From Fodinibius salicampi (GTDB taxonomy: Bacteria; Bacteroidota; Rhodothermia; Balneolales; Balneolaceae), in contig NZ_BAABRS010000001.1 of NCBI RefSeq assembly GCF_039545095.1, positions 868,001-932,000 of the forward strand: a stretch of DNA of 64,000 nucleotides, given 5' to 3'. Shown here in pieces: positions 1-64,000 of the stretch. Position 1 is the first letter of the stretch, and each line of letters opens with the position of its first letter. The notes beneath the pieces were generated by a model. The model was given only the letters and a program-made list of their open reading frames with translations, made no database searches and was not told the origin of the DNA. Both the position numbers and the translations under genes were made by a program.

Positions 1-1
1 T

Positions 2-1513
2 GGACGATTTCGTACGATGGCAGGATCGTTTGGTACATATAAACAGGAAGGGGAAGTTTCCTTTTCCTCAGAAAATCACCAACTCTCCGCCTATACCAGT
101 TATTTAACCTCTGACGGTTTTCGTGACTATAGCGCCGTAGAAATGTTGCGATCAGGCATTACCGGTTCGGTGAACCTGACCTCAAAAAGCGAACTAAAGT
201 ACCAGGCTGCAGGTATTTTGATGCCAAAAGCACAACACCCCAGTAGTCTGAGCAAACAGGATGCACGAGAAAACCCCACGATGGCAAGTTCCTATTTTGA
301 AAGTGCCCAGGCCGGTAAAGAAATTTCACAGGGTCAAGCCGGATTGAGTTACATTCTGGACACTTCAGTAGGAACACTCAATGTAACAGGGTACGGAATC
401 TACCGTGACCTTCATAATCCCCTGCCCTTTGGCATTATCACGGTTGACCGAAAAGTAGGCGGCCTTCGTGCCACACTGGATCACACCCTTAACCAATTCG
501 ATTTGCAGTGGGGTGGTGAAATTAAATTCCAAAATGATGACCGGGTGGAATATGATCATGCCGGAGGAGGAGAACGCGGAGATATTACCGTGGATCAGGT
601 AGAAAAAGTACATAACCAGGCCTTGTTTATGAACTGGAACTATAGTCTGGGCGGTGTAAATGTTTTAGGAGGTATTCGTTACGACCGGATGAACTTTTCT
701 ACCGATGCCCCCAGTCGGGATCAGTCAGGTGAACGTACATTTGATTCAGTTAGTCCAAGTATAGGGTTAAGCTATCAACCACAATCCTATACTCTTTACA
801 CTAATTTAAGCACCTCCTTCCAGGCACCAACGACTACAGAACTTGTTAACCGACCAGGCGGAGGCAATGGATTCAATCCCGATCTAAAACCCGAAAGCAC
901 CGTAGGACTTGAAGCCGGAATTCGAAGTAACGGTTCAAATCAATTTGAGTATGATGTAGCAGCTTATCACTTGTGGATCTATGATCTCCTTTTCCCCTAC
1001 CAGCTGGAAGACGGAGGGGCGACCTTCTATCGCAATCAGGGAGAAACGTCACACCTGGGAGTGGAGGGCTATATCGGTTACCAGATGGGAAGAAACTGGG
1101 AAATAACGGCTACAGCCAATATTATGGCAGCAGAATTTAAGCAGGCTCAAACTCTTGATAACGAGTCTCTGGAAGGCAACACCATACCGGGTATCCCGAG
1201 ACACAGGCTTAATTCAACTCTTCGCTGGTCTCCTGATAATTTCTTAGGTACCCTCTCCTATGAGTATGCCAGCAGCCATCCGGTTAACAACCTTAACACA
1301 GAACAAAATGATGCCTATAATGTTTTGGACCTGAAAATAAGTTATCAATTGACTTTTCGGGAAAATGGGATAATGCTTCAGCCCTTTGTTAATATCAATA
1401 ACCTGCTTGATGAACGCTACAATGGCTCTGTAGCCATCAATAATCCCGGTAACCGATTCTATGAGCCCGCACCGGGACGTAATTGGCAGGGAGGTCTTTC
1501 CGTCAATTTTTAG
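2..1513 (+). CDS. TonB-dependent receptor, C-terminal part (5' end cut by window edge)
   Basis: The open frame runs in from the left edge, so the start is missing; the first in-frame ATG at 17 is probably internal. What remains is about 500 residues of alternating amphipathic beta-strands ending in Phe, as in outer membrane beta-barrels. It includes the SFQAPTTTELVNRPGGGNGF and NPDLKPEST segments and the NNLLDERYNG stretch found near the C-terminus of siderophore/cobalamin-type receptors. The signal peptide, TonB box and plug must lie outside the window. By family it imports an iron chelate or similar ligand using TonB energy; the substrate cannot be read here. A 16-bp inverted repeat follows the stop. 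Confidence 0.85.
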   Translation, partial: GRFRTMAGSFGTYKQEGEVSFSSENHQLSAYTSYLTSDGFRDYSAVEMLRSGITGSVNLTSKSELKYQAAGILMPKAQHPSSLSKQDARENPTMASSYFESAQAGKEISQGQAGLSYILDTSVGTLNVTGYGIYRDLHNPLPFGIITVDRKVGGLRATLDHTLNQFDLQWGGEIKFQNDDRVEYDHAGGGERGDITVDQVEKVHNQALFMNWNYSLGGVNVLGGIRYDRMNFSTDAPSRDQSGERTFDSVSPSIGLSYQPQSYTLYTNLSTSFQAPTTTELVNRPGGGNGFNPDLKPESTVGLEAGIRSNGSNQFEYDVAAYHLWIYDLLFPYQLEDGGATFYRNQGETSHLGVEGYIGYQMGRNWEITATANIMAAEFKQAQTLDNESLEGNTIPGIPRHRLNSTLRWSPDNFLGTLSYEYASSHPVNNLNTEQNDAYNVLDLKISYQLTFRENGIMLQPFVNINNLLDERYNGSVAINNPGNRFYEPAPGRNWQGGLSVNF

Positions 1514-1537
1514 TTGGTATTTTAAATTATTCTAACT

Positions 1538-1591
1538 TTATCCGTCTGTTAAAATGAGTATTTTATTTTACATTATTTAACAGACGGATAA
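1538..1591. repeat. 16-bp perfect inverted repeat between receptor gene and next gene
   Basis: The arm TTATCCGTCTGTTAAA (1538-1553) is repeated as its exact reverse complement at 1576-1591, separated by a 22-nt AT-rich loop. The right arm ends 3 nt before the ATG at 1595. No T-run follows, so it is not a standard intrinsic terminator. It could be an operator, or an RNA hairpin that terminates the receptor mRNA or hides the start of the next gene. Confidence 0.6.
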
Positions 1592-1594
1592 GCC

Positions 1595-2185
1595 ATGATT
1601 AAAAAGCTATTCTTGCTCTTTATCATTATAGGTGCAGGGTATTATTATTGGACTACGCGTCCAATTTCTCACGGCCCGGGTATTGTTGCACCCGATGCTC
1701 CCGTACAAAGAGATATCCCAAAAGTTCCGGATATTTCTTATAAAGATTTTACACTGGATCCAAAGGCTGAGATTCAACTCGAATCTCGTATCCTCTCTAT
1801 CAAAAGATACAGTGATATTTACACAGACCTCACCAAAACTGACGTTGTTTTTGGGTGGGGGGCAATGTCAGATGAAGAAAATCTGACCTCCCTTTTCGTT
1901 GGTCAGGAAGACCGTACATTATCTTTAAAAATTGCGAACCCTCCTATTGATCCTCCAGAAATATGGACGCACATATCCAATATGCATCTTATCCCATCAA
2001 CAGAAGAAATAAGTGATAAAATTAATTCCTTACGAAAGGGACATATTGTTCGTCTGAAAGGATATCTGGTTGACGCTAGATCTCATACAAACGTATGGGA
2101 GCTAAAAACATCGCTAAACAGAACAGATCGCGGCAAAAACTCCAGTGAACTTCTTTGGGTAAAAACACTAACTACACAACATTAA
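1595..2185 (+). CDS. Conserved membrane-anchored protein of unknown function
   Basis: A 196-residue protein with one N-terminal hydrophobic segment (about residues 4-20), then a soluble domain on the far side of the membrane. Sequence features include a Pro-rich linker (GPGIVAPDAPVQRDIP), FGWGAMSD near residue 87, NMHLIPS near 129 and VRLKGYLVDA near 152. I recall similar unnamed proteins in Gammaproteobacteria with the same order of motifs, but no function is established. The start lies 3 nt after a strong inverted repeat, with no clear Shine-Dalgarno. It is probably a single-gene unit. Confidence 0.75.
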   Translation: MIKKLFLLFIIIGAGYYYWTTRPISHGPGIVAPDAPVQRDIPKVPDISYKDFTLDPKAEIQLESRILSIKRYSDIYTDLTKTDVVFGWGAMSDEENLTSLFVGQEDRTLSLKIANPPIDPPEIWTHISNMHLIPSTEEISDKINSLRKGHIVRLKGYLVDARSHTNVWELKTSLNRTDRGKNSSELLWVKTLTTQH

Positions 2186-2300
2186 TACCATTCACTTATT
2201 TAAGTGATAGTAGTTAGAATAATTGTGATACCACTTTAAATAGAAGATTTCCTGACATATCTTCCATGAATCAACTTATTATATTCAAAAATATTTAAAC

Positions 2301-2624
2301 ATGGACTGGCTTAAAGAAGTAGTTGTAGACATTACTATATGTCTGCTTATAATTATAGCAGTACTTATTAACAACTCTATTCTAAATGGGATTGTTATAG
2401 CTTATTCCCTATTAATGCTTTTAATCAAAACACTTGTTTATTTCGGCGGGGATACTCTTAATCTAATGAAGAAAACCCAAACCTCTGCGCCACCTTTGTT
2501 TTCACATACTCTCTATGCTATAAATACCGGAATTCTCTATGGATTCCATTGGTGGTATGTTGCAACGGCTTGGGTACTTATCTGGTTGTTTTCCTATTTA
2601 ATACAGCGGAAACTAGATCAATAA
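2301..2624 (+). CDS. Small integral membrane protein, unknown function
   Basis: A 107-residue protein with about three membrane helices (roughly 10-28, 30-47 and 80-102). The loop between helices 2 and 3 holds FGGDTLNLMKKTQ. An aromatic GFHWWYVATAWVL stretch opens the last helix and a short basic tail (QRKLDQ) ends the protein. I do not recognise the family. It stands 115 nt after the preceding gene and converges on the SMP-30 gene with only 19 nt between stops. The hydrophobic pattern and length support a real gene, but no role can be assigned. Confidence 0.6.
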   Translation: MDWLKEVVVDITICLLIIIAVLINNSILNGIVIAYSLLMLLIKTLVYFGGDTLNLMKKTQTSAPPLFSHTLYAINTGILYGFHWWYVATAWVLIWLFSYLIQRKLDQ

Positions 2625-2643
2625 GCAGAGTAAATGTCTAGAT

Positions 2644-3546
2644 TTATTTCTTAACCCCTTTCACATTCATTGGGAGGCGATAAACCGCTGAGGGAGTCGT
2701 TATAAAGAGAGTTGCAAAGTCATTTCCGCCCCATTCCATATTTGTTGCTCTGGCCGGAAGGTCAATCTTTTCAACTTGGTTACCGTCAGAGGAAAATATA
2801 AAAATCCCCCCGGGTCCGGTTGAATAGACCCTTCCCTCTTCATCAACTACCATACCATCGGCAGCTCCGGTATCCGAGGAGGCACCTACATTGGCAAATT
2901 GCTCTCCATCTTCAAACGTACCGTCCGCAGCCCTTTCAAAAACCATAATATCTCCGGAAGAGGTGTTATTTACATATATTTTTGATTCTTCCCTGTTCAA
3001 AACAACTCCATTTGGAGTATCAAAACCATCGAACAACAATTCCGGCTCCTCTCCTTCAACAAGTTTATAAACTCCACTAAAGGCTAGTTCTTTATCCTCA
3101 TCACTTACTCCGAAAGGTGGATCGGTAAAATAAATGGTGCCATTAGATGCCACTGTCACGTCATTCGGACTGTTTAGACGTTGTCCTTTATAACTATCTG
3201 CCAGAGTTACCAGTTCTTTCTCATCGTTAACCTTTGAAACTAACCCGTCATGCTGAACAAGAAGCAGGTGCCCTTCAGCCGTTTCCGTAATGCCATTTGA
3301 ATGACCGGAAGGCTTAATGTAAACCTCTGAATCCTCAGATCCCGGGGTCCATTTATATATCGTATTTGCCGGAATATCACTAAAAAGAAGGTATCCATCC
3401 GCATGCCAATATGGCCCTTCAGTAAACTGGAACCCTTCTGTTATTACCTCAGCATTATCTGCAGCCAATGAGTTTTCCTGGGCTGTTACAGTTACCGTAA
3501 CGAATAATGTAACCAGCAATAATGTTAAAACTATTTTCCCTTTCAT
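2644..3546 (-). CDS. Secreted SMP-30/gluconolactonase-family protein
   Basis: A 300-residue protein with a Sec signal peptide (hydrophobic residues 5-20, likely cleavage after TVTAQ). The rest fits a six-bladed beta-propeller of the SMP-30/gluconolactonase/LRE type. Metal-site features are visible: the N-terminal Glu in TEGPYWHADG, the Asn in LNSPNDVTVASNG, TDPPFG, NGVVLN and the Asp in ADGMVVDEEG. By family it hydrolyses sugar lactones or related esters outside the cytoplasm; the exact substrate is not known. It is monocistronic, with its upstream region facing the divergent CDF transporter gene. Confidence 0.88.
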   Translation of the reverse strand: MKGKIVLTLLLVTLFVTVTVTAQENSLAADNAEVITEGFQFTEGPYWHADGYLLFSDIPANTIYKWTPGSEDSEVYIKPSGHSNGITETAEGHLLLVQHDGLVSKVNDEKELVTLADSYKGQRLNSPNDVTVASNGTIYFTDPPFGVSDEDKELAFSGVYKLVEGEEPELLFDGFDTPNGVVLNREESKIYVNNTSSGDIMVFERAADGTFEDGEQFANVGASSDTGAADGMVVDEEGRVYSTGPGGIFIFSSDGNQVEKIDLPARATNMEWGGNDFATLFITTPSAVYRLPMNVKGVKK

Positions 3547-3738
3547 AACAGGTATCCCTTTGTTTTGAATTTAATTAGATTGGGTTATTCTAAGAAAAGT
3601 TTTGGCCATATTAAAACGGAACTGCTAAAATATGTTTTGTTAGTTTAAATCAAATATTCTTTTTTCGGTACTCTTCATAATTTACTATCATAATCCTGAT
3701 ATAAATTACCTGCTAAACAATACTTAAAAGTTAAAACC

Positions 3739-4650
3739 ATGGCATCTGGATCTAAAAAAGTTATTTACGCAGCGCTCATTGCAAATGCCATTATCGCCGT
3801 TGTTAAATTTATTGCTGCAGCCATTACCGGAAGCTCAGCCATGTTTTCGGAGGGTATCCACACCACTGTGGATACTGGTAATCAGCTTATGTTATTATTA
3901 GGATTAAAAAAAGCCAAGAAGCCAGCTGATAAACTCCACCCTTTTGGCTATGGCAAAGAAATTTATTTTTGGAGTTTTGTTGTAGCAATCATGATATTTG
4001 CTATCGGGGCCGGTATCTCTATCTATGAAGGAATCCATAGCGTATTGGATCCACATCCAATTGAAAATGCAATTGTTAGTTACGGAGTTTTGGGGGCAGC
4101 CATGGTTATAACAGGAATCGCCTGGTATTTTGCGTGGAAGGAATTCAAGCAGGTAAAGGGGAATCGCGGGTATTTTGAAGCGGTACAAAAAGAAAAGAAT
4201 CCGACGACTTTTGTAGTACTATTTGAAGATTCTGCTGCACTACTGGGACTTTTTGTAGCTATTTTAGGTATCGGACTTAGCCAATGGACGGGCATGCCTG
4301 TTTTTGATGGTATCGCCTCTATTGTTATCGGTCTAATTTTAGGTACCACTGCTGCTTGGCTGGCCTACGAAACGAAGGGACTTCTTATTGGAGAAAGTGC
4401 CGATCCGCGGATGCTAAAAGAAATAGAAAAAACGCTCTCTTCTTATAATAAAATCAGGTATGTCAATGAAGTTTTGACACTACATATGGGTCCTAATTTT
4501 GTTCTTCTGAATATCAGTGTAGACTTTCAGGATGATATTTCTTCCGATCAAATAGAAGTCACTTCCACAGAGCTTTCAAAAGAGTTAAAAAGTAATTTCC
4601 CGCTTGTTAAAAGGGTTTTTATTGAGTCTGAAAAGTCGAACGACGCTTAA
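3739..4650 (+). CDS. Cation diffusion facilitator (CDF) family transporter, ZnT9-like
   Basis: A 303-residue inner-membrane protein with six predicted helices and a short C-terminal cytoplasmic domain. The first metal-site helix carries SEGIHTTVDTGNQ (His and Asp of the H-x3-D pattern). The paired site is in FEDSAALLGLFVA, where the ZnT9-like branch usually has EDSAA. An HPFGYGKEIYFW loop follows the second helix. By family it exports divalent cations such as Zn2+, Mn2+ or Fe2+ using a proton gradient. The ATG at 3739 is the natural start, preceded by a 190-nt upstream region. The PagL-like gene follows after 6 nt and is probably cotranscribed. Confidence 0.9.
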   Translation: MASGSKKVIYAALIANAIIAVVKFIAAAITGSSAMFSEGIHTTVDTGNQLMLLLGLKKAKKPADKLHPFGYGKEIYFWSFVVAIMIFAIGAGISIYEGIHSVLDPHPIENAIVSYGVLGAAMVITGIAWYFAWKEFKQVKGNRGYFEAVQKEKNPTTFVVLFEDSAALLGLFVAILGIGLSQWTGMPVFDGIASIVIGLILGTTAAWLAYETKGLLIGESADPRMLKEIEKTLSSYNKIRYVNEVLTLHMGPNFVLLNISVDFQDDISSDQIEVTSTELSKELKSNFPLVKRVFIESEKSNDA

Positions 4651-4656
4651 GCAATT

Positions 4657-5325
4657 TTGATTAATAATTACTTTTATAAATTTTTATTCCTTTTGTTGGT
4701 TTCTGGGTTGTGTGTATCCAATGCACGAGCTCAAACGAATTCACCAATTGATACCACAGAAAAGCTGGATCAAAACGATAAACACCAGCAAATAAAATCA
4801 CAAGAATTAAAGAATCGGAACGAATTTTCACTTTGGGTTGGTTTTGCATTTGATTCATACCGGTTATGGGGAAAAATGCCTAATACTAAGATTCGTTCTA
4901 CCGGTATCCAATATAATCGGAAACTGGCTTATAAAAGAAAGCTAATTATCAAATATAATCTCTCAGCAAGCCTCTATTCCAAATATTCTTATCCGAGCTC
5001 ATTAGAGGAGGATACGCGAACATCTCTGTCGGGATTTGGTATATCCCCATTGGGATTTCAAGTCAATTTTGCTGGAGACACGAATATTCAGCCGTTTCTC
5101 AATACTTCGGCAGGACTGATGCTTTTAAATAAGCGCTTCCCCGATATCAGAGGAAAAAAAATGAATTTCACATTCGGAGCGGGTGGCGGAATTGAAATAT
5201 TACTGTCCAAATCGGTATCATTATCGGCTGGGATAAAATACCATCATCTCTCCAATGGGGACCGGGGCGAAATTAATCCCGGCATCGATTCCAACTTGTA
5301 TTATACCACTATTACTATATTCTAG
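4657..5325 (+). CDS. PagL-like lipid A 3-O-deacylase (acyloxyacyl hydrolase family)
   Basis: A 222-residue outer membrane protein read from a TTG start, the only start that keeps the signal peptide (hydrophobic 8-22, cleavage near ARAQT). After a Lys/Gln-rich linker comes an eight-strand-type barrel region. Near the C-terminus is YHHLSNGDRGEINPGIDS: the His197-x-Ser199-Asn200 pattern matches the catalytic His-x-Ser of PagL (PF09411), and NPGIDS follows as in the family. By family it removes the 3-O acyl chain from lipid A in the outer membrane. It lies 6 nt after the CDF gene, so translation is probably linked. Confidence 0.82.
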   Translation: MINNYFYKFLFLLLVSGLCVSNARAQTNSPIDTTEKLDQNDKHQQIKSQELKNRNEFSLWVGFAFDSYRLWGKMPNTKIRSTGIQYNRKLAYKRKLIIKYNLSASLYSKYSYPSSLEEDTRTSLSGFGISPLGFQVNFAGDTNIQPFLNTSAGLMLLNKRFPDIRGKKMNFTFGAGGGIEILLSKSVSLSAGIKYHHLSNGDRGEINPGIDSNLYYTTITIF

Positions 5326-5403
5326 ACTAACACTAAACTATAGTACCAATTTAACCGTTATAACAATGCAATAGTCTCGTAATGGCAAATAAATAGCAAT
5401 ATT

Positions 5404-5991
5404 ATGTCGCGATTACTTCGTATTTATTTACTTTTTTTCTTGCCATTCATTTTTATGGTTAGCTGTGGAAATAGTAATAAGCAGCACCTTGAAAAAGCTT
5501 CCTTAAAAATAAATAACTCCTTGCAAACATCATCAGCTGATACTATGGATAGATATGAAGTTTTTAAAACCGAAGAGGAGTGGAAACAGATATTAAGTTC
5601 GGGAGAATACCGGATATTGCGTGGGCGTGGTACCGAGTTGCCTTTCGTAAACGAATATTACGATAATGAAAAAGAGGGGATCTATTATTGCAGGGCTTGT
5701 GGACAGCCACTCTATTCTTCAGAGACTAAATACAAATCCGGCACAGGTTGGCCCAGTTTTTGGCAACCAATAAAATCTTCCCTTGTAGAGGAAAAGGAAG
5801 ATAACAGCTTCTTTATGACGAGAACTGAAATAGTATGCTCTCGATGTGGTTCCCATTTGGGGCATGTGTTTAATGATGGACCGGAACCTACGGGACTTCG
5901 GTACTGCATGAATTCAAAGGCACTTACTTTTAAAGAAATGGATCTTTCCGATGTGGATGTAGAAGAACTAAGTGTTATTGAGGTGGAGTAA
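5404..5991 (+). CDS. msrB: Lipoprotein peptide-methionine (R)-S-oxide reductase
   Basis: A 195-residue protein: lipoprotein signal (residues 1-20, lipobox FMVSC with Cys21), a 25-residue linker and a complete MsrB domain (about 52-185). Zinc-binding pairs C96-x2-C99 and C145-x2-C148 are present, as are KSGTGWPSFWQP and the catalytic Cys168 in RYCMNSKALTF. It reduces the R form of methionine sulfoxide in proteins. The lipobox places it in the periplasm or at the outer membrane, where it would need an external thiol donor. The upstream genes (CDF, PagL) are also envelope genes. Family assignment is secure. Confidence 0.93.
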   Translation: MSRLLRIYLLFFLPFIFMVSCGNSNKQHLEKASLKINNSLQTSSADTMDRYEVFKTEEEWKQILSSGEYRILRGRGTELPFVNEYYDNEKEGIYYCRACGQPLYSSETKYKSGTGWPSFWQPIKSSLVEEKEDNSFFMTRTEIVCSRCGSHLGHVFNDGPEPTGLRYCMNSKALTFKEMDLSDVDVEELSVIEVE

Positions 5992-6117
5992 AGTTCATCT
6001 TTTTGTCCTCTCTATTGGGTAACAATTATCGTTAGCCTTAATACTTCTATTATTACTATATAACCTTGGGCTAATTTTTCCGTAAGAGTTAATAACTCTG
6101 TTAATTAATCAAAAGAT

Positions 6118-6636
6118 ATGAATCAAGGATCATCCATTCTACAAACCGCTGAATTCAATCCTAAAATCAAAAAGTACCTACTATTTTACGGAGCACTAAT
6201 ACTTGCCCTCACTATTGTAGGTATCGTACTTATTCCCATCTGGTTGCTTATTGCCCCACGATTTATAGATAAATACTTTGACAGGTTGCAATGCCAGCTT
6301 ACTACCCGATCATTAAGTTTTCAAAAAGGTATTATTTTTCATGTGGAACGAACAATCCCTCTGGATAAGATTCAGGATTTGACGTTCAGGGAAGGCCCTC
6401 TCCTGAAGGCATTTGGACTAAGTATCTTTAAAATTGAAACAGCCGGCAATACTGGTCAGGGAGGCAGTGATATGACTCTTATCGGAATCATAAATGCTGC
6501 AGAATTTCGCAAAAAAGTATTTGATCAGCGCGATAAGGTAACCGACCATTCCGGATCGAAGGAAAGTCAAGAGAGTACTATCAAAATATTGACTGAAATA
6601 CGCGATTCTATAGCGCGCATTGAACAAAAAATGTAA
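6118..6636 (+). CDS. Bacterial PH-domain (bPH2/DUF304) membrane protein
   Basis: A 172-residue protein. A hydrophobic hairpin (about 22-52) anchors it in the membrane and is followed by the FDRLQCQLTTRSLSFQKG segment. The ERTIPLDKIQDLTFREGP and GLSIFKIETAGNTGQGG stretches are the hallmark of bPH2/DUF304 domains (YdbS/YdbT type). The last 35 residues form a charged helix. The molecular role of the family is poorly known; some members affect cell-envelope stress resistance. It stands alone, 126 nt after msrB and converging with the NSS transporter gene. Confidence 0.8.
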   Translation: MNQGSSILQTAEFNPKIKKYLLFYGALILALTIVGIVLIPIWLLIAPRFIDKYFDRLQCQLTTRSLSFQKGIIFHVERTIPLDKIQDLTFREGPLLKAFGLSIFKIETAGNTGQGGSDMTLIGIINAAEFRKKVFDQRDKVTDHSGSKESQESTIKILTEIRDSIARIEQKM

Positions 6637-6725
6637 TTACAGCTTATGTGATTTGAACCTGATCATATAATGAAGCTAGTAATTAGCCGATTTCACAAAG
6701 TATTGGAACTGAAGTATTGAGCCGC

Positions 6726-8234
6726 TTAATCTGAGTTCCCTGTTTTTGCTGCAATCTTTTTGTTATAGATTATCAGCAGGACCATAGCTACTCCCCACTG
6801 TAGCAATACCGTAGCTACTGAATACATGCTTAGTGGGTTGTACCAGCTGTCTGGGGCATACTCAAAAGCACTGAGATACATCCACCAAACCAAAAGGGTA
6901 AATACTTCAATCGGAACCACATATTTGATAATAATTTCCCACCATCGTCCCAGCGTCCACTTTCGCTTTTCGGTATTAACAAGCTGATCGCGAAATTTTG
7001 CAGGGCTGAATTTGATCACAGCAAATGACATAAACGCACCAGAAACCAGCAATCCAACGCCCCAAACGAAATCCTGATTTGCGAGAATATCAGTTGAAAT
7101 TGCTGAAGGGAGTCCAAACGCAAAGCCGGTCAGACAAACCCCAACTGTTGCCTTTTTACGAGAAATATTCATGTCTACCAGTACCCGACTGGCGAGCTCT
7201 ATCATAGAAATTAAAGAACTAAAGGCTGCAAAAGTAAGCCCCAAAAAAAACAGAATAGCAAATAAACGCCCCCCTGCCATTTGTTCAAAAAGCTGTGGCA
7301 TCCACATAAAAGTTAATCCAGTTCCTGCGGGACCAGAAGACTGCATAATCTCCAGGATCTGACCATCATTCATGGTACTTCCCAGAGTACCAAATACCGT
7401 TGAGAAAATAGTTATTGCTGCCAAAAGAGAAACGATATTATTGCCAATTCCAGTCTGCAAAGCACTGATAGTAATATCATCCTTAGAACGCATATAAGCT
7501 GCATAGGTAAGGATTAGTCCCCATGCAGCTCCCGTATCCCACGCATTCTGAGTTAGAGCTTCAATCCATATACGTGGTTCAGCCAGTGTTGACCAATCCG
7601 GTGTGAAAAGATATTCAATCCCCTGGAAACTGCCCGGGAGCATAACTGCCCGAATTAATGAAATAATAACTACAAGCAGTAGCGAAGGAATCAGAACCTT
7701 GTTAATGCGTTCAATAGAAGAAATGCCCTTAACAACGATATATCCTCCGGCACCAATCATTAATGCGTGAAATACCGATGGAAAGACTGATCCCTGGAAG
7801 CCATACCATACGGTTTCGGCTTGCTCAATATTTTGTGGAAGCCCGCTGTATACGGATTCTATAAAATAATACAGACACCAACCTGCAACCACGCTATAAT
7901 AAAACATGATAGCAGTAGCTACGAAGCCGATAAACCCACCCATCCAAGCGTACTTTTCGCCCACCAAATTAATAAAAGAGCCGATAATACCTTTTCGGCC
8001 GTGGCGGCCAATGCCATATTCAGCAATAATCAGGGGGATAGAAAAAAGAAACAGACAGGCCACCCAGGCAATGATAAATGCTCCTGCTCCATCAGCACCA
8101 CCATTCTGAGCAGCAATACGGGGGAATCGCCATATATTACCGGTACCCACAGCAATTCCCAGAACACTCAGGATTAAACCCCATTTGGAAGAAAATAATG
8201 AACCATTTTTCTTTTGATTCGGCATAAAATACAC
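6726..8234 (-). CDS. Sodium-dependent transporter, NSS (SNF) family
   Basis: A 502-residue protein with about 12 membrane helices of the LeuT fold. The N-terminal helix-1 signature SVLGIAVGTGNIWRFPRIAA includes the unwound Na+/substrate site. The GTLGSTMNDGQI loop and FAAFSSLISMIELASR (helix 8) also fit. The family takes up amino acids or related amines with Na+. The start may be the GTG at 8234 or the ATG at 8225; an AAAGAG stretch lies just upstream. Its 5' region (about 520 nt) contains two possible single-helix miniproteins listed separately. Confidence 0.92.
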   Translation of the reverse strand: MYFMPNQKKNGSLFSSKWGLILSVLGIAVGTGNIWRFPRIAAQNGGADGAGAFIIAWVACLFLFSIPLIIAEYGIGRHGRKGIIGSFINLVGEKYAWMGGFIGFVATAIMFYYSVVAGWCLYYFIESVYSGLPQNIEQAETVWYGFQGSVFPSVFHALMIGAGGYIVVKGISSIERINKVLIPSLLLVVIISLIRAVMLPGSFQGIEYLFTPDWSTLAEPRIWIEALTQNAWDTGAAWGLILTYAAYMRSKDDITISALQTGIGNNIVSLLAAITIFSTVFGTLGSTMNDGQILEIMQSSGPAGTGLTFMWMPQLFEQMAGGRLFAILFFLGLTFAAFSSLISMIELASRVLVDMNISRKKATVGVCLTGFAFGLPSAISTDILANQDFVWGVGLLVSGAFMSFAVIKFSPAKFRDQLVNTEKRKWTLGRWWEIIIKYVVPIEVFTLLVWWMYLSAFEYAPDSWYNPLSMYSVATVLLQWGVAMVLLIIYNKKIAAKTGNSD

Positions 8235-8354
8235 AGGCTCTTTTTAAAAATAATATCCTTGGCATACCCAGCCCTATTTTTAAACAATTTTTTACGGATT
8301 GGCAACCCATAAAATCATGGGAATCAAAATATTATAAACCTAAACGAAAAAAAG

Positions 8355-8513
8355 ATGACTTTTCAGAGCAGAATAATTTCTACACCTGACAATCGTAAGT
8401 ATCGCTGTAAAAGAGAGTGGCCAAGCGCGTTTATGACTATTTCTCTGTTCAATTCTCTGGTAATAACATCACCCATAGCTTATTTTTTGGGTAAATACCT
8501 GAAACGAGAATAA
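8355..8513 (+). CDS. Possible 52-residue single-helix membrane miniprotein
   Basis: The ATG at 8355, after an A/G-rich run, opens 52 codons ending at TAA 8511-8513. The N-terminal half is basic (RKYRCKREW). The C-terminal half is one hydrophobic helix, MTISLFNSLVITSPIAYFLG, capped by KYLKRE. The positive-inside pattern at both ends is typical of small membrane proteins, but the length is short enough to arise by chance. It could be a partner of the neighbouring transporter or a decayed remnant. Confidence 0.3.
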   Translation: MTFQSRIISTPDNRKYRCKREWPSAFMTISLFNSLVITSPIAYFLGKYLKRE

Positions 8514-8520
8514 GAGTAGT

Positions 8521-8676
8521 TCATATACCATTTTTAATATCATGGAATGGAATTTGGATTACCCAGAGAATATAAATACCTAAAACCATAGCTAATAAGG
8601 TCACAAAAAATATTTGCAGGGCTCCATCGTTAGCAAATTTAATTATAGAAGGTTGGCTCTCTCTTAAAACGGCCAA
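8521..8676 (-). CDS. Possible 51-residue single-helix membrane miniprotein
   Basis: On the minus strand a frame from TTG 8676 to TGA 8521 encodes 51 residues: a polar N-terminus (RESQPSIIKFANDG), one hydrophobic helix (QIFFVTLLAMVLGIYILWV) and a short tail ending DIKNGI. It is oriented like the NSS transporter gene and lies upstream of it. Some NSS transporters have small accessory subunits, though usually downstream of the transporter, so that link is only a guess. The start is non-canonical, with no obvious ribosome binding site. Confidence 0.28.
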   Translation of the reverse strand: MAVLRESQPSIIKFANDGALQIFFVTLLAMVLGIYILWVIQIPFHDIKNGI

Positions 8677-8758
8677 AATATTTTGATTCTATTGAACCTA
8701 TGGCTATTATTGCCTGCCTATATCATTCATTATAAAGCAATCACTAATATAGCTGCGA

Positions 8759-11737
8759 ATGTTTTCGAACCATAGAAAAACCAATCGGGCTCTAGCTCTT
8801 TTTACTTTTTTAGCTTCGCTTATCCTCTACCTAATGACCATGGCTCCTACCGCCAGCTTTTGGGATGCCGGAGAATTTATCGCCGTTGCTCACGGCCTGC
8901 AGGTAAATCATCCGCCCGGAGCCCCTTTTTACTCCCTATTGGGGCGAATATTTTCCATGTTCATGCCCACCGGTTATGTAGCGGCCAGCATTAATTTTAT
9001 TAGTGCATTAAGTTCGGCCCTTACTGTAATGTTGTTGTATTTGGTTATCGTGCGGCTGGTGCGGGAATGGAAAGGCAGTCCCGATCAGATGGAAGTGATC
9101 AGTAAAATTGGGATGTATGGCGGAGCCCTGATCGGTGCTCTCACGTTTGCCGTTACCGATACGTTCTGGTTTAATGCCGTGGAAGCAGAAGTCTATGCAA
9201 TATCTATGTTCTTTACCGCCTTAGTTGTTTGGCTGGCATTGGTTTGGGCCGAAAAACACGAAGAACCTCATAATGAACGCTGGCTTATCCTTATTGCGTA
9301 CCTTTTTGGTATTGCCCTCGGCATACACTTGTTGAACCTGCTGACGCTCTATTTTGTCGCCCTTATTATCTATTTCAAGAAAAGGGAATTTAATTTTGTC
9401 TCCTTTTCTGTAGCCGCCGGGATTGCCGTAGTCTCCTTTTTGGTAATCTATCCTTTTACCGTACAATCGATCCCTTCCATTATGGAGGGCATTACGCACG
9501 CCAGTTACGGCTTAATCGGCCCCATTACCTTTATTATTTTTGTGATAGTGACCTTGGCATGGGGACTCTATTACACTCAGAAAAATAACTATCGCATAGC
9601 GAACATCGTGGTGCTCTGCTATACGATGATTATGATCGGCTATTCCTCCTACGCCCTTATTTTTATCCGCTCGATCGCCGATCCGCCCATCGATGAAAAT
9701 GACCCGGAGACCGTAGAAGCCTTTATCAGCTACTTGGAACGCGAACAATATGGGCAAACCCCGCTGCTTTCGGGCAACACTTTCGATAATGAGATTGGAA
9801 CGATTAACCGGGAGGAAGAGTCCTTATTCCCCCGCCGCTATTCTACCAACCCGCAACATATACAGCAATACCGACAATACTCCAGCGACCTGGACTACTT
9901 TTTGAGCTACCAGGTCAACCACATGTATATCCGCTATTTTAACTGGAATTTTATTGGACGCGATTCCGATATCCAGGATGCTGGCTGGCAGAGTGGGTTT
10001 ACTGAAACAGAAAACGAAAATAATCCTGCCCACAACAGCTACTATTATATTCCCTTTCTGCTGGGGCTTTTTGGAATGCTGTTCCATTTTCAAAATGACT
10101 GGAAGCGTGCGTTATCCGTGCTCGTCTTATTCATCATGACGGGACTTGCTATCATTGTATTTCTTAACCAGACTCCCATGGAACCACGCGAGCGAGATTA
10201 TGCCTATGTGGGATCTTTCTTTGCTTTCTCTATTTGGATTGGTATGGGCGGCATAGGATTAATTGAATTAGTTAAGGAGTATCTTAAGTCTAGTCGAGTG
10301 GCTGCGTATGCGATTTTAGCCGTACTATTCTGTACCTCCCCCCTGCTAATGGGCGTACAAAACTTTAATGATCACGACCGAAGTGAACGATACGTGGCTC
10401 CCGACTACGCATACAATCTACTTCAGTCTACCGCCCCAAATTCCATTTTGTTTACCAATGGAGATAATGACACGTTCCCATTATGGTATCTGCAGGAAGT
10501 AGAGGAAGTCCGTACGGATGTCCGGGTAGTTAACCTAAGTCTCCTTAATACCGGCTGGTATATTAAACAGCTGAGGGATCAGTGGTCCCATGAATCTCCT
10601 CCACTTCCGATATCCTACAGCGATGATGAAATTGAAGAAATGACCAGTAGCCTCTCCCTGTATCAGCCGGATACTATTTCTATTCCGGTCAATAAAGATC
10701 TTCTGAAAAGTGCCTTCTCTGGAGATACTAGCTACAAAGAAACTATAGGCGTTAAACCTGATACTTCCCTTGAAATTTACAGTAAAGGGATTGGATTTGG
10801 TATTCCGGTAGATTCGCTGGATGATGAAGTTTCCTGGTATTACGAAGGGCGTTCTGCCGGACAGGACCAGCAGGGGAACCGTCGCTATTATACACAAGTT
10901 CAGGATGAAGTAATTTTAAATATTCTCAAAAATAATAAATGGTTACGTCCTGTTTACTTTTCCAATACTGTTTCATCACAAAGCCAATTAAATCTTCAAC
11001 CTTATTTTAGATTTGAGGGAAAGGCTTTCCGAATTGTTCCCCAGCGACATGAAGGTGGATCTTACGGCTGGGTTGATCCTTCCGAGCACGCCAAACGATT
11101 GGAAAAATTCCGCTTCCGCGAATGGAATAATCCCGATGCTTATTTCGATGAAAATATTCGTCGCATGCTGCGAAATTATCAATTTAGTATAACAGAGCTT
11201 GCTAACAAATATAAAGAAATTGGTAAACCAGACAGTGCCAACTATTGGCTTAAATGGGGCGAAGAAAATCTTCCTTTTAGACCAAATAGTAATAACATAG
11301 CCTCCTTATCACTCTATGCATATAATTACGCGAGTGTAGATGATGACAGCAGCGCTGTGAGACTTGCCCAGGATGCAGAGGAACAACTCTTAAAAAACTT
11401 AGAGCGAGGAATGGAGAAATTTGAAGATATGCAACAAGAACTTACCAGGTTGGATGAAGAAGCCAATCAAGCACAACAGAATGCTGATATGGCGAAACGA
11501 CAGTCCATTGAGCAAGAGATCCAGAACGTTGCCTCACGGCGGGAAAATATTACCCGGCAAATTTCCTCTGCTATTAGTCATCTAACCATTGTACAACGGA
11601 TCTACTTTATGGCAGGACAGGATCAACGGGCATTAGATCTGGCTGATCGGGTCGATGCTATTACCGCAGCCCAAATTTCGCTTCCCTCCTCCAAAGAAGA
11701 AAACAAGAAGCAGTTTGATCAGTTTCAACTAGACTAA
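8759..11737 (+). CDS. DUF2723 membrane glycosyltransferase-like protein
   Basis: A 992-residue protein. The first half has about a dozen membrane helices with the DUF2723 signature (PTASFWDAGEFIAVAHGLQV, then NHPPGAPFYSLLGR, and FWFNAVEAEVYAIS near 140). The D-x-GE-F layout resembles the acidic catalytic loop of GT-C O-mannosyltransferases. The second half is a large soluble region, including FTNGDNDTFPLWYLQEVE, and ends in a coiled coil (about 875-930). The family is widespread in Bacteroidota and relatives and is thought to glycosylate secreted proteins; the donor is unproven. An isolated gene with its own upstream region. Confidence 0.88.
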   Translation: MFSNHRKTNRALALFTFLASLILYLMTMAPTASFWDAGEFIAVAHGLQVNHPPGAPFYSLLGRIFSMFMPTGYVAASINFISALSSALTVMLLYLVIVRLVREWKGSPDQMEVISKIGMYGGALIGALTFAVTDTFWFNAVEAEVYAISMFFTALVVWLALVWAEKHEEPHNERWLILIAYLFGIALGIHLLNLLTLYFVALIIYFKKREFNFVSFSVAAGIAVVSFLVIYPFTVQSIPSIMEGITHASYGLIGPITFIIFVIVTLAWGLYYTQKNNYRIANIVVLCYTMIMIGYSSYALIFIRSIADPPIDENDPETVEAFISYLEREQYGQTPLLSGNTFDNEIGTINREEESLFPRRYSTNPQHIQQYRQYSSDLDYFLSYQVNHMYIRYFNWNFIGRDSDIQDAGWQSGFTETENENNPAHNSYYYIPFLLGLFGMLFHFQNDWKRALSVLVLFIMTGLAIIVFLNQTPMEPRERDYAYVGSFFAFSIWIGMGGIGLIELVKEYLKSSRVAAYAILAVLFCTSPLLMGVQNFNDHDRSERYVAPDYAYNLLQSTAPNSILFTNGDNDTFPLWYLQEVEEVRTDVRVVNLSLLNTGWYIKQLRDQWSHESPPLPISYSDDEIEEMTSSLSLYQPDTISIPVNKDLLKSAFSGDTSYKETIGVKPDTSLEIYSKGIGFGIPVDSLDDEVSWYYEGRSAGQDQQGNRRYYTQVQDEVILNILKNNKWLRPVYFSNTVSSQSQLNLQPYFRFEGKAFRIVPQRHEGGSYGWVDPSEHAKRLEKFRFREWNNPDAYFDENIRRMLRNYQFSITELANKYKEIGKPDSANYWLKWGEENLPFRPNSNNIASLSLYAYNYASVDDDSSAVRLAQDAEEQLLKNLERGMEKFEDMQQELTRLDEEANQAQQNADMAKRQSIEQEIQNVASRRENITRQISSAISHLTIVQRIYFMAGQDQRALDLADRVDAITAAQISLPSSKEENKKQFDQFQLD

Positions 11738-11830
11738 AGAGCTATAATATTAGTTAAATTTCTTATTTTGATCTCTGTATCGTATCTTTTATTAAAGTTG
11801 TAAGATACCTGTAGAACATATATAAATTCC

Positions 11831-12289
11831 ATGGTTCACCAATTTACAAAAGAAAATATTGACGAAATTGCCCGGATTTTAGAAACTGAGGCAAAACCCC
11901 TTGGTAATGATGTTTTTCGCCTAGAGGTTGTTAACAAGGAAGAAGGTCGAAAACTGGCCTTGGAGATCCATTTAGGAATGAGCGTAAATGGAAAGGAACT
12001 CAATATGGTTTCAGTTTATGCTCAAAATACTTTCCTTCAGCTCCATAACTGTACGGCTTTTATTGCCAGTGATATGTTGAAACAGGTGACCTTTTTTGGC
12101 AAACAAGATGAACGTACATCCGGGTTAATTATTGAACAGGGAGCCGGCTGTAGTTTATATTCAAATGTAAGTGAAGCCGTCTTAAATAGCGACTTCACAA
12201 AACTTCCCGAAGATTTGATGATGTGTGCCGTCGCTTTATCTCTTACCGAATCTATCGATAAAGACAGCTTTTCCTTTGATGAGGAATAA
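11831..12289 (+). CDS. Conserved hypothetical cytoplasmic protein
   Basis: A 152-residue soluble protein with no signal or membrane segment, predicted mixed alpha/beta. Notable stretches are KLALEIHLGMSVNGKELNMV, LHNCTAFIASDMLKQVTFFG and IEQGAGCSLYSNVSEAV; the tail is acidic. I do not recognise the family. It sits 5 nt before ybeY and is probably translated with it, so a role near rRNA maturation or translation is possible but unsupported. Confidence 0.7.
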   Translation: MVHQFTKENIDEIARILETEAKPLGNDVFRLEVVNKEEGRKLALEIHLGMSVNGKELNMVSVYAQNTFLQLHNCTAFIASDMLKQVTFFGKQDERTSGLIIEQGAGCSLYSNVSEAVLNSDFTKLPEDLMMCAVALSLTESIDKDSFSFDEE

Positions 12290-12294
12290 GAAAG

Positions 12295-12735
12295 ATGGCC
12301 GGTAAGCAAGTGAATATCCAGGTATTTAATCAGTCCGAAACCTCACTGCCCCTCTCCCAATCTGATTATGAAAACCTAACAAAAGCAGTTAGTCGTGAAG
12401 AAGATATTTCCTTTAAATTTATAGAAGTGGTATATGTTGATGAAGAAGAGATCGTCAACATAAATAAGGAACATCTTGATCGTGACTACATAACGGATAT
12501 TATTACCTTTAGATATAGCGATTCCACTGATTTTCACCATATAGAAGGGACCCTCTATTGCTGTGCACCGCGGATCGTTGAACAAGCACAAGAATTTAAT
12601 GAAACCAAAGAACAGGAATTTAAGCGGATATTTGTTCATGGACTGCTTCACCTGGCCGGTTACGATGACCAGTCAGATGAAGCCAAGAAAACCATGACCA
12701 TAAAAGAAAATTTCTTTCTCTCCGGATTAGGATAA
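12295..12735 (+). CDS. ybeY: Endoribonuclease YbeY (16S rRNA maturation)
   Basis: A 146-residue protein of usual YbeY length (UPF0054). The metal site reads HGLLHLAGYDDQSDE: His115 and His119 are present, while the usual third His is Asp125. A non-His residue at that place is, as I recall, common in Bacteroidota-type YbeY, so activity is likely kept. DRDYITDIITFRY and EGTLYCCAPRI are the other conserved blocks. By family it takes part in 16S rRNA 3'-end processing and ribosome quality control in the cytoplasm. It starts 5 nt after the upstream gene and is followed 69 nt later by the DUF445 gene. Confidence 0.9.
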   Translation: MAGKQVNIQVFNQSETSLPLSQSDYENLTKAVSREEDISFKFIEVVYVDEEEIVNINKEHLDRDYITDIITFRYSDSTDFHHIEGTLYCCAPRIVEQAQEFNETKEQEFKRIFVHGLLHLAGYDDQSDEAKKTMTIKENFFLSGLG

Positions 12736-12744
12736 CCCGGGTTA

Positions 12745-12770
12745 TGTAACTCTTGGCAACGCCTGACGTA
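12745..12770 (+). promoter_or_regulatory. Weak candidate ECF-type promoter before the DUF445 gene
   Basis: TGTAACT (12745-12751) is followed after exactly 15 nt by CGTA (12767-12770), 34 nt before the ATG at 12805. The arrangement resembles the ECF elements upstream of the sigma-factor operon. It lacks the A-tract and has mismatches in both boxes, so it may be chance. Confidence 0.25.
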
Positions 12771-12804
12771 TATATTTCACACCCAGGTAAATTAATACTT
12801 TCAA

Positions 12805-13965
12805 ATGAGCGATATATCCAATAAAGATACCGGGAATGCTCTTGGTCACGCGAAGGAAATGAGCAAAGAACAGGGACGCCGGCTGTGGGAAATTATCAAA
12901 CGCTATAGTCAGGTAGATCGCCTGACCGTTTCTTCCAAAGGCTCTGTCTCCGTATTAAAACCTCCTCCCAAGAAACGTTACAGTTCTGTCCTTTTATCAA
13001 TTCTTTCCATATTCCCCTATTTGCTGCTCTTAACATTTGGATTCTCATTCTACTGGGATTTTGACGGCATTACATCTTCTTTTTTTAACTATCCTCTAGA
13101 ATTCCAAGGACTTTTAAAGATCGTCAGTGTGAGTGGACTCATTGGTTTCCTTACCAACTGGGTTGCTATTACCATGCTTTTTAAACCAGCCAAGCGGAGG
13201 CCGTTATTAGGTCATGGGCTTATTCCTGCTCAAAAAGATCGCATTGCCTTTCGCCTGGCCCAAGCTGTATCAGAAGACCTGATTAATCCTGATATTATTA
13301 AGCAGAAAATCAACGAATCAAATATAATCAGCAAATACCGTAAATCTTCAACCCGGTATGTTAAAAATATTATTGACAACCCAAATTTCAGGGAGGAACT
13401 TAAGCAATGGGTGGTGACTTATCTTAATGAAATGATTGCCGATCCAAATATAAGGGCAGCTCTTGCAGAACGTATTTTACAACAGATCGAGGAGGCCATA
13501 CAAGATAAATCATTCGAAAAAGTTGCGCTCAAGGCCTATTCCTATGTAAAAGGACAGGAAATGCAACATGTTATAGAAGAGGCACTTACACAAATCCCCA
13601 CCTCCGTTGAAAGTGGTTTAGATAAAGTAGATGAGCTGTTGGACCAACTGCCAAAAAAAATTGACGATCATAGTGAAGTAATCGAAAATACCGTTACCAA
13701 TCTTTTATATAAGCTTATTAATCAATTGGATGTGCATAAACTGGTAGAAGAAAACTTGCGCAGTTACGATGAACAGCACATTTCAGACATCATCCAAAAT
13801 GCTACCAACGAACAGCTGCGATACATCCAATACCTGGGCGCAGTATTGGGACTTATAGGCGGATTCATCATCTGGGAACCGTTGATCAGTCTGTCTGCAT
13901 TGGGAATTATATTCATATCAGTATTGGCACTGGATCATCTGCTTTATCGCCAGTTTTATAGCTGA
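12805..13965 (+). CDS. DUF445 family membrane protein
   Basis: A 386-residue protein. After a soluble N-terminus (about 65 residues) come two hydrophobic segments (about 67-85 and 105-130). The conserved SGLIGFLTNWVAITMLFKPA and GHGLIPAQKDRIAFRLAQAV blocks are diagnostic of DUF445 (YjiN/YheB type). A long helical region of some 200 residues follows, and a hydrophobic hairpin ends the protein. The role is unknown; the family is found in the cytoplasmic membrane of many bacteria. Probably the last gene of the 11.8-14.0 kb run. It converges with the amidase gene with 17 nt between. Confidence 0.85.
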   Translation: MSDISNKDTGNALGHAKEMSKEQGRRLWEIIKRYSQVDRLTVSSKGSVSVLKPPPKKRYSSVLLSILSIFPYLLLLTFGFSFYWDFDGITSSFFNYPLEFQGLLKIVSVSGLIGFLTNWVAITMLFKPAKRRPLLGHGLIPAQKDRIAFRLAQAVSEDLINPDIIKQKINESNIISKYRKSSTRYVKNIIDNPNFREELKQWVVTYLNEMIADPNIRAALAERILQQIEEAIQDKSFEKVALKAYSYVKGQEMQHVIEEALTQIPTSVESGLDKVDELLDQLPKKIDDHSEVIENTVTNLLYKLINQLDVHKLVEENLRSYDEQHISDIIQNATNEQLRYIQYLGAVLGLIGGFIIWEPLISLSALGIIFISVLALDHLLYRQFYS

Positions 13966-13982
13966 TAGTATTTTATTAGTAG

Positions 13983-14801
13983 CTAAAACCTACGGTGATT
14001 CAACGAGGGGATAGCTTTTCTCACCTCTGTAATGCGGGAAGGATTAATTTCAGCAATTGCGATACCTGGCTCTTCTCCTCGATTTGAAACAACCTCTCCC
14101 CACGGATCTATGATCACGGCATGCCCCCATGTTCGACGATCATCCCCGTGAAGACCCGTTTGGGCGGGGGCAAAAACATAGGAAGTATTCTCTATGGCCC
14201 GGGCTCTTAACAACGGAAGCCAATGATGTTTTCCAGTCGTATAGGTGAATGCCGAAGGAATAGATAGGATTGCCGCTCCCCTGTCAGTTAAAAGCCGATA
14301 ATATTCCGGAAATCGCAGATCATAGCATACAGAAAGTCCCCAGCTGCCAATAACTGTATTGCTATACACAGCCGGCTCGGGCACCCCAGCTTCCACATAA
14401 TCTGATTCCTTGTATTTTTCTTCATCACTCAGCTCTACATCAAAAAGGTGTATTTTATTATAGTTTATTACTTCTTCTCCTTTCGAATTGTACAATGGTG
14501 ACCGATTAAATACTTTACTCTCGGTAGCTGGAACCGGATAGCTGCCACCCAGTATGTATACGTCAAATTCTTTTGCTGTATGGGATAAAAAATCCGGAAC
14601 CTTTTCTGCAATTACTTCTGCTTGTTCCATCCGCATAGAAAGTCCCCCTAAAAAAGAAAAATTCTCTGGTAGACCTATTACTTTAGCTCCATGGTCTGCG
14701 GCTTCTTTAATATAGTTATAGGCTTTCTGTAAGTTTTGATCGATATCTGTTTGGCTGTTCATCTGAACAACAGCTGCTTTATATGGCGCAGTAAACATCA
14801 T
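13983..14801 (-). CDS. Carbon-nitrogen hydrolase, deaminated glutathione amidase (Nit1) type
   Basis: A 272-residue nitrilase-superfamily enzyme with the full Glu-Lys-Cys triad: Glu46 in GLPENFSF, Lys116 in INYNKIHLFDVE, and Cys159 in SVCYDLRFPEYYR. The AFTYTTGKHHWLPLLRARAI and FAPAQTGLHGDDRRTWGHA blocks match the Nit1/omega-amidase branch. It probably hydrolyses deaminated glutathione, a side product of transaminases, as metabolite repair. The start is ATG 14801 or the next codon, also ATG. A single gene, cytoplasmic. Confidence 0.87.
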   Translation of the reverse strand: MMFTAPYKAAVVQMNSQTDIDQNLQKAYNYIKEAADHGAKVIGLPENFSFLGGLSMRMEQAEVIAEKVPDFLSHTAKEFDVYILGGSYPVPATESKVFNRSPLYNSKGEEVINYNKIHLFDVELSDEEKYKESDYVEAGVPEPAVYSNTVIGSWGLSVCYDLRFPEYYRLLTDRGAAILSIPSAFTYTTGKHHWLPLLRARAIENTSYVFAPAQTGLHGDDRRTWGHAVIIDPWGEVVSNRGEEPGIAIAEINPSRITEVRKAIPSLNHRRF

Positions 14802-15018
14802 ATTTCTTTATCTGATTGAATAAGACTTACTAATGTTAATATATACAACTTCTTTCAAGATAGTGATTAAGACAGAGGAAATATAAGCCCGCATACTTAT
14901 TAACCTCAGAGACTCTTAAAAATCCCTTAAAAACAAACATTATTTATGGTATGGTCTATTGCTTTCCCCATGGGCTATTGATACCTTTTTAGACTAGTCT
15001 TATTAAAACTGCTGCTTT

Positions 15019-15936
15019 ATGAACAAACAATTTATAGCTATAATTTTTCCCTTATTTATAATAGTGGGATTGCTGGGATATTTAAAAAGTTCTGAGAGCA
15101 CTTCCCCAAAAGATCCCTGCAAACTCCCCCGTACTTATCAATTAGGTGATATTGATAAACGGTTTGATATAAACCGACAGAAGCTTTCCAATGTATTGAC
15201 TAGTGTTGAAGATATCTGGGAAAACTCTCTCAATCATGAAATACTTCGATACGATCCTGATGGTGAAATTAAAATTCACTTGGTATACAGCGATCAACAG
15301 GAATTAATTGATGCAGAGCAAAGAGCTTCTAAACAGATCGCAACGAAACGTGCTCAAAGTAATGAAGCAGAAAAAAAGTACAAGAGAATACGCGATGAGT
15401 TTGATCAAAAACATAATGAGCTACAGAAGATTATTAATCGACATAAAGAATTAATTGAGGTTTACAATAAAAAGGGTAAGCAATTTACGGAGGACTCCAA
15501 ATTAACCGAAGAAGAGAAAAAAGAGCTCAAAAAACGACAACAGCAAATCGAGCAGGTAGAATCTGAGCGGGACTCACTCCTCGAAGCAGTACAGGAACTC
15601 CAAAGAAGAGTCAACAACCAATCTGATCGTGTTAATCAAATTATAGATCAGGAAAACAGGCTTATAGAACAATACAACCAGCAATTCAGCGGTAAGCGAA
15701 AATTTGATCAAGGTCATTATATTCGCAATAAAGACGGTGAACGCATTAATATTTACCAGTTTAGTTCAAAAAATGAACTAAAGGTTGTGTTAGCGCACGA
15801 ATTTGGACATGCGTTGGGGCTTAACCATGGGGATAATCCGGAATCAATAATGTATCATTTGATGAATAAGCAGAATTGGGAAGATCCCACCTTAACGGAA
15901 GAAGAACTTATGGAATTCAGAAGTCGGTGTTTATAA
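15019..15936 (+). CDS. Membrane-anchored matrixin-type zinc metalloprotease with coiled coil
   Basis: A 305-residue protein: N-terminal hydrophobic anchor or signal (6-22), a small N-domain, a strongly charged coiled coil (about 95-215, rich in Lys, Glu and Gln), then a short catalytic part. HEFGHALGLNHGDNPESIM carries His260, Glu261, His264 and His270 of the HExxHxxGxxH zinc motif, followed by a Met-turn-like SIMYHLM. By motif it belongs with matrixin/metzincin proteases acting outside the cytoplasm. The coiled coil splitting the catalytic region is unusual. An isolated plus-strand gene; the cupin gene follows 48 nt later. Confidence 0.82.
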   Translation: MNKQFIAIIFPLFIIVGLLGYLKSSESTSPKDPCKLPRTYQLGDIDKRFDINRQKLSNVLTSVEDIWENSLNHEILRYDPDGEIKIHLVYSDQQELIDAEQRASKQIATKRAQSNEAEKKYKRIRDEFDQKHNELQKIINRHKELIEVYNKKGKQFTEDSKLTEEEKKELKKRQQQIEQVESERDSLLEAVQELQRRVNNQSDRVNQIIDQENRLIEQYNQQFSGKRKFDQGHYIRNKDGERINIYQFSSKNELKVVLAHEFGHALGLNHGDNPESIMYHLMNKQNWEDPTLTEEELMEFRSRCL

Positions 15937-15984
15937 AAATTATGCAGCAACACATTTTAATTCTACTTTAAAAAAGGGGCTTTT

Positions 15985-16317
15985 ATGAGTGCAGGACATA
16001 TAGGAGCGGGTGAAGTTATCAATCTTCAAAATCTTGATGGCAGACCAGATGATACAACACTGGCCCTTGTTAAGACCAACGATATGGAAGTAATTCGTAT
16101 GGTGCTTCCAAGAGGCAAAGATATCATGGAGCATAGTGTGGATGGCGAGATGTCGGTACAATGCATTAAAGGTAAGGTATTGTTCCAACTGGATAACAAT
16201 GCCCATGAGCTGACCGAAGGTGACTGGTTATACCTCGAAGGCAAACAGAAACATGCTCTCTATGCCAAAAGCGATGCGGTTTTGCTTATTACCATACTTT
16301 TTTCCAAAGATGGGTAG
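15985..16317 (+). CDS. Small cupin-fold protein
   Basis: A 110-residue protein made of one cupin beta-barrel. VIRMVLPRGKDIMEHSVDGE and the second half ELTEGDWLYLEGKQKHALYA resemble cupin motifs 1 and 2. Motif 1 keeps one His and the Glu pair, and motif 2 keeps His. A good ribosome binding site (AGGGGC, 7 nt upstream) fixes the ATG at 15985. Cupins of this size bind metals or small molecules; none can be named. No membrane segment. Confidence 0.75.
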   Translation: MSAGHIGAGEVINLQNLDGRPDDTTLALVKTNDMEVIRMVLPRGKDIMEHSVDGEMSVQCIKGKVLFQLDNNAHELTEGDWLYLEGKQKHALYAKSDAVLLITILFSKDG

Positions 16318-16397
16318 CCTAGCCGGAGAGTTGCAAACTCTCCTAAAGAACAGTAGCTTCCCGGGCAGATTAAGATTAGATTAATTCAGCCCCTGCT

Positions 16398-17393
16398 ATG
16401 GATCCCCTTACACACGGACTTATTGGGAGTACCGCGGCACAATCACCGGCCTCCAAAGAGAAAGTTCGCTACGCTGCTATTGTCGGTTTCTCAGCAGCAC
16501 TTCTTGCAGATGCTGATATTTTCATCACTAATCCAAGCGATCCCCTACTGAATGTCGAAATACACCGGCAATTTTCGCATTCCCTTATTTTTATTCCCAT
16601 CGGGGCGCTTATCGCAAGTCTTCTTCTATGGTTTTTCTTCAAAGAGAAGTTATCCCCTAAAGAAATTTACGGGTTTAGTCTGTTAGGATATGCAACGGCT
16701 GGGCTTATGGATTCCTTTACCAGTTACGGTACCAAACTCCTGTGGCCGTTTACTGATGAACGCTATAGCTGGAATATCATTTCTGTTTTCGACCCGCTAT
16801 TTACAGTCGGTATACTTATTTTCGTTTTATTGTGTCTTTACCATAGAAAAAAACTTTTCTTATGGCTAGGGTGGCTGTGGATCTTCTGCTACCTACTCTT
16901 AGGTTTTTTCCAACATGAGCGGACAGAAAAGAAAGCTTATAGCTTTGCCAAGGAACAAAATCAATCTATCGAGGGACTTGTCGTTAAACCCACAATCGGC
17001 AACCAGTTACTTTGGAGTATTCGATACGTAGCAAATGATACTCTTTACGCCCATGGTCTCTATCTTAACCCATTTTTAGGGTCTAAATTTTATGAGGGGA
17101 CATCCACTCCTTTACTAGACTGGCGTAAAGAATATGAGACATACAAGGGAACGACCCTGTATAATGATATTCGACGCTTCGAAAAACTATCTGAAGGATA
17201 TCTTATCCGCCATCCTGAACAAAAAGATGTTATAGGAGACGGCAGATATGCCATGTTACCCACCTCACTCTCCCCTCTCTGGGGCATAAAAGCAGATACA
17301 TCCCAACCACATCGACACGTGCAATTTTTAAACTTTAGGAATGCTTCAGAAGAAATAAGATCGGAGTTCCTGAAAATGCTTTTTGAAAAATAG
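16398..17393 (+). CDS. YdjM/YbcI-type membrane-bound metal-dependent hydrolase family protein
   Basis: A 331-residue protein. It opens with MDPLTHGLIGSTAA, the signature start of PF04307, and has five or six membrane helices in the first 175 residues. The acidic and His residues of the putative metal site are visible (ALLADADIF, HRQFSHSLIFIP, SFTSYGTKLLWPF). The C-terminal 150 residues form a soluble domain. The biochemical role of the family is not established. Its 3' end overlaps the longest frame of the next gene, but that gene's better start lies 79 nt downstream. Confidence 0.82.
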   Translation: MDPLTHGLIGSTAAQSPASKEKVRYAAIVGFSAALLADADIFITNPSDPLLNVEIHRQFSHSLIFIPIGALIASLLLWFFFKEKLSPKEIYGFSLLGYATAGLMDSFTSYGTKLLWPFTDERYSWNIISVFDPLFTVGILIFVLLCLYHRKKLFLWLGWLWIFCYLLLGFFQHERTEKKAYSFAKEQNQSIEGLVVKPTIGNQLLWSIRYVANDTLYAHGLYLNPFLGSKFYEGTSTPLLDWRKEYETYKGTTLYNDIRRFEKLSEGYLIRHPEQKDVIGDGRYAMLPTSLSPLWGIKADTSQPHRHVQFLNFRNASEEIRSEFLKMLFEK

Positions 17394-17472
17394 CATCCCG
17401 GGAAAATCTTGGGGAATCCTATCCCTAAGCCTTATCTTTACTTTTATTGATCATTTCAACTTTAAAGACTCT

Positions 17473-18306
17473 ATGCTCACTTTAGGTACTTACAAAATTT
17501 TAAGCGTTTCCGAAGAAACTGAACACGGCTATATCCTCAAAGAAGATAAAGGGGATGAAGTTCTTTTACCCGGTAATCTGGCGTTCAGAGACCTTCAGAA
17601 AGGAGAAAATGTACGTGTATTTCTCTATAAAGATGGTGAGGAACGATTAACAGCCACTATGCAGGAACCCGATGTGAGTCTTAATAATATGGCAATGCTG
17701 AAGGCAAAAGATTTAACACGATACGGTGCCTATTTTGACTGGGGACTTGATAAAGACTTATTGGTACCCCATAGCGAGCAAATTGGTGAACTTCGGGAAG
17801 GACAGGATTACCTAGTTTATTTGTATCTGGATAAAGAGACCAATCGATTGGTTGGCAGCATGAAAATAGATCGCTTTCTGGATAACAGTACCATTAGTGT
17901 AGATGAGGAAGAGGAAGTAGAATTAAGGATCCTCAATAAAACGGACCTAGGCTATAATGTAGCTATCAATGGCAAGCATCGAGGACTCATATATCATGAT
18001 GAGTTTTTTACCGATATTACTTACGGGGAAAAGAAGACGGGATATATCAAAAATATTCGTCCCGATAAAAAAATTGATGTAACTCTTCGTCCTATTGGAT
18101 ACAAAAAAGTGGAAGGGGCGGCTGATCGCATCCTCAATAAGCTTAAAGATTCTGAAGGCTTTTTAAATCTTCACGATAAAAGCGATCCTGATAAAATCCG
18201 GGAACGGCTTTCTATGAGTAAAAAGACTTTTAAGAAAGCAATCGGCCGGCTATACAAAGAAGATATTATTCGGATAGAAGAAAATGGTATTTACCTTCGA
18301 GATTAA
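17473..18306 (+). CDS. CvfB-like S1 RNA-binding protein with winged-helix C-terminus
   Basis: A 277-residue protein beginning MLTLGTYKILSVSEE, the usual beginning of CvfB/YitL proteins. The frame is open upstream to 17383, but those 30 codons overlap the YdjM-like gene and match nothing in the family, so I take the ATG at 17473. S1-like modules are seen at about 5-65, 70-130 (YGAYFDWGLDKDLLVPHSEQ) and 145-210. The last 60 residues (SMSKKTFKKAIGRLYKEDII) are the winged helix. Known relatives bind RNA and influence virulence gene expression in staphylococci; the role here is unknown. Confidence 0.83.
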   Translation: MLTLGTYKILSVSEETEHGYILKEDKGDEVLLPGNLAFRDLQKGENVRVFLYKDGEERLTATMQEPDVSLNNMAMLKAKDLTRYGAYFDWGLDKDLLVPHSEQIGELREGQDYLVYLYLDKETNRLVGSMKIDRFLDNSTISVDEEEEVELRILNKTDLGYNVAINGKHRGLIYHDEFFTDITYGEKKTGYIKNIRPDKKIDVTLRPIGYKKVEGAADRILNKLKDSEGFLNLHDKSDPDKIRERLSMSKKTFKKAIGRLYKEDIIRIEENGIYLRD

Positions 18307-18344
18307 CTTATAATTATTTTAGGAAAAAACAATAAGTTATTACC

Positions 18345-19229
18345 CTATTCAACGATAGATGTTTCCTTAATAAAACGTCTGGCTGCCCACTGGCTTCCCC
18401 AGTAGCCCATCATGATTGACAGTAAAATCATAGCACCGCACAAATAATACCATCTACCAAAAGGCCATGAAAGGATACCAAATTGCGGAAGGTATTCGGG
18501 AAGTAAAACATGGAAAGTAGTATACATTACTCCCACAGCCAATACACCAGCTATAAGCCCTTGAATAACCCCTTCTACGACAAATGGGCGGCGGATAAAA
18601 GCATTTGTGGCTCCAACCAGTTTCATTGCTTTGATGAGGTCTCGCTTGGCATATATGGTAAGACGAATCGTATTAAATACTAAAATAAGTGCCGTTAATA
18701 AAATAAGGAGTCCCAAACCCCCTCCTGCCATTGCAACCGTACTAAACTGACGCTGCATCATCTGCAACAACTGCTGATTAAATCTTACTTCCTCGACTTC
18801 ATCAAGTGTCCTTATTTCAGAAACCAGGCTATCAATCGTAGAAACATCTGCATTAGAGCTCATTTCCAGTCTAAAAGATGCCGGCAAGAAATTGAGCTCA
18901 GCCATTGCATTACTTCCGGTGCCGAACTCTTCCTTAAAAATGGCAGCTGCACTATCCTGAGATATATAATTAACCTGCTGAATAAGCTCTTCTTCATTAA
19001 AATCTTGTTCAAGCTGTTGGGTACGATCATCACTTATATTGCTTAAAAAGACCTCGACATCAATAGATTGTTTAAGAGTTTGCGCAACCTGGTAAGCATT
19101 GTATGATACACGTGCTAAAATGCCAAGTAACAGTACAGCAATAAAAAGTGAAAAAATAGCGGTGAAGGAAGCCAGACGAGCGCGTCTTAGTCCTGCAACT
19201 CCTTCTTTTAATACGTAACCTAAGCTCAT
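18345..19229 (-). CDS. ftsX: Cell division ABC-transporter-like protein FtsX
   Basis: A 294-residue membrane protein with the FtsX layout: one N-terminal helix (about 22-45), a periplasmic domain of about 115 residues (FxSNISDD and EFGTGSNAMAELNFLPASFR), then three helices. The conserved AKRDLIKAMKLVGATNAFIRRPFVVEG block lies between helices 2 and 3. With FtsE it controls peptidoglycan hydrolases during division. ftsE is not adjacent. The gene follows the plug-containing outer membrane protein by 11 nt and is probably last in the cinA operon. Confidence 0.92.
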   Translation of the reverse strand: MSLGYVLKEGVAGLRRARLASFTAIFSLFIAVLLLGILARVSYNAYQVAQTLKQSIDVEVFLSNISDDRTQQLEQDFNEEELIQQVNYISQDSAAAIFKEEFGTGSNAMAELNFLPASFRLEMSSNADVSTIDSLVSEIRTLDEVEEVRFNQQLLQMMQRQFSTVAMAGGGLGLLILLTALILVFNTIRLTIYAKRDLIKAMKLVGATNAFIRRPFVVEGVIQGLIAGVLAVGVMYTTFHVLLPEYLPQFGILSWPFGRWYYLCGAMILLSIMMGYWGSQWAARRFIKETSIVE

Positions 19230-19240
19230 AAATATTCTTT

Positions 19241-21232
19241 TTAGTTTCTAAACAAGGCTCTTACTCCAAATATAAAACGTCGCTGAGACATCGGATATTG
19301 AGCCGTTTCAAAGTAGCCTAGTTGATTAACATCATCAAGCACATTTTCAAATCGCATGACGAACATAATTGAACGTACACGGGCAGAAATGTCAACATCC
19401 AGGCGGTTGTATGCCGGAAGCTCTTGGTCCACGCTCATGGGTTGCCAGTAATCCAGCTGCGGTTGATAGTGATCTGCCTGGTATTGAAAGGGCGCCATCA
19501 TTCCGGACAGCCCTGCTTTCACATAGGTTGCGCGATCAAAAAGGTAACCTTTCCAGTATACTCCTCCCTTAATCCAAAGCCGGGGATCATTTTGCATAGG
19601 AATACTCCCAATGGGATTCAAAAAGCTGTCTGTAAATTGATGGAGTGTTGCAGAGCTATTGATCTCAAAAGATTTTGAATCCAAGTTTAGAAAGGCAGTA
19701 GCCGATTGGGAACCGTAGTTCTCCATATTAGCAAAGGTGCTATCGGCCCCAACCATCACTCCGTTGCCTATCTCTTTGTGTTGAACTCTTGCTCCAATTC
19801 GACTTTCCTTCGAAAAGTTATAGGAAAGCTCAACGCTCCCCTCCTGTATCTCCTCGTTTTCTAAATCATTAGTACCCTGAAATATATCTGATTGCCAATA
19901 GAGTTGTTGTGGCGTAGGCATGAGCGTGCCCGAAGAAATAGAAGGTGATAAATGAAGCTTTCCAAACACAATTTCAGCACCCGCCTGCAGCCTGTAATTT
20001 TGGAAACCATCAGTGCGAAGGGTAATCTCTGCATCTCCCACCAGATTTAAAAATGAACCGGCCCGTAATACTGCTTTCCCATCTGCCGTTAATTTTCCCC
20101 ATGAATTAATTGATAAAGGGCTAAGGCCAGACTTTTTTGGGAAATAATGCTCATATTGAGTTCCTCCTTCTAATTCTAAAAATGATCCTATATCCAACCA
20201 CTTCCTCACATTTAGTCCCCCCGTTCGTATGTTATAGGAGGTTGAATCGGCGGAATACTCCAGTGTACGCTGTATTTTCCGATGAAATATACCGGCATGG
20301 AGGTTATCCGTAGCTTTTGTAGAATCGGCACTGCGCTGATAGAAGTTTAAGGCGAATAAATTGTTTATTCCCCTGGAATTCCCCGAGGACTCGCTTGGAT
20401 CTGCCCGGTAGTGATCAAAATGAAAGGTACGAAGATCACCGGTAAGATAGCCAAACGGCCGTCCGACCTGAAGGTTATTGTTGATATAATTGAGTTTGAT
20501 ATATCGTCGGTCTCCTAAATGATGACTCCCTTTCACATAAATTTGTCGCCCTGTGACTTGGGAATTCCTATATTCACCTCCTGCCCGGCGATCCCAATAG
20601 CTTAACGTAATATTTGTTTTTTGTGACAGGTTATGGCTTACCTCGAACTCCAGATCGCGGTTGGAAAATTTGCTTTCACTATAGATAAGTCTCGAAAGCG
20701 GCTTATTTAAGTAATATTGATTTAAATAAAAGGACGTACGATGATAGGTTCCCTTATCTTCACTATAGACTTTATCAATTTTGTGCTGGGGAATCAGTGC
20801 CCAATTCAGATTTCCTGAAATAGGATCGTTGAGCGGAACTCCCTCCCAATATAGCTTTTGGTAACGGGGCTCATGGGCAAAACGCTGTACGGCATTCGAG
20901 CGTAAACTTGTCCCCATCCTATAGGTTATCACCCCCGGCTTCCTATTTAACTTATGTGTCCAGTCAGGCCAAATTTGCCACCGAAGGGTACTATCAGAGG
21001 CGGTAACATCAGCCCCAAGCGGAGCATGAAATTGCCAGGGTACAACTTGTTCTAATGGCTCATCCTCATTGGTTGTAGATTGCGATAAAGTGACAGTATC
21101 CAGCGCAATACTATCAACTTGTATAGTAGTATCAATAGTGATAGAATCTACTCCCACCGTTTCTACCTGCGCGACGCTTTGAAGCGGTAGAACCAGAAAT
21201 AAAACAATATTTAATATATAAAATAGCTTCAA
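19241..21232 (-). CDS. Outer membrane beta-barrel protein with TonB-receptor-like plug
   Basis: A 663-residue protein with a signal peptide (4-21, cleavage near SVAQV), then a Thr/Asp-rich spacer. A plug-like segment includes LYWEGVPLNDPISGNLNWAL, where receptors usually have a DG-x-P-x-DP turn. About 500 residues of barrel strands follow, ending SQRRFIFGVRALFRN. No N-terminal carboxypeptidase-regulatory domain or clear TonB box was found. It may be a receptor-like porin. Its ATG overlaps the cinA stop by 4 nt, and ftsX follows by 11 nt, so it is embedded in that operon. Substrate unknown. Confidence 0.78.
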   Translation of the reverse strand: MKLFYILNIVLFLVLPLQSVAQVETVGVDSITIDTTIQVDSIALDTVTLSQSTTNEDEPLEQVVPWQFHAPLGADVTASDSTLRWQIWPDWTHKLNRKPGVITYRMGTSLRSNAVQRFAHEPRYQKLYWEGVPLNDPISGNLNWALIPQHKIDKVYSEDKGTYHRTSFYLNQYYLNKPLSRLIYSESKFSNRDLEFEVSHNLSQKTNITLSYWDRRAGGEYRNSQVTGRQIYVKGSHHLGDRRYIKLNYINNNLQVGRPFGYLTGDLRTFHFDHYRADPSESSGNSRGINNLFALNFYQRSADSTKATDNLHAGIFHRKIQRTLEYSADSTSYNIRTGGLNVRKWLDIGSFLELEGGTQYEHYFPKKSGLSPLSINSWGKLTADGKAVLRAGSFLNLVGDAEITLRTDGFQNYRLQAGAEIVFGKLHLSPSISSGTLMPTPQQLYWQSDIFQGTNDLENEEIQEGSVELSYNFSKESRIGARVQHKEIGNGVMVGADSTFANMENYGSQSATAFLNLDSKSFEINSSATLHQFTDSFLNPIGSIPMQNDPRLWIKGGVYWKGYLFDRATYVKAGLSGMMAPFQYQADHYQPQLDYWQPMSVDQELPAYNRLDVDISARVRSIMFVMRFENVLDDVNQLGYFETAQYPMSQRRFIFGVRALFRN

Positions 21233-22515
21233 ACCGTCTGCTTTTGAAGTCCGTAGGGCATTTCTGAAATATTTAGAAGTATTCGACGTACCATCTCCAG
21301 AGCAACAAATACAGAGCGCTCTTTATTAACCCATCGATCTTTTGTGAATTCTCCTTTAATTGCAAAATGCTGATCTCGGTTCCAAAATCCAATCCAAACT
21401 GTCCCTACGGGTTTTTCCCTGGTACCTCCCTCCGGACCCGCAATACCGGTTGTTGATACCCCGATATCGGCACCCATTTTCTGAGCAATTCCTTTGGCCA
21501 TCTGAAGGGCAACCACTTTACTTACAGCCCCATATTTTTGCAAATCCTCTGCTTCTACATCCAGTTCTTTAACTTTCACCTCATTAGCATATGCTATAAT
21601 CCCTCCTTTCATGTATCGGCTGCTGCCCGGAATATCAGTCACCTTACTTCCTAACAGTCCTCCGGTACAACTTTCAGCAGTAGCCATAGTCAGATTCTTT
21701 TCAGTCATTAGCTCTCCCAGAACTTTGGCAAGATGAAGATCTTTGCCCTCACCTACAATATATTCTCCCGCACTCTTTTTAAGATGTTCAATTACAGGTC
21801 TCATTTTGTTTTCAACATCTTCTTCTGAAGATCCGCGTGCCCGAACTCGAATACGAGTACCCTGCGTAGAAGGCAAATAAGCCACGCTTATATTTTCATT
21901 AAAATAGGACGATAAATCTCCTACAACCTCATCGCTGAGCGTACTTTCACCTATCCCAGAAGTTAGGAGATAACGGGCTTTCCGGACAACGTTTCCGTTT
22001 AGTAACTTCCGGAGTTTGGGTAAAACTTTTTTCTGCATTAGATGTTTCATCTCATAGGGAACGCCCGGCAAAACAACCAGAATAGAGTTATTCTTTTCCA
22101 GCCATAAGCCTGGTGCAGTACCCTGTTCATTAAATAACACTTCACTATCTGCAGGTACCTTGGCTTGCAAATGATTCGACTTTGAAAAAGGAATATTCCT
22201 TTTCTTAAACGTTTTTTTAATAAAAGAGAGTGTAGGTTCGTGCACAATAAGCTCCGTATCAAAAAGATCAGTAACCGCCGTTTTGGTTACATCATCATGT
22301 GTTGGACCTAATCCACCTGTTGATATTACCAAATCAACAGAATCCAGAGCGTCACTAATTGTTTCCTTAAGAACGGACAGATCATCCTTCAGCGTTACTA
22401 TGCGCTCCACTTCTACCCCATATTCTGATAACAACTGTGCCATCCAGCTGGCATTTGTATTAATCGTATCACCAATAAGGAGCTCATCACCAATACTTAT
22501 AATCCAACACTGCAT
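21229..22515 (-). CDS. cinA: CinA family protein (MoCF domain plus NMN amidohydrolase domain)
   Basis: A 428-residue protein with both expected domains. The N-terminal MoCF-like nucleotide-binding domain (about 1-170) has ISIGDELLIGDTINTNASW and STGGLGPTHDD. The C-terminal PncC-type domain (about 265-420) has MATAESCTGGLLGSKVTDIP and STTGIAGPEGGT. Full-length proteins of this type hydrolyse ADP-ribose and/or deamidate nicotinamide mononucleotide in NAD recycling. Cytoplasmic. First gene of a three-gene minus-strand run; divergent from pgsA across 32 nt. Confidence 0.93.
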   Translation of the reverse strand: MQCWIISIGDELLIGDTINTNASWMAQLLSEYGVEVERIVTLKDDLSVLKETISDALDSVDLVISTGGLGPTHDDVTKTAVTDLFDTELIVHEPTLSFIKKTFKKRNIPFSKSNHLQAKVPADSEVLFNEQGTAPGLWLEKNNSILVVLPGVPYEMKHLMQKKVLPKLRKLLNGNVVRKARYLLTSGIGESTLSDEVVGDLSSYFNENISVAYLPSTQGTRIRVRARGSSEEDVENKMRPVIEHLKKSAGEYIVGEGKDLHLAKVLGELMTEKNLTMATAESCTGGLLGSKVTDIPGSSRYMKGGIIAYANEVKVKELDVEAEDLQKYGAVSKVVALQMAKGIAQKMGADIGVSTTGIAGPEGGTREKPVGTVWIGFWNRDQHFAIKGEFTKDRWVNKERSVFVALEMVRRILLNISEMPYGLQKQTV

Positions 22516-22547
22516 ACTGTTATTCTAATTCGTATTTTTATAAAAAT

Positions 22548-23246
22548 TTGAAGACCAAAATATCAATCTTTGACACCTTTTCGAAGCACTTAATGATATC
22601 AGCTTTGAAAAATAAATGGCTCTCAACCAATAACTCGCATTTAGTTAACGTGCAAAGGCTTCCTAACATTTTAAGCACCATAAGATTAGTGCTTGCACCC
22701 ATTTTTCTAATTCTATATGTACAGGATGAGGTCGTGTGGAGAGCATTAAGTGTCGGAATTTTTGCGGTAGCAGTCGTCACTGATTTTTTTGATGGCTATC
22801 TTGCCCGTTTGTATAGTGCTCAAACGGCCTATGGCGTTTTTTTAGATCCGTTAGCTGACAAGTTTTTAACCTTTGCAGGTTTTATCTGTTTGCCCTTTAT
22901 TGATGCCACACAGTTTCCATGGTGGGCTGTAGGGGTTATTGTGCTTCGGGATGTTGTTATTACCGGTATGCGTATTATAGCTGAACGACGTAACGTGAGT
23001 ATAAAAACGCGTTTAACGGCAAAAATAAAGACCATGAGCCAGATGTTTTTTCTTTATCTTGTGCTTTTGGTAGGAGTCTTTGTAAATACCGATGTATGGC
23101 TAAGCAGCTACTGCATTCAATTATTAGAATCCGGAATTCTTGGCTGGCTAATGATAGCTATCGTAGTTCTTACCCTATATTCCGGAATCGAATACATATA
23201 CGTAAATATTAATATTTTTATAAATAAACATGATGCAAAAACTTAA
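22548..23246 (+). CDS. pgsA: CDP-diacylglycerol--glycerol-3-phosphate 3-phosphatidyltransferase
   Basis: An integral membrane enzyme that makes phosphatidylglycerophosphate, the first committed step to phosphatidylglycerol. The CDP-alcohol phosphotransferase motif is complete: DFFDGYLARLYS, then GVFLDPLADK. The longest frame gives 232 residues, but homologues usually begin close to the LPNILSTIRL segment, so ATG 22593 or GTG 22650 may be the real start. pgpA overlaps its end by 17 nt, so the enzyme and the phosphatase for its product are translationally coupled. Confidence 0.9.
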   Translation: MKTKISIFDTFSKHLMISALKNKWLSTNNSHLVNVQRLPNILSTIRLVLAPIFLILYVQDEVVWRALSVGIFAVAVVTDFFDGYLARLYSAQTAYGVFLDPLADKFLTFAGFICLPFIDATQFPWWAVGVIVLRDVVITGMRIIAERRNVSIKTRLTAKIKTMSQMFFLYLVLLVGVFVNTDVWLSSYCIQLLESGILGWLMIAIVVLTLYSGIEYIYVNINIFINKHDAKT

Positions 23247-23697
23247 ACCTATTTTAGGTAGCTTTTTCTATGCTGGCTTTTTACCCAATGCCCCGGGAAC
23301 ATGGGGAAGCTTCTTTGCCCTCTTCCCTATTTATTTTATTGGCGTTTATGCTCCCTGGTATGGCATTGCGTTATTTACCATTTTTTGCTCTTTCCTTACG
23401 GTTTGGGTGTCTGCAGAATGCGAACGCGTTTGGGGCGGTGATCCCTCTCCTCTAGTAATGGATGAATTTGCCGGTCAGGGAATGGCCTTTATTGGCATCA
23501 GTTTTTTTAGCGGTCTTGGGCCTAATATATTATTACTTTTCGCTGGATTTGTGTTTTTTCGTTTTTTTGATATTAAAAAGCCTTTGGGTGTAAATGCTTT
23601 ACAACAACTTCCAGGTGGATGGGGCATTCTGGTCGATGATCTTCTAGCCGGATTTTATGCCTTCTTATGCCTTAAAATTGTTTTATATTTCATTTAA
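23230..23697 (+). CDS. pgpA: Phosphatidylglycerophosphatase A
   Basis: A 155-residue membrane protein with the PgpA blocks: FLPNAPGTWGSFFAL at the N-terminus, VMDEFAGQGMAF, FRFFDIKKPLG and LPGGWGILVDDLLAG. The Asp residues in the DEFAG and VDDLLAG segments are the presumed metal-binding and catalytic residues. It removes phosphate from phosphatidylglycerophosphate to give phosphatidylglycerol. It overlaps the 3' end of pgsA by 17 nt, so the two consecutive steps are encoded together. Confidence 0.93.
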   Translation: MMQKLKPILGSFFYAGFLPNAPGTWGSFFALFPIYFIGVYAPWYGIALFTIFCSFLTVWVSAECERVWGGDPSPLVMDEFAGQGMAFIGISFFSGLGPNILLLFAGFVFFRFFDIKKPLGVNALQQLPGGWGILVDDLLAGFYAFLCLKIVLYFI

Positions 23698-23759
23698 AAT
23701 TAAATTTGTAACATTATCTGTTATACTGATCCAATTTTTGTCATTTAACCATTTAATAT

Positions 23760-24401
23760 ATGCTTATTGATTCATCCTTTGCGAAAGAAATAGCGCTTGA
23801 CCTCCTCAAGATAAATGCTGTTATACTGCAACCCAACGATCCCTTTACTTGGTCTTCTGGCTGGAATTCCCCTATCTATTGTGATAATCGACTGACCATG
23901 CGTTATCCGAAGATCAGAAAAAAGATCGCCCAAAAATTTGTAGCTTTTATAAGAGAGGAGTATGGTGATATTGATGTCATCACCGGCACGGCTACCGCTG
24001 GCATACCTCACGCTGCGTGGATTGCGGAAAATATGGACAAGCCAATGTCGTATGTAAGAGCAAAGGCCAAAGCATATGGATTGGGAAATCAAATAGAAGG
24101 GGGTATTCAAAAAGGAGAATCCACAGTAATAATCGAAGATCTTATTTCAACAGGTGGATCAGCTATTTCTGTAGTGGAAGCACTCCAATTTATTGATGCC
24201 GATGTACAAGCCGTACTCAGTATCTTTACATACGGCTTCGACAAAGCCATCCAGCGGTTTGAAGATGCAGGTGTCGCTCTTTACACCCTGACAGATTATA
24301 CAACACTTATTGATGTAGCTAACGAGCATGGTTATGTGAATGAGAATGATTTGGAGGCCCTTGCCGAATGGCGTAAGAGCCCCGAAACCTGGCCAAACTA
24401 A
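23760..24401 (+). CDS. pyrE: Orotate phosphoribosyltransferase
   Basis: A 213-residue cytoplasmic enzyme. Conserved blocks are FTWSSGWNSPIYCDNR, DVITGTATAGIPHAAW, SYVRAKAKAYGLGNQIEG and the PRPP-binding loop TVIIEDLISTGGSA. It joins orotate to PRPP to form OMP in pyrimidine synthesis. Length is normal. It stands 62 nt after pgpA and may share its transcript or use its own promoter in the AT-rich gap. Confidence 0.94.
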   Translation: MLIDSSFAKEIALDLLKINAVILQPNDPFTWSSGWNSPIYCDNRLTMRYPKIRKKIAQKFVAFIREEYGDIDVITGTATAGIPHAAWIAENMDKPMSYVRAKAKAYGLGNQIEGGIQKGESTVIIEDLISTGGSAISVVEALQFIDADVQAVLSIFTYGFDKAIQRFEDAGVALYTLTDYTTLIDVANEHGYVNENDLEALAEWRKSPETWPN

Positions 24402-24497
24402 ATCAAGCACTTCCGGATGAATGGATAATCAGATTTGTTAATAATCTTAATCAGGTCCATATTTTCTATGATCACCTGAATTACGTCCCTTTTTTCT

Positions 24498-25505
24498 TCA
24501 TGAAGTTAAGTTGGTAATGGTTTCCCACACTTCTTCACTAACAGGTATTCCATTCTCTATATGATCTTTACGGGTGGCCAGGGTTTTTTCACCGGGATAA
24601 TAGGTGCGATCCCCTTCATTTATTGGAGGTACGTCGTGAACACTATCTATAATCTCGTTTAGTAGTTTGTCTTTCAGATTCCCATCCGAAAATTTCTGTG
24701 GATCTATACAGATAAATATCTGGGAAATTCCCACCTCATATCCATCTTCCCCAATTTTACATGTAGACTTTCCATCCGAAAGTAAGGCAGCCAACATATC
24801 AAGAACTATCGACAAGGCAGAGCCTTTCCAGTAGCCGATAGGTAATCCTCGTTCTTTGGAAAGAATTTTCTCCGGATCTTTTGAAAGATTGCCCTCATCA
24901 TCCCATCCCCCATAGAATGGCAACTTTTCATTATTAAGTTTATATGTATTAATTTTCCCAAAAGAAAATTGCGACATAGACATGTCCAGCACAACATGTC
25001 CCTCTTTTCTGGGAATTGCTATAACAAAAGGATTATTACCAATGCGACTCTCCTTCCCACCCCATGGCGGCATATTAGGCTTAGTATTGGTAAAACAAAG
25101 GCCTATTTTTCCCTTATCAGCTGCTTGCCATCCATAGGTGCCACCTCGCATCCAGTGGTTGGTATTGCGCAATGCGACGCATCCAATAGTATGTTTTTCG
25201 GCAAGTTCTACGGCTCGCTCCATGCATCGATGGGCATTGGAGACACCAGCCCCTAGTTGACCATCCCAGCGTTCAAGTGTTCCAAAGCTGGCAATTTTTT
25301 CAGGGTCAACTGCTATATCGATTAACCCTTTTTCAACATATTCAATAAAAAGGGGAAAACGATTAAGTCCATGGGAGTAAACCCCATCACGGCTGGATTC
25401 CGTATGCACTTTGGCGATAAGCTGAGCCTTTGAATCAGGAAAATCGTACTCTTTTAAAATCTGGACTAAAACGTCTTTTATTTCTTTAAGTGGGAACCTC
25501 AACAT
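24498..25505 (-). CDS. Ldh/YiaK-family NAD(P)-dependent oxidoreductase
   Basis: A 335-residue protein of the malate/L-lactate/2,3-diketogulonate dehydrogenase family (PF02615), unrelated to the Rossmann-fold dehydrogenases. It shows THTESSRDGVYSHGLNRFP-like substrate-loop residues (catalytic His in SHGLNRF), RNTNHWMRGGTYGWQAADKG, GGKESRIGNNPFVIAIPR and VLDMSMSQFSFGK. The closest general match seems to be the 2,3-diketo-L-gulonate reductase branch, but substrate assignment within the family is unreliable. A single gene. Confidence 0.87.
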   Translation of the reverse strand: MLRFPLKEIKDVLVQILKEYDFPDSKAQLIAKVHTESSRDGVYSHGLNRFPLFIEYVEKGLIDIAVDPEKIASFGTLERWDGQLGAGVSNAHRCMERAVELAEKHTIGCVALRNTNHWMRGGTYGWQAADKGKIGLCFTNTKPNMPPWGGKESRIGNNPFVIAIPRKEGHVVLDMSMSQFSFGKINTYKLNNEKLPFYGGWDDEGNLSKDPEKILSKERGLPIGYWKGSALSIVLDMLAALLSDGKSTCKIGEDGYEVGISQIFICIDPQKFSDGNLKDKLLNEIIDSVHDVPPINEGDRTYYPGEKTLATRKDHIENGIPVSEEVWETITNLTS

Positions 25506-25781
25506 AAAAGCTTCAATTTTGACCGTTATTAATAAATTTCGAATATGCGCTATTCTGTAAATGCTAAATCATCGACCTTGTTAAGGTTTCCAAACTTAGT
25601 GAAACTAAAGGTAACATCCAGTCAATAATTAACTTTCGCATTGAGCAAATTCAAGTAGTAAAGAATATGACCACGGTTATCTTTAGAATCCCTGCCAACA
25701 AATAGCTTATTGACTTTCATAAAGAGGCAATCTCTTCTTATATTTAGCCTTTCATAACCAGCAAGCAAAAACTTTATTCCC

Positions 25782-27143
25782 TTGGATCAACGCAACTTTT
25801 ATATCGAAACATATGGCTGCCAAATGAACGTCTCTGATACAGAGATTGTCAATTCTATTTTGATGGAAGAAGGTATGCAGCCGGTTAATGAGCCAGAAGA
25901 CGCAGAAGTGGTATTCATTAATACCTGCTCTATTCGTGAAAATGCTGAAGAGCGCGTTTGGAACCGGCTCAAGGAATTTAAGGCGATGAAAAGAGAAAGA
26001 GATGGAGACATGACCGTCGGCGTGCTGGGCTGTATGGCCGAGCGTATCCGCGAGCAAATCATGGAAAAGGAAGAGCTCGTAGATCTTGTTGTAGGTCCCG
26101 ATGCCTATCGCGATCTCCCAAAATTGCTTTCTGATGTTGATGACGGACGTAAAGCAGTGAACGTTTTACTGTCTCTGGAAGAAACCTATGCAGATATTAA
26201 ACCGGTGCGTACTAACGATAATGGGGTTAGTGCTTTTGTAACCATCATGCGCGGATGTGATAACATGTGTGCCTTTTGCGTAGTCCCTTTCACGCGCGGA
26301 CGTGAGCGGAGCCGTCCTGCCGAAAGTATTCTCGATGAATTAAAACAGCTCAGTGACCAAGGATACAAAGAAGTTACTCTGCTGGGACAAAATGTAAATT
26401 CCTATGACGACGGGGAAAACACTTTTGCTGAACTGATGTTCAAAGCAAGCCAGGTTGACCCGGAGATGCGGATTCGATTCTCTTCCCCTCATCCCAAGGA
26501 TTTTCCCGAAGAATTGTTGGAAAGTATTAGTGAACAACCAAATCTTTGTAGTTATATCCATATTCCTGCACAATCCGGAAGTAATGCGGTTCTTGAACGG
26601 ATGCGCCGCCCTTACACACGTGAGCAGTACTTGGAGTTGGTAGAGAAAATGCGCGATATTATTCCGGGAGTGACGCTTTCTACTGATATTATTACCGGAT
26701 TCTGTGATGAAACCGAAGAAGAACACCAGGATACCCTTTCCCTGATGGCCGAAGTGAAGTATGATTTGGCCTATATGTTTGCTTATTCCGAGCGCGGTCG
26801 TACCCTTGCGGAACGAAAATATGAAGATAATGTCCCGGAGGATGTTAAAAAACGACGCCTCTCTGAGATTATAGAGCAACAAATGAGTATACAGGAAGAA
26901 CTCAACAAAAAGGAAATCGGTCGCCGGCACTTGGTCTTAGTGGAAGGAACCAGCAAGCGTTCTGATGAACAGCTTCGTGGACGTACTGATACCAATAAAA
27001 TGGTCGTATTTGATCGTAAAGATTTTGAAAAAGGAGATTATGTGGAAGTGACTATCACTGATTGCACTTCGGCTACTCTCATGGGCGACCCTATTAAGAA
27101 AAGCAGTATTGCGGAATTTGAGGCCGAGCCTGTCGCAGTATAA
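25782..27143 (+). CDS. miaB: tRNA-2-methylthio-N6-dimethylallyladenosine synthase
   Basis: A 453-residue radical-SAM methylthiotransferase read from a TTG start; no ATG precedes the conserved [17 protein letters not shown]0004 cluster cysteines are Cys13, Cys49 ([13 protein letters not shown]) and Cys84. The radical-SAM cluster is Cys159-x3-Cys163-x2-Cys166 (GCDNMCAFC). A TRAM domain closes the protein (about 380-445). It adds a methylthio group to i6A37 of tRNAs that read UNN codons. A strong intrinsic terminator follows at 27164-27201. Monocistronic. Confidence 0.95.
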
Positions 27144-27163
27144 GAGTTCTGCCCCCCTACTAT

Positions 27164-27201
27164 GTCCACTATAGGTTACTGGATATAGTGGCATTTTTTT
27201 T
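27164..27201 (+). terminator. Intrinsic terminator after miaB
   Basis: CCACTATA (27166-27173) pairs with TATAGTGG (27184-27191) around a 10-nt loop and is followed by CA and eight T residues. It lies 20 nt after the miaB stop. Confidence 0.85.
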
Positions 27202-27221
27202 GCAATCCCTCCATATAATAA

Positions 27222-27253
27222 GTTAAGCGAGATGCGAAAGCACCCCGCTTAAC
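27222..27253 (-). terminator. Hairpin 3' of the 616-residue protein gene
   Basis: GTTAAGCG (27222-27229) and CGCTTAAC (27246-27253) form an 8-bp stem with an inner GCGAAAGC mini-stem. It lies 42 nt beyond the minus-strand stop at 27296 and is followed on that strand by an AT-rich stretch rather than a clean T-run, so terminator function is likely but not certain. Confidence 0.5.
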
Positions 27254-27295
27254 CTTTATAGATAAAAACACTTATAGGTTTTTATTAAATAGATT

Positions 27296-29146
27296 TTAAC
27301 GTTTACAAAAAGCAATCTCATCATGAAGATTACTGGGTATTTCATCCCCGTCTGTCAGCAATGCCTGAACACTCATGTTTACTATATAGGCACAAGGTTC
27401 TAAATCTGAGATCGAAAAATCAGGCGTTGCGTTCCCATGAAGATCGCCTGGTGTCGATGCTGAAGGCAGCGTAAAGCTATATGGTCCACCGGGTCCGGTC
27501 ATATTAATATTTACAGAACCCAAGTTAGGATGAGCTGCAGTAAATACGACATCCAGATCTGTAGTAATCCCCAAACATCCACTGCCCTGTAGTTGGGCAA
27601 TATCAACCATAGCCACAGCTAATTGATTATTTCTGATATTTGAATACCAATCGGGATGACTATTAATACCATCATATAGCCTATTATTTACAGCAATATG
27701 TTCGCACATTCCTGCAATTTCCTCAGTTCCAGAACTACCCTTTTCTCGTACAATCATCCGAATAGCAAAATGTTTATTTTCTACTAACGGATGAACGTCT
27801 GTTACTGAATTACCAGTAACCAATCCTGTTAGGTCGGCATCAGGAAAAGAAGCAATGCTGCGGCTATTCAGTGATATTAAATCATGATTAGGTGTAAAAA
27901 AGCCAGTACTGCTTAAAGGATTATCACTTTCCTGCGGCACCTGTATCCAATCGATACCGCTATCAGTGATTATATTTACCGGTATTTCGTCAGGTTGATT
28001 AGGCTTTATTACATAATCCACATTTTCAATTGGATTAGGGCTTGTTGCTGGAAAATCAGGATTAGCTCTTTGTAAAGTTCCGATTTTTAATTTCCCTAAC
28101 TGGCTTTCCAGAACGGGTTCCCATCCACTACCGGTGAGATTACCGGAAGCATCTGTTTCATGTACTTCGAATCGATATTCCAGATCACTTCCATTTAATT
28201 TCTTGGATAGCGTTCCATTTAACCGAAGATTTCGGAAAAATGCCCTTTCTGAACCTATAGTAAGGCCAGTTCCTGAATCTATATCATCTTCATAGTCATA
28301 ACTTCCTATATGGCTAAAGAATGGAAGAACATCGTTTGGTCCGGGTTCGGGCGGTACATCCGACAGACACAAAGTCGTACAGAAACAGGCCCCTACGTTT
28401 TCCCGGTCCGAATCTCTTCCTCTGGAAGGATCCTCATTTAATAGCGGAGCTCCCAAAGTAGTTTCCACTCTAAAATAAAGATCGGGTCCTCCGATTAGTT
28501 CAACATCTATAAAAGTACCCGGAATAAAATCGTTTTCAGAATAGTAAATACGGAAATGACCTGAAGAATCAGTGATAGCTGTACCGAGTTCATCGTCTTG
28601 TAGCCAATCTCTATCAAAAGCCATTACCCGAACTTTGGGGATTGGTTCCTCATTTTCACAATCTACTACTTGCCCACAAATAACATAGGCTCCCAGTAAA
28701 TCCCGGATTTTACACCAAAAACGTTGAGAAATACAGTGCTCCCAGGCAGCAATAGCTCCTTCTTCAGCTTTCTTCCATTGAGGTTGAAGGGTGGTAATTG
28801 TAAATTGTATAGGTTCTACATTTTCAGCCCGTTCCTCTTGGCCGGGTGCCTTTTCAATATATATATCAATTTCGAAGGCTTCTCCTTCATATTCCTGATC
28901 ATCACCCAATTCAAATTGAAAACTACCATCTTCCCTGGTTTGGGTCTCATCAATTAGCCATTCTTCCTTATCTGCAATTTCTTTCTCGGATAGAATGGCA
29001 AATGTATTCTTAGGATTAGCAGTAGCTAATACGGTCTCCCGCTGATCTTTTCGAAGCCTATACAGCTTAACTTGGACATTCGAAAGATCTTCTTCACAAT
29101 TCGCACACAGACGTCCACAAAGGGTTCCTTTAAAAATATAACTCAT
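27296..29146 (-). CDS. Large cysteine-rich protein with transthyretin-like domains, unknown function
   Basis: A 616-residue protein with no signal peptide or membrane segment. The N-terminus is Cys-rich (CGRLCANCEEDL). Two carboxypeptidase-regulatory/transthyretin-like beta domains are visible (about 5-115 and 155-250; QTREDGSFQFEL, GHFRIYYSENDF), with CISQRFWCKIRDL between them. Then come GGPDLYFRVET, GACFCTTLCLS, a beta-rich middle part (HIGSYDYEDDIDSGTGLTIG) and a fourth beta region. I recall similar unnamed proteins in Bacteroidota and Planctomycetota, but no function. A degenerate copy of the local ECF promoter motif lies 107 nt upstream, hinting at co-regulation with the sigma-factor operon. 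Confidence 0.75.
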   Translation of the reverse strand: MSYIFKGTLCGRLCANCEEDLSNVQVKLYRLRKDQRETVLATANPKNTFAILSEKEIADKEEWLIDETQTREDGSFQFELGDDQEYEGEAFEIDIYIEKAPGQEERAENVEPIQFTITTLQPQWKKAEEGAIAAWEHCISQRFWCKIRDLLGAYVICGQVVDCENEEPIPKVRVMAFDRDWLQDDELGTAITDSSGHFRIYYSENDFIPGTFIDVELIGGPDLYFRVETTLGAPLLNEDPSRGRDSDRENVGACFCTTLCLSDVPPEPGPNDVLPFFSHIGSYDYEDDIDSGTGLTIGSERAFFRNLRLNGTLSKKLNGSDLEYRFEVHETDASGNLTGSGWEPVLESQLGKLKIGTLQRANPDFPATSPNPIENVDYVIKPNQPDEIPVNIITDSGIDWIQVPQESDNPLSSTGFFTPNHDLISLNSRSIASFPDADLTGLVTGNSVTDVHPLVENKHFAIRMIVREKGSSGTEEIAGMCEHIAVNNRLYDGINSHPDWYSNIRNNQLAVAMVDIAQLQGSGCLGITTDLDVVFTAAHPNLGSVNINMTGPGGPYSFTLPSASTPGDLHGNATPDFSISDLEPCAYIVNMSVQALLTDGDEIPSNLHDEIAFCKR

Positions 29147-29253
29147 GATATGATCTCTCTTCTATTTTAATTAGTATTTATGGGGTAAATTATCTTTTTA
29201 AAAAGGTAAAATATCCCTTTCACGAGAATCCATTTACTACCCGACATTAGTAA

Positions 29254-29287
29254 GATCGTTTTAAGCACCAATCCTTACATTTTTTTT
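29254..29287 (-). promoter_or_regulatory. Degenerate ECF-type promoter candidate upstream of the 616-residue protein gene
   Basis: On the minus strand an A8 tract (29280-29287) is followed by TGTAAGG (29273-29279), then 15 nt and GATC (29254-29257). The A-tract, the TGTAA and ATTGG bases and the 15-nt spacing agree with the two stronger copies at 30361-30400 and 34002-34037, while the -10 box deviates from CGTC. Confidence 0.4.
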
Positions 29288-29376
29288 GAGTTTTTTTAAA
29301 AAAAGTGTTTAAGGATAAGAATTATTCTTTTGGTTCTCTCTTTCTGATAAACTATTCGTTCCTATTTATTCAAACA

Positions 29377-29412
29377 TAAAAAAAGGGTCCGCAACTGATG
29401 TTGCGGACCCTT
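29377..29412 (-). terminator. Strong intrinsic terminator of the DUF4382 lipoprotein gene
   Basis: A 13-bp perfect stem (29383-29395 with 29400-29412) closes a four-base loop. On the minus strand the stem is followed by a run of T residues (complement of the A-run beginning at 29378). It lies about 50 nt past the minus-strand stop at 29464. Confidence 0.92.
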
Positions 29413-29463
29413 GCCCTAAAGAAGCAGTAACATCATATAGAAGTACTGCTTCTGACTTGAAGT

Positions 29464-30303
29464 CTACTGCTGATTTAGCTCAACAGTTCCTAAGTCATTG
29501 GATTGCCCTATTGTAACGCTCACGTCTTCCACTGTTTCAGATTGATAGTCATCATTTCTGGGGTCAATAGACACGTCGTAACTTCCTTCTTCAAGTCCAA
29601 TAATCTTGAAATCGCCGCTTGTCGTATCCGCAATAGTTGAAGCAAGTGTATCAGGTTCTGTTGCATCTACATCGTCTATAGCATAAACTACGGGTTGTGC
29701 TTCGGCAGGATCTACGACTCCTTCAATGTTACCAGTAATAGCTTTCTCTTTTGCCTTAATAACGGGCTTCAAGAGGTATTTAACGGCATCACCAGGAGGG
29801 CCTGCAGCGACAACAGAACGGCTGGCATCAAAGTCCAGCAGAAGTACATATTCAATATCAGGTTCAATTTCGGCATCAATATTGAGTTTAATACCAGTCT
29901 GAGGCCCACTTGGAACCTTCATGTCATGTACCTCACCACCTACTTCTACACTATGTCCGCCTTCGCTTAGTATAAGTCGAATTTGATTATACGTTCCGGG
30001 CTCCAGTTCTTTGGTACCAATTACTTCTGTAGCCCCGTTTGTTAGCTCCAGTAAATTATAACTCTGTTGGGGTTCATTCAGTACGATCCAGCCTTCTTCC
30101 TCATTTTCAGCATTATTCACTTCTACGCGTTCAATGAATACGTTTACTGCATCGGCCGAATCAATGGGAGCATCAGTCATCTCTACGGTCATCGTACCCA
30201 TGCTTCCGTCTGATCCTGTTCCACTGTTATCACATGCTGTAAAAAATACTGCTACTGCAAAAAATAGTACTAATGGTAGGGATAGTATCTTATTCTGTAA
30301 CAT
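29464..30303 (-). CDS. DUF4382 lipoprotein
   Basis: A 279-residue protein with a lipoprotein signal (hydrophobic 8-22, lipobox VFFTAC with Cys at about 24) and a Gly/Ser linker. The DUF4382 domain (about 36-190) contains MTVEMTDAPIDSADAVNVFI, YNLLELTNGA and KLNIDAEIEPDIEYVLLLDFD. A C-terminal transthyretin-like beta domain (about 193-278; DFKIIGLEEGSYDVSI) follows. The family is secreted and of unknown function. Directly upstream is a close match to the promoter element of the sigma-factor operon, so it is probably in the ECF regulon. It has its own terminator. Confidence 0.88.
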   Translation of the reverse strand: MLQNKILSLPLVLFFAVAVFFTACDNSGTGSDGSMGTMTVEMTDAPIDSADAVNVFIERVEVNNAENEEEGWIVLNEPQQSYNLLELTNGATEVIGTKELEPGTYNQIRLILSEGGHSVEVGGEVHDMKVPSGPQTGIKLNIDAEIEPDIEYVLLLDFDASRSVVAAGPPGDAVKYLLKPVIKAKEKAITGNIEGVVDPAEAQPVVYAIDDVDATEPDTLASTIADTTSGDFKIIGLEEGSYDVSIDPRNDDYQSETVEDVSVTIGQSNDLGTVELNQQ

Positions 30304-30360
30304 ATAATTGTTATTAATTTAAAATTGTTTAAATGGGGTTTTATCTCATTCTGTACATAA

Positions 30361-30400
30361 GACGACCGAAAATCCGAATGGTTACAAGTTTTTTTGAAAA
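30361..30400 (-). promoter_or_regulatory. ECF-type promoter upstream of the DUF4382 gene
   Basis: On the minus strand: an A-tract (30389-30395), TGTAACC as -35 (30380-30386), 15 nt, and CGTC as -10 (30361-30364), then TTATG. TGTAAC and CGTC are classical ECF boxes. The element is nearly identical, with the same spacing, to the one upstream of the ECF sigma gene at 34002-34037. The expected transcript start lies about 50 nt before the ATG. Confidence 0.72.
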
Positions 30401-30409
30401 AAACTTGTA
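30383..30409. repeat. 27-bp palindrome downstream of the sigma-factor operon
   Basis: Arms TACAAGTTTTTTT (30383-30395) and its exact complement (30397-30409) flank one G. It lies 26 nt past the last stop of the ECF operon (30435) and overlaps the -35 box and A-tract of the DUF4382 promoter. As RNA it could end the operon transcript; as DNA it may be incidental to the A-tract. Confidence 0.6.
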
Positions 30410-30434
30410 CTAAAGCGGGATTGATATAACACCC

Positions 30435-31361
30435 TTAATTGTTGCCATTATTCCCTCCGGGATTGCCATTTCCCCGGTTATTATTACCGCGATCTGGTCG
30501 GTTTTCCAACCCCTTCGGTATATTCCCTGGAGGGCCACCCCCAATATTGCCATTAAAAAGATTCTGTAATACCTGTTTTGCGGGGGTACCATTATCCATT
30601 TGCTGGGCAACACCTTCTATAATAGAGGCAGCAGGCAGCTGACTACGTTGTTGTCCCATCTTCATAGCCGAGGGAAGTTGCTGTAATTTATCGGCATCGA
30701 ATCCTCCTTTTAAAGCTCTGACAATAAAGGATGCAGAAACTTTCGGTTGATTAGCAGTAGTAGGTAAATCCGGGAGGATACTTACTGCAGTAATTAAGTC
30801 TCCGGGTGTACTTCTGGAAATAATTTCTTCTGAACCAATTTCATGAAAGATACTTTGCACATTATCCGAGGGAACATTTTGCACAAATGACTTGGAAGTC
30901 GCTTTGATCATTTCATTGCGAAAGCCGTTTTCCGACATTGATTGTCCACTCTGTTTCAGAAGGCCCTGTACTTCATTTCTGCCCATCCACGGATCTACTA
31001 CCTCTGCTGCCTGCCGCATGCCCTGTCCAATCCTATTCACAGCAGGAATAAGTCGTTCGCCTGGCACGCCCTTGGATAGACCTTCAAGAGCCTTCTCAAT
31101 AGCCAGTTGACCGGGTAAATTTTGTTCAGACAAACTCAGGGCCGATTTAAGGATTTGGCCGAGTTGTTCGTTACTGATTCCTTGACTTTGGGCTCGGTTT
31201 TGAAGCTCAGACAAAGTAACTTGCTCCATACCAGCAGCTTCAGCCCGCTCAACAAGTACAGACAGATCTGTATTCTGGGCATGTACCTTTTCCAAAGGCC
31301 ACAACCATAAACACATACTGCAGACAAATAATGATAGAAATAGAAGTTTAGAGTTTTTCAT
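30435..31361 (-). CDS. Secreted protein with Gly/Asn-rich tail, unknown function
   Basis: A 308-residue protein with a signal peptide (hydrophobic 5-24, cleavage near VHAQN). The body (30-265) is almost entirely helical with repeated short helices, for example LQNRAQSQGISNEQLGQIL. The last 40 residues are Gly/Asn/Pro-rich (GGGPPGNIPKG, RGNGNPGGNNGNN), a low-complexity tail seen in surface or matrix proteins. I do not recognise the family. It is the last gene of the ECF sigma operon, 16 nt after the barrel/CBM48 gene, so it is probably made with those envelope proteins. Confidence 0.72.
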   Translation of the reverse strand: MKNSKLLFLSLFVCSMCLWLWPLEKVHAQNTDLSVLVERAEAAGMEQVTLSELQNRAQSQGISNEQLGQILKSALSLSEQNLPGQLAIEKALEGLSKGVPGERLIPAVNRIGQGMRQAAEVVDPWMGRNEVQGLLKQSGQSMSENGFRNEMIKATSKSFVQNVPSDNVQSIFHEIGSEEIISRSTPGDLITAVSILPDLPTTANQPKVSASFIVRALKGGFDADKLQQLPSAMKMGQQRSQLPAASIIEGVAQQMDNGTPAKQVLQNLFNGNIGGGPPGNIPKGLENRPDRGNNNRGNGNPGGNNGNN

Positions 31362-31377
31362 AATTCTGATTGTTAAT

Positions 31378-32631
31378 TTATTCGACTAATAACATTGCAT
31401 TTTTACTGCCGAAACCATCATCTACAGTATAGACTTCATTTGAAAATTCAAGCCATTCTTCTGAATCTCCATGAATTTTTAGGACTTTGTACTCATAAGA
31501 ACCGACTTCAAGCCTTAGTTGGGCTGTGTAAATATTTTCAGATTGTTCTGTTAAAGGAATTCCATCTTTATCCCAGTTATTAAAGCTTCCCACTAGATAA
31601 AGCCGTCCCTGACCGGAATATCGTATTTGAACTCTCTGTTGCTTGTTATTTTTGTTCCACTCAGGCTTAATTTTGGTGCTCCCCCTGTTAAATTTAGGTT
31701 CAATACTAAAACGTACGCCCCCGGATACTTTATAATCATTGGAAGTATTTTCAGTATTCTCACTTATAAAGTATAGCGTTCCAACTCCTGCAAAAACTGA
31801 AAGCCGTCTACTGAGGGGAACAGTACCATCCACCCCGACCCGAACAATTCGATCTGTATTGGTTACTATTCTGGTAGAAGAACCGCCCCCAATGGGAGGA
31901 AAAGTATCTCCTCCATTACCATCGGTGACTGTCTGATCGAACTGGAATTGTTGCATGCTTCCAGTAACCGATATAGAAGTTCCGTTTCGAAAATGATATC
32001 CCGCTGAAGCCTGTGTGGTAAATCCTTCCCGAGGGTCCGCCAGTGTATTCAATGCACCATATATTCCTGCCCTCAGTCTCCACTGGTAACTGGGCCATGT
32101 TTCAAATTCCAAGCTATATAGATCCAGGCGATCCCTAGTCTGTTCTACCTCGTTAAAATTTTTGTAACTACGAAAATTAGGACCAATCTTGGCCCGAAAT
32201 AAGGAAAAGGGAGTAACAAACCATGTAAGTTTTGGCTGTATCCAAATAAGAGTACGACTATATTGATTTTGCATATAGCTGCCTCCGCTCTCGATCCCTA
32301 TATTAAACTTCTCTGAAAGACGATAGCTATATTCAAATAGACCAATCCCTCCCGTCCAACTGGATGCCTGTTCATTGAAAAAGGGCTCATAAACTAATCC
32401 CCCCGTTACAGAAATTGAATGTCCCTGTCCGTACCAAAACGATTGTCCAAGAAGAGAGGTAAAGTTATAGGCCGATTCTATGGAGGGATTCCATTCCCCC
32501 AAAAAAGGGTTTAAATAGCTGTTGGTAGAATACCCAACCCTGGAATCAAGAGATACAATAGTCCGCCCTTGTTGACTATATCCAGCTGATGTAATCAAAA
32601 GCAGGCACATGATTGTCAGGCTTAACCTCAT
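31378..32631 (-). CDS. Outer membrane beta-barrel protein with C-terminal glycogen-binding (CBM48-like) domain
   Basis: A 417-residue protein: signal peptide (about 1-19, cleavage near GYSQQ), roughly 300 residues of beta-strands with aromatic girdles (for example FWYGQGHSISVTGGLVYEPF), then an AMPK/isoamylase-type E-set domain of about 85 residues. That domain shows RLYLVGSFNNWDKDGIPL, GSYEYKVL and the closing VDDGFGSKNAMLLVE. The anti-sigma factor encoded just upstream ends with a sister domain. The ATG overlaps the anti-sigma stop by 4 nt. By inference the barrel shows the glycan-binding module on the envelope; ligand and function are unknown. Confidence 0.78.
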   Translation of the reverse strand: MRLSLTIMCLLLITSAGYSQQGRTIVSLDSRVGYSTNSYLNPFLGEWNPSIESAYNFTSLLGQSFWYGQGHSISVTGGLVYEPFFNEQASSWTGGIGLFEYSYRLSEKFNIGIESGGSYMQNQYSRTLIWIQPKLTWFVTPFSLFRAKIGPNFRSYKNFNEVEQTRDRLDLYSLEFETWPSYQWRLRAGIYGALNTLADPREGFTTQASAGYHFRNGTSISVTGSMQQFQFDQTVTDGNGGDTFPPIGGGSSTRIVTNTDRIVRVGVDGTVPLSRRLSVFAGVGTLYFISENTENTSNDYKVSGGVRFSIEPKFNRGSTKIKPEWNKNNKQQRVQIRYSGQGRLYLVGSFNNWDKDGIPLTEQSENIYTAQLRLEVGSYEYKVLKIHGDSEEWLEFSNEVYTVDDGFGSKNAMLLVE

Positions 32632-33353
32632 AAATAGATCACTGCATTTTTGTTTCCAAAACCATCATCGCGATGAACTGTAGCCAGTGGATCAGTAACC
32701 CACTGCTCATTGTTCTTCACAAACATATAATTATGTTCCCCTCTTGGCATGGATACGAGACCTGTCCAAACTTGCTCACCATTCACTTCCTGTTTTGTCA
32801 TTTCAACAGGTTCCCAATCGCTAAAATCGCCGGCAACGGCTACTGAATTAGCTTCTTCATCAATGTAGACGAATCGAAGCATTACTTCATCACCTTCAGA
32901 AGCAACCTGTTGTACCGAATCATTCAGATTGGTTATTTCCTCCGAGGCCAAGGTTTCACTGCTTCTTTCCATATTCTGAACCATATAGAGCGGGTAACTC
33001 AGAGATAATAATATCAACATAGCTACCGCAAATGCATACACCGGCCGCCACTGTATTTCCCGTGGTACCCATAAGTCGCGATACCAAGCTTTTAATCGTT
33101 CTAATAAACCGGGGGAACTCGCTTCTCCTTTTTGGACAACCTGCTCCATTACCCGATCCGAAAACCCCTCGGGAACCGTGTGTTCACGAACCTTGAAGGA
33201 GTTCCCCAGGAAAGCGTCATGCAGTTGTTGCTCAAAACGCAGCATAGACCGGAGTTCTTCATCCTCCGCAATCTCATGGAGAACTTTTTTTTCCTTTTCA
33301 GCAGATAATTCTCCGTCCAGATATTGCTGGAACAACTTTTCTTTGTTCGTCAT
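32628..33353 (-). CDS. Membrane anti-sigma factor with C-terminal glycogen-binding (CBM48-like) domain
   Basis: A 241-residue protein. The cytoplasmic N-domain (1-100) begins KLFQQYLDGELSAEKEKKVL, the usual start of anti-sigma domains that grip ECF factors, but has no zinc HCC motif. One membrane helix follows (about 105-124), a linker, and an extracytoplasmic AMPK1-CBM/CBM48-like domain (157-241): VAVAGDFSDWEPVEM, GEHNYMFVKNNEQWV, DDGFGNKNAVIYL. It lies 3 nt after the sigma gene and overlaps the barrel gene by 4 nt. The layout implies that the outer domain senses something, plausibly a glucan or glycan, and releases the sigma factor. The sensing role is inference. Confidence 0.82.
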   Translation of the reverse strand: MTNKEKLFQQYLDGELSAEKEKKVLHEIAEDEELRSMLRFEQQLHDAFLGNSFKVREHTVPEGFSDRVMEQVVQKGEASSPGLLERLKAWYRDLWVPREIQWRPVYAFAVAMLILLSLSYPLYMVQNMERSSETLASEEITNLNDSVQQVASEGDEVMLRFVYIDEEANSVAVAGDFSDWEPVEMTKQEVNGEQVWTGLVSMPRGEHNYMFVKNNEQWVTDPLATVHRDDGFGNKNAVIYL

Positions 33354-33356
33354 GGT

Positions 33357-33917
33357 TTAACTGTTTTGTTCTATAAATGCCTTTAATTCCTTCTTAGCCC
33401 GGTAAACCCTTACTTTTAAAGCACTTTGTGAAACATCTAGACGATTCGACATCGCTTTATAGGTCATACCAGACTCATATTTCATCAAAAAAGCTTCAGC
33501 ATAATCTTCATTAATCTCTTTAAGGGCTTGCTTTAACAAGGAAACCCATTGACTCTTTTCCATTTCCATATCTGGCGCCCCAAATGAATCCATTTGTTCT
33601 TCAAGATCACGATCTTCCATTTGACTAAACGACTTATTATGGCGCCGAATATTTTTCGCATAATCCCGGCAATGATTTTGGGCAATACTATACAACCACG
33701 AAGAAAATTTTGAGTCTCCGTTAAAGCTGGACAAACGCTCATAGGTTTTTACAAAAATTTCCTGAGCAAGCTCTTCTGCATCGTCTTCATGGTCTACAAA
33801 TCGATTCACTATATCAAAGACCAGCGGAGCAAAGCGATCTACCAACTCCCGATACCGATCCTTTTGTCCATTTAGGACCGCTTCCACTATCTGAAATTCT
33901 TCCTGATTATCTATCAT
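33357..33917 (-). CDS. ECF-type RNA polymerase sigma factor
   Basis: A 186-residue group IV sigma factor with regions 2 and 4 only. Region 2 has RFAPLVFDIVNRFVDHEDDA, EELAQEIFVKTYERL and SSWLYSIAQNHCRDYAKN. Region 4 has NEDYAEAFLMKYESGMTYKA-like residues and an HTH near ALKVRVYRAKKEL. It is first in an operon with its likely anti-sigma factor. The upstream site at 34002-34037 (TGTAACC-N15-CGTC) fits autoregulation, and the same element precedes the DUF4382 gene. Normal length. Confidence 0.93.
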   Translation of the reverse strand: MIDNQEEFQIVEAVLNGQKDRYRELVDRFAPLVFDIVNRFVDHEDDAEELAQEIFVKTYERLSSFNGDSKFSSWLYSIAQNHCRDYAKNIRRHNKSFSQMEDRDLEEQMDSFGAPDMEMEKSQWVSLLKQALKEINEDYAEAFLMKYESGMTYKAMSNRLDVSQSALKVRVYRAKKELKAFIEQNS

Positions 33918-34001
33918 CTGTAAAATCTAACTGCAGAAAATATATTTATCGCCCCTTTTTATCATTAGCTAAAGTACAGATAGTTTCCACTACATTCATA
34001 G

Positions 34002-34037
34002 GACGATTGAAATTACCAATGGTTACAAATTTTTTTT
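34002..34037 (-). promoter_or_regulatory. ECF-type promoter upstream of the sigma-factor operon
   Basis: On the minus strand: an A8 tract (34030-34037), TGTAACC (34021-34027), 15 nt, and CGTC (34002-34005), then CTATG. It ends 84 nt before the sigma gene start. Over 31 nt it shares most bases and the exact spacing with the element at 30361-30400, as expected for an autoregulated ECF factor. Confidence 0.72.
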
Positions 34038-34194
34038 AAAATTAAAGCCCTAAATAAGCATTAAGCTAACTTCTATGGTTCTTTAAGACATAACGTATTC
34101 TACCTTACGTACTTTTTGAAAGGACTTCATTTTACCTTACTTATATGTAGTTAGAATAAAAATAAGATTAATCTCAAATTTATTAAGCAGAACC

Positions 34195-35364
34195 TTGGAA
34201 AAGTCATTTGAAGATATACTTGGATCGCTAAGTAATATTCGGGAAAAGGCACAAGAACTTCGCGAGATTCTTTTGGCTAATCTTGTAATGGCCGGTGAAA
34301 TTCCGGCCCCTACCTTTGAAGAGGAAGAACGTATTGAATTCTTGATGAATCGATTCAAAGAGGCCGAAATTACCAAGAACTCCGTTGATGAGGTGGGAAA
34401 TGGTATTGGTATTATCGAAGGGAATATTAGTGAAGACAATATTTTAATAGTCGCCCATGCTGATACCGTATTCAATGCTAAAGTAGATCATACTATTCAA
34501 ATTCAACCAGAATCGGTAAGTGGTGCAGGTGTAGCTGATAATAGTTTGGGAATAGCTGTTCTGGCTACATTACCCATTATTCTGGAGAAAATGGACATAC
34601 AGCTTAACCATAATCTTATTTTAATGGGCGCCAGTCGTAGTCTTGGACGCGGTAATTTGGAGGGACTTCGCTTTTTTCTCTCTAACTTTAATCAGCCAAT
34701 AAAAGCAGGAATTGGTCTTGAAGGAGTAGAACTGGGACGTCTGAGTCATACTTCCATAGGCATGAAGCGAGGAGAAATAGTCTGCCGGGTTCCAGAAGAA
34801 TATGATTGGTCCCGCTTTGGAGATGCCAGTGCTATTCTAACGTTAAACGAAGTCATTAATCACATTAATGAACTGCGTCTGCCGCAGCGCCCCCGAACAA
34901 GTGTGGTTATGGGATCCATAGAAGGCGGAAGTTCGTTCAATACTACGGCCTTAAATGCAAAACTTCAGTTTGAAATCCGTTCTGAATCATCAGATATGGT
35001 TCAGGATCTACATCAATCGATGGAGGAAATCGTTTCCGAAGTCTCTTCCCGTAGTGGTGATACCATCAATCTGGATATATTTGCCCAGCGCGAGCCCGGC
35101 GGTATCTCATTTTCACACCCCTTGGTTCGCCGTACCCGCCGAATTATGGACCAACTTAAAATAAAACCGCGTCCAGGTCCAAGCACATCCGAACTCTCCG
35201 CTTTTATAGACAAAGATATTCCCGCTATCACATTAGGTCTAACCCACGGAGATAATATTCACGAAACAAATGAAAGTATAGAAATAGAGCCAATATACAC
35301 GGGGATTGCACAAATAATTGGCACACTTTTAGCAATTGACGGAGGTTACTGTGAAGAAGATTAA
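34195..35364 (+). CDS. M20-peptidase-like protein lacking the catalytic Glu pair
   Basis: A 389-residue protein with an M20 fold: AHADTVF (His88, Asp90), GAGVADNSLG (Asp115 as bridging ligand), a dimerisation domain in the middle, and a C-terminal His in GDNIHETNES. The segment where M20 enzymes carry the catalytic and metal-binding Glu-Glu reads MGASRSLGRGNLEGLRF (144-160), with no Glu pair. It may be inactive as a peptidase or have another chemistry. The start is TTG 34195. Its end overlaps gpgS by 14 nt, placing it in the glucosylglycerate operon. Role unknown. Confidence 0.78.
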   Translation: MEKSFEDILGSLSNIREKAQELREILLANLVMAGEIPAPTFEEEERIEFLMNRFKEAEITKNSVDEVGNGIGIIEGNISEDNILIVAHADTVFNAKVDHTIQIQPESVSGAGVADNSLGIAVLATLPIILEKMDIQLNHNLILMGASRSLGRGNLEGLRFFLSNFNQPIKAGIGLEGVELGRLSHTSIGMKRGEIVCRVPEEYDWSRFGDASAILTLNEVINHINELRLPQRPRTSVVMGSIEGGSSFNTTALNAKLQFEIRSESSDMVQDLHQSMEEIVSEVSSRSGDTINLDIFAQREPGGISFSHPLVRRTRRIMDQLKIKPRPGPSTSELSAFIDKDIPAITLGLTHGDNIHETNESIEIEPIYTGIAQIIGTLLAIDGGYCEED

Positions 35365-36343
35365 AAAGTGGATTGACAAAAACACCTATCATCATTCTGA
35401 ATTCTGGGATCTAAAAAAACTTGTTGAAAAAAAACAAAAGAATGATCTGACTATCTCGCTTTGTCTGCCAACTCTTAATGAAGAAAAGACCATCGGTAAA
35501 GAGGTGGTTATTTTTAAATCAGAATTAGTAGACCGTTATCCCCTGCTGGATGAGATAGCGGTGATAGACTCCGGATCAGATGATAATACCCGGGAAATAG
35601 CAACTAATTTCGGAGCTGATGTTTACCTGGCCGATGATATCTTACCCGGGCTTGAAAAGAAAAAAGGCAAGGGAGAAAATCTCTGGAAGGCAATCTATCA
35701 ACTTAAAGGCGATATTATCGTATATGTAGATGCCGATATCAGTAATATTCATCCCCGCTTTGTCTATGGACTCGTGGCTCCTCTTATTCACCGGGAAGAG
35801 GTAAAGTATGTAAAAGCCTTTTACGACCGTCCCTTGGCTGTATCGGGCTCTGTACGACCTTCGGGAGGGGGACGCGTAACCGAAATTTTAATCCGCCCCC
35901 TATTCTCGCTCTATTTTCCTGAACTTACAGGCATTATTCAACCCCTGTCAGGAGAATATGCCGTTCGTCGAGAGGTACTTGAAAAAATAAACTTCCCTAT
36001 TGGTTATGGAGTAGAAACCTCGCACCTAATTGATGTATATACCAAGTATGGGCTGGATGCTTTTGCACAAACAGATCTGGACCAACGAATTCATGAAAAC
36101 AAGCCCACGCGTGCGTTGGGAAAAATGGCCTTTGGAATCCTCCAAACCTTCATTAAACGTGCTAAGGCGCTTGGTATAATAAAAGATATTGCAGACTTTG
36201 AAACTATTCTTCGGCAAACTCAGGCTAAAGACAATGTTTATGAACAGGCTGAGCTAAGCATTATGGAAGAAGAACGCCCTCCCATGATCGAGATTGAAGA
36301 ATACTGCACAAAGTTTAACCGAACTTTTGAGGACAATGAATAA
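35351..36343 (+). CDS. gpgS: Glucosyl-3-phosphoglycerate synthase (GT81)
   Basis: A 330-residue glycosyltransferase. The GGAGG ribosome binding site (35341-35345) sits 5 nt before GTG 35351, so I prefer this start to the TTG at 35336. Family blocks: SLCLPTLNEEKTIGKEV (UDP site), IDSGSDDNT, the metal-binding DAD (127-129) in VYVDADISN, SGSVRPSGGGRVTEILIRPL and IIQPLSGEYAVRRE. It transfers glucose from a nucleotide sugar to 3-phosphoglycerate, the first step to glucosylglycerate, an osmolyte of halophiles and nitrogen-starved cells. It overlaps the M20-like gene by 14 nt and the HAD gene by 8 nt. Confidence 0.9.
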   Translation: MKKIKKWIDKNTYHHSEFWDLKKLVEKKQKNDLTISLCLPTLNEEKTIGKEVVIFKSELVDRYPLLDEIAVIDSGSDDNTREIATNFGADVYLADDILPGLEKKKGKGENLWKAIYQLKGDIIVYVDADISNIHPRFVYGLVAPLIHREEVKYVKAFYDRPLAVSGSVRPSGGGRVTEILIRPLFSLYFPELTGIIQPLSGEYAVRREVLEKINFPIGYGVETSHLIDVYTKYGLDAFAQTDLDQRIHENKPTRALGKMAFGILQTFIKRAKALGIIKDIADFETILRQTQAKDNVYEQAELSIMEEERPPMIEIEEYCTKFNRTFEDNE

Positions 36344-37241
36344 GCAAAAGTTACTGGAACGTATTCAGGATCTCACCCATCCTCTTTCTCCAATATCCAT
36401 TGATCACCCCACCAAGCTGGATACTCTTACCGATATTCAATGCGTAGCCTTTGATTTTTATGGTACGATGTTTATTTCTTCTGTCGGTGATATTGGGGTG
36501 GACAAAGATCAGCAAGAGCATAGTGAGGCATTTTTTTCTGAATCACTTCGCGATACCGGCTTTGAAATTTTAAAAGATGAGGTTGGAGGCAGAGGAAATA
36601 AATTATTTGAAGAAACAATTGATAAGTCGGTCACTGCAGCTCAAAAAAAGGGGATTGATCATCCCGAACCTGATTTAAGAGCGGTCTGGTGGGATGTTTT
36701 AACCAAACTTACGGATGAGCAATTAATTGAAGGAGAACTCACAAAAGAAAGAGTTATTCAATTTGGGATTGAGTTCGAATTTAGAATCAATAACATCTGG
36801 CCTGTACCCAATCTGAAAACAGTACTAACCACTCTTCTCAATCAAGATATACGACTGGGAATCATTTCCAATTCTCAATACTATACTCCCCTTGCATTTG
36901 AAGCGTTTTATGAGCAATCTCCCGAGGAATTTGGTTTTGACCCCAACCTTATTACATGGTCGTACCAAGCACGGCTTAAAAAACCGTCGGTAGACTTTTA
37001 CAAACAATTTGCAAAGACCCTAACGCAAGAGAACCTGATATCTGAGGAGGTCCTTTATGTGGGTAATGATATCCGCAAAGATATTGCACCGGCGAAAAGT
37101 CTTGGAATGAAAACGGCACTCTACGTAGGGGATAAACGATCTATTCGGCATAAACCCGGTGATATTGAGAAAGAAGCATATAAACCAGACCTCATTATTG
37201 ATGATCTAACACAGCTAACCAATTGTATTTCAGCTGGTTAA
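36336..37241 (+). CDS. HAD-superfamily hydrolase, candidate glucosyl-3-phosphoglycerate phosphatase
   Basis: A 301-residue protein. ATG 36336 is preceded by GAGG and overlaps gpgS by 8 nt; the frame is open further up, but those codons lie inside gpgS. HAD motifs: Asp40 in FDFYGTM, Ser in IISNSQYY, Lys in RLKKPSVDFY, and YVGNDIRKDI with the metal Asp. At Asp+2, where phosphatases usually have Asp, there is Tyr42, as in haloacid dehalogenases. Context argues for dephosphorylating the GpgS product, while the motif leaves doubt. It converges with the phosphorylase gene, overlapping its end by 12 nt. Confidence 0.8.
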   Translation: MNKQKLLERIQDLTHPLSPISIDHPTKLDTLTDIQCVAFDFYGTMFISSVGDIGVDKDQQEHSEAFFSESLRDTGFEILKDEVGGRGNKLFEETIDKSVTAAQKKGIDHPEPDLRAVWWDVLTKLTDEQLIEGELTKERVIQFGIEFEFRINNIWPVPNLKTVLTTLLNQDIRLGIISNSQYYTPLAFEAFYEQSPEEFGFDPNLITWSYQARLKKPSVDFYKQFAKTLTQENLISEEVLYVGNDIRKDIAPAKSLGMKTALYVGDKRSIRHKPGDIEKEAYKPDLIIDDLTQLTNCISAG

Positions 37242-38951
37242 CCATAATGTTTCAAATGGATCTATGGTTAATTCGGGGTCAATTTCTCTCTTATTATCCG
37301 ACAACAGATCAGTTAATTCTATCTGATTAACCGCAAAGTCCGATAATTCATCGCTTTCTACAGAAGCCTGATTGTTCGTGAGGTTACTTATTACCAACAC
37401 CTTTTCAGTTTCAGACTCACGTATAAAGGCAAAAAGATCACTTTTTAAGGAAAGTACCTTTTGCTTTGCCGCCGGACTAAAAGCCGGATGTTCCTTTCGA
37501 ATACCAAGCACTCGCTTAAAGTAATTCAACACAATATGAGCAGTATTTTCAGTATCATCCAGTCGGTCTTTTAATTCCTGATAGGACCATTTCTTACGAT
37601 TTATTGATCGTTTTTCTCCATCTTCAAGGACTCCCCCCATATCATTTTTAGTAGCCACTAAATTATGAAAATAAATGCCCGGCACTCCCTGCAAACTCAA
37701 CATTATCACTTGTGAACACAGATAACGCTTAAGCTGTAAATCTGTATCTGTTATTCCCGGTTCTTCAAAGGCATCAAAATAGGTAATATTCAACTCATAA
37801 GGACTTTGCGAACCATCAGCATTCGTTTTATAGGATACAAAACCTCCTCGCTTTTTAGCGCTCTCTACGAGATATTTAAACTCTTCATCTGGCACAAGCC
37901 CCTCCAGCGGACGAACTCCGATACCATCATGAGAAGCCGTAAAATTAAAATAGGTGCATCCTTTTGGAGGAGCGGGCAGCTCTTTTGCCCAATCTGTTAA
38001 ATATTCCGCATTCTCGGTCAGTATGGCATGCAACAGCAGCGGAGGCAGACTAAACTGATAAATCATATGGGCCTCATCCCCCGATCCGAAATAACTTACA
38101 TTTTCATCAAAAGGAACATTCGTTTCTGTGATAAGCGTACGATCGGGATCTATAGAATCCACCATTGCCCTAAAAAGCTTAACAATGCGGTGGGTTTTGT
38201 CAAGGTGAATAGAATTCGTGCCAATTTCTTTCCACAGATAAGCAATGGCATCCAGTCGGATATACTGAATACCTTCCGAGAGGTAAAAGAGAAAGATATC
38301 AATATATTCGAGAAGCACTTCAGGATTTGAAAAATCCAAATCTATCTGGTCATCACTGAAGGTAGTCCATACATGCCGCAGTCCATTGCTGGTTTGTACT
38401 GCTGTCAATAAAGGAGAACTACGGGGACGCGTAACATCTGAGAGGTTAATATCCGGATCCACCTCAATGAAATATTCCTTACCGGGCTGTTTTCCCATCT
38501 GATAGTTTTCGAACCACTCACTGTAACGGGAAGTATGATTAATAACCAAATCGGCCATTAACTGGTATTTTTCTGACAAACGTTCAATATCCGACCATTG
38601 GCCCAGATCTTCTCGTACTTTTTTATAATCTATAACTGAAAACCCCTGATCCGAGGAGCTTGGGAAAAAGGGCAAAATATGAAGCGAAGTAATGACATTT
38701 CCCACATACTCCTCCAGAAAATTCTCCAGATGTTTTAATTTACGATTCTCATGACCATCAGTGTCAATGACATCTCCATAACTTATCAAAATAGTTTCCT
38801 TTTGATGCCATGGAGACCGTTCGGTTTCTTCTTCAGCCATACTAAACCCATAATGTTGGATACGATCCTGTATCTTTTCAATGAGTTCTGAAGCCGTTTC
38901 TTTGTCGTAAACTTCGGAGAGGTGTTTTAAAGCCTTTTCCTTAAAAATCAT
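37230..38951 (-). CDS. GH13_18 phosphorylase, probably glucosylglycerate phosphorylase
   Basis: A 573-residue cytoplasmic enzyme of the sucrose-phosphorylase subfamily. The catalytic residues are Asp234 (IRLDAIAYLWK), Glu276 (LITETNVP) and the transition-state Asp342 (ASHDGIGVRP). HILPFFPSSSDQGFSVIDY is the subfamily signature. It is longer than typical sucrose phosphorylases (about 490-500) and close to the glucosylglycerate phosphorylase branch. Its position next to gpgS supports phosphorolysis of glucosylglycerate to glucose 1-phosphate and glycerate. Alternatives are sucrose or glucosylglycerol phosphorylase. The opposite strand orientation would allow separate regulation of breakdown and synthesis. 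Confidence 0.82.
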   Translation of the reverse strand: MIFKEKALKHLSEVYDKETASELIEKIQDRIQHYGFSMAEEETERSPWHQKETILISYGDVIDTDGHENRKLKHLENFLEEYVGNVITSLHILPFFPSSSDQGFSVIDYKKVREDLGQWSDIERLSEKYQLMADLVINHTSRYSEWFENYQMGKQPGKEYFIEVDPDINLSDVTRPRSSPLLTAVQTSNGLRHVWTTFSDDQIDLDFSNPEVLLEYIDIFLFYLSEGIQYIRLDAIAYLWKEIGTNSIHLDKTHRIVKLFRAMVDSIDPDRTLITETNVPFDENVSYFGSGDEAHMIYQFSLPPLLLHAILTENAEYLTDWAKELPAPPKGCTYFNFTASHDGIGVRPLEGLVPDEEFKYLVESAKKRGGFVSYKTNADGSQSPYELNITYFDAFEEPGITDTDLQLKRYLCSQVIMLSLQGVPGIYFHNLVATKNDMGGVLEDGEKRSINRKKWSYQELKDRLDDTENTAHIVLNYFKRVLGIRKEHPAFSPAAKQKVLSLKSDLFAFIRESETEKVLVISNLTNNQASVESDELSDFAVNQIELTDLLSDNKREIDPELTIDPFETLWLTS

Positions 38952-39076
38952 TCACTAATATTAAACTTGTTTCTGGAATCCAGTTATTCAAGCCCTAAAA
39001 ATAATTATTGAATAATAAATTTAAAGTAGAAATGTAAAAAAGTTCCTTTCTGATTCTTTCCCGAATTCAAAACAAT

Positions 39077-39094
39077 TCTTTTTTATAAAAAAGA
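39077..39094. promoter_or_regulatory. 18-bp perfect palindrome between GH13_18 and sigma-54 activator genes
   Basis: TCTTTTTTATAAAAAAGA is its own reverse complement. It lies between two divergent genes, 126 nt from the phosphorylase start and 90 nt from the activator start. It could be an operator; its A/T simplicity makes chance possible. Confidence 0.3.
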
Positions 39095-39183
39095 CAGAAG
39101 GTTAGTTTAGGTATCTAAAACAGTAATCCTTACCTTTAATTGTCATCAAATATCCTTACTAATTAGTAATTTTAAATTCCTTT

Positions 39184-40488
39184 ATGGATCGCGAAGCATT
39201 TCAGGAAAGGTTTGGACTCATCGGCGAGTCTGCTGCTCTTAAACAGGTTATTGATAAAGTAATTCAAGTAGCTGATACAGATATAACTGTACTTTTACAG
39301 GGAGAAAGTGGCGTAGGCAAAGATATAACGGCTAAGGCAATACATGAAATAAGTCATCGCAAGCATGAAAACTTGGTTATTGTAAACTGCGGGGCTATTC
39401 CGGAAGGAATTATAGAAAGCGAACTTTTTGGTCATGAAAAAGGGTCATTTACCGGTGCCCATGAAGCCCGGGAAGGGTACTTTGAAAAAGCAGATGGTGG
39501 TACCATTTTTCTCGATGAGATTGGCGATACCCCTGCGAATGTACAGGTTAAACTACTTCGGGTACTGGAAACAGGAGAATATTTTCGGGTTGGCTCCAGT
39601 AAACTACGGAAAACCGATGTTCGAGTTGTTGCAGCTACTAATAAAGACCTCTGGCAGCTTGTACAAGATGAAAATTTTCGAGAAGACCTATACTATCGTC
39701 TTGATACCGTTAAAGTTAAGCTTCCTCCACTTCGGGAACGTCCGGAAGATATTATCCCCATATTCCGAAAATTCGTAACTGAATTTTCAGCTAAATATGA
39801 TTCCGTTTTTAAGGGTTTTTCTGACGAAGCAAAAGAGCTGCTAATTTCTTATAGGTGGCCGGGAAACGTACGGGAGCTCCGCAATGTGGCCGAACAACTG
39901 GTGGTGCTCGAAAAATCGCAGTTCATAGATACTGAAAAATTACAGAAATATCTTAAAGGACGACAGCATACCGGATCTGCGGATAACCTCCCTGTTTTGG
40001 CCAACAGGGAACAAAATCAGTCGGACAACAGTAGTAGCGGCCGGGGCTTTGATGACGGTGACCAGCAACTTATTTACCGAGCTTTGGTAGAGCTAAGAAA
40101 CGACATCAGTGAGCTCAAAAAAATGATTGGTACTTTTCTTTACTCTACTTTTTCGCAGAAAAATATTAAGGCTCTGCCACAGAATATCCAGGATGAAGTG
40201 CAGATGGGAAATATGCCAGATCTGGATATCGATACCGAAAGTTCGACTGATGAAGATATTGGCGTACAACCCTATACCGAAGCCGATATTACGGAGGAAG
40301 ATGAGGAAGAGGGGGCCACTTTATCCCGCTTCCTAAATGATGATGAAATCCCCTCCATTGAAAAGACTGAACAATTTTTAATAGAGCATGCTCTGAAAAA
40401 ATTTGATGGCAACAGACGTAAGGCATCTGAAGCGCTTGGAATAAGTGAGCGAACTCTCTATCGTAAACTTGACCAGTATGATCTTTAA
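39184..40488 (+). CDS. Sigma-54-dependent transcriptional activator without receiver domain
   Basis: A 434-residue protein starting directly with the AAA+ domain (1-235): Walker A GESGVGKD (40-47), the sigma-54 contact loop GSFTGA (87-92, Ser for the usual Ala), Walker [12 protein letters not shown], and the [11 protein letters not shown] arginine finger region. A linker with very acidic stretches ([11 protein letters not shown]) precedes the Fis-type HTH at the C-terminus ([17 protein letters not shown]). No sensory or receiver domain precedes the ATPase, so control must come by expression or protein contact. The lptE gene overlaps its 3' end by 11 nt. Confidence 0.9.
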
Positions 40489-40996
40489 AAGAATTATTCC
40501 CGGACTTATATTACTAGTGATGGCTTTGGCCTTAAGTAGCTGTTTTAGATATAGTTTTACCGGTACTTCTATCCCGGAAAACGTCAATTCAGTCTATATT
40601 CCGTTCTTTGCTAACCAATCATCGGGAGGTATAGGTAATCTGAGTGATCTTCTCAATGATGCTCTTATTGATCGGTTTATTACCCAAACACGACTACAGC
40701 TTGCAAACTCTCAGGCCGATGCCGACGCTATATTAGAGGGTTCAATTACCCGGTATACCAATCAGACCTTTAGTATAACCGGAGAGGATGAAACCAGTCT
40801 CAATGAGGTTACTATTTCTATAAATGCCACTTTTCAGTATACGGGTGAAAATGAACCGGAATGGAATAAATCATTTAGTGGGTCTGCCACCTACGATACG
40901 AATGAAAATCCGATTGAGGGAGAAACTACTGCGGCGCAAGAGGCCCTGAACCAAGCCGCGGATAATATGTTTAATGATGCTGTAAGCGGCTGGTAA
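40478..40996 (+). CDS. lptE: LPS-assembly lipoprotein LptE
   Basis: A 172-residue lipoprotein from ATG 40478 (the open frame to 40445 lies inside the activator gene). The signal ends in lipobox ALSSC, followed by FRYSFTGTSIPENVNSVYIP, the typical LptE start in Bacteroidota-like genomes. LSDLLNDALIDRFITQTRLQ, ADADAILEGSITRYTNQTF and a C-terminal AQEALNQAADNMFNDAVSGW complete the family pattern. It plugs the LptD barrel and assists LPS delivery to the outer leaflet. It overlaps the activator gene by 11 nt. lptD is not nearby. Confidence 0.86.
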   Translation: MIFKRIIPGLILLVMALALSSCFRYSFTGTSIPENVNSVYIPFFANQSSGGIGNLSDLLNDALIDRFITQTRLQLANSQADADAILEGSITRYTNQTFSITGEDETSLNEVTISINATFQYTGENEPEWNKSFSGSATYDTNENPIEGETTAAQEALNQAADNMFNDAVSGW

Positions 40997-41083
40997 TTCT
41001 TTTTTTATTTTTGTTGACTGCTATAACTTTCAATTTGTATAATAAAGTGATCGCGTTGTCGGGAACTTTCTTAATTAAAGTAG

Positions 41084-41710
41084 ATGCTCCAATTACCTTT
41101 TGATATACCAAAATCACTGGCTTCTTATGCTGAACATTTTGAAGAAAATCCCCAAAAGGCTACTCAACGACTGGAAAAACAGTTAAAAAAACGAGGTCCC
41201 GATGCGGTCGGACGTCTTTTACTTTCCTGGTTTTATCATTTGCAGGAAAAGCATGATGCCGCCCTTGATGAAGCACTCAAAGCACGTATTTTTGCTCCCG
41301 GAAGCCCTTTCCTTCAAAAACTTCATTACTATCTGTCGCATCCCAAGTTATTTGAAGCTTGGACTCCTCAACAGGATGCGGGAAGAAACGTCTCCACTCC
41401 TGTCTCCGATCACCGTGATCCCCTCTTAGATCTCGATTCATTAATTCAAAAGCTTTCCAGTGTAGAATCTAAGAAGATACGTCCCCAGTCACCTACTTTT
41501 GAAGAATCAAAGGAAAGTGCAAAAGTCGAGAAAGAGGTCGATGATATCGTATCCGAAACTCTGGCCAAAATTCACGAACAGCAAGGAAAAATTGATGCTG
41601 CTATTCGCTCATATCAGCAATTAAAAAAGATAAAAAAGGAAAAAAACGACTATTACGACGAGCAAATTGAACGCCTCAACAAAATAAAAGATCAATCATC
41701 AGAAGAATAA
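41084..41710 (+). CDS. TPR-like helical protein of unknown function
   Basis: A 208-residue soluble protein. The N-terminal part (8-85) is helical and TPR-like (LLLSWFYHLQEKHDAALDEA). A polar linker follows, and a C-terminal TPR/coiled-coil hairpin (IHEQQGKIDAAIRSYQQLKK) ends it. No signal peptide. I do not recognise a named family. It lies 87 nt after lptE, in the same direction, and may be cotranscribed. Confidence 0.68.
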   Translation: MLQLPFDIPKSLASYAEHFEENPQKATQRLEKQLKKRGPDAVGRLLLSWFYHLQEKHDAALDEALKARIFAPGSPFLQKLHYYLSHPKLFEAWTPQQDAGRNVSTPVSDHRDPLLDLDSLIQKLSSVESKKIRPQSPTFEESKESAKVEKEVDDIVSETLAKIHEQQGKIDAAIRSYQQLKKIKKEKNDYYDEQIERLNKIKDQSSEE

Positions 41711-41739
41711 CAGCAAAGCGTAAATGAACCGACAGGATC

Positions 41740-42375
41740 TTATCCTCTAACAAACGGATTGGACTGTTTTTCATGACCAATAGTCGTATTAGGACCATGA
41801 CCGGGATAAACTGTGGTATCATCCGGAAGGGTATATAGCTTTTCCTGTATTGATTTTTTCAGCAGTTCCATACTTCCCTTATAGAGATCTGTCCGCCCTA
41901 TCCCCTCTTTGAATAACGCATCTCCGGCGATGACAATATTTTCATCCGGAAGGTATAACGAAAGATGATCAGGAGAATGTCCTGGAGTGTAGCGCACGTC
42001 AAAATTAAAATTAGCAATGCTCCACGCTGATGAAACCGGTAGTACCTCTGGGATAAAATCAAATCCCCGAGCTTTCAAACCGAACATCTGGGCCTGTGAC
42101 TCAAAATTATTCCAGAGGTAGTAATCTTTATCACTTAAATAAACCGGGATATCATAATGATCAAGCACTCGATGTAATCCCAGTGCATGATCCACATGTG
42201 CATGGGTCAGCAGTACATAGTTAAGATCCACCTCTTTCCTGTCTACTATTGACTGTACCTTATTAAATTCTTGCTGATCAGCAAAGCCCGGATCTACAAG
42301 CAATCCTTCGTCACCCTCAATAAGCAGATAACTATTTTCGGCAAAAGGTCCGACGTTAAAACGATGTATTTCCAT
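41740..42375 (-). CDS. MBL-fold metallo-hydrolase (glyoxalase II-like)
   Basis: A 211-residue cytoplasmic hydrolase. The metal motif THAHVDHALG gives H-x-H-x-D-H. Further ligands are in YTPGHSPDHLSLYL, VIAGDALFKEGIGRTDLYKG and the final YPGHGPNTTIGHEKQSNPF. This pattern is the YcbL/glyoxalase-II-like short form. It probably hydrolyses a thioester such as a glutathione or bacillithiol-type adduct, but the substrate is unproven. It follows L31 on the same strand but is separated from it by a terminator. Confidence 0.9.
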   Translation of the reverse strand: MEIHRFNVGPFAENSYLLIEGDEGLLVDPGFADQQEFNKVQSIVDRKEVDLNYVLLTHAHVDHALGLHRVLDHYDIPVYLSDKDYYLWNNFESQAQMFGLKARGFDFIPEVLPVSSAWSIANFNFDVRYTPGHSPDHLSLYLPDENIVIAGDALFKEGIGRTDLYKGSMELLKKSIQEKLYTLPDDTTVYPGHGPNTTIGHEKQSNPFVRG

Positions 42376-42394
42376 AAAATACTTATTTATACAA

Positions 42395-42430
42395 ATAAAA
42401 AAGGATGCACTTCTTCATGATGTGCACCCT
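42395..42430 (-). terminator. Intrinsic terminator after rpmE
   Basis: GGATGCAC (42403-42410) pairs with GTGCACCC (42422-42429) with one G-U pair, and on the minus strand a run of T residues follows. It lies about 30 nt beyond the L31 stop and just upstream of the MBL hydrolase gene. Confidence 0.82.
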
Positions 42431-42458
42431 CTTATATTCTTTGTGACCAAAACTCGGT

Positions 42459-42671
42459 TTAGTCAGTTCCGTAACGCTTCTTAAAGCGATCAATACGACC
42501 GGCTTTCTTTTGAAAGTTCATATTGCCGGTGTAAAAAGGATGGTTCTTTGAATCTACCTCACTGCGATAAACCCCATCATCGGGATCCATGGTACTTCGC
42601 GTTTTAAATTCGGTTCCATCGCTCAGGACAACCGTAATTTCGTTGTATTCTGGGTGAATTCCTTTTTTCAT
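42459..42671 (-). CDS. rpmE: 50S ribosomal protein L31 (cysteine-free, short form)
   Basis: A 70-residue protein, MKKGIHPEYNEITVV at the start, then DGTEFKTRSTM, NHPFYTGN and a C-terminal RIDRFKKRYG: the L31 pattern. It has the length of type A L31 but none of the zinc-binding cysteines, so it is the zinc-independent form. It sits on the outside of the large subunit and contacts the small one. Monocistronic with its own terminator. Confidence 0.94.
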   Translation of the reverse strand: MKKGIHPEYNEITVVLSDGTEFKTRSTMDPDDGVYRSEVDSKNHPFYTGNMNFQKKAGRIDRFKKRYGTD

Positions 42672-42749
42672 AAGATTCTTAAATTTCTTTATTACCTATT
42701 TTGGATGTGCAAATATAACAGTATATGAGGCTTATTGCAACGATAATTA

Positions 42750-44249
42750 CTACTGGAAATCTTCCAAATTATCGAGATCATCAATCGAGCCCAGCATACT
42801 TCCCAGCATATCCGAATAGCTGCGGCCATTATCTATTTCTTCCTTCCCTAACATAGAGTATTGATGCAAAGATTCAATAACGAAATCCATAAGAATATAA
42901 CGATTTTCAGGTTGCTTATCCTTTCCATATTCCTTAATAACAGAACCCAGTCCCTCAACCTGTTCAAGAGCCTTTTCATAGGCTTCGCCAGACATATTAT
43001 CAGTAAGTTCAAGAGTATTGCCATTAGCAAACCAATCCAGTAGAGGCTGATAAATACTGGGATCTTCCTGTTTTTTTTGAGCTTCCGGATCTGGAAATAT
43101 TCGCTTAAAAGATTTCTTGATAGCCTTTCCGATAAGATGCTTTACCACATTAAGGGAGCCCTCCTGTTCCCCCTCATATACGAGCTCCAACTTTCCGGTC
43201 AGAGCAGGCACTACATGAAAGAGATCCGTTATTCTGGCAGTCGTACGCTTTTCTCCGTTTACCAATGCCCGTCGTTCGGCTGATGAAATAAGTTGCTCCA
43301 TAGCCGTAATCGTCATTCGCGTCGATACTCCACTCTTCTGATCGATATATTCTGATTCCCGGGCTTCAAAGGCCACCTGCTCCAGCAACTCACGCAAAAG
43401 ATCAGGGATATTGACCTTAATTTTGCTATTACGATCGAACCACGCCTCCTGACTGGTGATTTTCTTCCCTATTTCCAGTTTCCTAGGATAGTGAGTGAGA
43501 ATCTGCGCATCGATACGATCCTTCAACGGCGTAATGATATTTCCACGGTTTGTATAGTCTTCCGGATTCGCGGAAAATACCATAAGCACATCCACCGGAA
43601 TACGTATGTTAAATCCGCGGATCTGTATATCGCGTTCCTGCATAATATTTAACAGAGAAACCTGGATGCGCGGCTGGAGATCCGGCAGTTCGTTAATTGC
43701 AAAAATACCTCTGTTTGTGCGCGGGACCAGTCCAAAATTAATCACATTTTCATCCGCTAATGTCAGTTTTTGGGCTGCCGCTTTTATGGGATCAATATCT
43801 CCGATCAGATCGCCCACGGCTGTATCCGGAGTTGCAAGCTTTTCTCCGTAGCGCTGGCTGCGATGAATCCATTCGATGGGAGTCTCCTCTCCGTGTTCAT
43901 CGATCATCTCAATGGCCTGTTTAGAAACAGGATTTAACGGATCATCGTTAATTTGTGAACCTTTAACAACAGGTGCATATTCATCGAGAAAAGCTGGCAG
44001 CTGGCGTAGAATTTTTGTTTTAGCCTGCCCCCGCAATCCCAGCAGGATGAAATCATGTTTGGACAACAAGGCGTGCTGCAACTCCGGGATAACGGACTTG
44101 TCATATCCCAGTATCCCCGGGAATAGTGTTTCCCCGGACTCAATTTTTCGAATTACATTTTTTCGGATTTCATCTTTTACAGATAGGGACTCCCAGCCTG
44201 AATCCCGAAGTTCTCCCAAGGTTTTAAGTTCAGTGTATTGCTCATCCAT
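42750..44249 (-). CDS. MoxR/magnesium-chelatase-like AAA+ ATPase
   Basis: A 499-residue AAA+ protein. Walker A is GLRGQAKT (71-78), with Ala where most P-loops have the second-last Gly; this GQAKT form occurs in Mg-chelatase I relatives. Walker B region RGIFAINELPDLQP, sensor region VLMVFSANPEDYTNRGNIIT and the KDRIDAQILTHYPR block follow. The C-terminal 120 residues form a helical lid. Such ATPases work with VWA-domain partners as chaperone-like remodelers, but no VWA gene is adjacent. Single gene. Confidence 0.85.
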   Translation of the reverse strand: MDEQYTELKTLGELRDSGWESLSVKDEIRKNVIRKIESGETLFPGILGYDKSVIPELQHALLSKHDFILLGLRGQAKTKILRQLPAFLDEYAPVVKGSQINDDPLNPVSKQAIEMIDEHGEETPIEWIHRSQRYGEKLATPDTAVGDLIGDIDPIKAAAQKLTLADENVINFGLVPRTNRGIFAINELPDLQPRIQVSLLNIMQERDIQIRGFNIRIPVDVLMVFSANPEDYTNRGNIITPLKDRIDAQILTHYPRKLEIGKKITSQEAWFDRNSKIKVNIPDLLRELLEQVAFEARESEYIDQKSGVSTRMTITAMEQLISSAERRALVNGEKRTTARITDLFHVVPALTGKLELVYEGEQEGSLNVVKHLIGKAIKKSFKRIFPDPEAQKKQEDPSIYQPLLDWFANGNTLELTDNMSGEAYEKALEQVEGLGSVIKEYGKDKQPENRYILMDFVIESLHQYSMLGKEEIDNGRSYSDMLGSMLGSIDDLDNLEDFQ

Positions 44250-44702
44250 AAATAATGATAAAATATAATTCTGTTTTCTTTTATAACTCCAGATATCCCT
44301 TTTTCATTCAATAGCATTTATCCAAATGAATTATCAGTCTCTCTTCCAGCCTACAATAGATAGGCTGTGGAAGTTTTCATGCCGAAAGTTACATCTGAAA
44401 TAAAATTATTAAAGCTACTGTGGACATCCCTGGCCAACAACTATTAGACATACAAACCCTCCTGCCTGAGATATATCGTTATGTATTTCAGTGCTATACT
44501 TTTAAATTAATTTGCATAGCAGGTTAATATTTTTAAATTAATTTTAACTCGTACTTACAATAATAGGGACGGAGAGTAAGATTAAACTTAAGTTCACAAG
44601 ATATATAGAGAGAATGTATCATATTTTCGTATCGGCCCCTATGGTGAGAATTAAGTTTTTAACCAATTTTATTGATATAGAGAGTCTGTTTTGTGTTTCC
44701 TA
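44250..44702. other. 453-nt gap upstream of the decaying DUF4249-like/receptor locus
   Basis: A very AT-rich stretch with no convincing gene. It contains an imperfect hairpin (44343-44374, followed by TTTT) and two direct copies of TTTAAATTAATTT (44501-44513 and 44532-44544), 31 bp apart, about three helical turns. These could be regulator sites for the following genes, but nothing proves it. Confidence 0.4.
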
Positions 44703-45526
44703 ATGAAAGTAAATAAGAGGTCAGTTCTACCAACTATATTTGGTCTCCTAATTGTTTTACAAGCTGCGACCAATCCTTCCAACCTCTCAAAGAAAACACC
44801 CAATATTATTTTTCCATTTACGGCTACCTGGATGCCTCCGCCGACACCCAGTGGGTGCGCGTAACCCCGGCGCGGAAGCAGCTTTCAACGGACATTATCC
44901 CCGAGATGACTGTAACCCTGGAGGAACTGGATTCCGCAAATTCTGTTATCATGAATGACTCGCTAATTACCCTGGCTAACGGTATTAGCTTTGTGAATGT
45001 GTGGACGACCATGGACATCCAACCCGAGCATACTTATCGGCTGGTGGCCAAACGCCCGGATGGAGCTACCAGCAGTGTAATTGTAACCATCCCGCCGCCG
45101 TTTCCTATGCCTGTTGTAGAGTACCAATGGAACGACTGTCGAGCCCGTCTTACGGTTCAGGATGTGCAGCGATTAGCCGATGTACAATGGATCTGGTATT
45201 ACAAGATAAACTCATCAGGAAATAATACGGAAAAAACATTTCGGCTTTCACGTCGCAAAAGCGCTGACAGCTTGGGTCCAGGAAGATATTCGGCCCTCAT
45301 AAGACCGCTTAAGAGGGATCCCGCCATTGTCCTTTCCGAAGGTGAAGTTGTGGAACACCGTAAAACTATTTTTGTGGCAGCCGGAGGTCCTGAGTGGGAT
45401 GACGACATTGAAACACTGAGTGATATCGAATACACCCTCCAGAAGACAGGTTCTAACATCAAAAATTGGGTAGGATACCTAATAGACATTTTTAGTCGAA
45501 GGCCACTCTATCAATGTGATGAATAA
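44703..45526 (+). pseudogene. DUF4249-like lipoprotein gene, copy 1, frameshifted in the signal peptide
   Basis: ATG 44703 opens a lipoprotein signal (KVNKRSVLPTIFGLLIVL). The frame is lost near the T4 run at 44755-44758, just before the lipobox, and the rest of the protein continues in another frame from SCDQSFQPLKENTQYYF. Adding one T would give IVFTSC, a good lipobox, so a one-base deletion is the simplest explanation. Downstream 250 residues are intact (YFSIYGYLDASADTQWV, VWTTMDIQPEHTYRLV, FVAAGGPEWDDD). The assignment to DUF4249-like proteins rests on the extracellular lipoprotein pattern and a receptor partner, and is tentative. A sequencing error is possible. Confidence 0.75.
44763..44894 (+). 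repeat. Near-identical block shared with 45700-45831 (copy 1)
   Basis: About 131 bp match the second DUF4249-like gene with only four differences, while the flanking parts of the two genes agree far less. The 937-bp offset makes a direct repeat. It covers the start of the mature protein. Confidence 0.8.
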
Positions 45527-45572
45527 TAGAAATAGAGGCATGTGATTGAGGATAGTTATATAGTCAGTTTTT

Positions 45573-46355
45573 ATGGAGAGCAAAGAATACACAAAACATA
45601 GGGAACGGTGGACAGAGCAGAACAATAGCTCTCGTTTCACCCATTATGTTTTACTCCAAAACTTACTCTGCCTCATTTTTTGTCTGCTAATAGTATCCGG
45701 CTGCGATCAATCCTTCCAACCTCTCAAAGAAAACACCCAATATTATTTTTCCATTTACGGCTACCTGGATGCCTCCGCCGACACCCAGTGGGTGCGCGTG
45801 GCCCCGGCGCGAAAGCAGCTTTCAACGGACACCATCCCGGAAATGACCGTAACTCTGGAAGAGGTAGAAACCGGCAACAGTTCGGTGATGCATGATTCAC
45901 TGTTCCAGCCAGCCAACAAATTCAACTATATCAATGTGTGGACGACGATGGACATCAAGCCCGAGCACACCTACCGCCTGGTGGTTGAACGCCTGGCTGA
46001 TGTACACTGGAGATATTATTACAAAATAAATTCGGACGGATATATGAGAGAACGTTTTTTTAGATTCCGAGCCCGGAATTGGTTTAGTGAAAAAAGTCCT
46101 GGTAACTATGTGGGAAGACTGGACCCAAATGCTGACCATATAAATACCCCACTCCCCGAAGGAGAAGTAGTGGAATTTGAGCGAACCGTCTTTGTAGCCG
46201 CCGGCGGCCCGGAGTGGAATGAAGAGATTCCCTCAATCGAGGACCTGGAGTATGCCCTGCCGGAAACAGCATCTAACATCAAAAACGGGGTAGGCTATAT
46301 GCTGGGGATCGTCAGCAAGACCATTCCTTTCGAATGTCAAGAGGATTATCCCTAA
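45573..46355 (+). CDS. DUF4249-like lipoprotein, copy 2, with internal deletion
   Basis: A 260-residue protein. An unusually long N-terminus (about 30 polar residues) precedes the signal helix and lipobox LIVSGC (Cys near 48). The mature part starts DQSFQPLKENTQYYFSIYGY as in copy 1. Compared with copy 1, 39 residues are missing in frame between YRLVVER and LADVHWRYYYK, including a PPPFPMPVVEYQW-type strand pair; the junction falls at a short CGCC repeat. The ends agree again (FVAAGGPEWNEE). It probably belongs with the receptor that follows, but the deletion may have spoiled it. Confidence 0.7.
   Translation: MESKEYTKHRERWTEQNNSSRFTHYVLLQNLLCLIFCLLIVSGCDQSFQPLKENTQYYFSIYGYLDASADTQWVRVAPARKQLSTDTIPEMTVTLEEVETGNSSVMHDSLFQPANKFNYINVWTTMDIKPEHTYRLVVERLADVHWRYYYKINSDGYMRERFFRFRARNWFSEKSPGNYVGRLDPNADHINTPLPEGEVVEFERTVFVAAGGPEWNEEIPSIEDLEYALPETASNIKNGVGYMLGIVSKTIPFECQEDYP
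45700..45831 (+). repeat. Near-identical block shared with 44763-44894 (copy 2)
   Basis: Second copy of the direct repeat. The two blocks include synonymous positions that also agree, which suggests recent duplication or gene conversion limited to this segment. Confidence 0.8.
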
Positions 46356-46449
46356 GGAAATTAATAGCGAAATATTAAGGTAAGAAGAACTACACGCATT
46401 GAAACCGCTGCAAACGATAAGTAAGAATAATTATTAAGAATAACCTGCT

Positions 46450-48716
46450 ATGCTAAACAAAGAGATACTGCTATTTCTATTTTTAGTTATCCCCGCATGG
46501 TTCAACACGGTCAACATCGTGTTGGGACAGGACGCCACTATGCAGGGTATCATTACTAGAGAAAATACCGGAGAACCCATGTACGGCGCCAACGTTGCAT
46601 TGCGCTCGTTATCCGATGAAGATGTTTTAGGTACGGCGGCCGACAGTGATGGGTTTTACCGCATCGGTTCTATTGAACCGGACACATATGCTATTCAGAT
46701 TACCTATATCGGTTACAAGACCTACGAAGACACGCTGGCATTCGAAGCGGGGGAAAACTACACGTTGAATGTGGCATTGCAGCCAGGCGACGCAGAGTTA
46801 GGTGAAGTCGTCATCGAACAGTCTACCGGGGCCGTTATGCGCGATGAAGGCAGTCAGCGGATTAGTCCGGTTGATCTGGGCCGCATCCCCAGCCCGGCAT
46901 TGGGAGATCTTTCTACCTATATACAAACCCTGCAGGGCGTTGTCGCCCTCGGCGATCGCGGAGGGCAGGTATTTATACGGGGCGGGACCCCTTCCCAAAA
47001 CCTGGTCCTGCTGGATGGAGCGATGATCTATCGCCCCTCCCATATTGTGGGCTTTTTCTCTCCCTTCCCCAAAAACATTATTTCGGGCGTTGATTTTTAT
47101 GCCGGCGGATTCGGTCCCCGTTATAACAGCCGCGTCTCCTCCGTTATGGATATCCAATTGCGCCACGGCGACCGCAATAATTTTGCCGGGTCGGCATCTA
47201 TAAGTCCGTTCGCGGGAGAGCTTTTTTTCGAGGGGCCGCTTAAGGAAGGTAAAGCCTCATGGATGCTGTCGGCACGAAACTCATTGATCGAAAGGACAAG
47301 TGCCGGGGTCTATCCCATAGATGACCAACCCCTGAAATTTGGAAGTCAGTTGTTAAAAGTGAGTTTTCCCGGCCAAAATGACCGCTGCTCCGCCATGATT
47401 ATGCACACGTACGACCGGGGACGTATGGACTTTGAGGTGGATGAAAGCATTAAGTGGAGGAACTTCGCGCTAGGCGGCAATTGTGTAGTATTGCCAGAAA
47501 ACTCCCGAACCCTCATGCAGTCCAATGTAAATATATCCAGTTTTTCAAACTCACTAATAAATGAGGAAGGGTTTGGCTTTTCATCCAATATCTGGCGCGT
47601 GAATGTGGATATAAACCTGCGTCAATATGTTGGGGATACCCGTTTAAATATGGTTTCTTTGGTCGTTTAGAGCGGCTCGGGTATGATATGGATGAGGAAT
47701 TTTTAGGACTGAATGGCGATAATTCTTCCCAATTTATTCTGGGTGGATATATCAGTACGAAGATACCGCTCGGCGACCGTTTTTGGGTTGAACCCGGGAC
47801 GGCCCTTACGATGTTTACAAATGATTTTCCCCTTAGTTTGGAACCCCGCTTCCGGTTTACCTGGCAGCCATTTGGCAGTGAAAATCAGGAACTGGGCGGG
47901 GCTTTGGGCCTCTACCGGCAGTCGGTGACCGGGGTGAGCGATATGCGTGACGCCAGCTCCGTATTTGTAGCATGGATGAGTTCTCCAGCGGACGGAAGCC
48001 AGATGGAGTCGATTCATGGTACGTTAGGCTGGCAGCAGTCAATTGGACAGGGATTTAGTTGGTCGGCCGAGGGATATTATAAACGTATTAAGAATCAGCC
48101 AGTACCGGTGTGGAGTACCATTGCACAGTTTACAACCAACCTGTCTATGGCCAATGGCGATACTTACGGAGGCGATCTAAGAGTGGAATATAACAGGGGA
48201 CGATTCTACGGTATGTTGGGATATGGCTATACCTGGACACTTTACGAAGCGGCGCAGGATCACTTTAGCCTCTGGTTCGGAGAACCCGTTCAGGAATACC
48301 ACCCGCCACACGACCGCCGTCACCAGGTCAATGCCCTGGTTAGCGTTGATCTCGGATCATATACGGCGGGCGTGCGATGGCAACTGGGTAGTGGCATGCC
48401 CTTTACCAACCCCTTGGGATTTGATGATATGCTGGACTTCAGGGAGCGGCTACCGGATGTAAACACGGACCAAGGCGTACGGCGGGTTATTCTTGACAAG
48501 CCATACCAGGGACGCATGCCAACAGTTCACCGGCTGGATGTCTCACTGGAACGCAGCTTTCAAATCGCTTCCGGAGCCCAGCTGAATACCCGGATTGGTG
48601 CCGTAAATGCTTATGACCAGACCAACATATTTTATTATGATGTGTATACTCACCGGCGTATTAACCAATTACCTGTTGTTCCTTATCTTACATTAAAAAT
48701 GGAGATCGTAAAGTAA
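46450..48716 (+). pseudogene. TonB-dependent receptor with carboxypeptidase-regulatory domain, split by a frameshift
   Basis: Two consecutive frames (46450-47670 and 47688-48716) are one receptor. The first has a signal peptide (to about 27), a CarboxypepD_reg-like domain (30-115, MQGIITRENTGEPMYGANV) and the plug (SGAVMRDEGSQRISP, GGQVFIRGGTPSQNLVLLDG). The second holds the rest of the barrel. At the A-run 47646-47648 one base appears lost: the other frame continues KYGFFGRLERLGYDMDEEF exactly where the first goes wrong. Restored length is about 755 residues, normal for the family. The region looks more GC-rich than its surroundings. Either decay or a sequencing error. Confidence 0.82.
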
Positions 48717-48718
48717 TT

Positions 48719-49996
48719 TCACTCCATAGCATTTATCAAGGCACGTGCTTTTACCAGCGTCTCCTCCCATTCAGCTTCGGGATCGGAGTCCCCCGTGATA
48801 GCCCCCCCAACTGCGTAATATAGGGTTTCATTTTTGATAATTGCCGTACGAATGACCACATTAAAATCAAAATCTCCATTGGGCTTAATATATCCAATTG
48901 CCCCGGAATACAGCCCGCGTTTATAGGTTTCCAGCTCCTCAATGGTTTTCATGGCGCTTATCTTTGGAGCGCCGGTCATAGACCCCATAGGAAAGCATGC
49001 TTTTAATATTTCAATAGCATCTTCTCCTTCCGCTACCTTGGCCATCACTGTTGAAACCATCTGGTGTACCGTCTCAAAGGATTCAATATTAAATAATTGT
49101 TCAACCTTCACGCTTCCTTTCTTAGCAATATGACTTAAATCATTTCTGACTAAGTCAACAATCATGAGGTTTTCGGCCCGTTCTTTTGAGGAATGATATA
49201 ATGCTTCTTTCAGATCTTCATCCTCCTGCTGGGTTCTCCCCCGCTTTGCTGTCCCTTTAATTGGCTGGGAAAAAATAGTTTTCCCTTCTCTCCGTAAAAA
49301 ACGCTCTGGTGATTGGCAGCAAGCAGACCAGTCATCCACTTCCAAATAAGCCCCAAAAGGAACACGACCTGCTTTTTTCATCTTGGAGTAAAGCTGTTGG
49401 GGATCTCCACGGAACGCACCTTTGAGCTGATGAGAGAGGTTAATCTCATAAAAATCACCCTCTATAATACGTCTCTGTGCTTCCTTTATTTGTTTTATAT
49501 AATCGACCTTTGCAACTCTGGGTCCAAAATCTTCGATAAGATATTGCTGTTTATCCAAGGAAGAGAAAGTATCCGGATTAACTCTTGGCGCTCCCTCTCC
49601 CCCGACCATTTCAAACCGGCCATCCCCCTTTTCTTTTTTTAACAGGTATTCGGGGACCATAAAATAAAGATCCGGCAGTCCCAGAGGATCCTCATTCTTC
49701 GATGATAAATCCTCCAGGTAGTTTTTTAGATCATATCCCAGATAGCCAAGCAGCCATTCGTTATTATATTTTCTTCGAAAATCCTGTAGTGCATTCCAGG
49801 GATTATCTTCGAAGCTGTACTCTTCTCCTTCTTTGACAATCTTAATCTGGTTCCCATAGGCTTTTATCTCCACTTTGGGTTGTGCTGCTAAATAAGTAGT
49901 ACGAGACCATGGATGCTCATTAGACTGTGATTCCAATAAAATGATTGGCCCCTTGTTAGCTAGTATGTGAGTAAGATTTTCGAGATTTTCTGCCAT
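48719..49996 (-). CDS. pabB: Aminodeoxychorismate synthase component I
   Basis: A 425-residue chorismate-binding enzyme. The diagnostic PIKGTAKRG motif carries the Lys specific for aminodeoxychorismate synthases, followed by MIVDLVRNDLSHIAKKGSV and CFPMGSMTGAPKISAMKTIE. The N-terminal half has the weaker TrpE/PabB beta-domain. It converts chorismate plus ammonia into aminodeoxychorismate for folate synthesis. It starts directly after the pabC stop, so both steps to p-aminobenzoate are coupled. Component II (PabA) is not nearby. Confidence 0.93.
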   Translation of the reverse strand: MAENLENLTHILANKGPIILLESQSNEHPWSRTTYLAAQPKVEIKAYGNQIKIVKEGEEYSFEDNPWNALQDFRRKYNNEWLLGYLGYDLKNYLEDLSSKNEDPLGLPDLYFMVPEYLLKKEKGDGRFEMVGGEGAPRVNPDTFSSLDKQQYLIEDFGPRVAKVDYIKQIKEAQRRIIEGDFYEINLSHQLKGAFRGDPQQLYSKMKKAGRVPFGAYLEVDDWSACCQSPERFLRREGKTIFSQPIKGTAKRGRTQQEDEDLKEALYHSSKERAENLMIVDLVRNDLSHIAKKGSVKVEQLFNIESFETVHQMVSTVMAKVAEGEDAIEILKACFPMGSMTGAPKISAMKTIEELETYKRGLYSGAIGYIKPNGDFDFNVVIRTAIIKNETLYYAVGGAITGDSDPEAEWEETLVKARALINAME

Positions 49997-50878
49997 TTAA
50001 CCCGAAAGTGGTTTCTTATACTTGTTTCTGAATGTTGTATAGTCTTTTCGAAGTTGATTAAGAATAGAATGATCCGTACCAAACTTATGGGTATTGATTT
50101 GGCAAACAGGCAAAACCTCACGAACGGAGTTGCATATGGCCACCGATTCTGCTTCGTACAAGCGTTCCATCGGATATCTCCCCTCTTGAATTCTTAAATG
50201 GCTGTTCTTGTTGACAATATCGATTACAATATCCCGGGTAATACCCGGTAGCAAATCGCATGCTTCGGAAGGGGTAAAAACGTTATCTCCCTCAATCCAA
50301 AAAATATTGGCAATAGTAGCTTCCGAAATCCATCCTTCCGTTGTTTGCATCAGTGCATCATCTGCTCCTTTATCCGCAGCTTCTTTGGCTGCAAGAATAT
50401 AGTTGATACCATTCGTAAATTTACCAAAGCCAGGCAGCGATTCTGATGGAATACGAGAGGTAGCTACGGTTGCTAAACGGACCTCTCTGTCTTTAAAATC
50501 GGGGCATTCGCTTGCCGTGATCAGGTACTGCAACTCCACTTCATTCTTACCGGCCAGATATCCCCGGCTTCCATCTCGCCAAAACTGTAACCGGACAATG
50601 GCGCTATCAATCAGCAGATTATCCTTTGAGAGTAACTCCAAAATCTGCTCCTCTAAAAGTTTTTCTTCAGGGAATTGATCTAAATTTATCCCCAATTTAT
50701 TTAAGCCTCTTTTGAGCCGATCCAGATGTTCGGAAAAGAACAAGGTTTCTCTTCCATAGGTACGAATCGTCTCAAAAGCGCCTTCTCCGTATAATAAGGC
50801 CCGCGAATTTGCTGAAACAATAGGGGTTTCAGCAGAAAGGAGAGCTCCATTATGGATGATATGACCGTTATCCGTCAT
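49997..50878 (-). CDS. pabC: Aminotransferase class IV, probable aminodeoxychorismate lyase
   Basis: A 293-residue PLP enzyme of fold type IV. GEGAFETIRTYGRETLFFSEHLDRL is split over the N-domain, the PLP Lys lies in GFGKFTNGINYILAAKEA, and ALMQTTEGWISEATIANIFWIEG and LLPGITRDIVIDI complete the pattern. Position next to pabB indicates the lyase that releases pyruvate from aminodeoxychorismate to give p-aminobenzoate; a branched-chain or D-amino acid transaminase would be the alternative by sequence alone. Its start overlaps the thioredoxin-like gene by 11 nt. Confidence 0.88.
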   Translation of the reverse strand: MTDNGHIIHNGALLSAETPIVSANSRALLYGEGAFETIRTYGRETLFFSEHLDRLKRGLNKLGINLDQFPEEKLLEEQILELLSKDNLLIDSAIVRLQFWRDGSRGYLAGKNEVELQYLITASECPDFKDREVRLATVATSRIPSESLPGFGKFTNGINYILAAKEAADKGADDALMQTTEGWISEATIANIFWIEGDNVFTPSEACDLLPGITRDIVIDIVNKNSHLRIQEGRYPMERLYEAESVAICNSVREVLPVCQINTHKFGTDHSILNQLRKDYTTFRNKYKKPLSG

Positions 50879-51407
50879 TAATAATGGTACTTAAACTATC
50901 AACTTCAGCTTTATTAAGTATACCAAGGGAAATATATTGTATTTTTCCATCAGGATTATAAAGAAGATGAGCAGGCAGACCCGGCACTCCAAAAGCCGAA
51001 AACTGTTGGGAGCCAGCCACATAGTGAAAAGGGAAATTATTTTCACTAATAAAAGCTAAAGCCTCCTCTTTCCTTAGCCCCACCATGGCAGATATAACCT
51101 CCAGATCATTGGTAAAGCTATGCTTAAGTTCAGCCACCTTCAGATGCCCCTCATCAGAAGAACCCGACCACTGCGACCAAAAATATAGCATCACGAATTG
51201 CCCCCTAAAATCACTGATTCTCAGGCTGTCGGAAGTCTTAACCTCCAACCAAGAAGTAGTTTTAAGGGAATCTTGTTTTACGATTTGCTCCCGAAAAGCA
51301 GCCTCACGATCAAGAGGAGTACTAATGGTAAAATAAGAAATAATAAGGGCCCCAACTATTGCCAGAACTATTAAAAAGGGTTTAAAGTATTTCTGATCAA
51401 TGCGCAT
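50868..51407 (-). CDS. TlpA/thioredoxin-fold membrane protein lacking both redox cysteines
   Basis: A 179-residue protein with an N-terminal membrane anchor (about 11-28) and a TlpA-like domain: ISDFRGQFVMLYFWSQWSGSSDEG. Where active proteins have WCxxC, this reads Trp80-Ser-Gly-Ser-Ser84, so both Cys are Ser. The rest of the fold is kept (LEVISAMVGLRKEEALAFI, the cis-Pro region FGVPGLPAHLLYNPDG). It cannot act as a dithiol reductase and may be a structural or binding protein in the periplasm. It is squeezed between the amylase gene (1 nt) and pabC (11-nt overlap). Confidence 0.8.
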   Translation of the reverse strand: MRIDQKYFKPFLIVLAIVGALIISYFTISTPLDREAAFREQIVKQDSLKTTSWLEVKTSDSLRISDFRGQFVMLYFWSQWSGSSDEGHLKVAELKHSFTNDLEVISAMVGLRKEEALAFISENNFPFHYVAGSQQFSAFGVPGLPAHLLYNPDGKIQYISLGILNKAEVDSLSTIINDG

Positions 51408-51408
51408 G

Positions 51409-53190
51409 CTACTGTTTTTCGGGCATTAGGATTGCCCCAGATACTGGAGGAAGTTTTAATTCAATTTCATTTTTGTCCAAATCCACACGTCTGCCGGTTA
51501 AACAATTTTTTAAAACAGCCGTTTCATTTAGCTCAAAAGGAGCAATCTCAATGCGGATACTTTGCGGTTCTTCGGACTTGTTGATTACCACAATACCAAA
51601 TTTTTCCAGGTTAAGAAACCTTGCAAAAGCGAGGATATTCCGATTGTCGTCCGTATTCAGAGGCTGAAAGTCTCCCGTTTGAAAGGCTAAATGCTCATTT
51701 CGTATCTCCCCGAGCCGTTGATACCAGCTAAACAGATCGTTATCAAAATTATTATCATCGGGTGTTCGCTCCTTGTTCAGCGGATGTTTTTTCTCCGGCT
51801 CATAATCAAATTCTGGCCATACCATCGGCTTCCGATCATCCGGATCACCCGCTCCCCACATACCAGCTTCGGTCCCGTAAAAAATCATGGGAGCCCCAAT
51901 GTAAGTGTATTGGAAAAGAGCAATCAATTTTTGCAGCCTTCGTTCTTCTGTTGTGGGTTTACGTACGTCAAAACCATGTTCCGGACGGCCGTTCTCATTG
52001 TATTCCCGACCCGGATTCACAATCATCGACGCCAGTCGGGGCGTATCATGGCTATCCATCAGGTTCTGCATAACCATAGTGGCCTCAGAGGGCAATTTCT
52101 GGCGTACTTTTTTTAATTCATGCAAGAACTCCGAGGCCGTTAAATCTTCATCAATCATATAGCTCTGCACAATTTTCGCAAAGGGATAATTCATTGCGGC
52201 CGTAAACAGATCCTCACTCACCCATTCTTTTGATTTTGTGGTCCAGATTTCTCCTACGGTATAGGCCTCCGGATTTATGTCTCGAACCAAGGCGTTCCAT
52301 TCCCGCCAAAAATCCTTGCCTATCTCTTCGGGCACATCCAGCCGCCATCCATCAATGCCGTCCGACGGATCGCCATCCCCGTCGGGATCCATCCACCGCC
52401 GTGTAATTGCATATATGTGCTCCCTAACCGGCTTGATTAGCGTTCCATCCTTCTCCTTAAACTCCGGAAGTGACCAATGCCCCCACCATCCGTCATAATC
52501 AAATGGGATGTTAGAGTCTTCATCTCTAAAGGACTTAACTTCGTACCAATCTTTAAAAGGAGATTGTTCCTGGTGTTTAACCAGATCGCGAAAAGCCCAA
52601 AATTCCGTACCGGTATGATTAAAGACTCCATCAATAATGATATACATACCACGGTTATGCACTTCTTCGATAAGCTTTAGAAAAAGCCGGTCTGCGGAAG
52701 TCCACTGCCAGGTAGAAGGATCCATGGGATTTTCCTGCTCCATAATTTCCTCATCCCCCTTCGGGTCGGGACCAAAGAAACGGTCCACATGATGATAGTA
52801 ACTGGTATCATATTTATGGAGGGAAACGGCATCAAAAATAGGATTTAAGTAAATCCCTCCTATTCCTAATGACTGTAAATAATCCAATTTATCAATAATT
52901 CCCTGCAGGTCACCTCCATAGCGGCGATGATAGATGCTGTCGGTAAACTTGTCTCCCAGTGATTTCTCCCAGTCTGTTTGGGCATACCAGTCAGCTGTCC
53001 ATGAAGTAACAGACCATCCCTCGGGTCCATAAACATACTCCCTATGCGGATCATTGTCAGGGTCTCCGTTACGAAAACGTTCGGGAAAAATCTGGTACCA
53101 AATCACATGCTTGGTCCATTCGGGTGCATGGTAAACATCATTTTTATCGGATGTAATATCTTCAGTATTATCTGTATCTACTTTTGTCAT
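51409..53190 (-). CDS. GH13 alpha-amylase family enzyme (cyclomaltodextrinase/neopullulanase-like)
   Basis: A 593-residue enzyme without signal peptide, so cytoplasmic. It opens its catalytic domain with HVIWYQIFPERFRNGDPDND. Catalytic residues are Asp285 in GIDGWRLDVPEE, Glu314 in YTVGEIWTT and Asp382 in NLMDSHDTPR; the region I histidine is in VFNHTG. A C-terminal beta domain ends the protein. By family it cleaves maltodextrins or cyclodextrins taken into the cell. It is first in a tight run with the thioredoxin-like gene and pabC-pabB, downstream of pfkA and the LacI regulator. Confidence 0.9.
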   Translation of the reverse strand: MTKVDTDNTEDITSDKNDVYHAPEWTKHVIWYQIFPERFRNGDPDNDPHREYVYGPEGWSVTSWTADWYAQTDWEKSLGDKFTDSIYHRRYGGDLQGIIDKLDYLQSLGIGGIYLNPIFDAVSLHKYDTSYYHHVDRFFGPDPKGDEEIMEQENPMDPSTWQWTSADRLFLKLIEEVHNRGMYIIIDGVFNHTGTEFWAFRDLVKHQEQSPFKDWYEVKSFRDEDSNIPFDYDGWWGHWSLPEFKEKDGTLIKPVREHIYAITRRWMDPDGDGDPSDGIDGWRLDVPEEIGKDFWREWNALVRDINPEAYTVGEIWTTKSKEWVSEDLFTAAMNYPFAKIVQSYMIDEDLTASEFLHELKKVRQKLPSEATMVMQNLMDSHDTPRLASMIVNPGREYNENGRPEHGFDVRKPTTEERRLQKLIALFQYTYIGAPMIFYGTEAGMWGAGDPDDRKPMVWPEFDYEPEKKHPLNKERTPDDNNFDNDLFSWYQRLGEIRNEHLAFQTGDFQPLNTDDNRNILAFARFLNLEKFGIVVINKSEEPQSIRIEIAPFELNETAVLKNCLTGRRVDLDKNEIELKLPPVSGAILMPEKQ

Positions 53191-53360
53191 GCAATTCTAA
53201 TTTTCATCTATAAATTATCATGCTGATTATTTTGTGCTGCCCCAATTGGACATCTGTATTATTATATTATAACCAGAAAATATTCTTAGATATGTTAACC
53301 GGCATTTTTTTCGAAAAAATATGCTATTCATCTATATACCAATAAGTTAAAAGGATTATA

Positions 53361-54356
53361 TCAAATAGAAATTATATCAGCTACTCGTACCAGTTCTTTA
53401 TCCATTTTGGGGTTGCGCTTGGTTGCATGATCCAATTCTGTATATTCCACTTTCCGATTACGAATCCCAACCATAATATCTCGTTTACCATCACGCAAGG
53501 CTTCTACCGACAATACCCCCAGACGACTGGCAAGAACCCGGTCGCCGCAGCTGGGACGTCCACCACGTTGCACATGTCCCAAGATGGTTACCTTGGTCTC
53601 ATAACGGTCGCCAAACTGTTCCTTAACCTGTTCCTCCAGATCGTATACGCTGCCATTTTTATCACCCTCAGCAACAATAACCAATCGGGAACTTTTATTA
53701 CGCTTCGAAGTGCGTTCCAGTGATTCAAAAAGCTGCTCGATACCCCGGTCTTTTTCGGGTATCAACACCTCTTCTGCACCTCCTCCAATCCCTGAATACA
53801 TGGCTATAAAACCAGCATCACGACCCATTACCTCAATAAAAAAGAGACGGTTATGGGAAGTCGCGGTATCCCGAATTTTATCCACGGCTTCGACCACCGT
53901 GTTGAGGGCCGTATCAAATCCGATGGCAAAATCCGTTCCGTAAATATCGTTATCGATGGTGCCCGGAATACCAACAATGGGGAAATCGTACTTATTGCCG
54001 AACTCCATGGCCCCCTTAAAGGTACCATCTCCGCCGATTACTACTAAGGCATCCAGCTCGTGTTCCTGAATATTTTCCCAGGCCTGTGCCATTCCTTCCT
54101 TCGTTTTGAATTGGGGACTTCGGGCCGACTTAAGAATCGTACCGCCCTGGTGGATGATATGCTTTACCGACCCTGCATTCATCTGTTCAACATCGTTTTC
54201 AATGAGTCCTTCATATCCCCGGTAAATACCAAAAGGCTCAATACCATAATAAACACAGGAGCGTACAACAGCTCTGATTGCGGCATTCATACCCGGAGCA
54301 TCGCCCCCGGAAGTTAATACTCCAATACGCTTTATCTGATCTTGCTGGGTAGACAT
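53361..54356 (-). CDS. pfkA: ATP-dependent 6-phosphofructokinase
   Basis: A 331-residue enzyme. Motifs: LTSGGDAPGMNAAIRAVVR, VVIGGDGTFKGA, VGIPGTIDNDIYGTDFAIGF (catalytic Asp), EVMGRDAGFIA, and ILGHVQRGGRPSCGDR. Gly in the GGDG and PGTIDND positions indicates ATP rather than pyrophosphate as phosphoryl donor. It commits fructose 6-phosphate to glycolysis in the cytoplasm. It starts 39 nt after the LacI regulator gene and is probably cotranscribed with it. Confidence 0.94.
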   Translation of the reverse strand: MSTQQDQIKRIGVLTSGGDAPGMNAAIRAVVRSCVYYGIEPFGIYRGYEGLIENDVEQMNAGSVKHIIHQGGTILKSARSPQFKTKEGMAQAWENIQEHELDALVVIGGDGTFKGAMEFGNKYDFPIVGIPGTIDNDIYGTDFAIGFDTALNTVVEAVDKIRDTATSHNRLFFIEVMGRDAGFIAMYSGIGGGAEEVLIPEKDRGIEQLFESLERTSKRNKSSRLVIVAEGDKNGSVYDLEEQVKEQFGDRYETKVTILGHVQRGGRPSCGDRVLASRLGVLSVEALRDGKRDIMVGIRNRKVEYTELDHATKRNPKMDKELVRVADIISI

Positions 54357-54395
54357 ATAATATTAATGTATTCTGTTATTATCGATTATAAGTTC

Positions 54396-55394
54396 TTACT
54401 GTATATTTTCTGTCGTTGATCGGTGTATGAGTTCAGGTATATACGCCTCCTGCACCAAATCTGCTTTTTCATCATCAATATGATGAAATAATACCTTTGT
54501 GCCTTCATATCCCATCTTAGACATGGGTTGACGCATTGTTGAAAGTCCAATATATCGTGAAAGCTGAATATCGTCGTAGCCAATAATAGGAATTTCCACA
54601 TCCTGCTCCTTCATTGCTGATAGCGCACCAATAGCCTGTATATCCGAAGCACAAACAACAGCCTCCGGAAACGGATCCAGTGCTAATAGCTTATTCATAG
54701 CCTCATAGCCGTTACTTTCATTAAACCCATCGCGATAGGTAGTATTTCCAGTAACGATAGGCACGCTATCTGTATCTACTCCATAACCATTCAGTGTTTC
54801 CAAAAAGCCTTCCTGGCGTTTAGCTGCCGGAATCGAGTTTTTTTCCGCAGTAATCAAGGCCAGTCGGCGCAGTCCTTTCTCTAAAAAAAATTCTGTAGCC
54901 TTGCAGGCTCCCTGTTTATTATCAATCTGAAAATAATTAGAGGCCGAATAGGCGTCATCAATTAATACCATATGCTGACCTAATCTGTGAATTTCTTCCC
55001 ACTCTTCATTTGAGAGATGAGTGGACACAAACAGGTAACCGTCCGCCCACTTACGTCCCAACAGCCTTTTCAGCTGTCCTATACGCTCTTCCTTGGGTTT
55101 CACATTATAGATATGGAGTTCGAAATCCGTTTCTGAAATAGCATCCTGAATTCCACTTAATACCTGCAGGAAGAAATAATTTGAAAGTAATGGCACTACC
55201 GCCATTATCACTTTCTTTTGCCGTGCGGCCAATCCCTGTGCAAATCCTTGGGGATGATATCCAACCTGATCGGCAATTTGAAGGACCTTATCTCTCGTTT
55301 TAGGAGACACTTTGGTACTTTTATTAAATACGCGGGATACCGTTGCTATACTAACCCCTGCCTGCCGGGCTATGTCGTATATGGTATGTGACAA
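54396..55394 (-). CDS. LacI-family transcriptional regulator
   Basis: A 332-residue regulator: N-terminal HTH (TIYDIARQAGVSIATVSRVF) with hinge residues to about 60, then a periplasmic-binding-protein-like effector domain (KVIMAVVPLLSNYFFLQVLSG, VVCASDIQAIGALSAMKEQ, IIGYDDIQLSRYIGLSTMRQ). Two palindromes lie just upstream, one a perfect CRE-consensus match, so autoregulation is likely. Neighbours pfkA and the GH13 amylase suggest control of glycolysis and maltodextrin use. The effector is unknown. Confidence 0.9.
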   Translation of the reverse strand: MSHTIYDIARQAGVSIATVSRVFNKSTKVSPKTRDKVLQIADQVGYHPQGFAQGLAARQKKVIMAVVPLLSNYFFLQVLSGIQDAISETDFELHIYNVKPKEERIGQLKRLLGRKWADGYLFVSTHLSNEEWEEIHRLGQHMVLIDDAYSASNYFQIDNKQGACKATEFFLEKGLRRLALITAEKNSIPAAKRQEGFLETLNGYGVDTDSVPIVTGNTTYRDGFNESNGYEAMNKLLALDPFPEAVVCASDIQAIGALSAMKEQDVEIPIIGYDDIQLSRYIGLSTMRQPMSKMGYEGTKVLFHHIDDEKADLVQEAYIPELIHRSTTENIQ

Positions 55395-55397
55395 ATT

Positions 55398-55410
55398 TTA
55401 AGCCGCTTAA
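55398..55410. promoter_or_regulatory. Palindrome TTAAGC-C-GCTTAA next to the lacI-type gene start
   Basis: Two perfect 6-bp half-sites around one C lie 4 nt before the ATG of the regulator. LacI-family operators have this kind of dyad with a central CG. A second operator candidate lies 23 bp further upstream. Confidence 0.45.
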
Positions 55411-55432
55411 TTTCAAATATGCGGAATAATAC

Positions 55433-55446
55433 TGAAAGCGCTTACA
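55433..55446. promoter_or_regulatory. CRE-type operator upstream of the LacI-family regulator
   Basis: TGAAAGCGCTTACA fits the catabolite-responsive element consensus TGWNANCGNTNWCA at all defined positions. It is centred about 45 nt before the regulator start and is the natural site for a LacI/CcpA-type protein, most simply the one encoded next to it. Confidence 0.65.
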
Positions 55447-55487
55447 CTTGTCAATAGATTTTAATGCTTAACAACGACCCGCTGACA

Positions 55488-56252
55488 CTACAGCTGTTGA
55501 ATCAGTTCCTGGCATTCTCTTTTCAGTTCATCATCACCTATAACTTTTGACTCCATGCTTATGGCTTCCTTACAACTTTCACGGGCATTGTCTTCTTGTC
55601 CCATCTCTTCATATACCTTTGCCAGATCCAGATAATAAAGAATATAATCCTCCTTCTGCTCCGTAGCCTTTTCAATATACTCAGCAGCCTTTTCATTACT
55701 GGCATCACCTGGAATTCCACCAAATAGAGTATTTGCCGCGGCACGTTCAAACCAGCCAAGATTCGCTACTTTAAAATGCCAGCGTCCCAACACATGAAGT
55801 GCTCCGGCGTGATCAGGATCTGCTTCCAGGGCTCTATCGGCATACTTCTTTATATCCCGGGAAGCTGCCACCCGAGCCTTAGCCCCTGAAATCAAAGCTT
55901 TTCGCCCCATCGCCACAGCCATCACAAAATTTGACTGCACATCAGTGGAATCAATGGCCAATGCACGCTCAGCAAGTTCAATGGCTTTATTGAAGTGTTG
56001 TTCTTTGGTGGATTCATCCTCTGCCCGGTTCCCAACCCTTGAATTCAAAAAACTTGCCCGCCACAGCGCCTCATAATTATTTGGGTCCTCCTCGATAACC
56101 TGCTCATAAAGCTGCAGCGCTTTGTTTTCTTCATAGTTTCTATATAATGAGTCTGCCCGCTCTTTTAAATTCTCTCCCTGCTGGGCAAAAATGATAGCGG
56201 GGAATAATACAAATCCGATAAATATCAACACTCTCGTAAATTTTGTACACAT
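55488..56252 (-). CDS. Secreted TPR-repeat protein
   Basis: A 254-residue protein with a signal peptide (hydrophobic 8-23, cleavage near IFAQQ) followed by TPR-type helical repeats through residue 254 (NKALQLYEQVIEEDPNNYEA, ERALAIDSTDVQSNFVMAV, DRALEADPDHAGALHVLGRW, LDLAKVYEEMGQEDNARESC). TPR domains bind proteins; the partner is unknown. It probably acts in the periplasm. A single gene with no related neighbour. Confidence 0.85.
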   Translation of the reverse strand: MCTKFTRVLIFIGFVLFPAIIFAQQGENLKERADSLYRNYEENKALQLYEQVIEEDPNNYEALWRASFLNSRVGNRAEDESTKEQHFNKAIELAERALAIDSTDVQSNFVMAVAMGRKALISGAKARVAASRDIKKYADRALEADPDHAGALHVLGRWHFKVANLGWFERAAANTLFGGIPGDASNEKAAEYIEKATEQKEDYILYYLDLAKVYEEMGQEDNARESCKEAISMESKVIGDDELKRECQELIQQL

Positions 56253-56411
56253 AGCTTTACTTATTATTAATTGAACGGCTAATTATTTAATACAACACCT
56301 CATGATTAAGAGTATGCCAAGCTATCGTCATATATTATCTAAATATGTACATGCTTCTCTTTAATAGTTAACTAACGCACAACTATTACAAACAGTCTGC
56401 AATAAAATAAA

Positions 56412-58052
56412 TTAGTTGTTCAGTGCAATATCTACCTTATTCAAGTTACTTTTAATAAGCTTTTGATAGAGCTCGTCAAGTGCCCCTTCCAGAGATTGAC
56501 TCGTATCTATCTCAATCAAATTATGAGGACTCAATTCCTGCGGAGCCTGATACTTCTGATCTATTTTCTCAAAATCATCCAGTCGGGCGTCTGAAATAAC
56601 CCCCTCCTTTCTTTCTCTTTCCTTTAGACGTTCAGTGATTAATTCATCGGGAGCCTGCGTTTCTATAAAATAAAAAGTAGCATCCATGTTTAGGGTATAC
56701 AACTGATCAATCAGCCTCTTTCTGTTTTCTTCTTTACTATAAGTTGCATCCAGGATAACACTATTTTGAGACGCAAGATATTCCCGGGCCTTTTCACTCA
56801 GCTTATTATATACCTTTTTGGTCATGGATTGTGAATACAATTCTTCACGTTGCAAAACATCCGTTCGCTCATCCAAAGGAAGGCCTTTCAGCGACTTTCG
56901 AATACGATCTGAAGAACAATATTCGATATTTATCCGGCTGCTTAACGATCTTGCCAAGGTACTTTTTCCTGTGGCTATTCTTCCCATAAACACAAGCACT
57001 GTTGGGCGAGAACCAAGCAGCGCATACCGAAGAGATAAATTGAAATAAGATCGGGCCTTCAGGCGTGCTTTTTCCCGCTCCTCTTCCCCGACCTCCTCTT
57101 CCGAGGCCTGCATGCTTTTTACCTTGCCCTTAACGTAAGCCCGGTAGCATTTATAAAAATCAATATGGATAAGCAGATCCGGGTCATTGAGTTTTTGGGT
57201 CATCTTTTCCAAAAAATATCGCTCCTCTTTACGGCTGTTGGTAAAATCCAGATCCATTGCAAGGTATGCCAGGTCTGCGGCCGTATCACCGTAGCGGAAA
57301 CGATCGTTGAACTCTATACAATCGTATATGCGTACCCTATCCGGGGTAATATGGATATGCTCCAAATGTAGATCACCATGTCCATCTACAATACGCTTTT
57401 CATCTATTCGCTGCTTAAACAGAAACGAAAAAAGATCATAATACCGATTGGTATATTTCCGAATGGCCTTAAAGCTATTTTCATCAATAGTTTTCCCGAT
57501 AAAAGACTCAGTCTGACTAAAGTTTTCATCGGTATTAAATCGGACTTTCTCTATTGCTCCCCACTTCAGGATGTCTTCTTTCGGTTCCTGCTTGTTATAA
57601 AAAGTGGAAAGTTTGTTTGCAACCCGATCCATCATCCGAAGTTGGAGTGCTCCCTGATCAATAAAAGAAGTCAAAAAATACTCCTCCTCAAGCCTCTTCA
57701 TTTTAACCGCATATTCGATAACATCTTCCCCATCCTCTGATTCAAGGATGAAAGTATCAGCGGTTTTTCGGGCAATAGCTATAACGCCCAGATAAATATC
57801 TTCACAAAGTCTTCTGTTAAGTTCAACTTCTCTCTGGCAATAAAACTTTCGTTTCTCAAGAGTACTGAAGTCCAGGAACTCAAAATTGACGGCTTTCTTT
57901 ATCTTATAGACATACGAACCGGCAATAAATACGTGAGAAATATGAGTTTGGATGTGCTCAACCCGGTCTGGATGATGAGCATAGGAATCCGGGTCTTCCA
58001 TAAAATCAATAACTGCTGCACTCGGTCCCTGGGACGAATCACTAATGTTCAT
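56412..58052 (-). CDS. Aminoglycoside-phosphotransferase-like / P-loop kinase fusion protein
   Basis: A 546-residue two-domain protein. The N-terminal half (about 20-335) is an APH-type kinase fold: THISHVFIAGSYVYKIKK and the catalytic DGHGDLHLEHI and RIYDCIEFNDRFRYGDTAADLAYL. The C-terminal half (about 355-530) is a P-loop kinase of the gluconate-kinase/zeta-toxin-like kind: VFMGRIATGKSTLARSLSSR and VILDATYSKEENR. Such fusions are frequent in bacteria, usually annotated as bifunctional APH/ATP-binding protein; the substrate is unknown. Single gene, cytoplasmic. Confidence 0.85.
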   Translation of the reverse strand: MNISDSSQGPSAAVIDFMEDPDSYAHHPDRVEHIQTHISHVFIAGSYVYKIKKAVNFEFLDFSTLEKRKFYCQREVELNRRLCEDIYLGVIAIARKTADTFILESEDGEDVIEYAVKMKRLEEEYFLTSFIDQGALQLRMMDRVANKLSTFYNKQEPKEDILKWGAIEKVRFNTDENFSQTESFIGKTIDENSFKAIRKYTNRYYDLFSFLFKQRIDEKRIVDGHGDLHLEHIHITPDRVRIYDCIEFNDRFRYGDTAADLAYLAMDLDFTNSRKEERYFLEKMTQKLNDPDLLIHIDFYKCYRAYVKGKVKSMQASEEEVGEEEREKARLKARSYFNLSLRYALLGSRPTVLVFMGRIATGKSTLARSLSSRINIEYCSSDRIRKSLKGLPLDERTDVLQREELYSQSMTKKVYNKLSEKAREYLASQNSVILDATYSKEENRKRLIDQLYTLNMDATFYFIETQAPDELITERLKERERKEGVISDARLDDFEKIDQKYQAPQELSPHNLIEIDTSQSLEGALDELYQKLIKSNLNKVDIALNN

Positions 58053-58169
58053 TAAAAACAGATCTGATTATTTTAACACGAGAGTGCTATATTAGTATGA
58101 ACAAAAGCTTTGCCAGAAAGATCCCATTTTAAAAAAGGAATTCTTTCAACACCAGCAAACGTCTGCCTT

Positions 58170-58598
58170 TTAACCGTCCCAATTACTGCCTTTTGTTTTG
58201 ATGAGGACAACTCCAGTCCCCCCGCGGACCCCATATGTTGCGGCTTCCGCGTCTTTAAGAACCCGTATATAATCAATGTCCTTAGGACTTAACATACTAT
58301 TCACCCGAGAATAAGAATAGCCTACTGTAGTGCCGTCAATAACATACAAAGGCGTAATGTTCGAAGTAAAAGAATTAATTCCCCGTACAATTACCGTGAC
58401 ATTATCACCTGAACCCGAAACATTAACACCGGGAACACGATAGAGAAAATCGGCCAGGCTGGTAAAATTATTATTCCCTTCAGACACACTGCCCCTGGGA
58501 TTCTCCTTCTTTTCCGAATCTATAACTGTTCCCGAAGAAGAACAACCAGCAAAAAGAAGAGACATTGATAGAATAGATAAAAAGATAAGATTTTTCAT
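58170..58598 (-). CDS. Lipoprotein consisting of a TonB-receptor plug domain only
   Basis: A 142-residue protein. The start is ATG 58598 because GAGGGGG lies 5 nt upstream; the frame is open 8 codons further. A lipoprotein signal (FAGC, Cys19) is followed by a polar stretch and one complete plug domain: TSLADFLYRVPGVNVSGSGD, VTVIVRGINSF, TPLYVIDGT and IDYIRVLKDAEAATYGVRGG. It stops where a receptor's barrel would begin. Free plugs of this sort occur in Bacteroidota-type genomes; function unknown. No receptor gene is adjacent. Confidence 0.82.
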   Translation of the reverse strand: MKNLIFLSILSMSLLFAGCSSSGTVIDSEKKENPRGSVSEGNNNFTSLADFLYRVPGVNVSGSGDNVTVIVRGINSFTSNITPLYVIDGTTVGYSYSRVNSMLSPKDIDYIRVLKDAEAATYGVRGGTGVVLIKTKGSNWDG

Positions 58599-58837
58599 AT
58601 TAACCCCCTCTTTTCCATTCAATAACTAATCTTTTGAATGGGGTTAAAGTATTTAGTGTAACGCACTATAATATTTTAATTAAAAGCGTGAACAAATACA
58701 ATAAATATATTAACTACATTTTAAGTTATGATTTCTTCCGGATAACAATAAAAGAGAGTACACCTCAGACCATATTTTCAGGTTGTGTTTTTGTAAAGTT
58801 TAATCTCAAATAGCTCTCTAAAAAGATCTTTCCTTTT

Positions 58838-59488
58838 CTACTCTACTTCATTTATGATCCCCTCTCCGTCAATCCGGAACTCCTTATATTCGGTATTAAG
58901 CTGTTCGATAGGATATTCTATATCACGTTCAGTATTGGCGGTAATCACCAAGCCGCCGCCCTGTCTGTTTACCTCAATATTGGAAAAAATGTGTTCCTTT
59001 AAGTTTTCTCGGTAACTGCCTACTATTTGAAAGTTAAGCAACTGATCCCCTTCATAGGTAGCGGCCATCAATTCCCAGTCCCGATACATTGATTCCCGGA
59101 TGCGCATCATCCACTTTATGTCAATATTGCCAAAAGGGGTTTCTCCAAAAAGAAACAAGGCATAGGAAGTTTCTTCATCGGCACCTACACAATTATCCAG
59201 ACCCCCTATCGTCTCCTCATTAATAACTGTGGAGTCTACTTCAAAAGGAATGGTAAGCTGACGAGTAGATTCACATTCTGCTGCATTCTTCAGATAGCCC
59301 ACTAAATCAGAAGGCTGACTGGTATTGGCGTCTTGCTCTTGCCGGGTACTTTCGTTAAAAGCGTTAAACTCTTCGGAACTGGTAAACTGCTCATTCACGG
59401 TGGCCTCATCTTCATTCCCTGAGCTACAGCCCGTTATGAACGAGAGACAAAGAATTACAAGCCCGATAACAATAGCATATCTTTGCAT
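58838..59488 (-). CDS. Lipoprotein of unknown function
   Basis: A 216-residue protein with a lipoprotein signal (hydrophobic 5-19, lipobox FITGC, Cys21) and an acidic, Ser/Gln-rich linker. A soluble domain (about 65-216) contains two Cys that may pair (AAECESTRQL, LDNCVGADEE), GNIDIKWMMRIRESMYRDWEL and a beta-rich C-terminus. I do not recognise the family. It lies upstream of the plug-only lipoprotein on the same strand and downstream of ispG, 74 nt away. Confidence 0.72.
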   Translation of the reverse strand: MQRYAIVIGLVILCLSFITGCSSGNEDEATVNEQFTSSEEFNAFNESTRQEQDANTSQPSDLVGYLKNAAECESTRQLTIPFEVDSTVINEETIGGLDNCVGADEETSYALFLFGETPFGNIDIKWMMRIRESMYRDWELMAATYEGDQLLNFQIVGSYRENLKEHIFSNIEVNRQGGGLVITANTERDIEYPIEQLNTEYKEFRIDGEGIINEVE

Positions 59489-59562
59489 AATGATCCTGCT
59501 TTTATGAGATCTTTACAGCAATATTATTTCATTTTTTACCGGATGAGGGTTTCAGGCAACCC

Positions 59563-60804
59563 TTACTCTTCCGCTTCCTCCATCTCTTCGGATTGTCCGT
59601 AATTACGCATCACATAATCATCCAGGATTTCCCGAAACTCCTCTGCTATATGATCGCCACGGAGCGTGCTGTGATGTTCCCCATCCATATAGACAGGTGC
59701 TTTGGGCTCCTCAAACGTGCCGGGCAATGATATGCCGATATTGGCATTGCGTGACTCTCCGGGACCGTTTACCACGCATCCCATCACAGCGACATTCATT
59801 TCTTCTACCCCGGGATACATCTCCCGCCACACCGGCATCATCTCACGCAGATAATCCTGGATCTCTTCAGCCAGCTCCTGAAAATAGGTGCTGTTAGTCC
59901 GACCACAACCTGGACAGGCGGTTACCTGAGGTACAAAACTGCGAATACCCAGCGACTGCAGTACCTGTTGACAGATACGCACCTCTTCCGCCCGGTCACC
60001 GTTGGGCTTGGGCGTTAATGATACGCGGATGGTATCGCCTATTCCCTGTTGAAGCAGTACCGAAAGCGCCGCCGTACTGGCCACAGTCCCCTTCATGCCC
60101 ATGCCCGCTTCCGTAAGTCCTACATGCAGTGGATAATCCAGTAGCTCTGCGATACGTTCGTAGACGTGAACCACATCCTGTACATGTGACATTTTACAGC
60201 TGATGATAATCTTATTGGATGGCAGTCCCACGCTTTCGGCCAACTCTGCAGACCGGCGGGCACTTTCCACCATGGTATCGAGCATAACCTGCTTCGACGA
60301 CTTCGGATTGGCTAGCTCACTGTTTTTATCCATCTTTTTAGCCAGAAGCTGTTGATCCAGTGAGCCCCAGTTGACACCTATGCGCACCGGTTTGTCATAC
60401 TCGATTGCCTGCTCCACAATAGTACAGAAATTCTCGTCGCGGGTTTTGGTACCGGTATTCCCGGGATTAATACGAAATTTGGACAACGCCTTTGCCGCTT
60501 CGGGATACTTAACCAACAATTTATGGCCGTTATAGTGGAAGTCGCCCACAATAGGCACCGTTACATTTTCGGCCAGCAACTTATCCTTGATATGGGGCAC
60601 TGCTTGGGCGGCCTGATCGTTATTGACGGTAATACGGACGATCTCCGAGCCGGCCTGATGCAGGTACTTAATCTGTTCGGCGGTCGCTTCTACGTCAGCT
60701 GTATCGGTATTGGTCATGGACTGTACCACTACCGGTGCACCACCGCCTACCGGCACATCACCCACCATTACCTGTATCGATTCGCGACGTTTTATATGAG
60801 ACAT
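59563..60804 (-). CDS. ispG: 4-hydroxy-3-methylbut-2-enyl diphosphate synthase
   Basis: A 413-residue enzyme of the methylerythritol phosphate route. The iron-sulfur cysteines lie in [10 protein letters not shown] (about 297 and 300) and [17 protein letters not shown] (about 343). Other blocks: [59 protein letters not shown]. It reduces the cyclic diphosphate MEcPP to HMBPP in isoprenoid synthesis. It is the short bacterial form, without the insert found in some plants and Bacteroidota. Confidence 0.95.
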
Positions 60805-61006
60805 ATGTGTTATTTTGTTGTTCTTTTTCTTCTATCTTAGCAGCTGCTGTTACAGCAAGCTACCTTATATATTCTTCCTTTTTTGTGAACCTATAAAAAT
60901 ACGCCTGTACTGTAATTTATGTTCAAAATTCTGAATCAACAGCAAAAAGACAAATCCAGCGGTTATTTACTCGTTAATGTCACCGGATACTGTTCCAATC
61001 AAATGC

Positions 61007-61882
61007 TTATTCTTTCTTACTAAGCTCAAAAAGTTTTTTCTTCTCCTCTTTGGTTAGCCCGTCATATCCTTTTTCAGCAATCTTTTCCAGGATGGTATCG
61101 AGCTCATCCTGTTCAGTTTCATCGATAATCTCCACATCCGAAACCGCATGCATATTCTTATTCCGGGGCTTCGACTGACTTTCTTCATACGTACCCTTCA
61201 GCCGGTACCAAAACTGTTCAATCGGCAAGATCCATTTACTCAAATCGTAGCCCTGCTGCATTCTTTTCATCATCAGGTAACCAATGCCTGCACCGGCCAG
61301 GTGTACAATACGTGCCGTACCGTCGGAAGAGCCCAAGAGCAGCATATCCAGGGCTATCAGTCCCGCTACCACGTACCGCGCCTGTATGGGTGGAAGCAGC
61401 AACAGCATAATCGGCATAGTGGGGAAAAGCATGGCAAAAGAAACCATGATACCGTACACGGCACCGGATGCCCCGATGACCGGATTGTAACCCAATAAAG
61501 GAGCTGCAACCACATCCAGTAACGCCCCGCCAAGTCCGGCGGCGAGATAGATTACGCTAAAGGTTCGGGGACCCAAATGCTCTTCTACAGCCCGTCCCAT
61601 CCACCAAAGCCACAGCATATTGAATATCAGGTGGAAGGCGCCTCCGTGGAGGAACATATAGGTAAACATTCGCCACGGTTGAAATAAGGCCGTCTGCCAA
61701 TCGGGATAAAAAGCAAAGGTTCTGATGAGGGAATTGCTGTACTGCGAACTGAAAATACCCAGCAGCACCTGCAGTATAAAGACGGCCACATTAAGGGTAA
61801 TAAGCGTACGAATGGCTACGGGCAGTGCCCGGTATCCGCGCTTAAAAGAGTCACTAAACGATTCGTTGTACATTCCTTGCAT
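61007..61882 (-). CDS. Rhomboid-family intramembrane serine protease, with C-terminal cytoplasmic tail
   Basis: A 291-residue protein with six membrane helices. PWRMFTYMFLHGGAFHLIFN gives the oxyanion-side His and Asn, the nucleophile Ser is in IGASGAVYGI, and the catalytic His is in VHLAGAGIGYLM. After the last helix follows a charged tail of about 80 residues ending TKEEKKKLFELSKKE. Rhomboids cleave membrane proteins within or near the bilayer. A second rhomboid gene lies 56 nt upstream on the same strand, so they are probably cotranscribed. Confidence 0.9.
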   Translation of the reverse strand: MQGMYNESFSDSFKRGYRALPVAIRTLITLNVAVFILQVLLGIFSSQYSNSLIRTFAFYPDWQTALFQPWRMFTYMFLHGGAFHLIFNMLWLWWMGRAVEEHLGPRTFSVIYLAAGLGGALLDVVAAPLLGYNPVIGASGAVYGIMVSFAMLFPTMPIMLLLLPPIQARYVVAGLIALDMLLLGSSDGTARIVHLAGAGIGYLMMKRMQQGYDLSKWILPIEQFWYRLKGTYEESQSKPRNKNMHAVSDVEIIDETEQDELDTILEKIAEKGYDGLTKEEKKKLFELSKKE

Positions 61883-61938
61883 CTTGGTTACCTGCCAGTG
61901 CTTTGCTCTATAAAGTTAGGAATTAGATTATTCATAAG

Positions 61939-62568
61939 TTAATAATTAGAACGTTCACCCTTTAGTCCCCAGTACTTGATCAGGATAAAGCCGACCAGCA
62001 TACCGCCCAGGTGAGCAAAATGCGCAACGCCCGAATTGGACCTCGTTAATCCGCTGATGAGCTCAATGGCCCCAAAGCCCGCTACAAAATACTTTGCTTT
62101 TATCGGGATGGGCGGAAACAGCAACATAATGGGCCGGTCCGGAAACATCATCCCGAAAGCCAGCAAGATACCGTACACCGCCCCGGAGGCTCCCAGCGTG
62201 GGCACGCCTCCAGGACCTACGATCATGTGCAGGATGGCAGCGCCAATACCGGTCAAAAAGTAATAAATCGTAAATCGCTGAGTACCCCAGAAGTTTTCAA
62301 TGGCCTGACCAAACATCCAGAGTGCAAAGAGGTTAAAGAAAATGTGTCCCAGTCCCGCATGCAGAAACATATAGCTGACCAGCTGCCAAAAGCCAAAACG
62401 GCCCGACTCCAGCGGCCAGAGCGCGCCATATTCAAACAGCATCTGGCCGATGATCGGGGTATTCAGACCCACAAAAGCCAGTCCGTTTATGATAAGCAAA
62501 TGCTTAACTGCCGGGGGGAAAATGGAAAATTGCGTACTCGGTTGATAGTTCGAAGACTGATAATTCAA
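61939..62568 (-). CDS. Rhomboid-family intramembrane serine protease, short form
   Basis: A 209-residue protein read from TTG 62568 (no ATG upstream in frame). It is a minimal six-helix rhomboid: QLVSYMFLHAGLGHIFFN, LGASGAVYGILLAF with the nucleophile Ser, and AHFAHLGGMLVGF with the catalytic His. Sequence is clearly related to its downstream neighbour but without the C-terminal tail. Substrates unknown. First gene of the pair. Confidence 0.88.
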   Translation of the reverse strand: MNYQSSNYQPSTQFSIFPPAVKHLLIINGLAFVGLNTPIIGQMLFEYGALWPLESGRFGFWQLVSYMFLHAGLGHIFFNLFALWMFGQAIENFWGTQRFTIYYFLTGIGAAILHMIVGPGGVPTLGASGAVYGILLAFGMMFPDRPIMLLFPPIPIKAKYFVAGFGAIELISGLTRSNSGVAHFAHLGGMLVGFILIKYWGLKGERSNY

Positions 62569-63160
62569 GAATAATAGCGTTTGTTGGTATTTTCTTTCAT
62601 CGGAATATACAGTTCCTGACGTTCAAATCGAACTGTTTCAAAAAGGGAATCATTCCCTCCTTTTGAGTATATACGCAGACAGGACTCAAATGTTTTGCTG
62701 TTATACCTTTTCACTGATAGGGACACAATGAATTATTATATCCTTTTACTTTTTAATTTTATATATCGCCAATTGAAGCTTACCTGATTTCAAACGGGAT
62801 TTCAAAAAGCTTTATCATATTTCTCCTGGAAAATGGGTTACAAATAGACGGCTAAAAATAGCCGCGGTGGTGCAGACCGGAAATAAATCATTAGTAAGGT
62901 GGCCTTAGATTGTGGATTTAAAAATTTTTCGTAGCTCACTTCCTGCAGGGAGTTCAAGGTAAAATTCAGCCTCTCCTTACCGTTATCAGAAAAACTGGAC
63001 CAATAAGTAAAGTTTCTGAGCTTTGGGAAAAGCCTGAAGCTCAGCAAACCATTATTTTAGGTCTATCAGTAAAATAAATTGGTACTTATTGGGAAATAGA
63101 AGTTTGATTTTCGATTATTTTTTCTAATTTGAATTACTACTTGCAAAAATTTCTGTTCTT
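62569..63160. other. 592-nt gap between rhomboid pair and DUF4242 gene
   Basis: No convincing gene. A short minus-strand frame (62838-63047, 69 codons from a TTG) ends in APPRLFLAVYL and overlaps a small hairpin (62849-62864, CGGCTA/TAGCCG); it may be a decayed or repetitive sequence. A GGGAA/TTCCC hairpin with T-run on the minus strand lies near 62644-62660. The rest is AT-rich spacer and the 5' regions of divergent genes. Confidence 0.4.
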
Positions 63161-64000
63161 ATGCCTTTATTCATGGATTACCATCTCGTTTCCGACATCG
63201 ACATCGATGCGGTAAAAGAGGGCCATTTGGCTGATAAATCCATACAGGAAAAATACGGCGTCAAGTATATTCAATTTTGGGTAAACCAGGAAGCCGGAAC
63301 GATATTCTGCCTGATCGAGGCCCCTGATAAAGAATCCTGTGAACTGGTTCACCAAGAAGCCCATGGGAATATTGCTTGCCAGATTGTACAGGTCGAAAGC
63401 GGTTTTTATAAACTATTTATGGGTGAACCCCATCAGCTCGATGACGGGATTGTAGTTGGGAAAGACGGCGACTTAGACAAAGCCTACCGGTTTGTGCTTG
63501 CAATTCATATTCTGGGAATCACAAGTGCTGTAGATTCGGATGATTTGAGCCAGCTGATTCTGCCCGGTAAACCTAAAACACTGATTCAGAGAATCATCCC
63601 ATCGTACGATGGACGAGAGGTTAAAAACGGTGATTATGATGGAATACTTTGCGTCTTTTCAAAAGCCGAAGAAGCGATGGGCTGTGCTATTGAAATTCAA
63701 CAAGAGTTTTTAAAACGGATAATGAACCCGGAAGACGAATCCTGGAATATCACATTCAAGATAGGGATAGGTGGTGGACAGCCTGTGACAATGGGCGAAC
63801 ATTTTTTTGAAAAAACGATCCGGCTTGCCCAACGGCTCAGCTTAGTTGCCGGCGACGGGGAGATTATAGCATCGAATATGGTTAGAAAATTGAGTGAAAT
63901 AGAAGAGAAACATAAAGGTCCGTCATCATTAAAAGCGATACAGTCCGCTGAGGAAGAGTTTCTGGAACAACTATTTGACATCACGGAGAAAAATCTCTCC
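63161..64000 (+). CDS. DUF4242 (nickel-binding-like) protein with cyclase-like domain, 3' end cut by window edge
   Basis: ATG 63161 (or ATG 63173) opens 280 codons that run off the right edge. Residues 1-90 fit DUF4242/SCO4226-like proteins (MPLFMDYHLVSDIDIDAV, KYGVKYIQFWVNQEAGTIFC, CELVHQEAHGN). Residues about 145-255 resemble a class III nucleotide cyclase/GGDEF-like core (DGILCVFSKAEEAMGCAIEI, FKIGIGGGQPVTMGEHFFE, RLAQRLSLVAGDGEIIAS), but the metal-binding Asp pair of active cyclases is not evident. A DNA-binding or other domain could follow beyond the window. Role unknown, possibly regulatory. Confidence 0.72.
   Translation, partial: MPLFMDYHLVSDIDIDAVKEGHLADKSIQEKYGVKYIQFWVNQEAGTIFCLIEAPDKESCELVHQEAHGNIACQIVQVESGFYKLFMGEPHQLDDGIVVGKDGDLDKAYRFVLAIHILGITSAVDSDDLSQLILPGKPKTLIQRIIPSYDGREVKNGDYDGILCVFSKAEEAMGCAIEIQQEFLKRIMNPEDESWNITFKIGIGGGQPVTMGEHFFEKTIRLAQRLSLVAGDGEIIASNMVRKLSEIEEKHKGPSSLKAIQSAEEEFLEQLFDITEKNLS

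Follow-up and report, generated by a model that had tools for sequence, protein, structure and literature searches.

Two described groups of ECF sigma systems come closest to the one analysed here. Promoters of the B. subtilis SigX type carry TGTAAC at -35 and CGWC at -10 (PMC12153292), and ECF16 systems, such as bcrS-abcS of Brucella, are described as autoregulated and using (T/C)GTAAC-N17-CGAA (PMC8315932). The DNA studied here, a 64,000-nt stretch of Fodinibius salicampi (NZ_BAABRS010000001.1, positions 868,001-932,000; genome of 3.94 Mb) that we call the window, holds an ECF sigma gene preceded by a promoter-like sequence of the class TGTAACC-N15-CGTC (core GTAAC-N16-CGTC), hereafter P1. 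The boxes of P1 fit both SigX elements, bearing out an earlier sequence-only reading that had taken TGTAAC and CGTC for ECF promoter boxes, and in both systems the promoter of an alternative ECF sigma stands before its own operon. The window sigma, however, is not a SigX ortholog (72 bits with the PRK09640 SigX model, cut-off 194), and it is accompanied by a different putative anti-sigma, with a CBM48-type domain, and by different targets. With the ECF16 systems it shares the GTAAC -35 box, the autoregulated sigma/anti-sigma operon and the small number of targets, but its -10 box is CGTC rather than CGAA and the content of the cluster differs. The layout, in which a sigma, an anti-sigma of the inner membrane and a secreted protein that may belong to the outer membrane share one locus, is also reminiscent of how FecI/FecR/FecA works. 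Membership of that group was rejected: a search of eight proteins at E 0.1 gave no FecR, STN or TonB-receptor domain.

We consider it very probable that the window carries an autoregulated ECF sigma/anti-sigma envelope system driven by P1, and that a further promoter-like site, at 29250-29279, belongs to another ECF-like sigma. The gene cluster, its domains, the conserved promoter-like motif and the small size of the regulon are direct observations, and at the level of sequence there is good support for an ECF regulon that is small and regulates itself. The features are collected in Table 1.

Table 1. Features of the sigma factor locus, in window coordinates
Feature	Position	Strand	Evidence
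P1 of sigma operon, TGTAACC-N15-CGTC	34002-34027	-	A-tract ~34030-34037; 38.0 bits, profile R1
ECF sigma factor, 186 aa	33357..33917	-	Sigma70_r2 58.1 bits (cut-off 24); Sigma70_r4_2 43.3 (25.7)
Putative anti-sigma factor, 241 aa	32628..33353	-	AMPK1_CBM 33.4 bits (cut-off 26.8)
Secreted protein with C-terminal CBM48-type domain, 417 aa	31378..32631	-	AMPK1_CBM 29.3 bits (26.8); N-terminal hydrophobic stretch
Secreted protein with no family match, 308 aa	30435..31361	-	Conserved within cluster
P1 of DUF4382 gene, TGTAACC-N15-CGTC	30361-30386	-	A-tract ~30389-30395; 40.8 bits, profile R1
DUF4382 lipoprotein, 279 aa	29464..30303	-	DUF4382 127.9 bits (25); lipobox-like FTAC (by eye)
P2-class site before 616-aa gene	29250-29279	-	TGTAAGG-N16-RTCYTAC geometry; 0 mismatches to P2
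Protein with transthyretin-like stretch, 616 aa, P2 target	27296..29146	-	TTR-52 36.9 bits (24.9)

The sigma consists of regions 2 and 4 only, within about 190 aa, as is typical of ECF factors, and scores 107.7 bits with TIGR02937 (cut-off 42.9). Before its own operon lies, at the level of the motif, an AAC-type -35 element with a CGT-type -10 element. The adjoining gene encodes a protein with the features of a membrane anti-sigma: a helical N-terminal part, predicted to be cytoplasmic, one transmembrane stretch (~107-125) and a C-terminal CBM48/AMPK glycogen-binding-type domain (~160-241). Anti-sigma models matched it below their cut-offs (NF052375, 24.4 bits against 100; PRK13920, 19.4 against 225), and no Pfam anti-sigma domain was found at E 0.1. 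The CBM48-type domain was recovered both by Foldseek with the structural model (best E 3.1e-7) and by sequence profile (best E 9.7e-5). In CBM48/AMPK domains the glycan is contacted by two tryptophans, a lysine and an asparagine. The domain resembles that of the AMPK beta-subunit in fold, in sequence profile and in the tryptophans and asparagine, W180, W218 and N236 being invariant in 26 aligned sequences; it differs in belonging to a membrane-anchored putative anti-sigma and in that the position of the glycogen-binding lysine is an invariant methionine (Met210), which makes glycan binding by this domain uncertain.

Among the remaining cluster genes, the 417-aa protein is of outer-membrane type by a weak match that lies far under the cut-off (OMP_TP0733, 14.3 bits). 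The 308-aa protein had no match in Pfam or NCBIfam (searched to E 0.1) or among PDB sequences (to E 1). The DUF4382 lipoprotein has a second, CarboxypepD_reg-like domain, scored below cut-off, and its model consists of beta-sandwich domains. Assigning it a function by fold was dropped: the PDB matches were cellulosome-scaffold, pilin and adhesin-like, with TM scores (query length) of at most 0.28 among the 50 listed. An MbnP-like match was also seen, resting on the first 260 of the 288 residues of its query protein.

The A-tract, TGTAACC, 15 nt and CGTC that had been claimed for the sigma and DUF4382 genes are indeed present before both, on the minus strand, and the claimed agreement of most bases over about 31 nt holds, with 29 of 36 aligned nucleotides identical. 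They are the only zero-mismatch occurrences of GTAAC-N16-CGTC in the window. Across the genome exact TGTAACC-N15-CGTC is found three times, the third match (C2:276446) being without an A-tract and not among the 10 matches of a P1 profile (R1) built from relatives. When the A-tract was included, up to two mismatches gave 12 genome matches against seven for the reversed pattern, and zero mismatches were seen at the two window sites only. The profile, with which 150 of 1696 first-look candidates were scored, so that weak sites may be missed, gave 40.8, 38.0 and 27.1 bits and then dropped to 16; the refuting case of a motif as frequent at random positions as before genes is not borne out. The third strong site (C1:215653) lies outside the window, before another lipoprotein-like gene. 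Upstream of the second DUF4382 gene of the home genome no P1 was found, in a fixed-offset check that misreads shortened stretches (locus L272 is negative there, yet has P1).

We infer that the window sigma reads P1. The genome has 20 sigma-like genes, so that P1 might be read by another sigma, or bound by a repressor or activator, and merely sit where it does. This is very unlikely: within 400 nt upstream of the 19 sigma-like genes examined, P1 was present with zero mismatches at the window's sigma only, the other 18 showing at least three mismatches; the two-box geometry is that of ECF promoters, with boxes like those of SigX promoters (PMC12153292); and P1 follows the presence of the window sigma's cluster.

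This last point comes from 58 genomes of relatives, in which the cluster and the motif were counted. The cluster (sigma, transmembrane protein with CBM48, secreted CBM48 protein, unmatched secreted protein and DUF4382 lipoprotein) is kept in 28 of them. The sigma has 27 orthologs, window included, and in all 27 with upstream DNA [AGT]GTAAC-N16-CGTC is retained within 420 nt upstream; in 26 of the 27 it lies 69-122 nt from the gene match. The DUF4382 matches in cluster loci have P1 upstream in 25 of 29 cases, and in the other four none was found within 420 nt. Genomes with the cluster contain 77 P1 sites (28 genomes, 2.75 each, 27 having at least one), and those without it 12 (30 genomes, 0.40 each, eight having at least one; Mann-Whitney p 8.5e-9). 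Pooled over all 58 genomes, P1 shows no excess over the reversed pattern, a rough control (89 against 92 matches); support rests on position, on the comparison of genomes with and without the cluster, and on the profile. In alignment A1 the P1 boxes are bound to be invariant, because the sites were picked by those boxes. Two genomes (G075 and G125) have a cluster that lacks both DUF4382 and P1. Outside clusters, in 20 stretches picked by eye as a subset of such sites, 10 of the 23 P1 sites read were not followed by a gene for DUF4382, the second lipoprotein or p308. In the stretches read around sites, the starts of DUF4382, integrase and other genes were set by mechanical ORF picking.

In the mechanism that we favour, the membrane-anchored 241-aa protein would act as an anti-sigma that holds the sigma and lets it go at the membrane. 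Its CBM48-type domain, predicted to be periplasmic, would sense an envelope or glycan-related signal, the glycan part being the weakest step, and the related domain of the neighbouring 417-aa secreted protein would perhaps join in sensing. The freed sigma would guide RNA polymerase to GTAAC-N16-CGTC promoters. One of these would drive the sigma operon itself, giving positive feedback, and others the gene for the DUF4382 lipoprotein and a single lipoprotein-like gene farther away. P1 would then define, by sequence, an ECF regulon in bacteria on whose gene regulation few data exist, and the putative anti-sigma would place a glycogen-binding fold in the periplasm. In the open-access literature we found no paper joining an ECF sigma factor, an anti-sigma and CBM48, or DUF4382 and a sigma factor, and none describing a system like either of the two promoter classes discussed here, as judged mostly from titles and the openings of abstracts.

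The third site, before the 616-aa protein gene, had been taken for a degenerate copy of the same motif, joining three transcription units into one regulon. This site, which reads TGTAAGGATTGGTGCTTAAAACGATCTTAC, does have the same spacing and an A-rich upstream stretch, and shares with the two P1 sites the geometry GTAA[C/G]-N17-[A/G]TC. It is, however, an exact member of a separate promoter-like class, P2 (GTAAGGNNT-N13-RTCYTAC), which has 13 sites in the home genome and is linked to another sigma gene, and it is absent among the 10 P1 profile matches. Six genomes that lack the window's cluster are rich in P2 (at least five sites), and 13 that have the cluster contain no P2; in family f1 P2 and the cluster are positively associated (13 and 4 compared with 6 and 12; p 0.018, Fisher test), because the home genus has both. 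A single three-promoter regulon was rejected by the phylogenetic profile and the profile search, and it is very improbable that all three sites belong to the window's sigma with the third merely degenerate. What stands of the proposed self-regulated ECF system is the promoter shared by the sigma operon and the DUF4382 gene; the third unit falls to P2.

Counted as full totals per genome, P2 has 238 matches in the 58 genomes against 13 for the reversed pattern. Homologs of the 616-aa protein have an exact P2 upstream in two loci (L048 and L050) and one with two mismatches in a third (L049). P2 also abuts the stop codon of another ECF-like sigma gene (G000:C3:501359-501901), and GTAAGG lies within 30 nt of the stop codon of this sigma in 26 of 29 orthologs, taken from the best 30 matching loci.

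P2 sites were read in the home genome and in parts of the lists for three others (G002, G003 and G004). Behind them in the home genome stand comEC, comF-family, ssb and radC genes, and in relatives recA (two genomes), a ComEA-like gene and recN. Families were scanned in 44 of 48 P2-downstream proteins (omitting L129, L167, L181 and the 616-aa protein), with 25 of 35 families listed, and the gene names trypsin-like, RAYT-like and RecN rest on visual inspection or on a general domain. A common promoter motif before DNA-uptake and DNA-processing genes is what is expected of a late-competence regulon, and these genes look like a competence-like (competence and recombination) regulon of a different ECF-like sigma. 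Competence sigma regulons are known from ComX/SigX of streptococci, and P2 resembles them in that a single motif of sigma type stands upstream of comEC, comF-family, ssb, radC, recA and ComEA-like genes; it differs in its ECF-like sigma, in the phylum, in the addition of an integron integrase, HU-like and GIY-YIG genes, and in that transformability is a prediction.

The presence of recA, recN, ssb and radC behind P2, and the imperfect inverted repeat GTAAG...CTTAC, would also fit an operator of the LexA/SOS type or some other site that responds to DNA damage, a reading that we regard as unlikely. Genes of the comEC, comF-family and ComEA-like kinds are not known as typical members of the SOS response, and most of the orthologs examined have P2 next to the sigma gene. 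In the same phylum, a report on Balneolaeota LexA gives recA as a target, the gene that is also behind P2 in two genomes, and gives as the box the direct repeat TTACACATATTTTWTACATA (PMC7739468), which is unlike P1 or P2; P2 as a LexA box was rejected on comparison by eye with this consensus. On balance we lean slightly towards P2 being a Balneolaceae competence sigma promoter that would switch on DNA uptake (comEC, comF and comEA-like), strand exchange and repair (recA, ssb, radC and recN) and the integron integrase together, apart from LexA. If so, DNA capture and cassette recombination would form one programme under one ECF-type switch, and the correction of the third site would open a second, larger regulon, predicting natural transformability under an ECF-like sigma, coupled to the integrase. 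Four integrase stretches had no Rfam match (attC or other), which says little, since Rfam may have no attC family. The sole integron integrase above cut-off stands behind P2, as do the HU-like and GIY-YIG genes.

In the window (C1:868001-932000 of a 3.94-Mb genome), the minus strand of the cluster encodes, in order, an ECF sigma factor, a protein that combines one TM stretch with a CBM48-type domain (the putative anti-sigma), a secreted protein of 417 aa whose C-terminus holds a CBM48-type domain, a secreted protein of 308 aa that matches no family, a DUF4382 lipoprotein and a 616-aa protein. The sequence-only reading had joined three of these transcription units into one candidate ECF regulon through matching upstream sites. 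For the sites before the sigma operon and the DUF4382 gene this is confirmed and strengthened: both carry the exact string with an A-tract (see table), are identical at 29 of 36 aligned positions, and are conserved upstream of orthologs. The string TGTAACC-N15-CGTC has three matches genome-wide, the third without an A-tract, and GTAAC-N16-CGTC has two in the window at 0 mismatches. The boxes of these sites (P1) resemble the B. subtilis SigX form, TGTAAC with CGWC, and the (T/C)GTAAC of the ECF16 consensus, (T/C)GTAAC-N17-CGAA, as given in PMC12153292 and PMC8315932, respectively, so the predicted promoter has a shape ordinary for ECF promoters; it is the set of parts that is unusual. A literature search of titles and abstract starts found neither the P1 system nor the P2 system (below) described. 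Adjoining the cluster are a family 2 glycosyltransferase gene and, by eye, HAD-like and GH13-like genes, possibly for compatible-solute metabolism.

Features located in the window (bare coordinates) and elsewhere in the home genome (G000, by contig)
Feature	Coordinates	Strand	Remarks
P1 site, sigma operon	34002-34027	-	TGTAACC-N15-CGTC; A-tract directly upstream
P1 site, DUF4382 gene	30361-30386	-	TGTAACC-N15-CGTC; A-tract directly upstream
P2 site before 616-aa gene	29250-29279	-	0 mismatches to GTAAGGNNT-N13-RTCYTAC
Genes adjoining cluster	35336-38951		
Third P1 target (L251)	G000:C1:215728-216594		
Second ECF-like sigma, home copy	G000:C3:501359-501901		44.7 bits with TIGR02937 (cut-off 42.9); the Pfam region 2 match falls short of its cut-off
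Integron integrase behind P2 (L134)	G000:C5:193403-194341		TIGR02249 450 bits; only one above cut-off in home genome
N-terminal integrase fragment behind P2 (L127)	G000:C1:699805-700077		
Exact P2 site (L129)	G000:C3:122705-122734		No plausible gene downstream on its strand

A search of 58 genomes with the anti-sigma gave matches in 45, long ones (E 3e-42 or better) in 28 including the home genome and only weak ones, nearly all to the CBM part, in the remaining 17 (best E 2.3e-6). One of the named genomes scanned, an uncultured Aliifodinibius sp., has a relative at 61% identity. When 27 relatives' loci were compared (home locus separate), the order sigma, anti-sigma, 417-aa, 308-aa, DUF4382 recurred in most complete loci; some loci have additional copies of the DUF4382 or 308-aa gene, and the L052 stretch lacks DUF4382. 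Of the 27 stretches, 26 contain the sigma gene and one, L072, stops short of its position. [AGT]GTAAC-N16-CGTC lies within 420 nt of all 27 sigma genes (26 relatives plus the window), 69-122 nt upstream of the sigma match in 26 and 370 nt in L056; our own arithmetic, with equal base frequencies, gives a chance expectation of about 0.001 per stretch. P1 is also found upstream of 25 of 29 DUF4382 matches in cluster loci (none within 420 nt for L067, twice, L063 and L072). P1-like sites also stand ahead of the 308-aa gene (L060 and L065) and of a gene resembling it (L118). A wider survey took in the 296 genomes that the tool groups into the phylum and found the anti-sigma at E 1e-20 in 13. G300 carries P1 sites ahead of its sigma gene and its DUF4382 gene, plus one upstream of the 308-aa gene. 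G189, of the same class but another family, has its DUF4382 match on the upstream side of sigma, and the only P1 site of the stretch precedes this match; the G075 and G125 clusters have no DUF4382 match and no P1.

With a sequence-only profile built from 48 sites, 150 of 1696 candidates in the home genome were scored: the DUF4382 site reached 40.8 bits, the sigma operon 38.0, a site at C1:215653 absent from the training set 27.1, and the next 16. The C1:215653 site is followed after 37 nt by a gene for a lipoprotein-like product of 288 aa whose MbnP match stays below cut-off, an arrangement also seen in G011 and G005. This third P1 target is acidic, and an ORF for a Met-rich secreted protein faces away from it on the opposite strand. 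Among 19 of 20 sigma-like genes (L154 gave no frame), only the window's sigma has P1 within 400 nt upstream. P1 sites number 77 in the 28 genomes with the cluster (at least one in 27) and 12 in the 30 without it (at least one in 8); a reversed pattern gave 55 and 37, with no P1 excess across all 58 genomes (89 vs 92), so the contrast is between cluster-bearing and cluster-free genomes, not an overall excess. Behind 23 P1 sites in 21 stretches we found DUF4382 genes nine times (eight confirmed as PF14321 by position), the second lipoprotein three times, a 308-aa-like gene once, and none of these at 10. The DUF4382 family extends more widely than P1, which occurs at 7 of 29 family loci (one known false negative) and is missing from the home genome's second DUF4382 gene (C3:219843).

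The best-conserved part of the putative anti-sigma is its periplasmic domain, in which all 26 sequences compared share W180, W218 and N236. The structure model of the protein has a mean pLDDT of 74, with values over 80 starting at residue 161; both this model and the sequence profile match AMPK beta glycogen-binding domains. This fold is clear, unlike the ligand, and the position of the AMPK lysine holds an invariant methionine. The CBM48-type domains of the 417-aa protein and the anti-sigma are related (27-36% identity in cross-hits), suggesting that they may bind a common ligand or contact each other.

The site before the 616-aa gene, read earlier as a degenerate third copy within the window sigma's regulon, proved to be an exact member of a GTAAGG class (P2). 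P2, GTAAGGNNT-N13-RTCYTAC, has 13 sites in the home genome (12 besides the window's) and 238 in the 58 genomes vs 13 for the reversed pattern. Six genomes have at least five sites without the window's cluster, and 13 cluster-bearing genomes have none. A point on the other side is that within family f1, which includes the home genus, P2 and cluster are positively associated (Fisher p 0.018), the genus having both. Homologs of the 616-aa gene are preceded by exact P2 in L048 and L050 and by a site with 2 mismatches in L049. The third site belongs to another regulon, which is the more interesting lead.

We read the DNA behind 52 exact P2 sites in the home genome, G002, G003 and G004; for 48 of them an ORF could be picked on the same strand no farther than 250 nt away, at a median of 38.5 nt. 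Besides the integrase genes, those of the home genome are ssb, comEC, radC, a comF-family gene (its scores fall short of the models' cut-offs), the 616-aa gene, and genes for two HU-like, a GIY-YIG-like, a four-helix-bundle and, by eye, a trypsin-like protein. From the other three genomes come genes for a RecN-like and a ComEA-like (helix-hairpin-helix) protein, for more integrases and, by eye, for RAYT-like transposases, together with ssb, radC and the TPR/anti-sigma-like gene that stands behind the second ECF-like sigma (below), and in two of them recA lies 178 and 260 nt behind P2. Our reading is that P2 is the predicted promoter of a competence-type sigma regulon; the main rival is a DNA-damage regulon, against which stands the difference between P2 and the LexA motif reported for Balneolaeota (PMC7739468).

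A candidate sigma for the competence-type regulon is a second ECF-like gene. Of its 30 best loci, 29 offered sufficient sequence: 26 have GTAAGG no more than 30 nt from the stop codon and 16 an exact P2, with a near match at the home copy. The gene behind encodes TPR repeats with a weak anti-sigma match. This sigma has matches, with paralogs, in 57 of 58 genomes and exact P2 sites are confined to f1, so elsewhere either the motif has drifted or the role of the sigma differs. Many genus members have a nearly constant P2 spacer before ssb (L125, L176, L180), either TTCCTCCRAAATATATC or TTGCTCCGAAATATATC, in contrast to other P2 sites; perhaps a second signal overlaps it.
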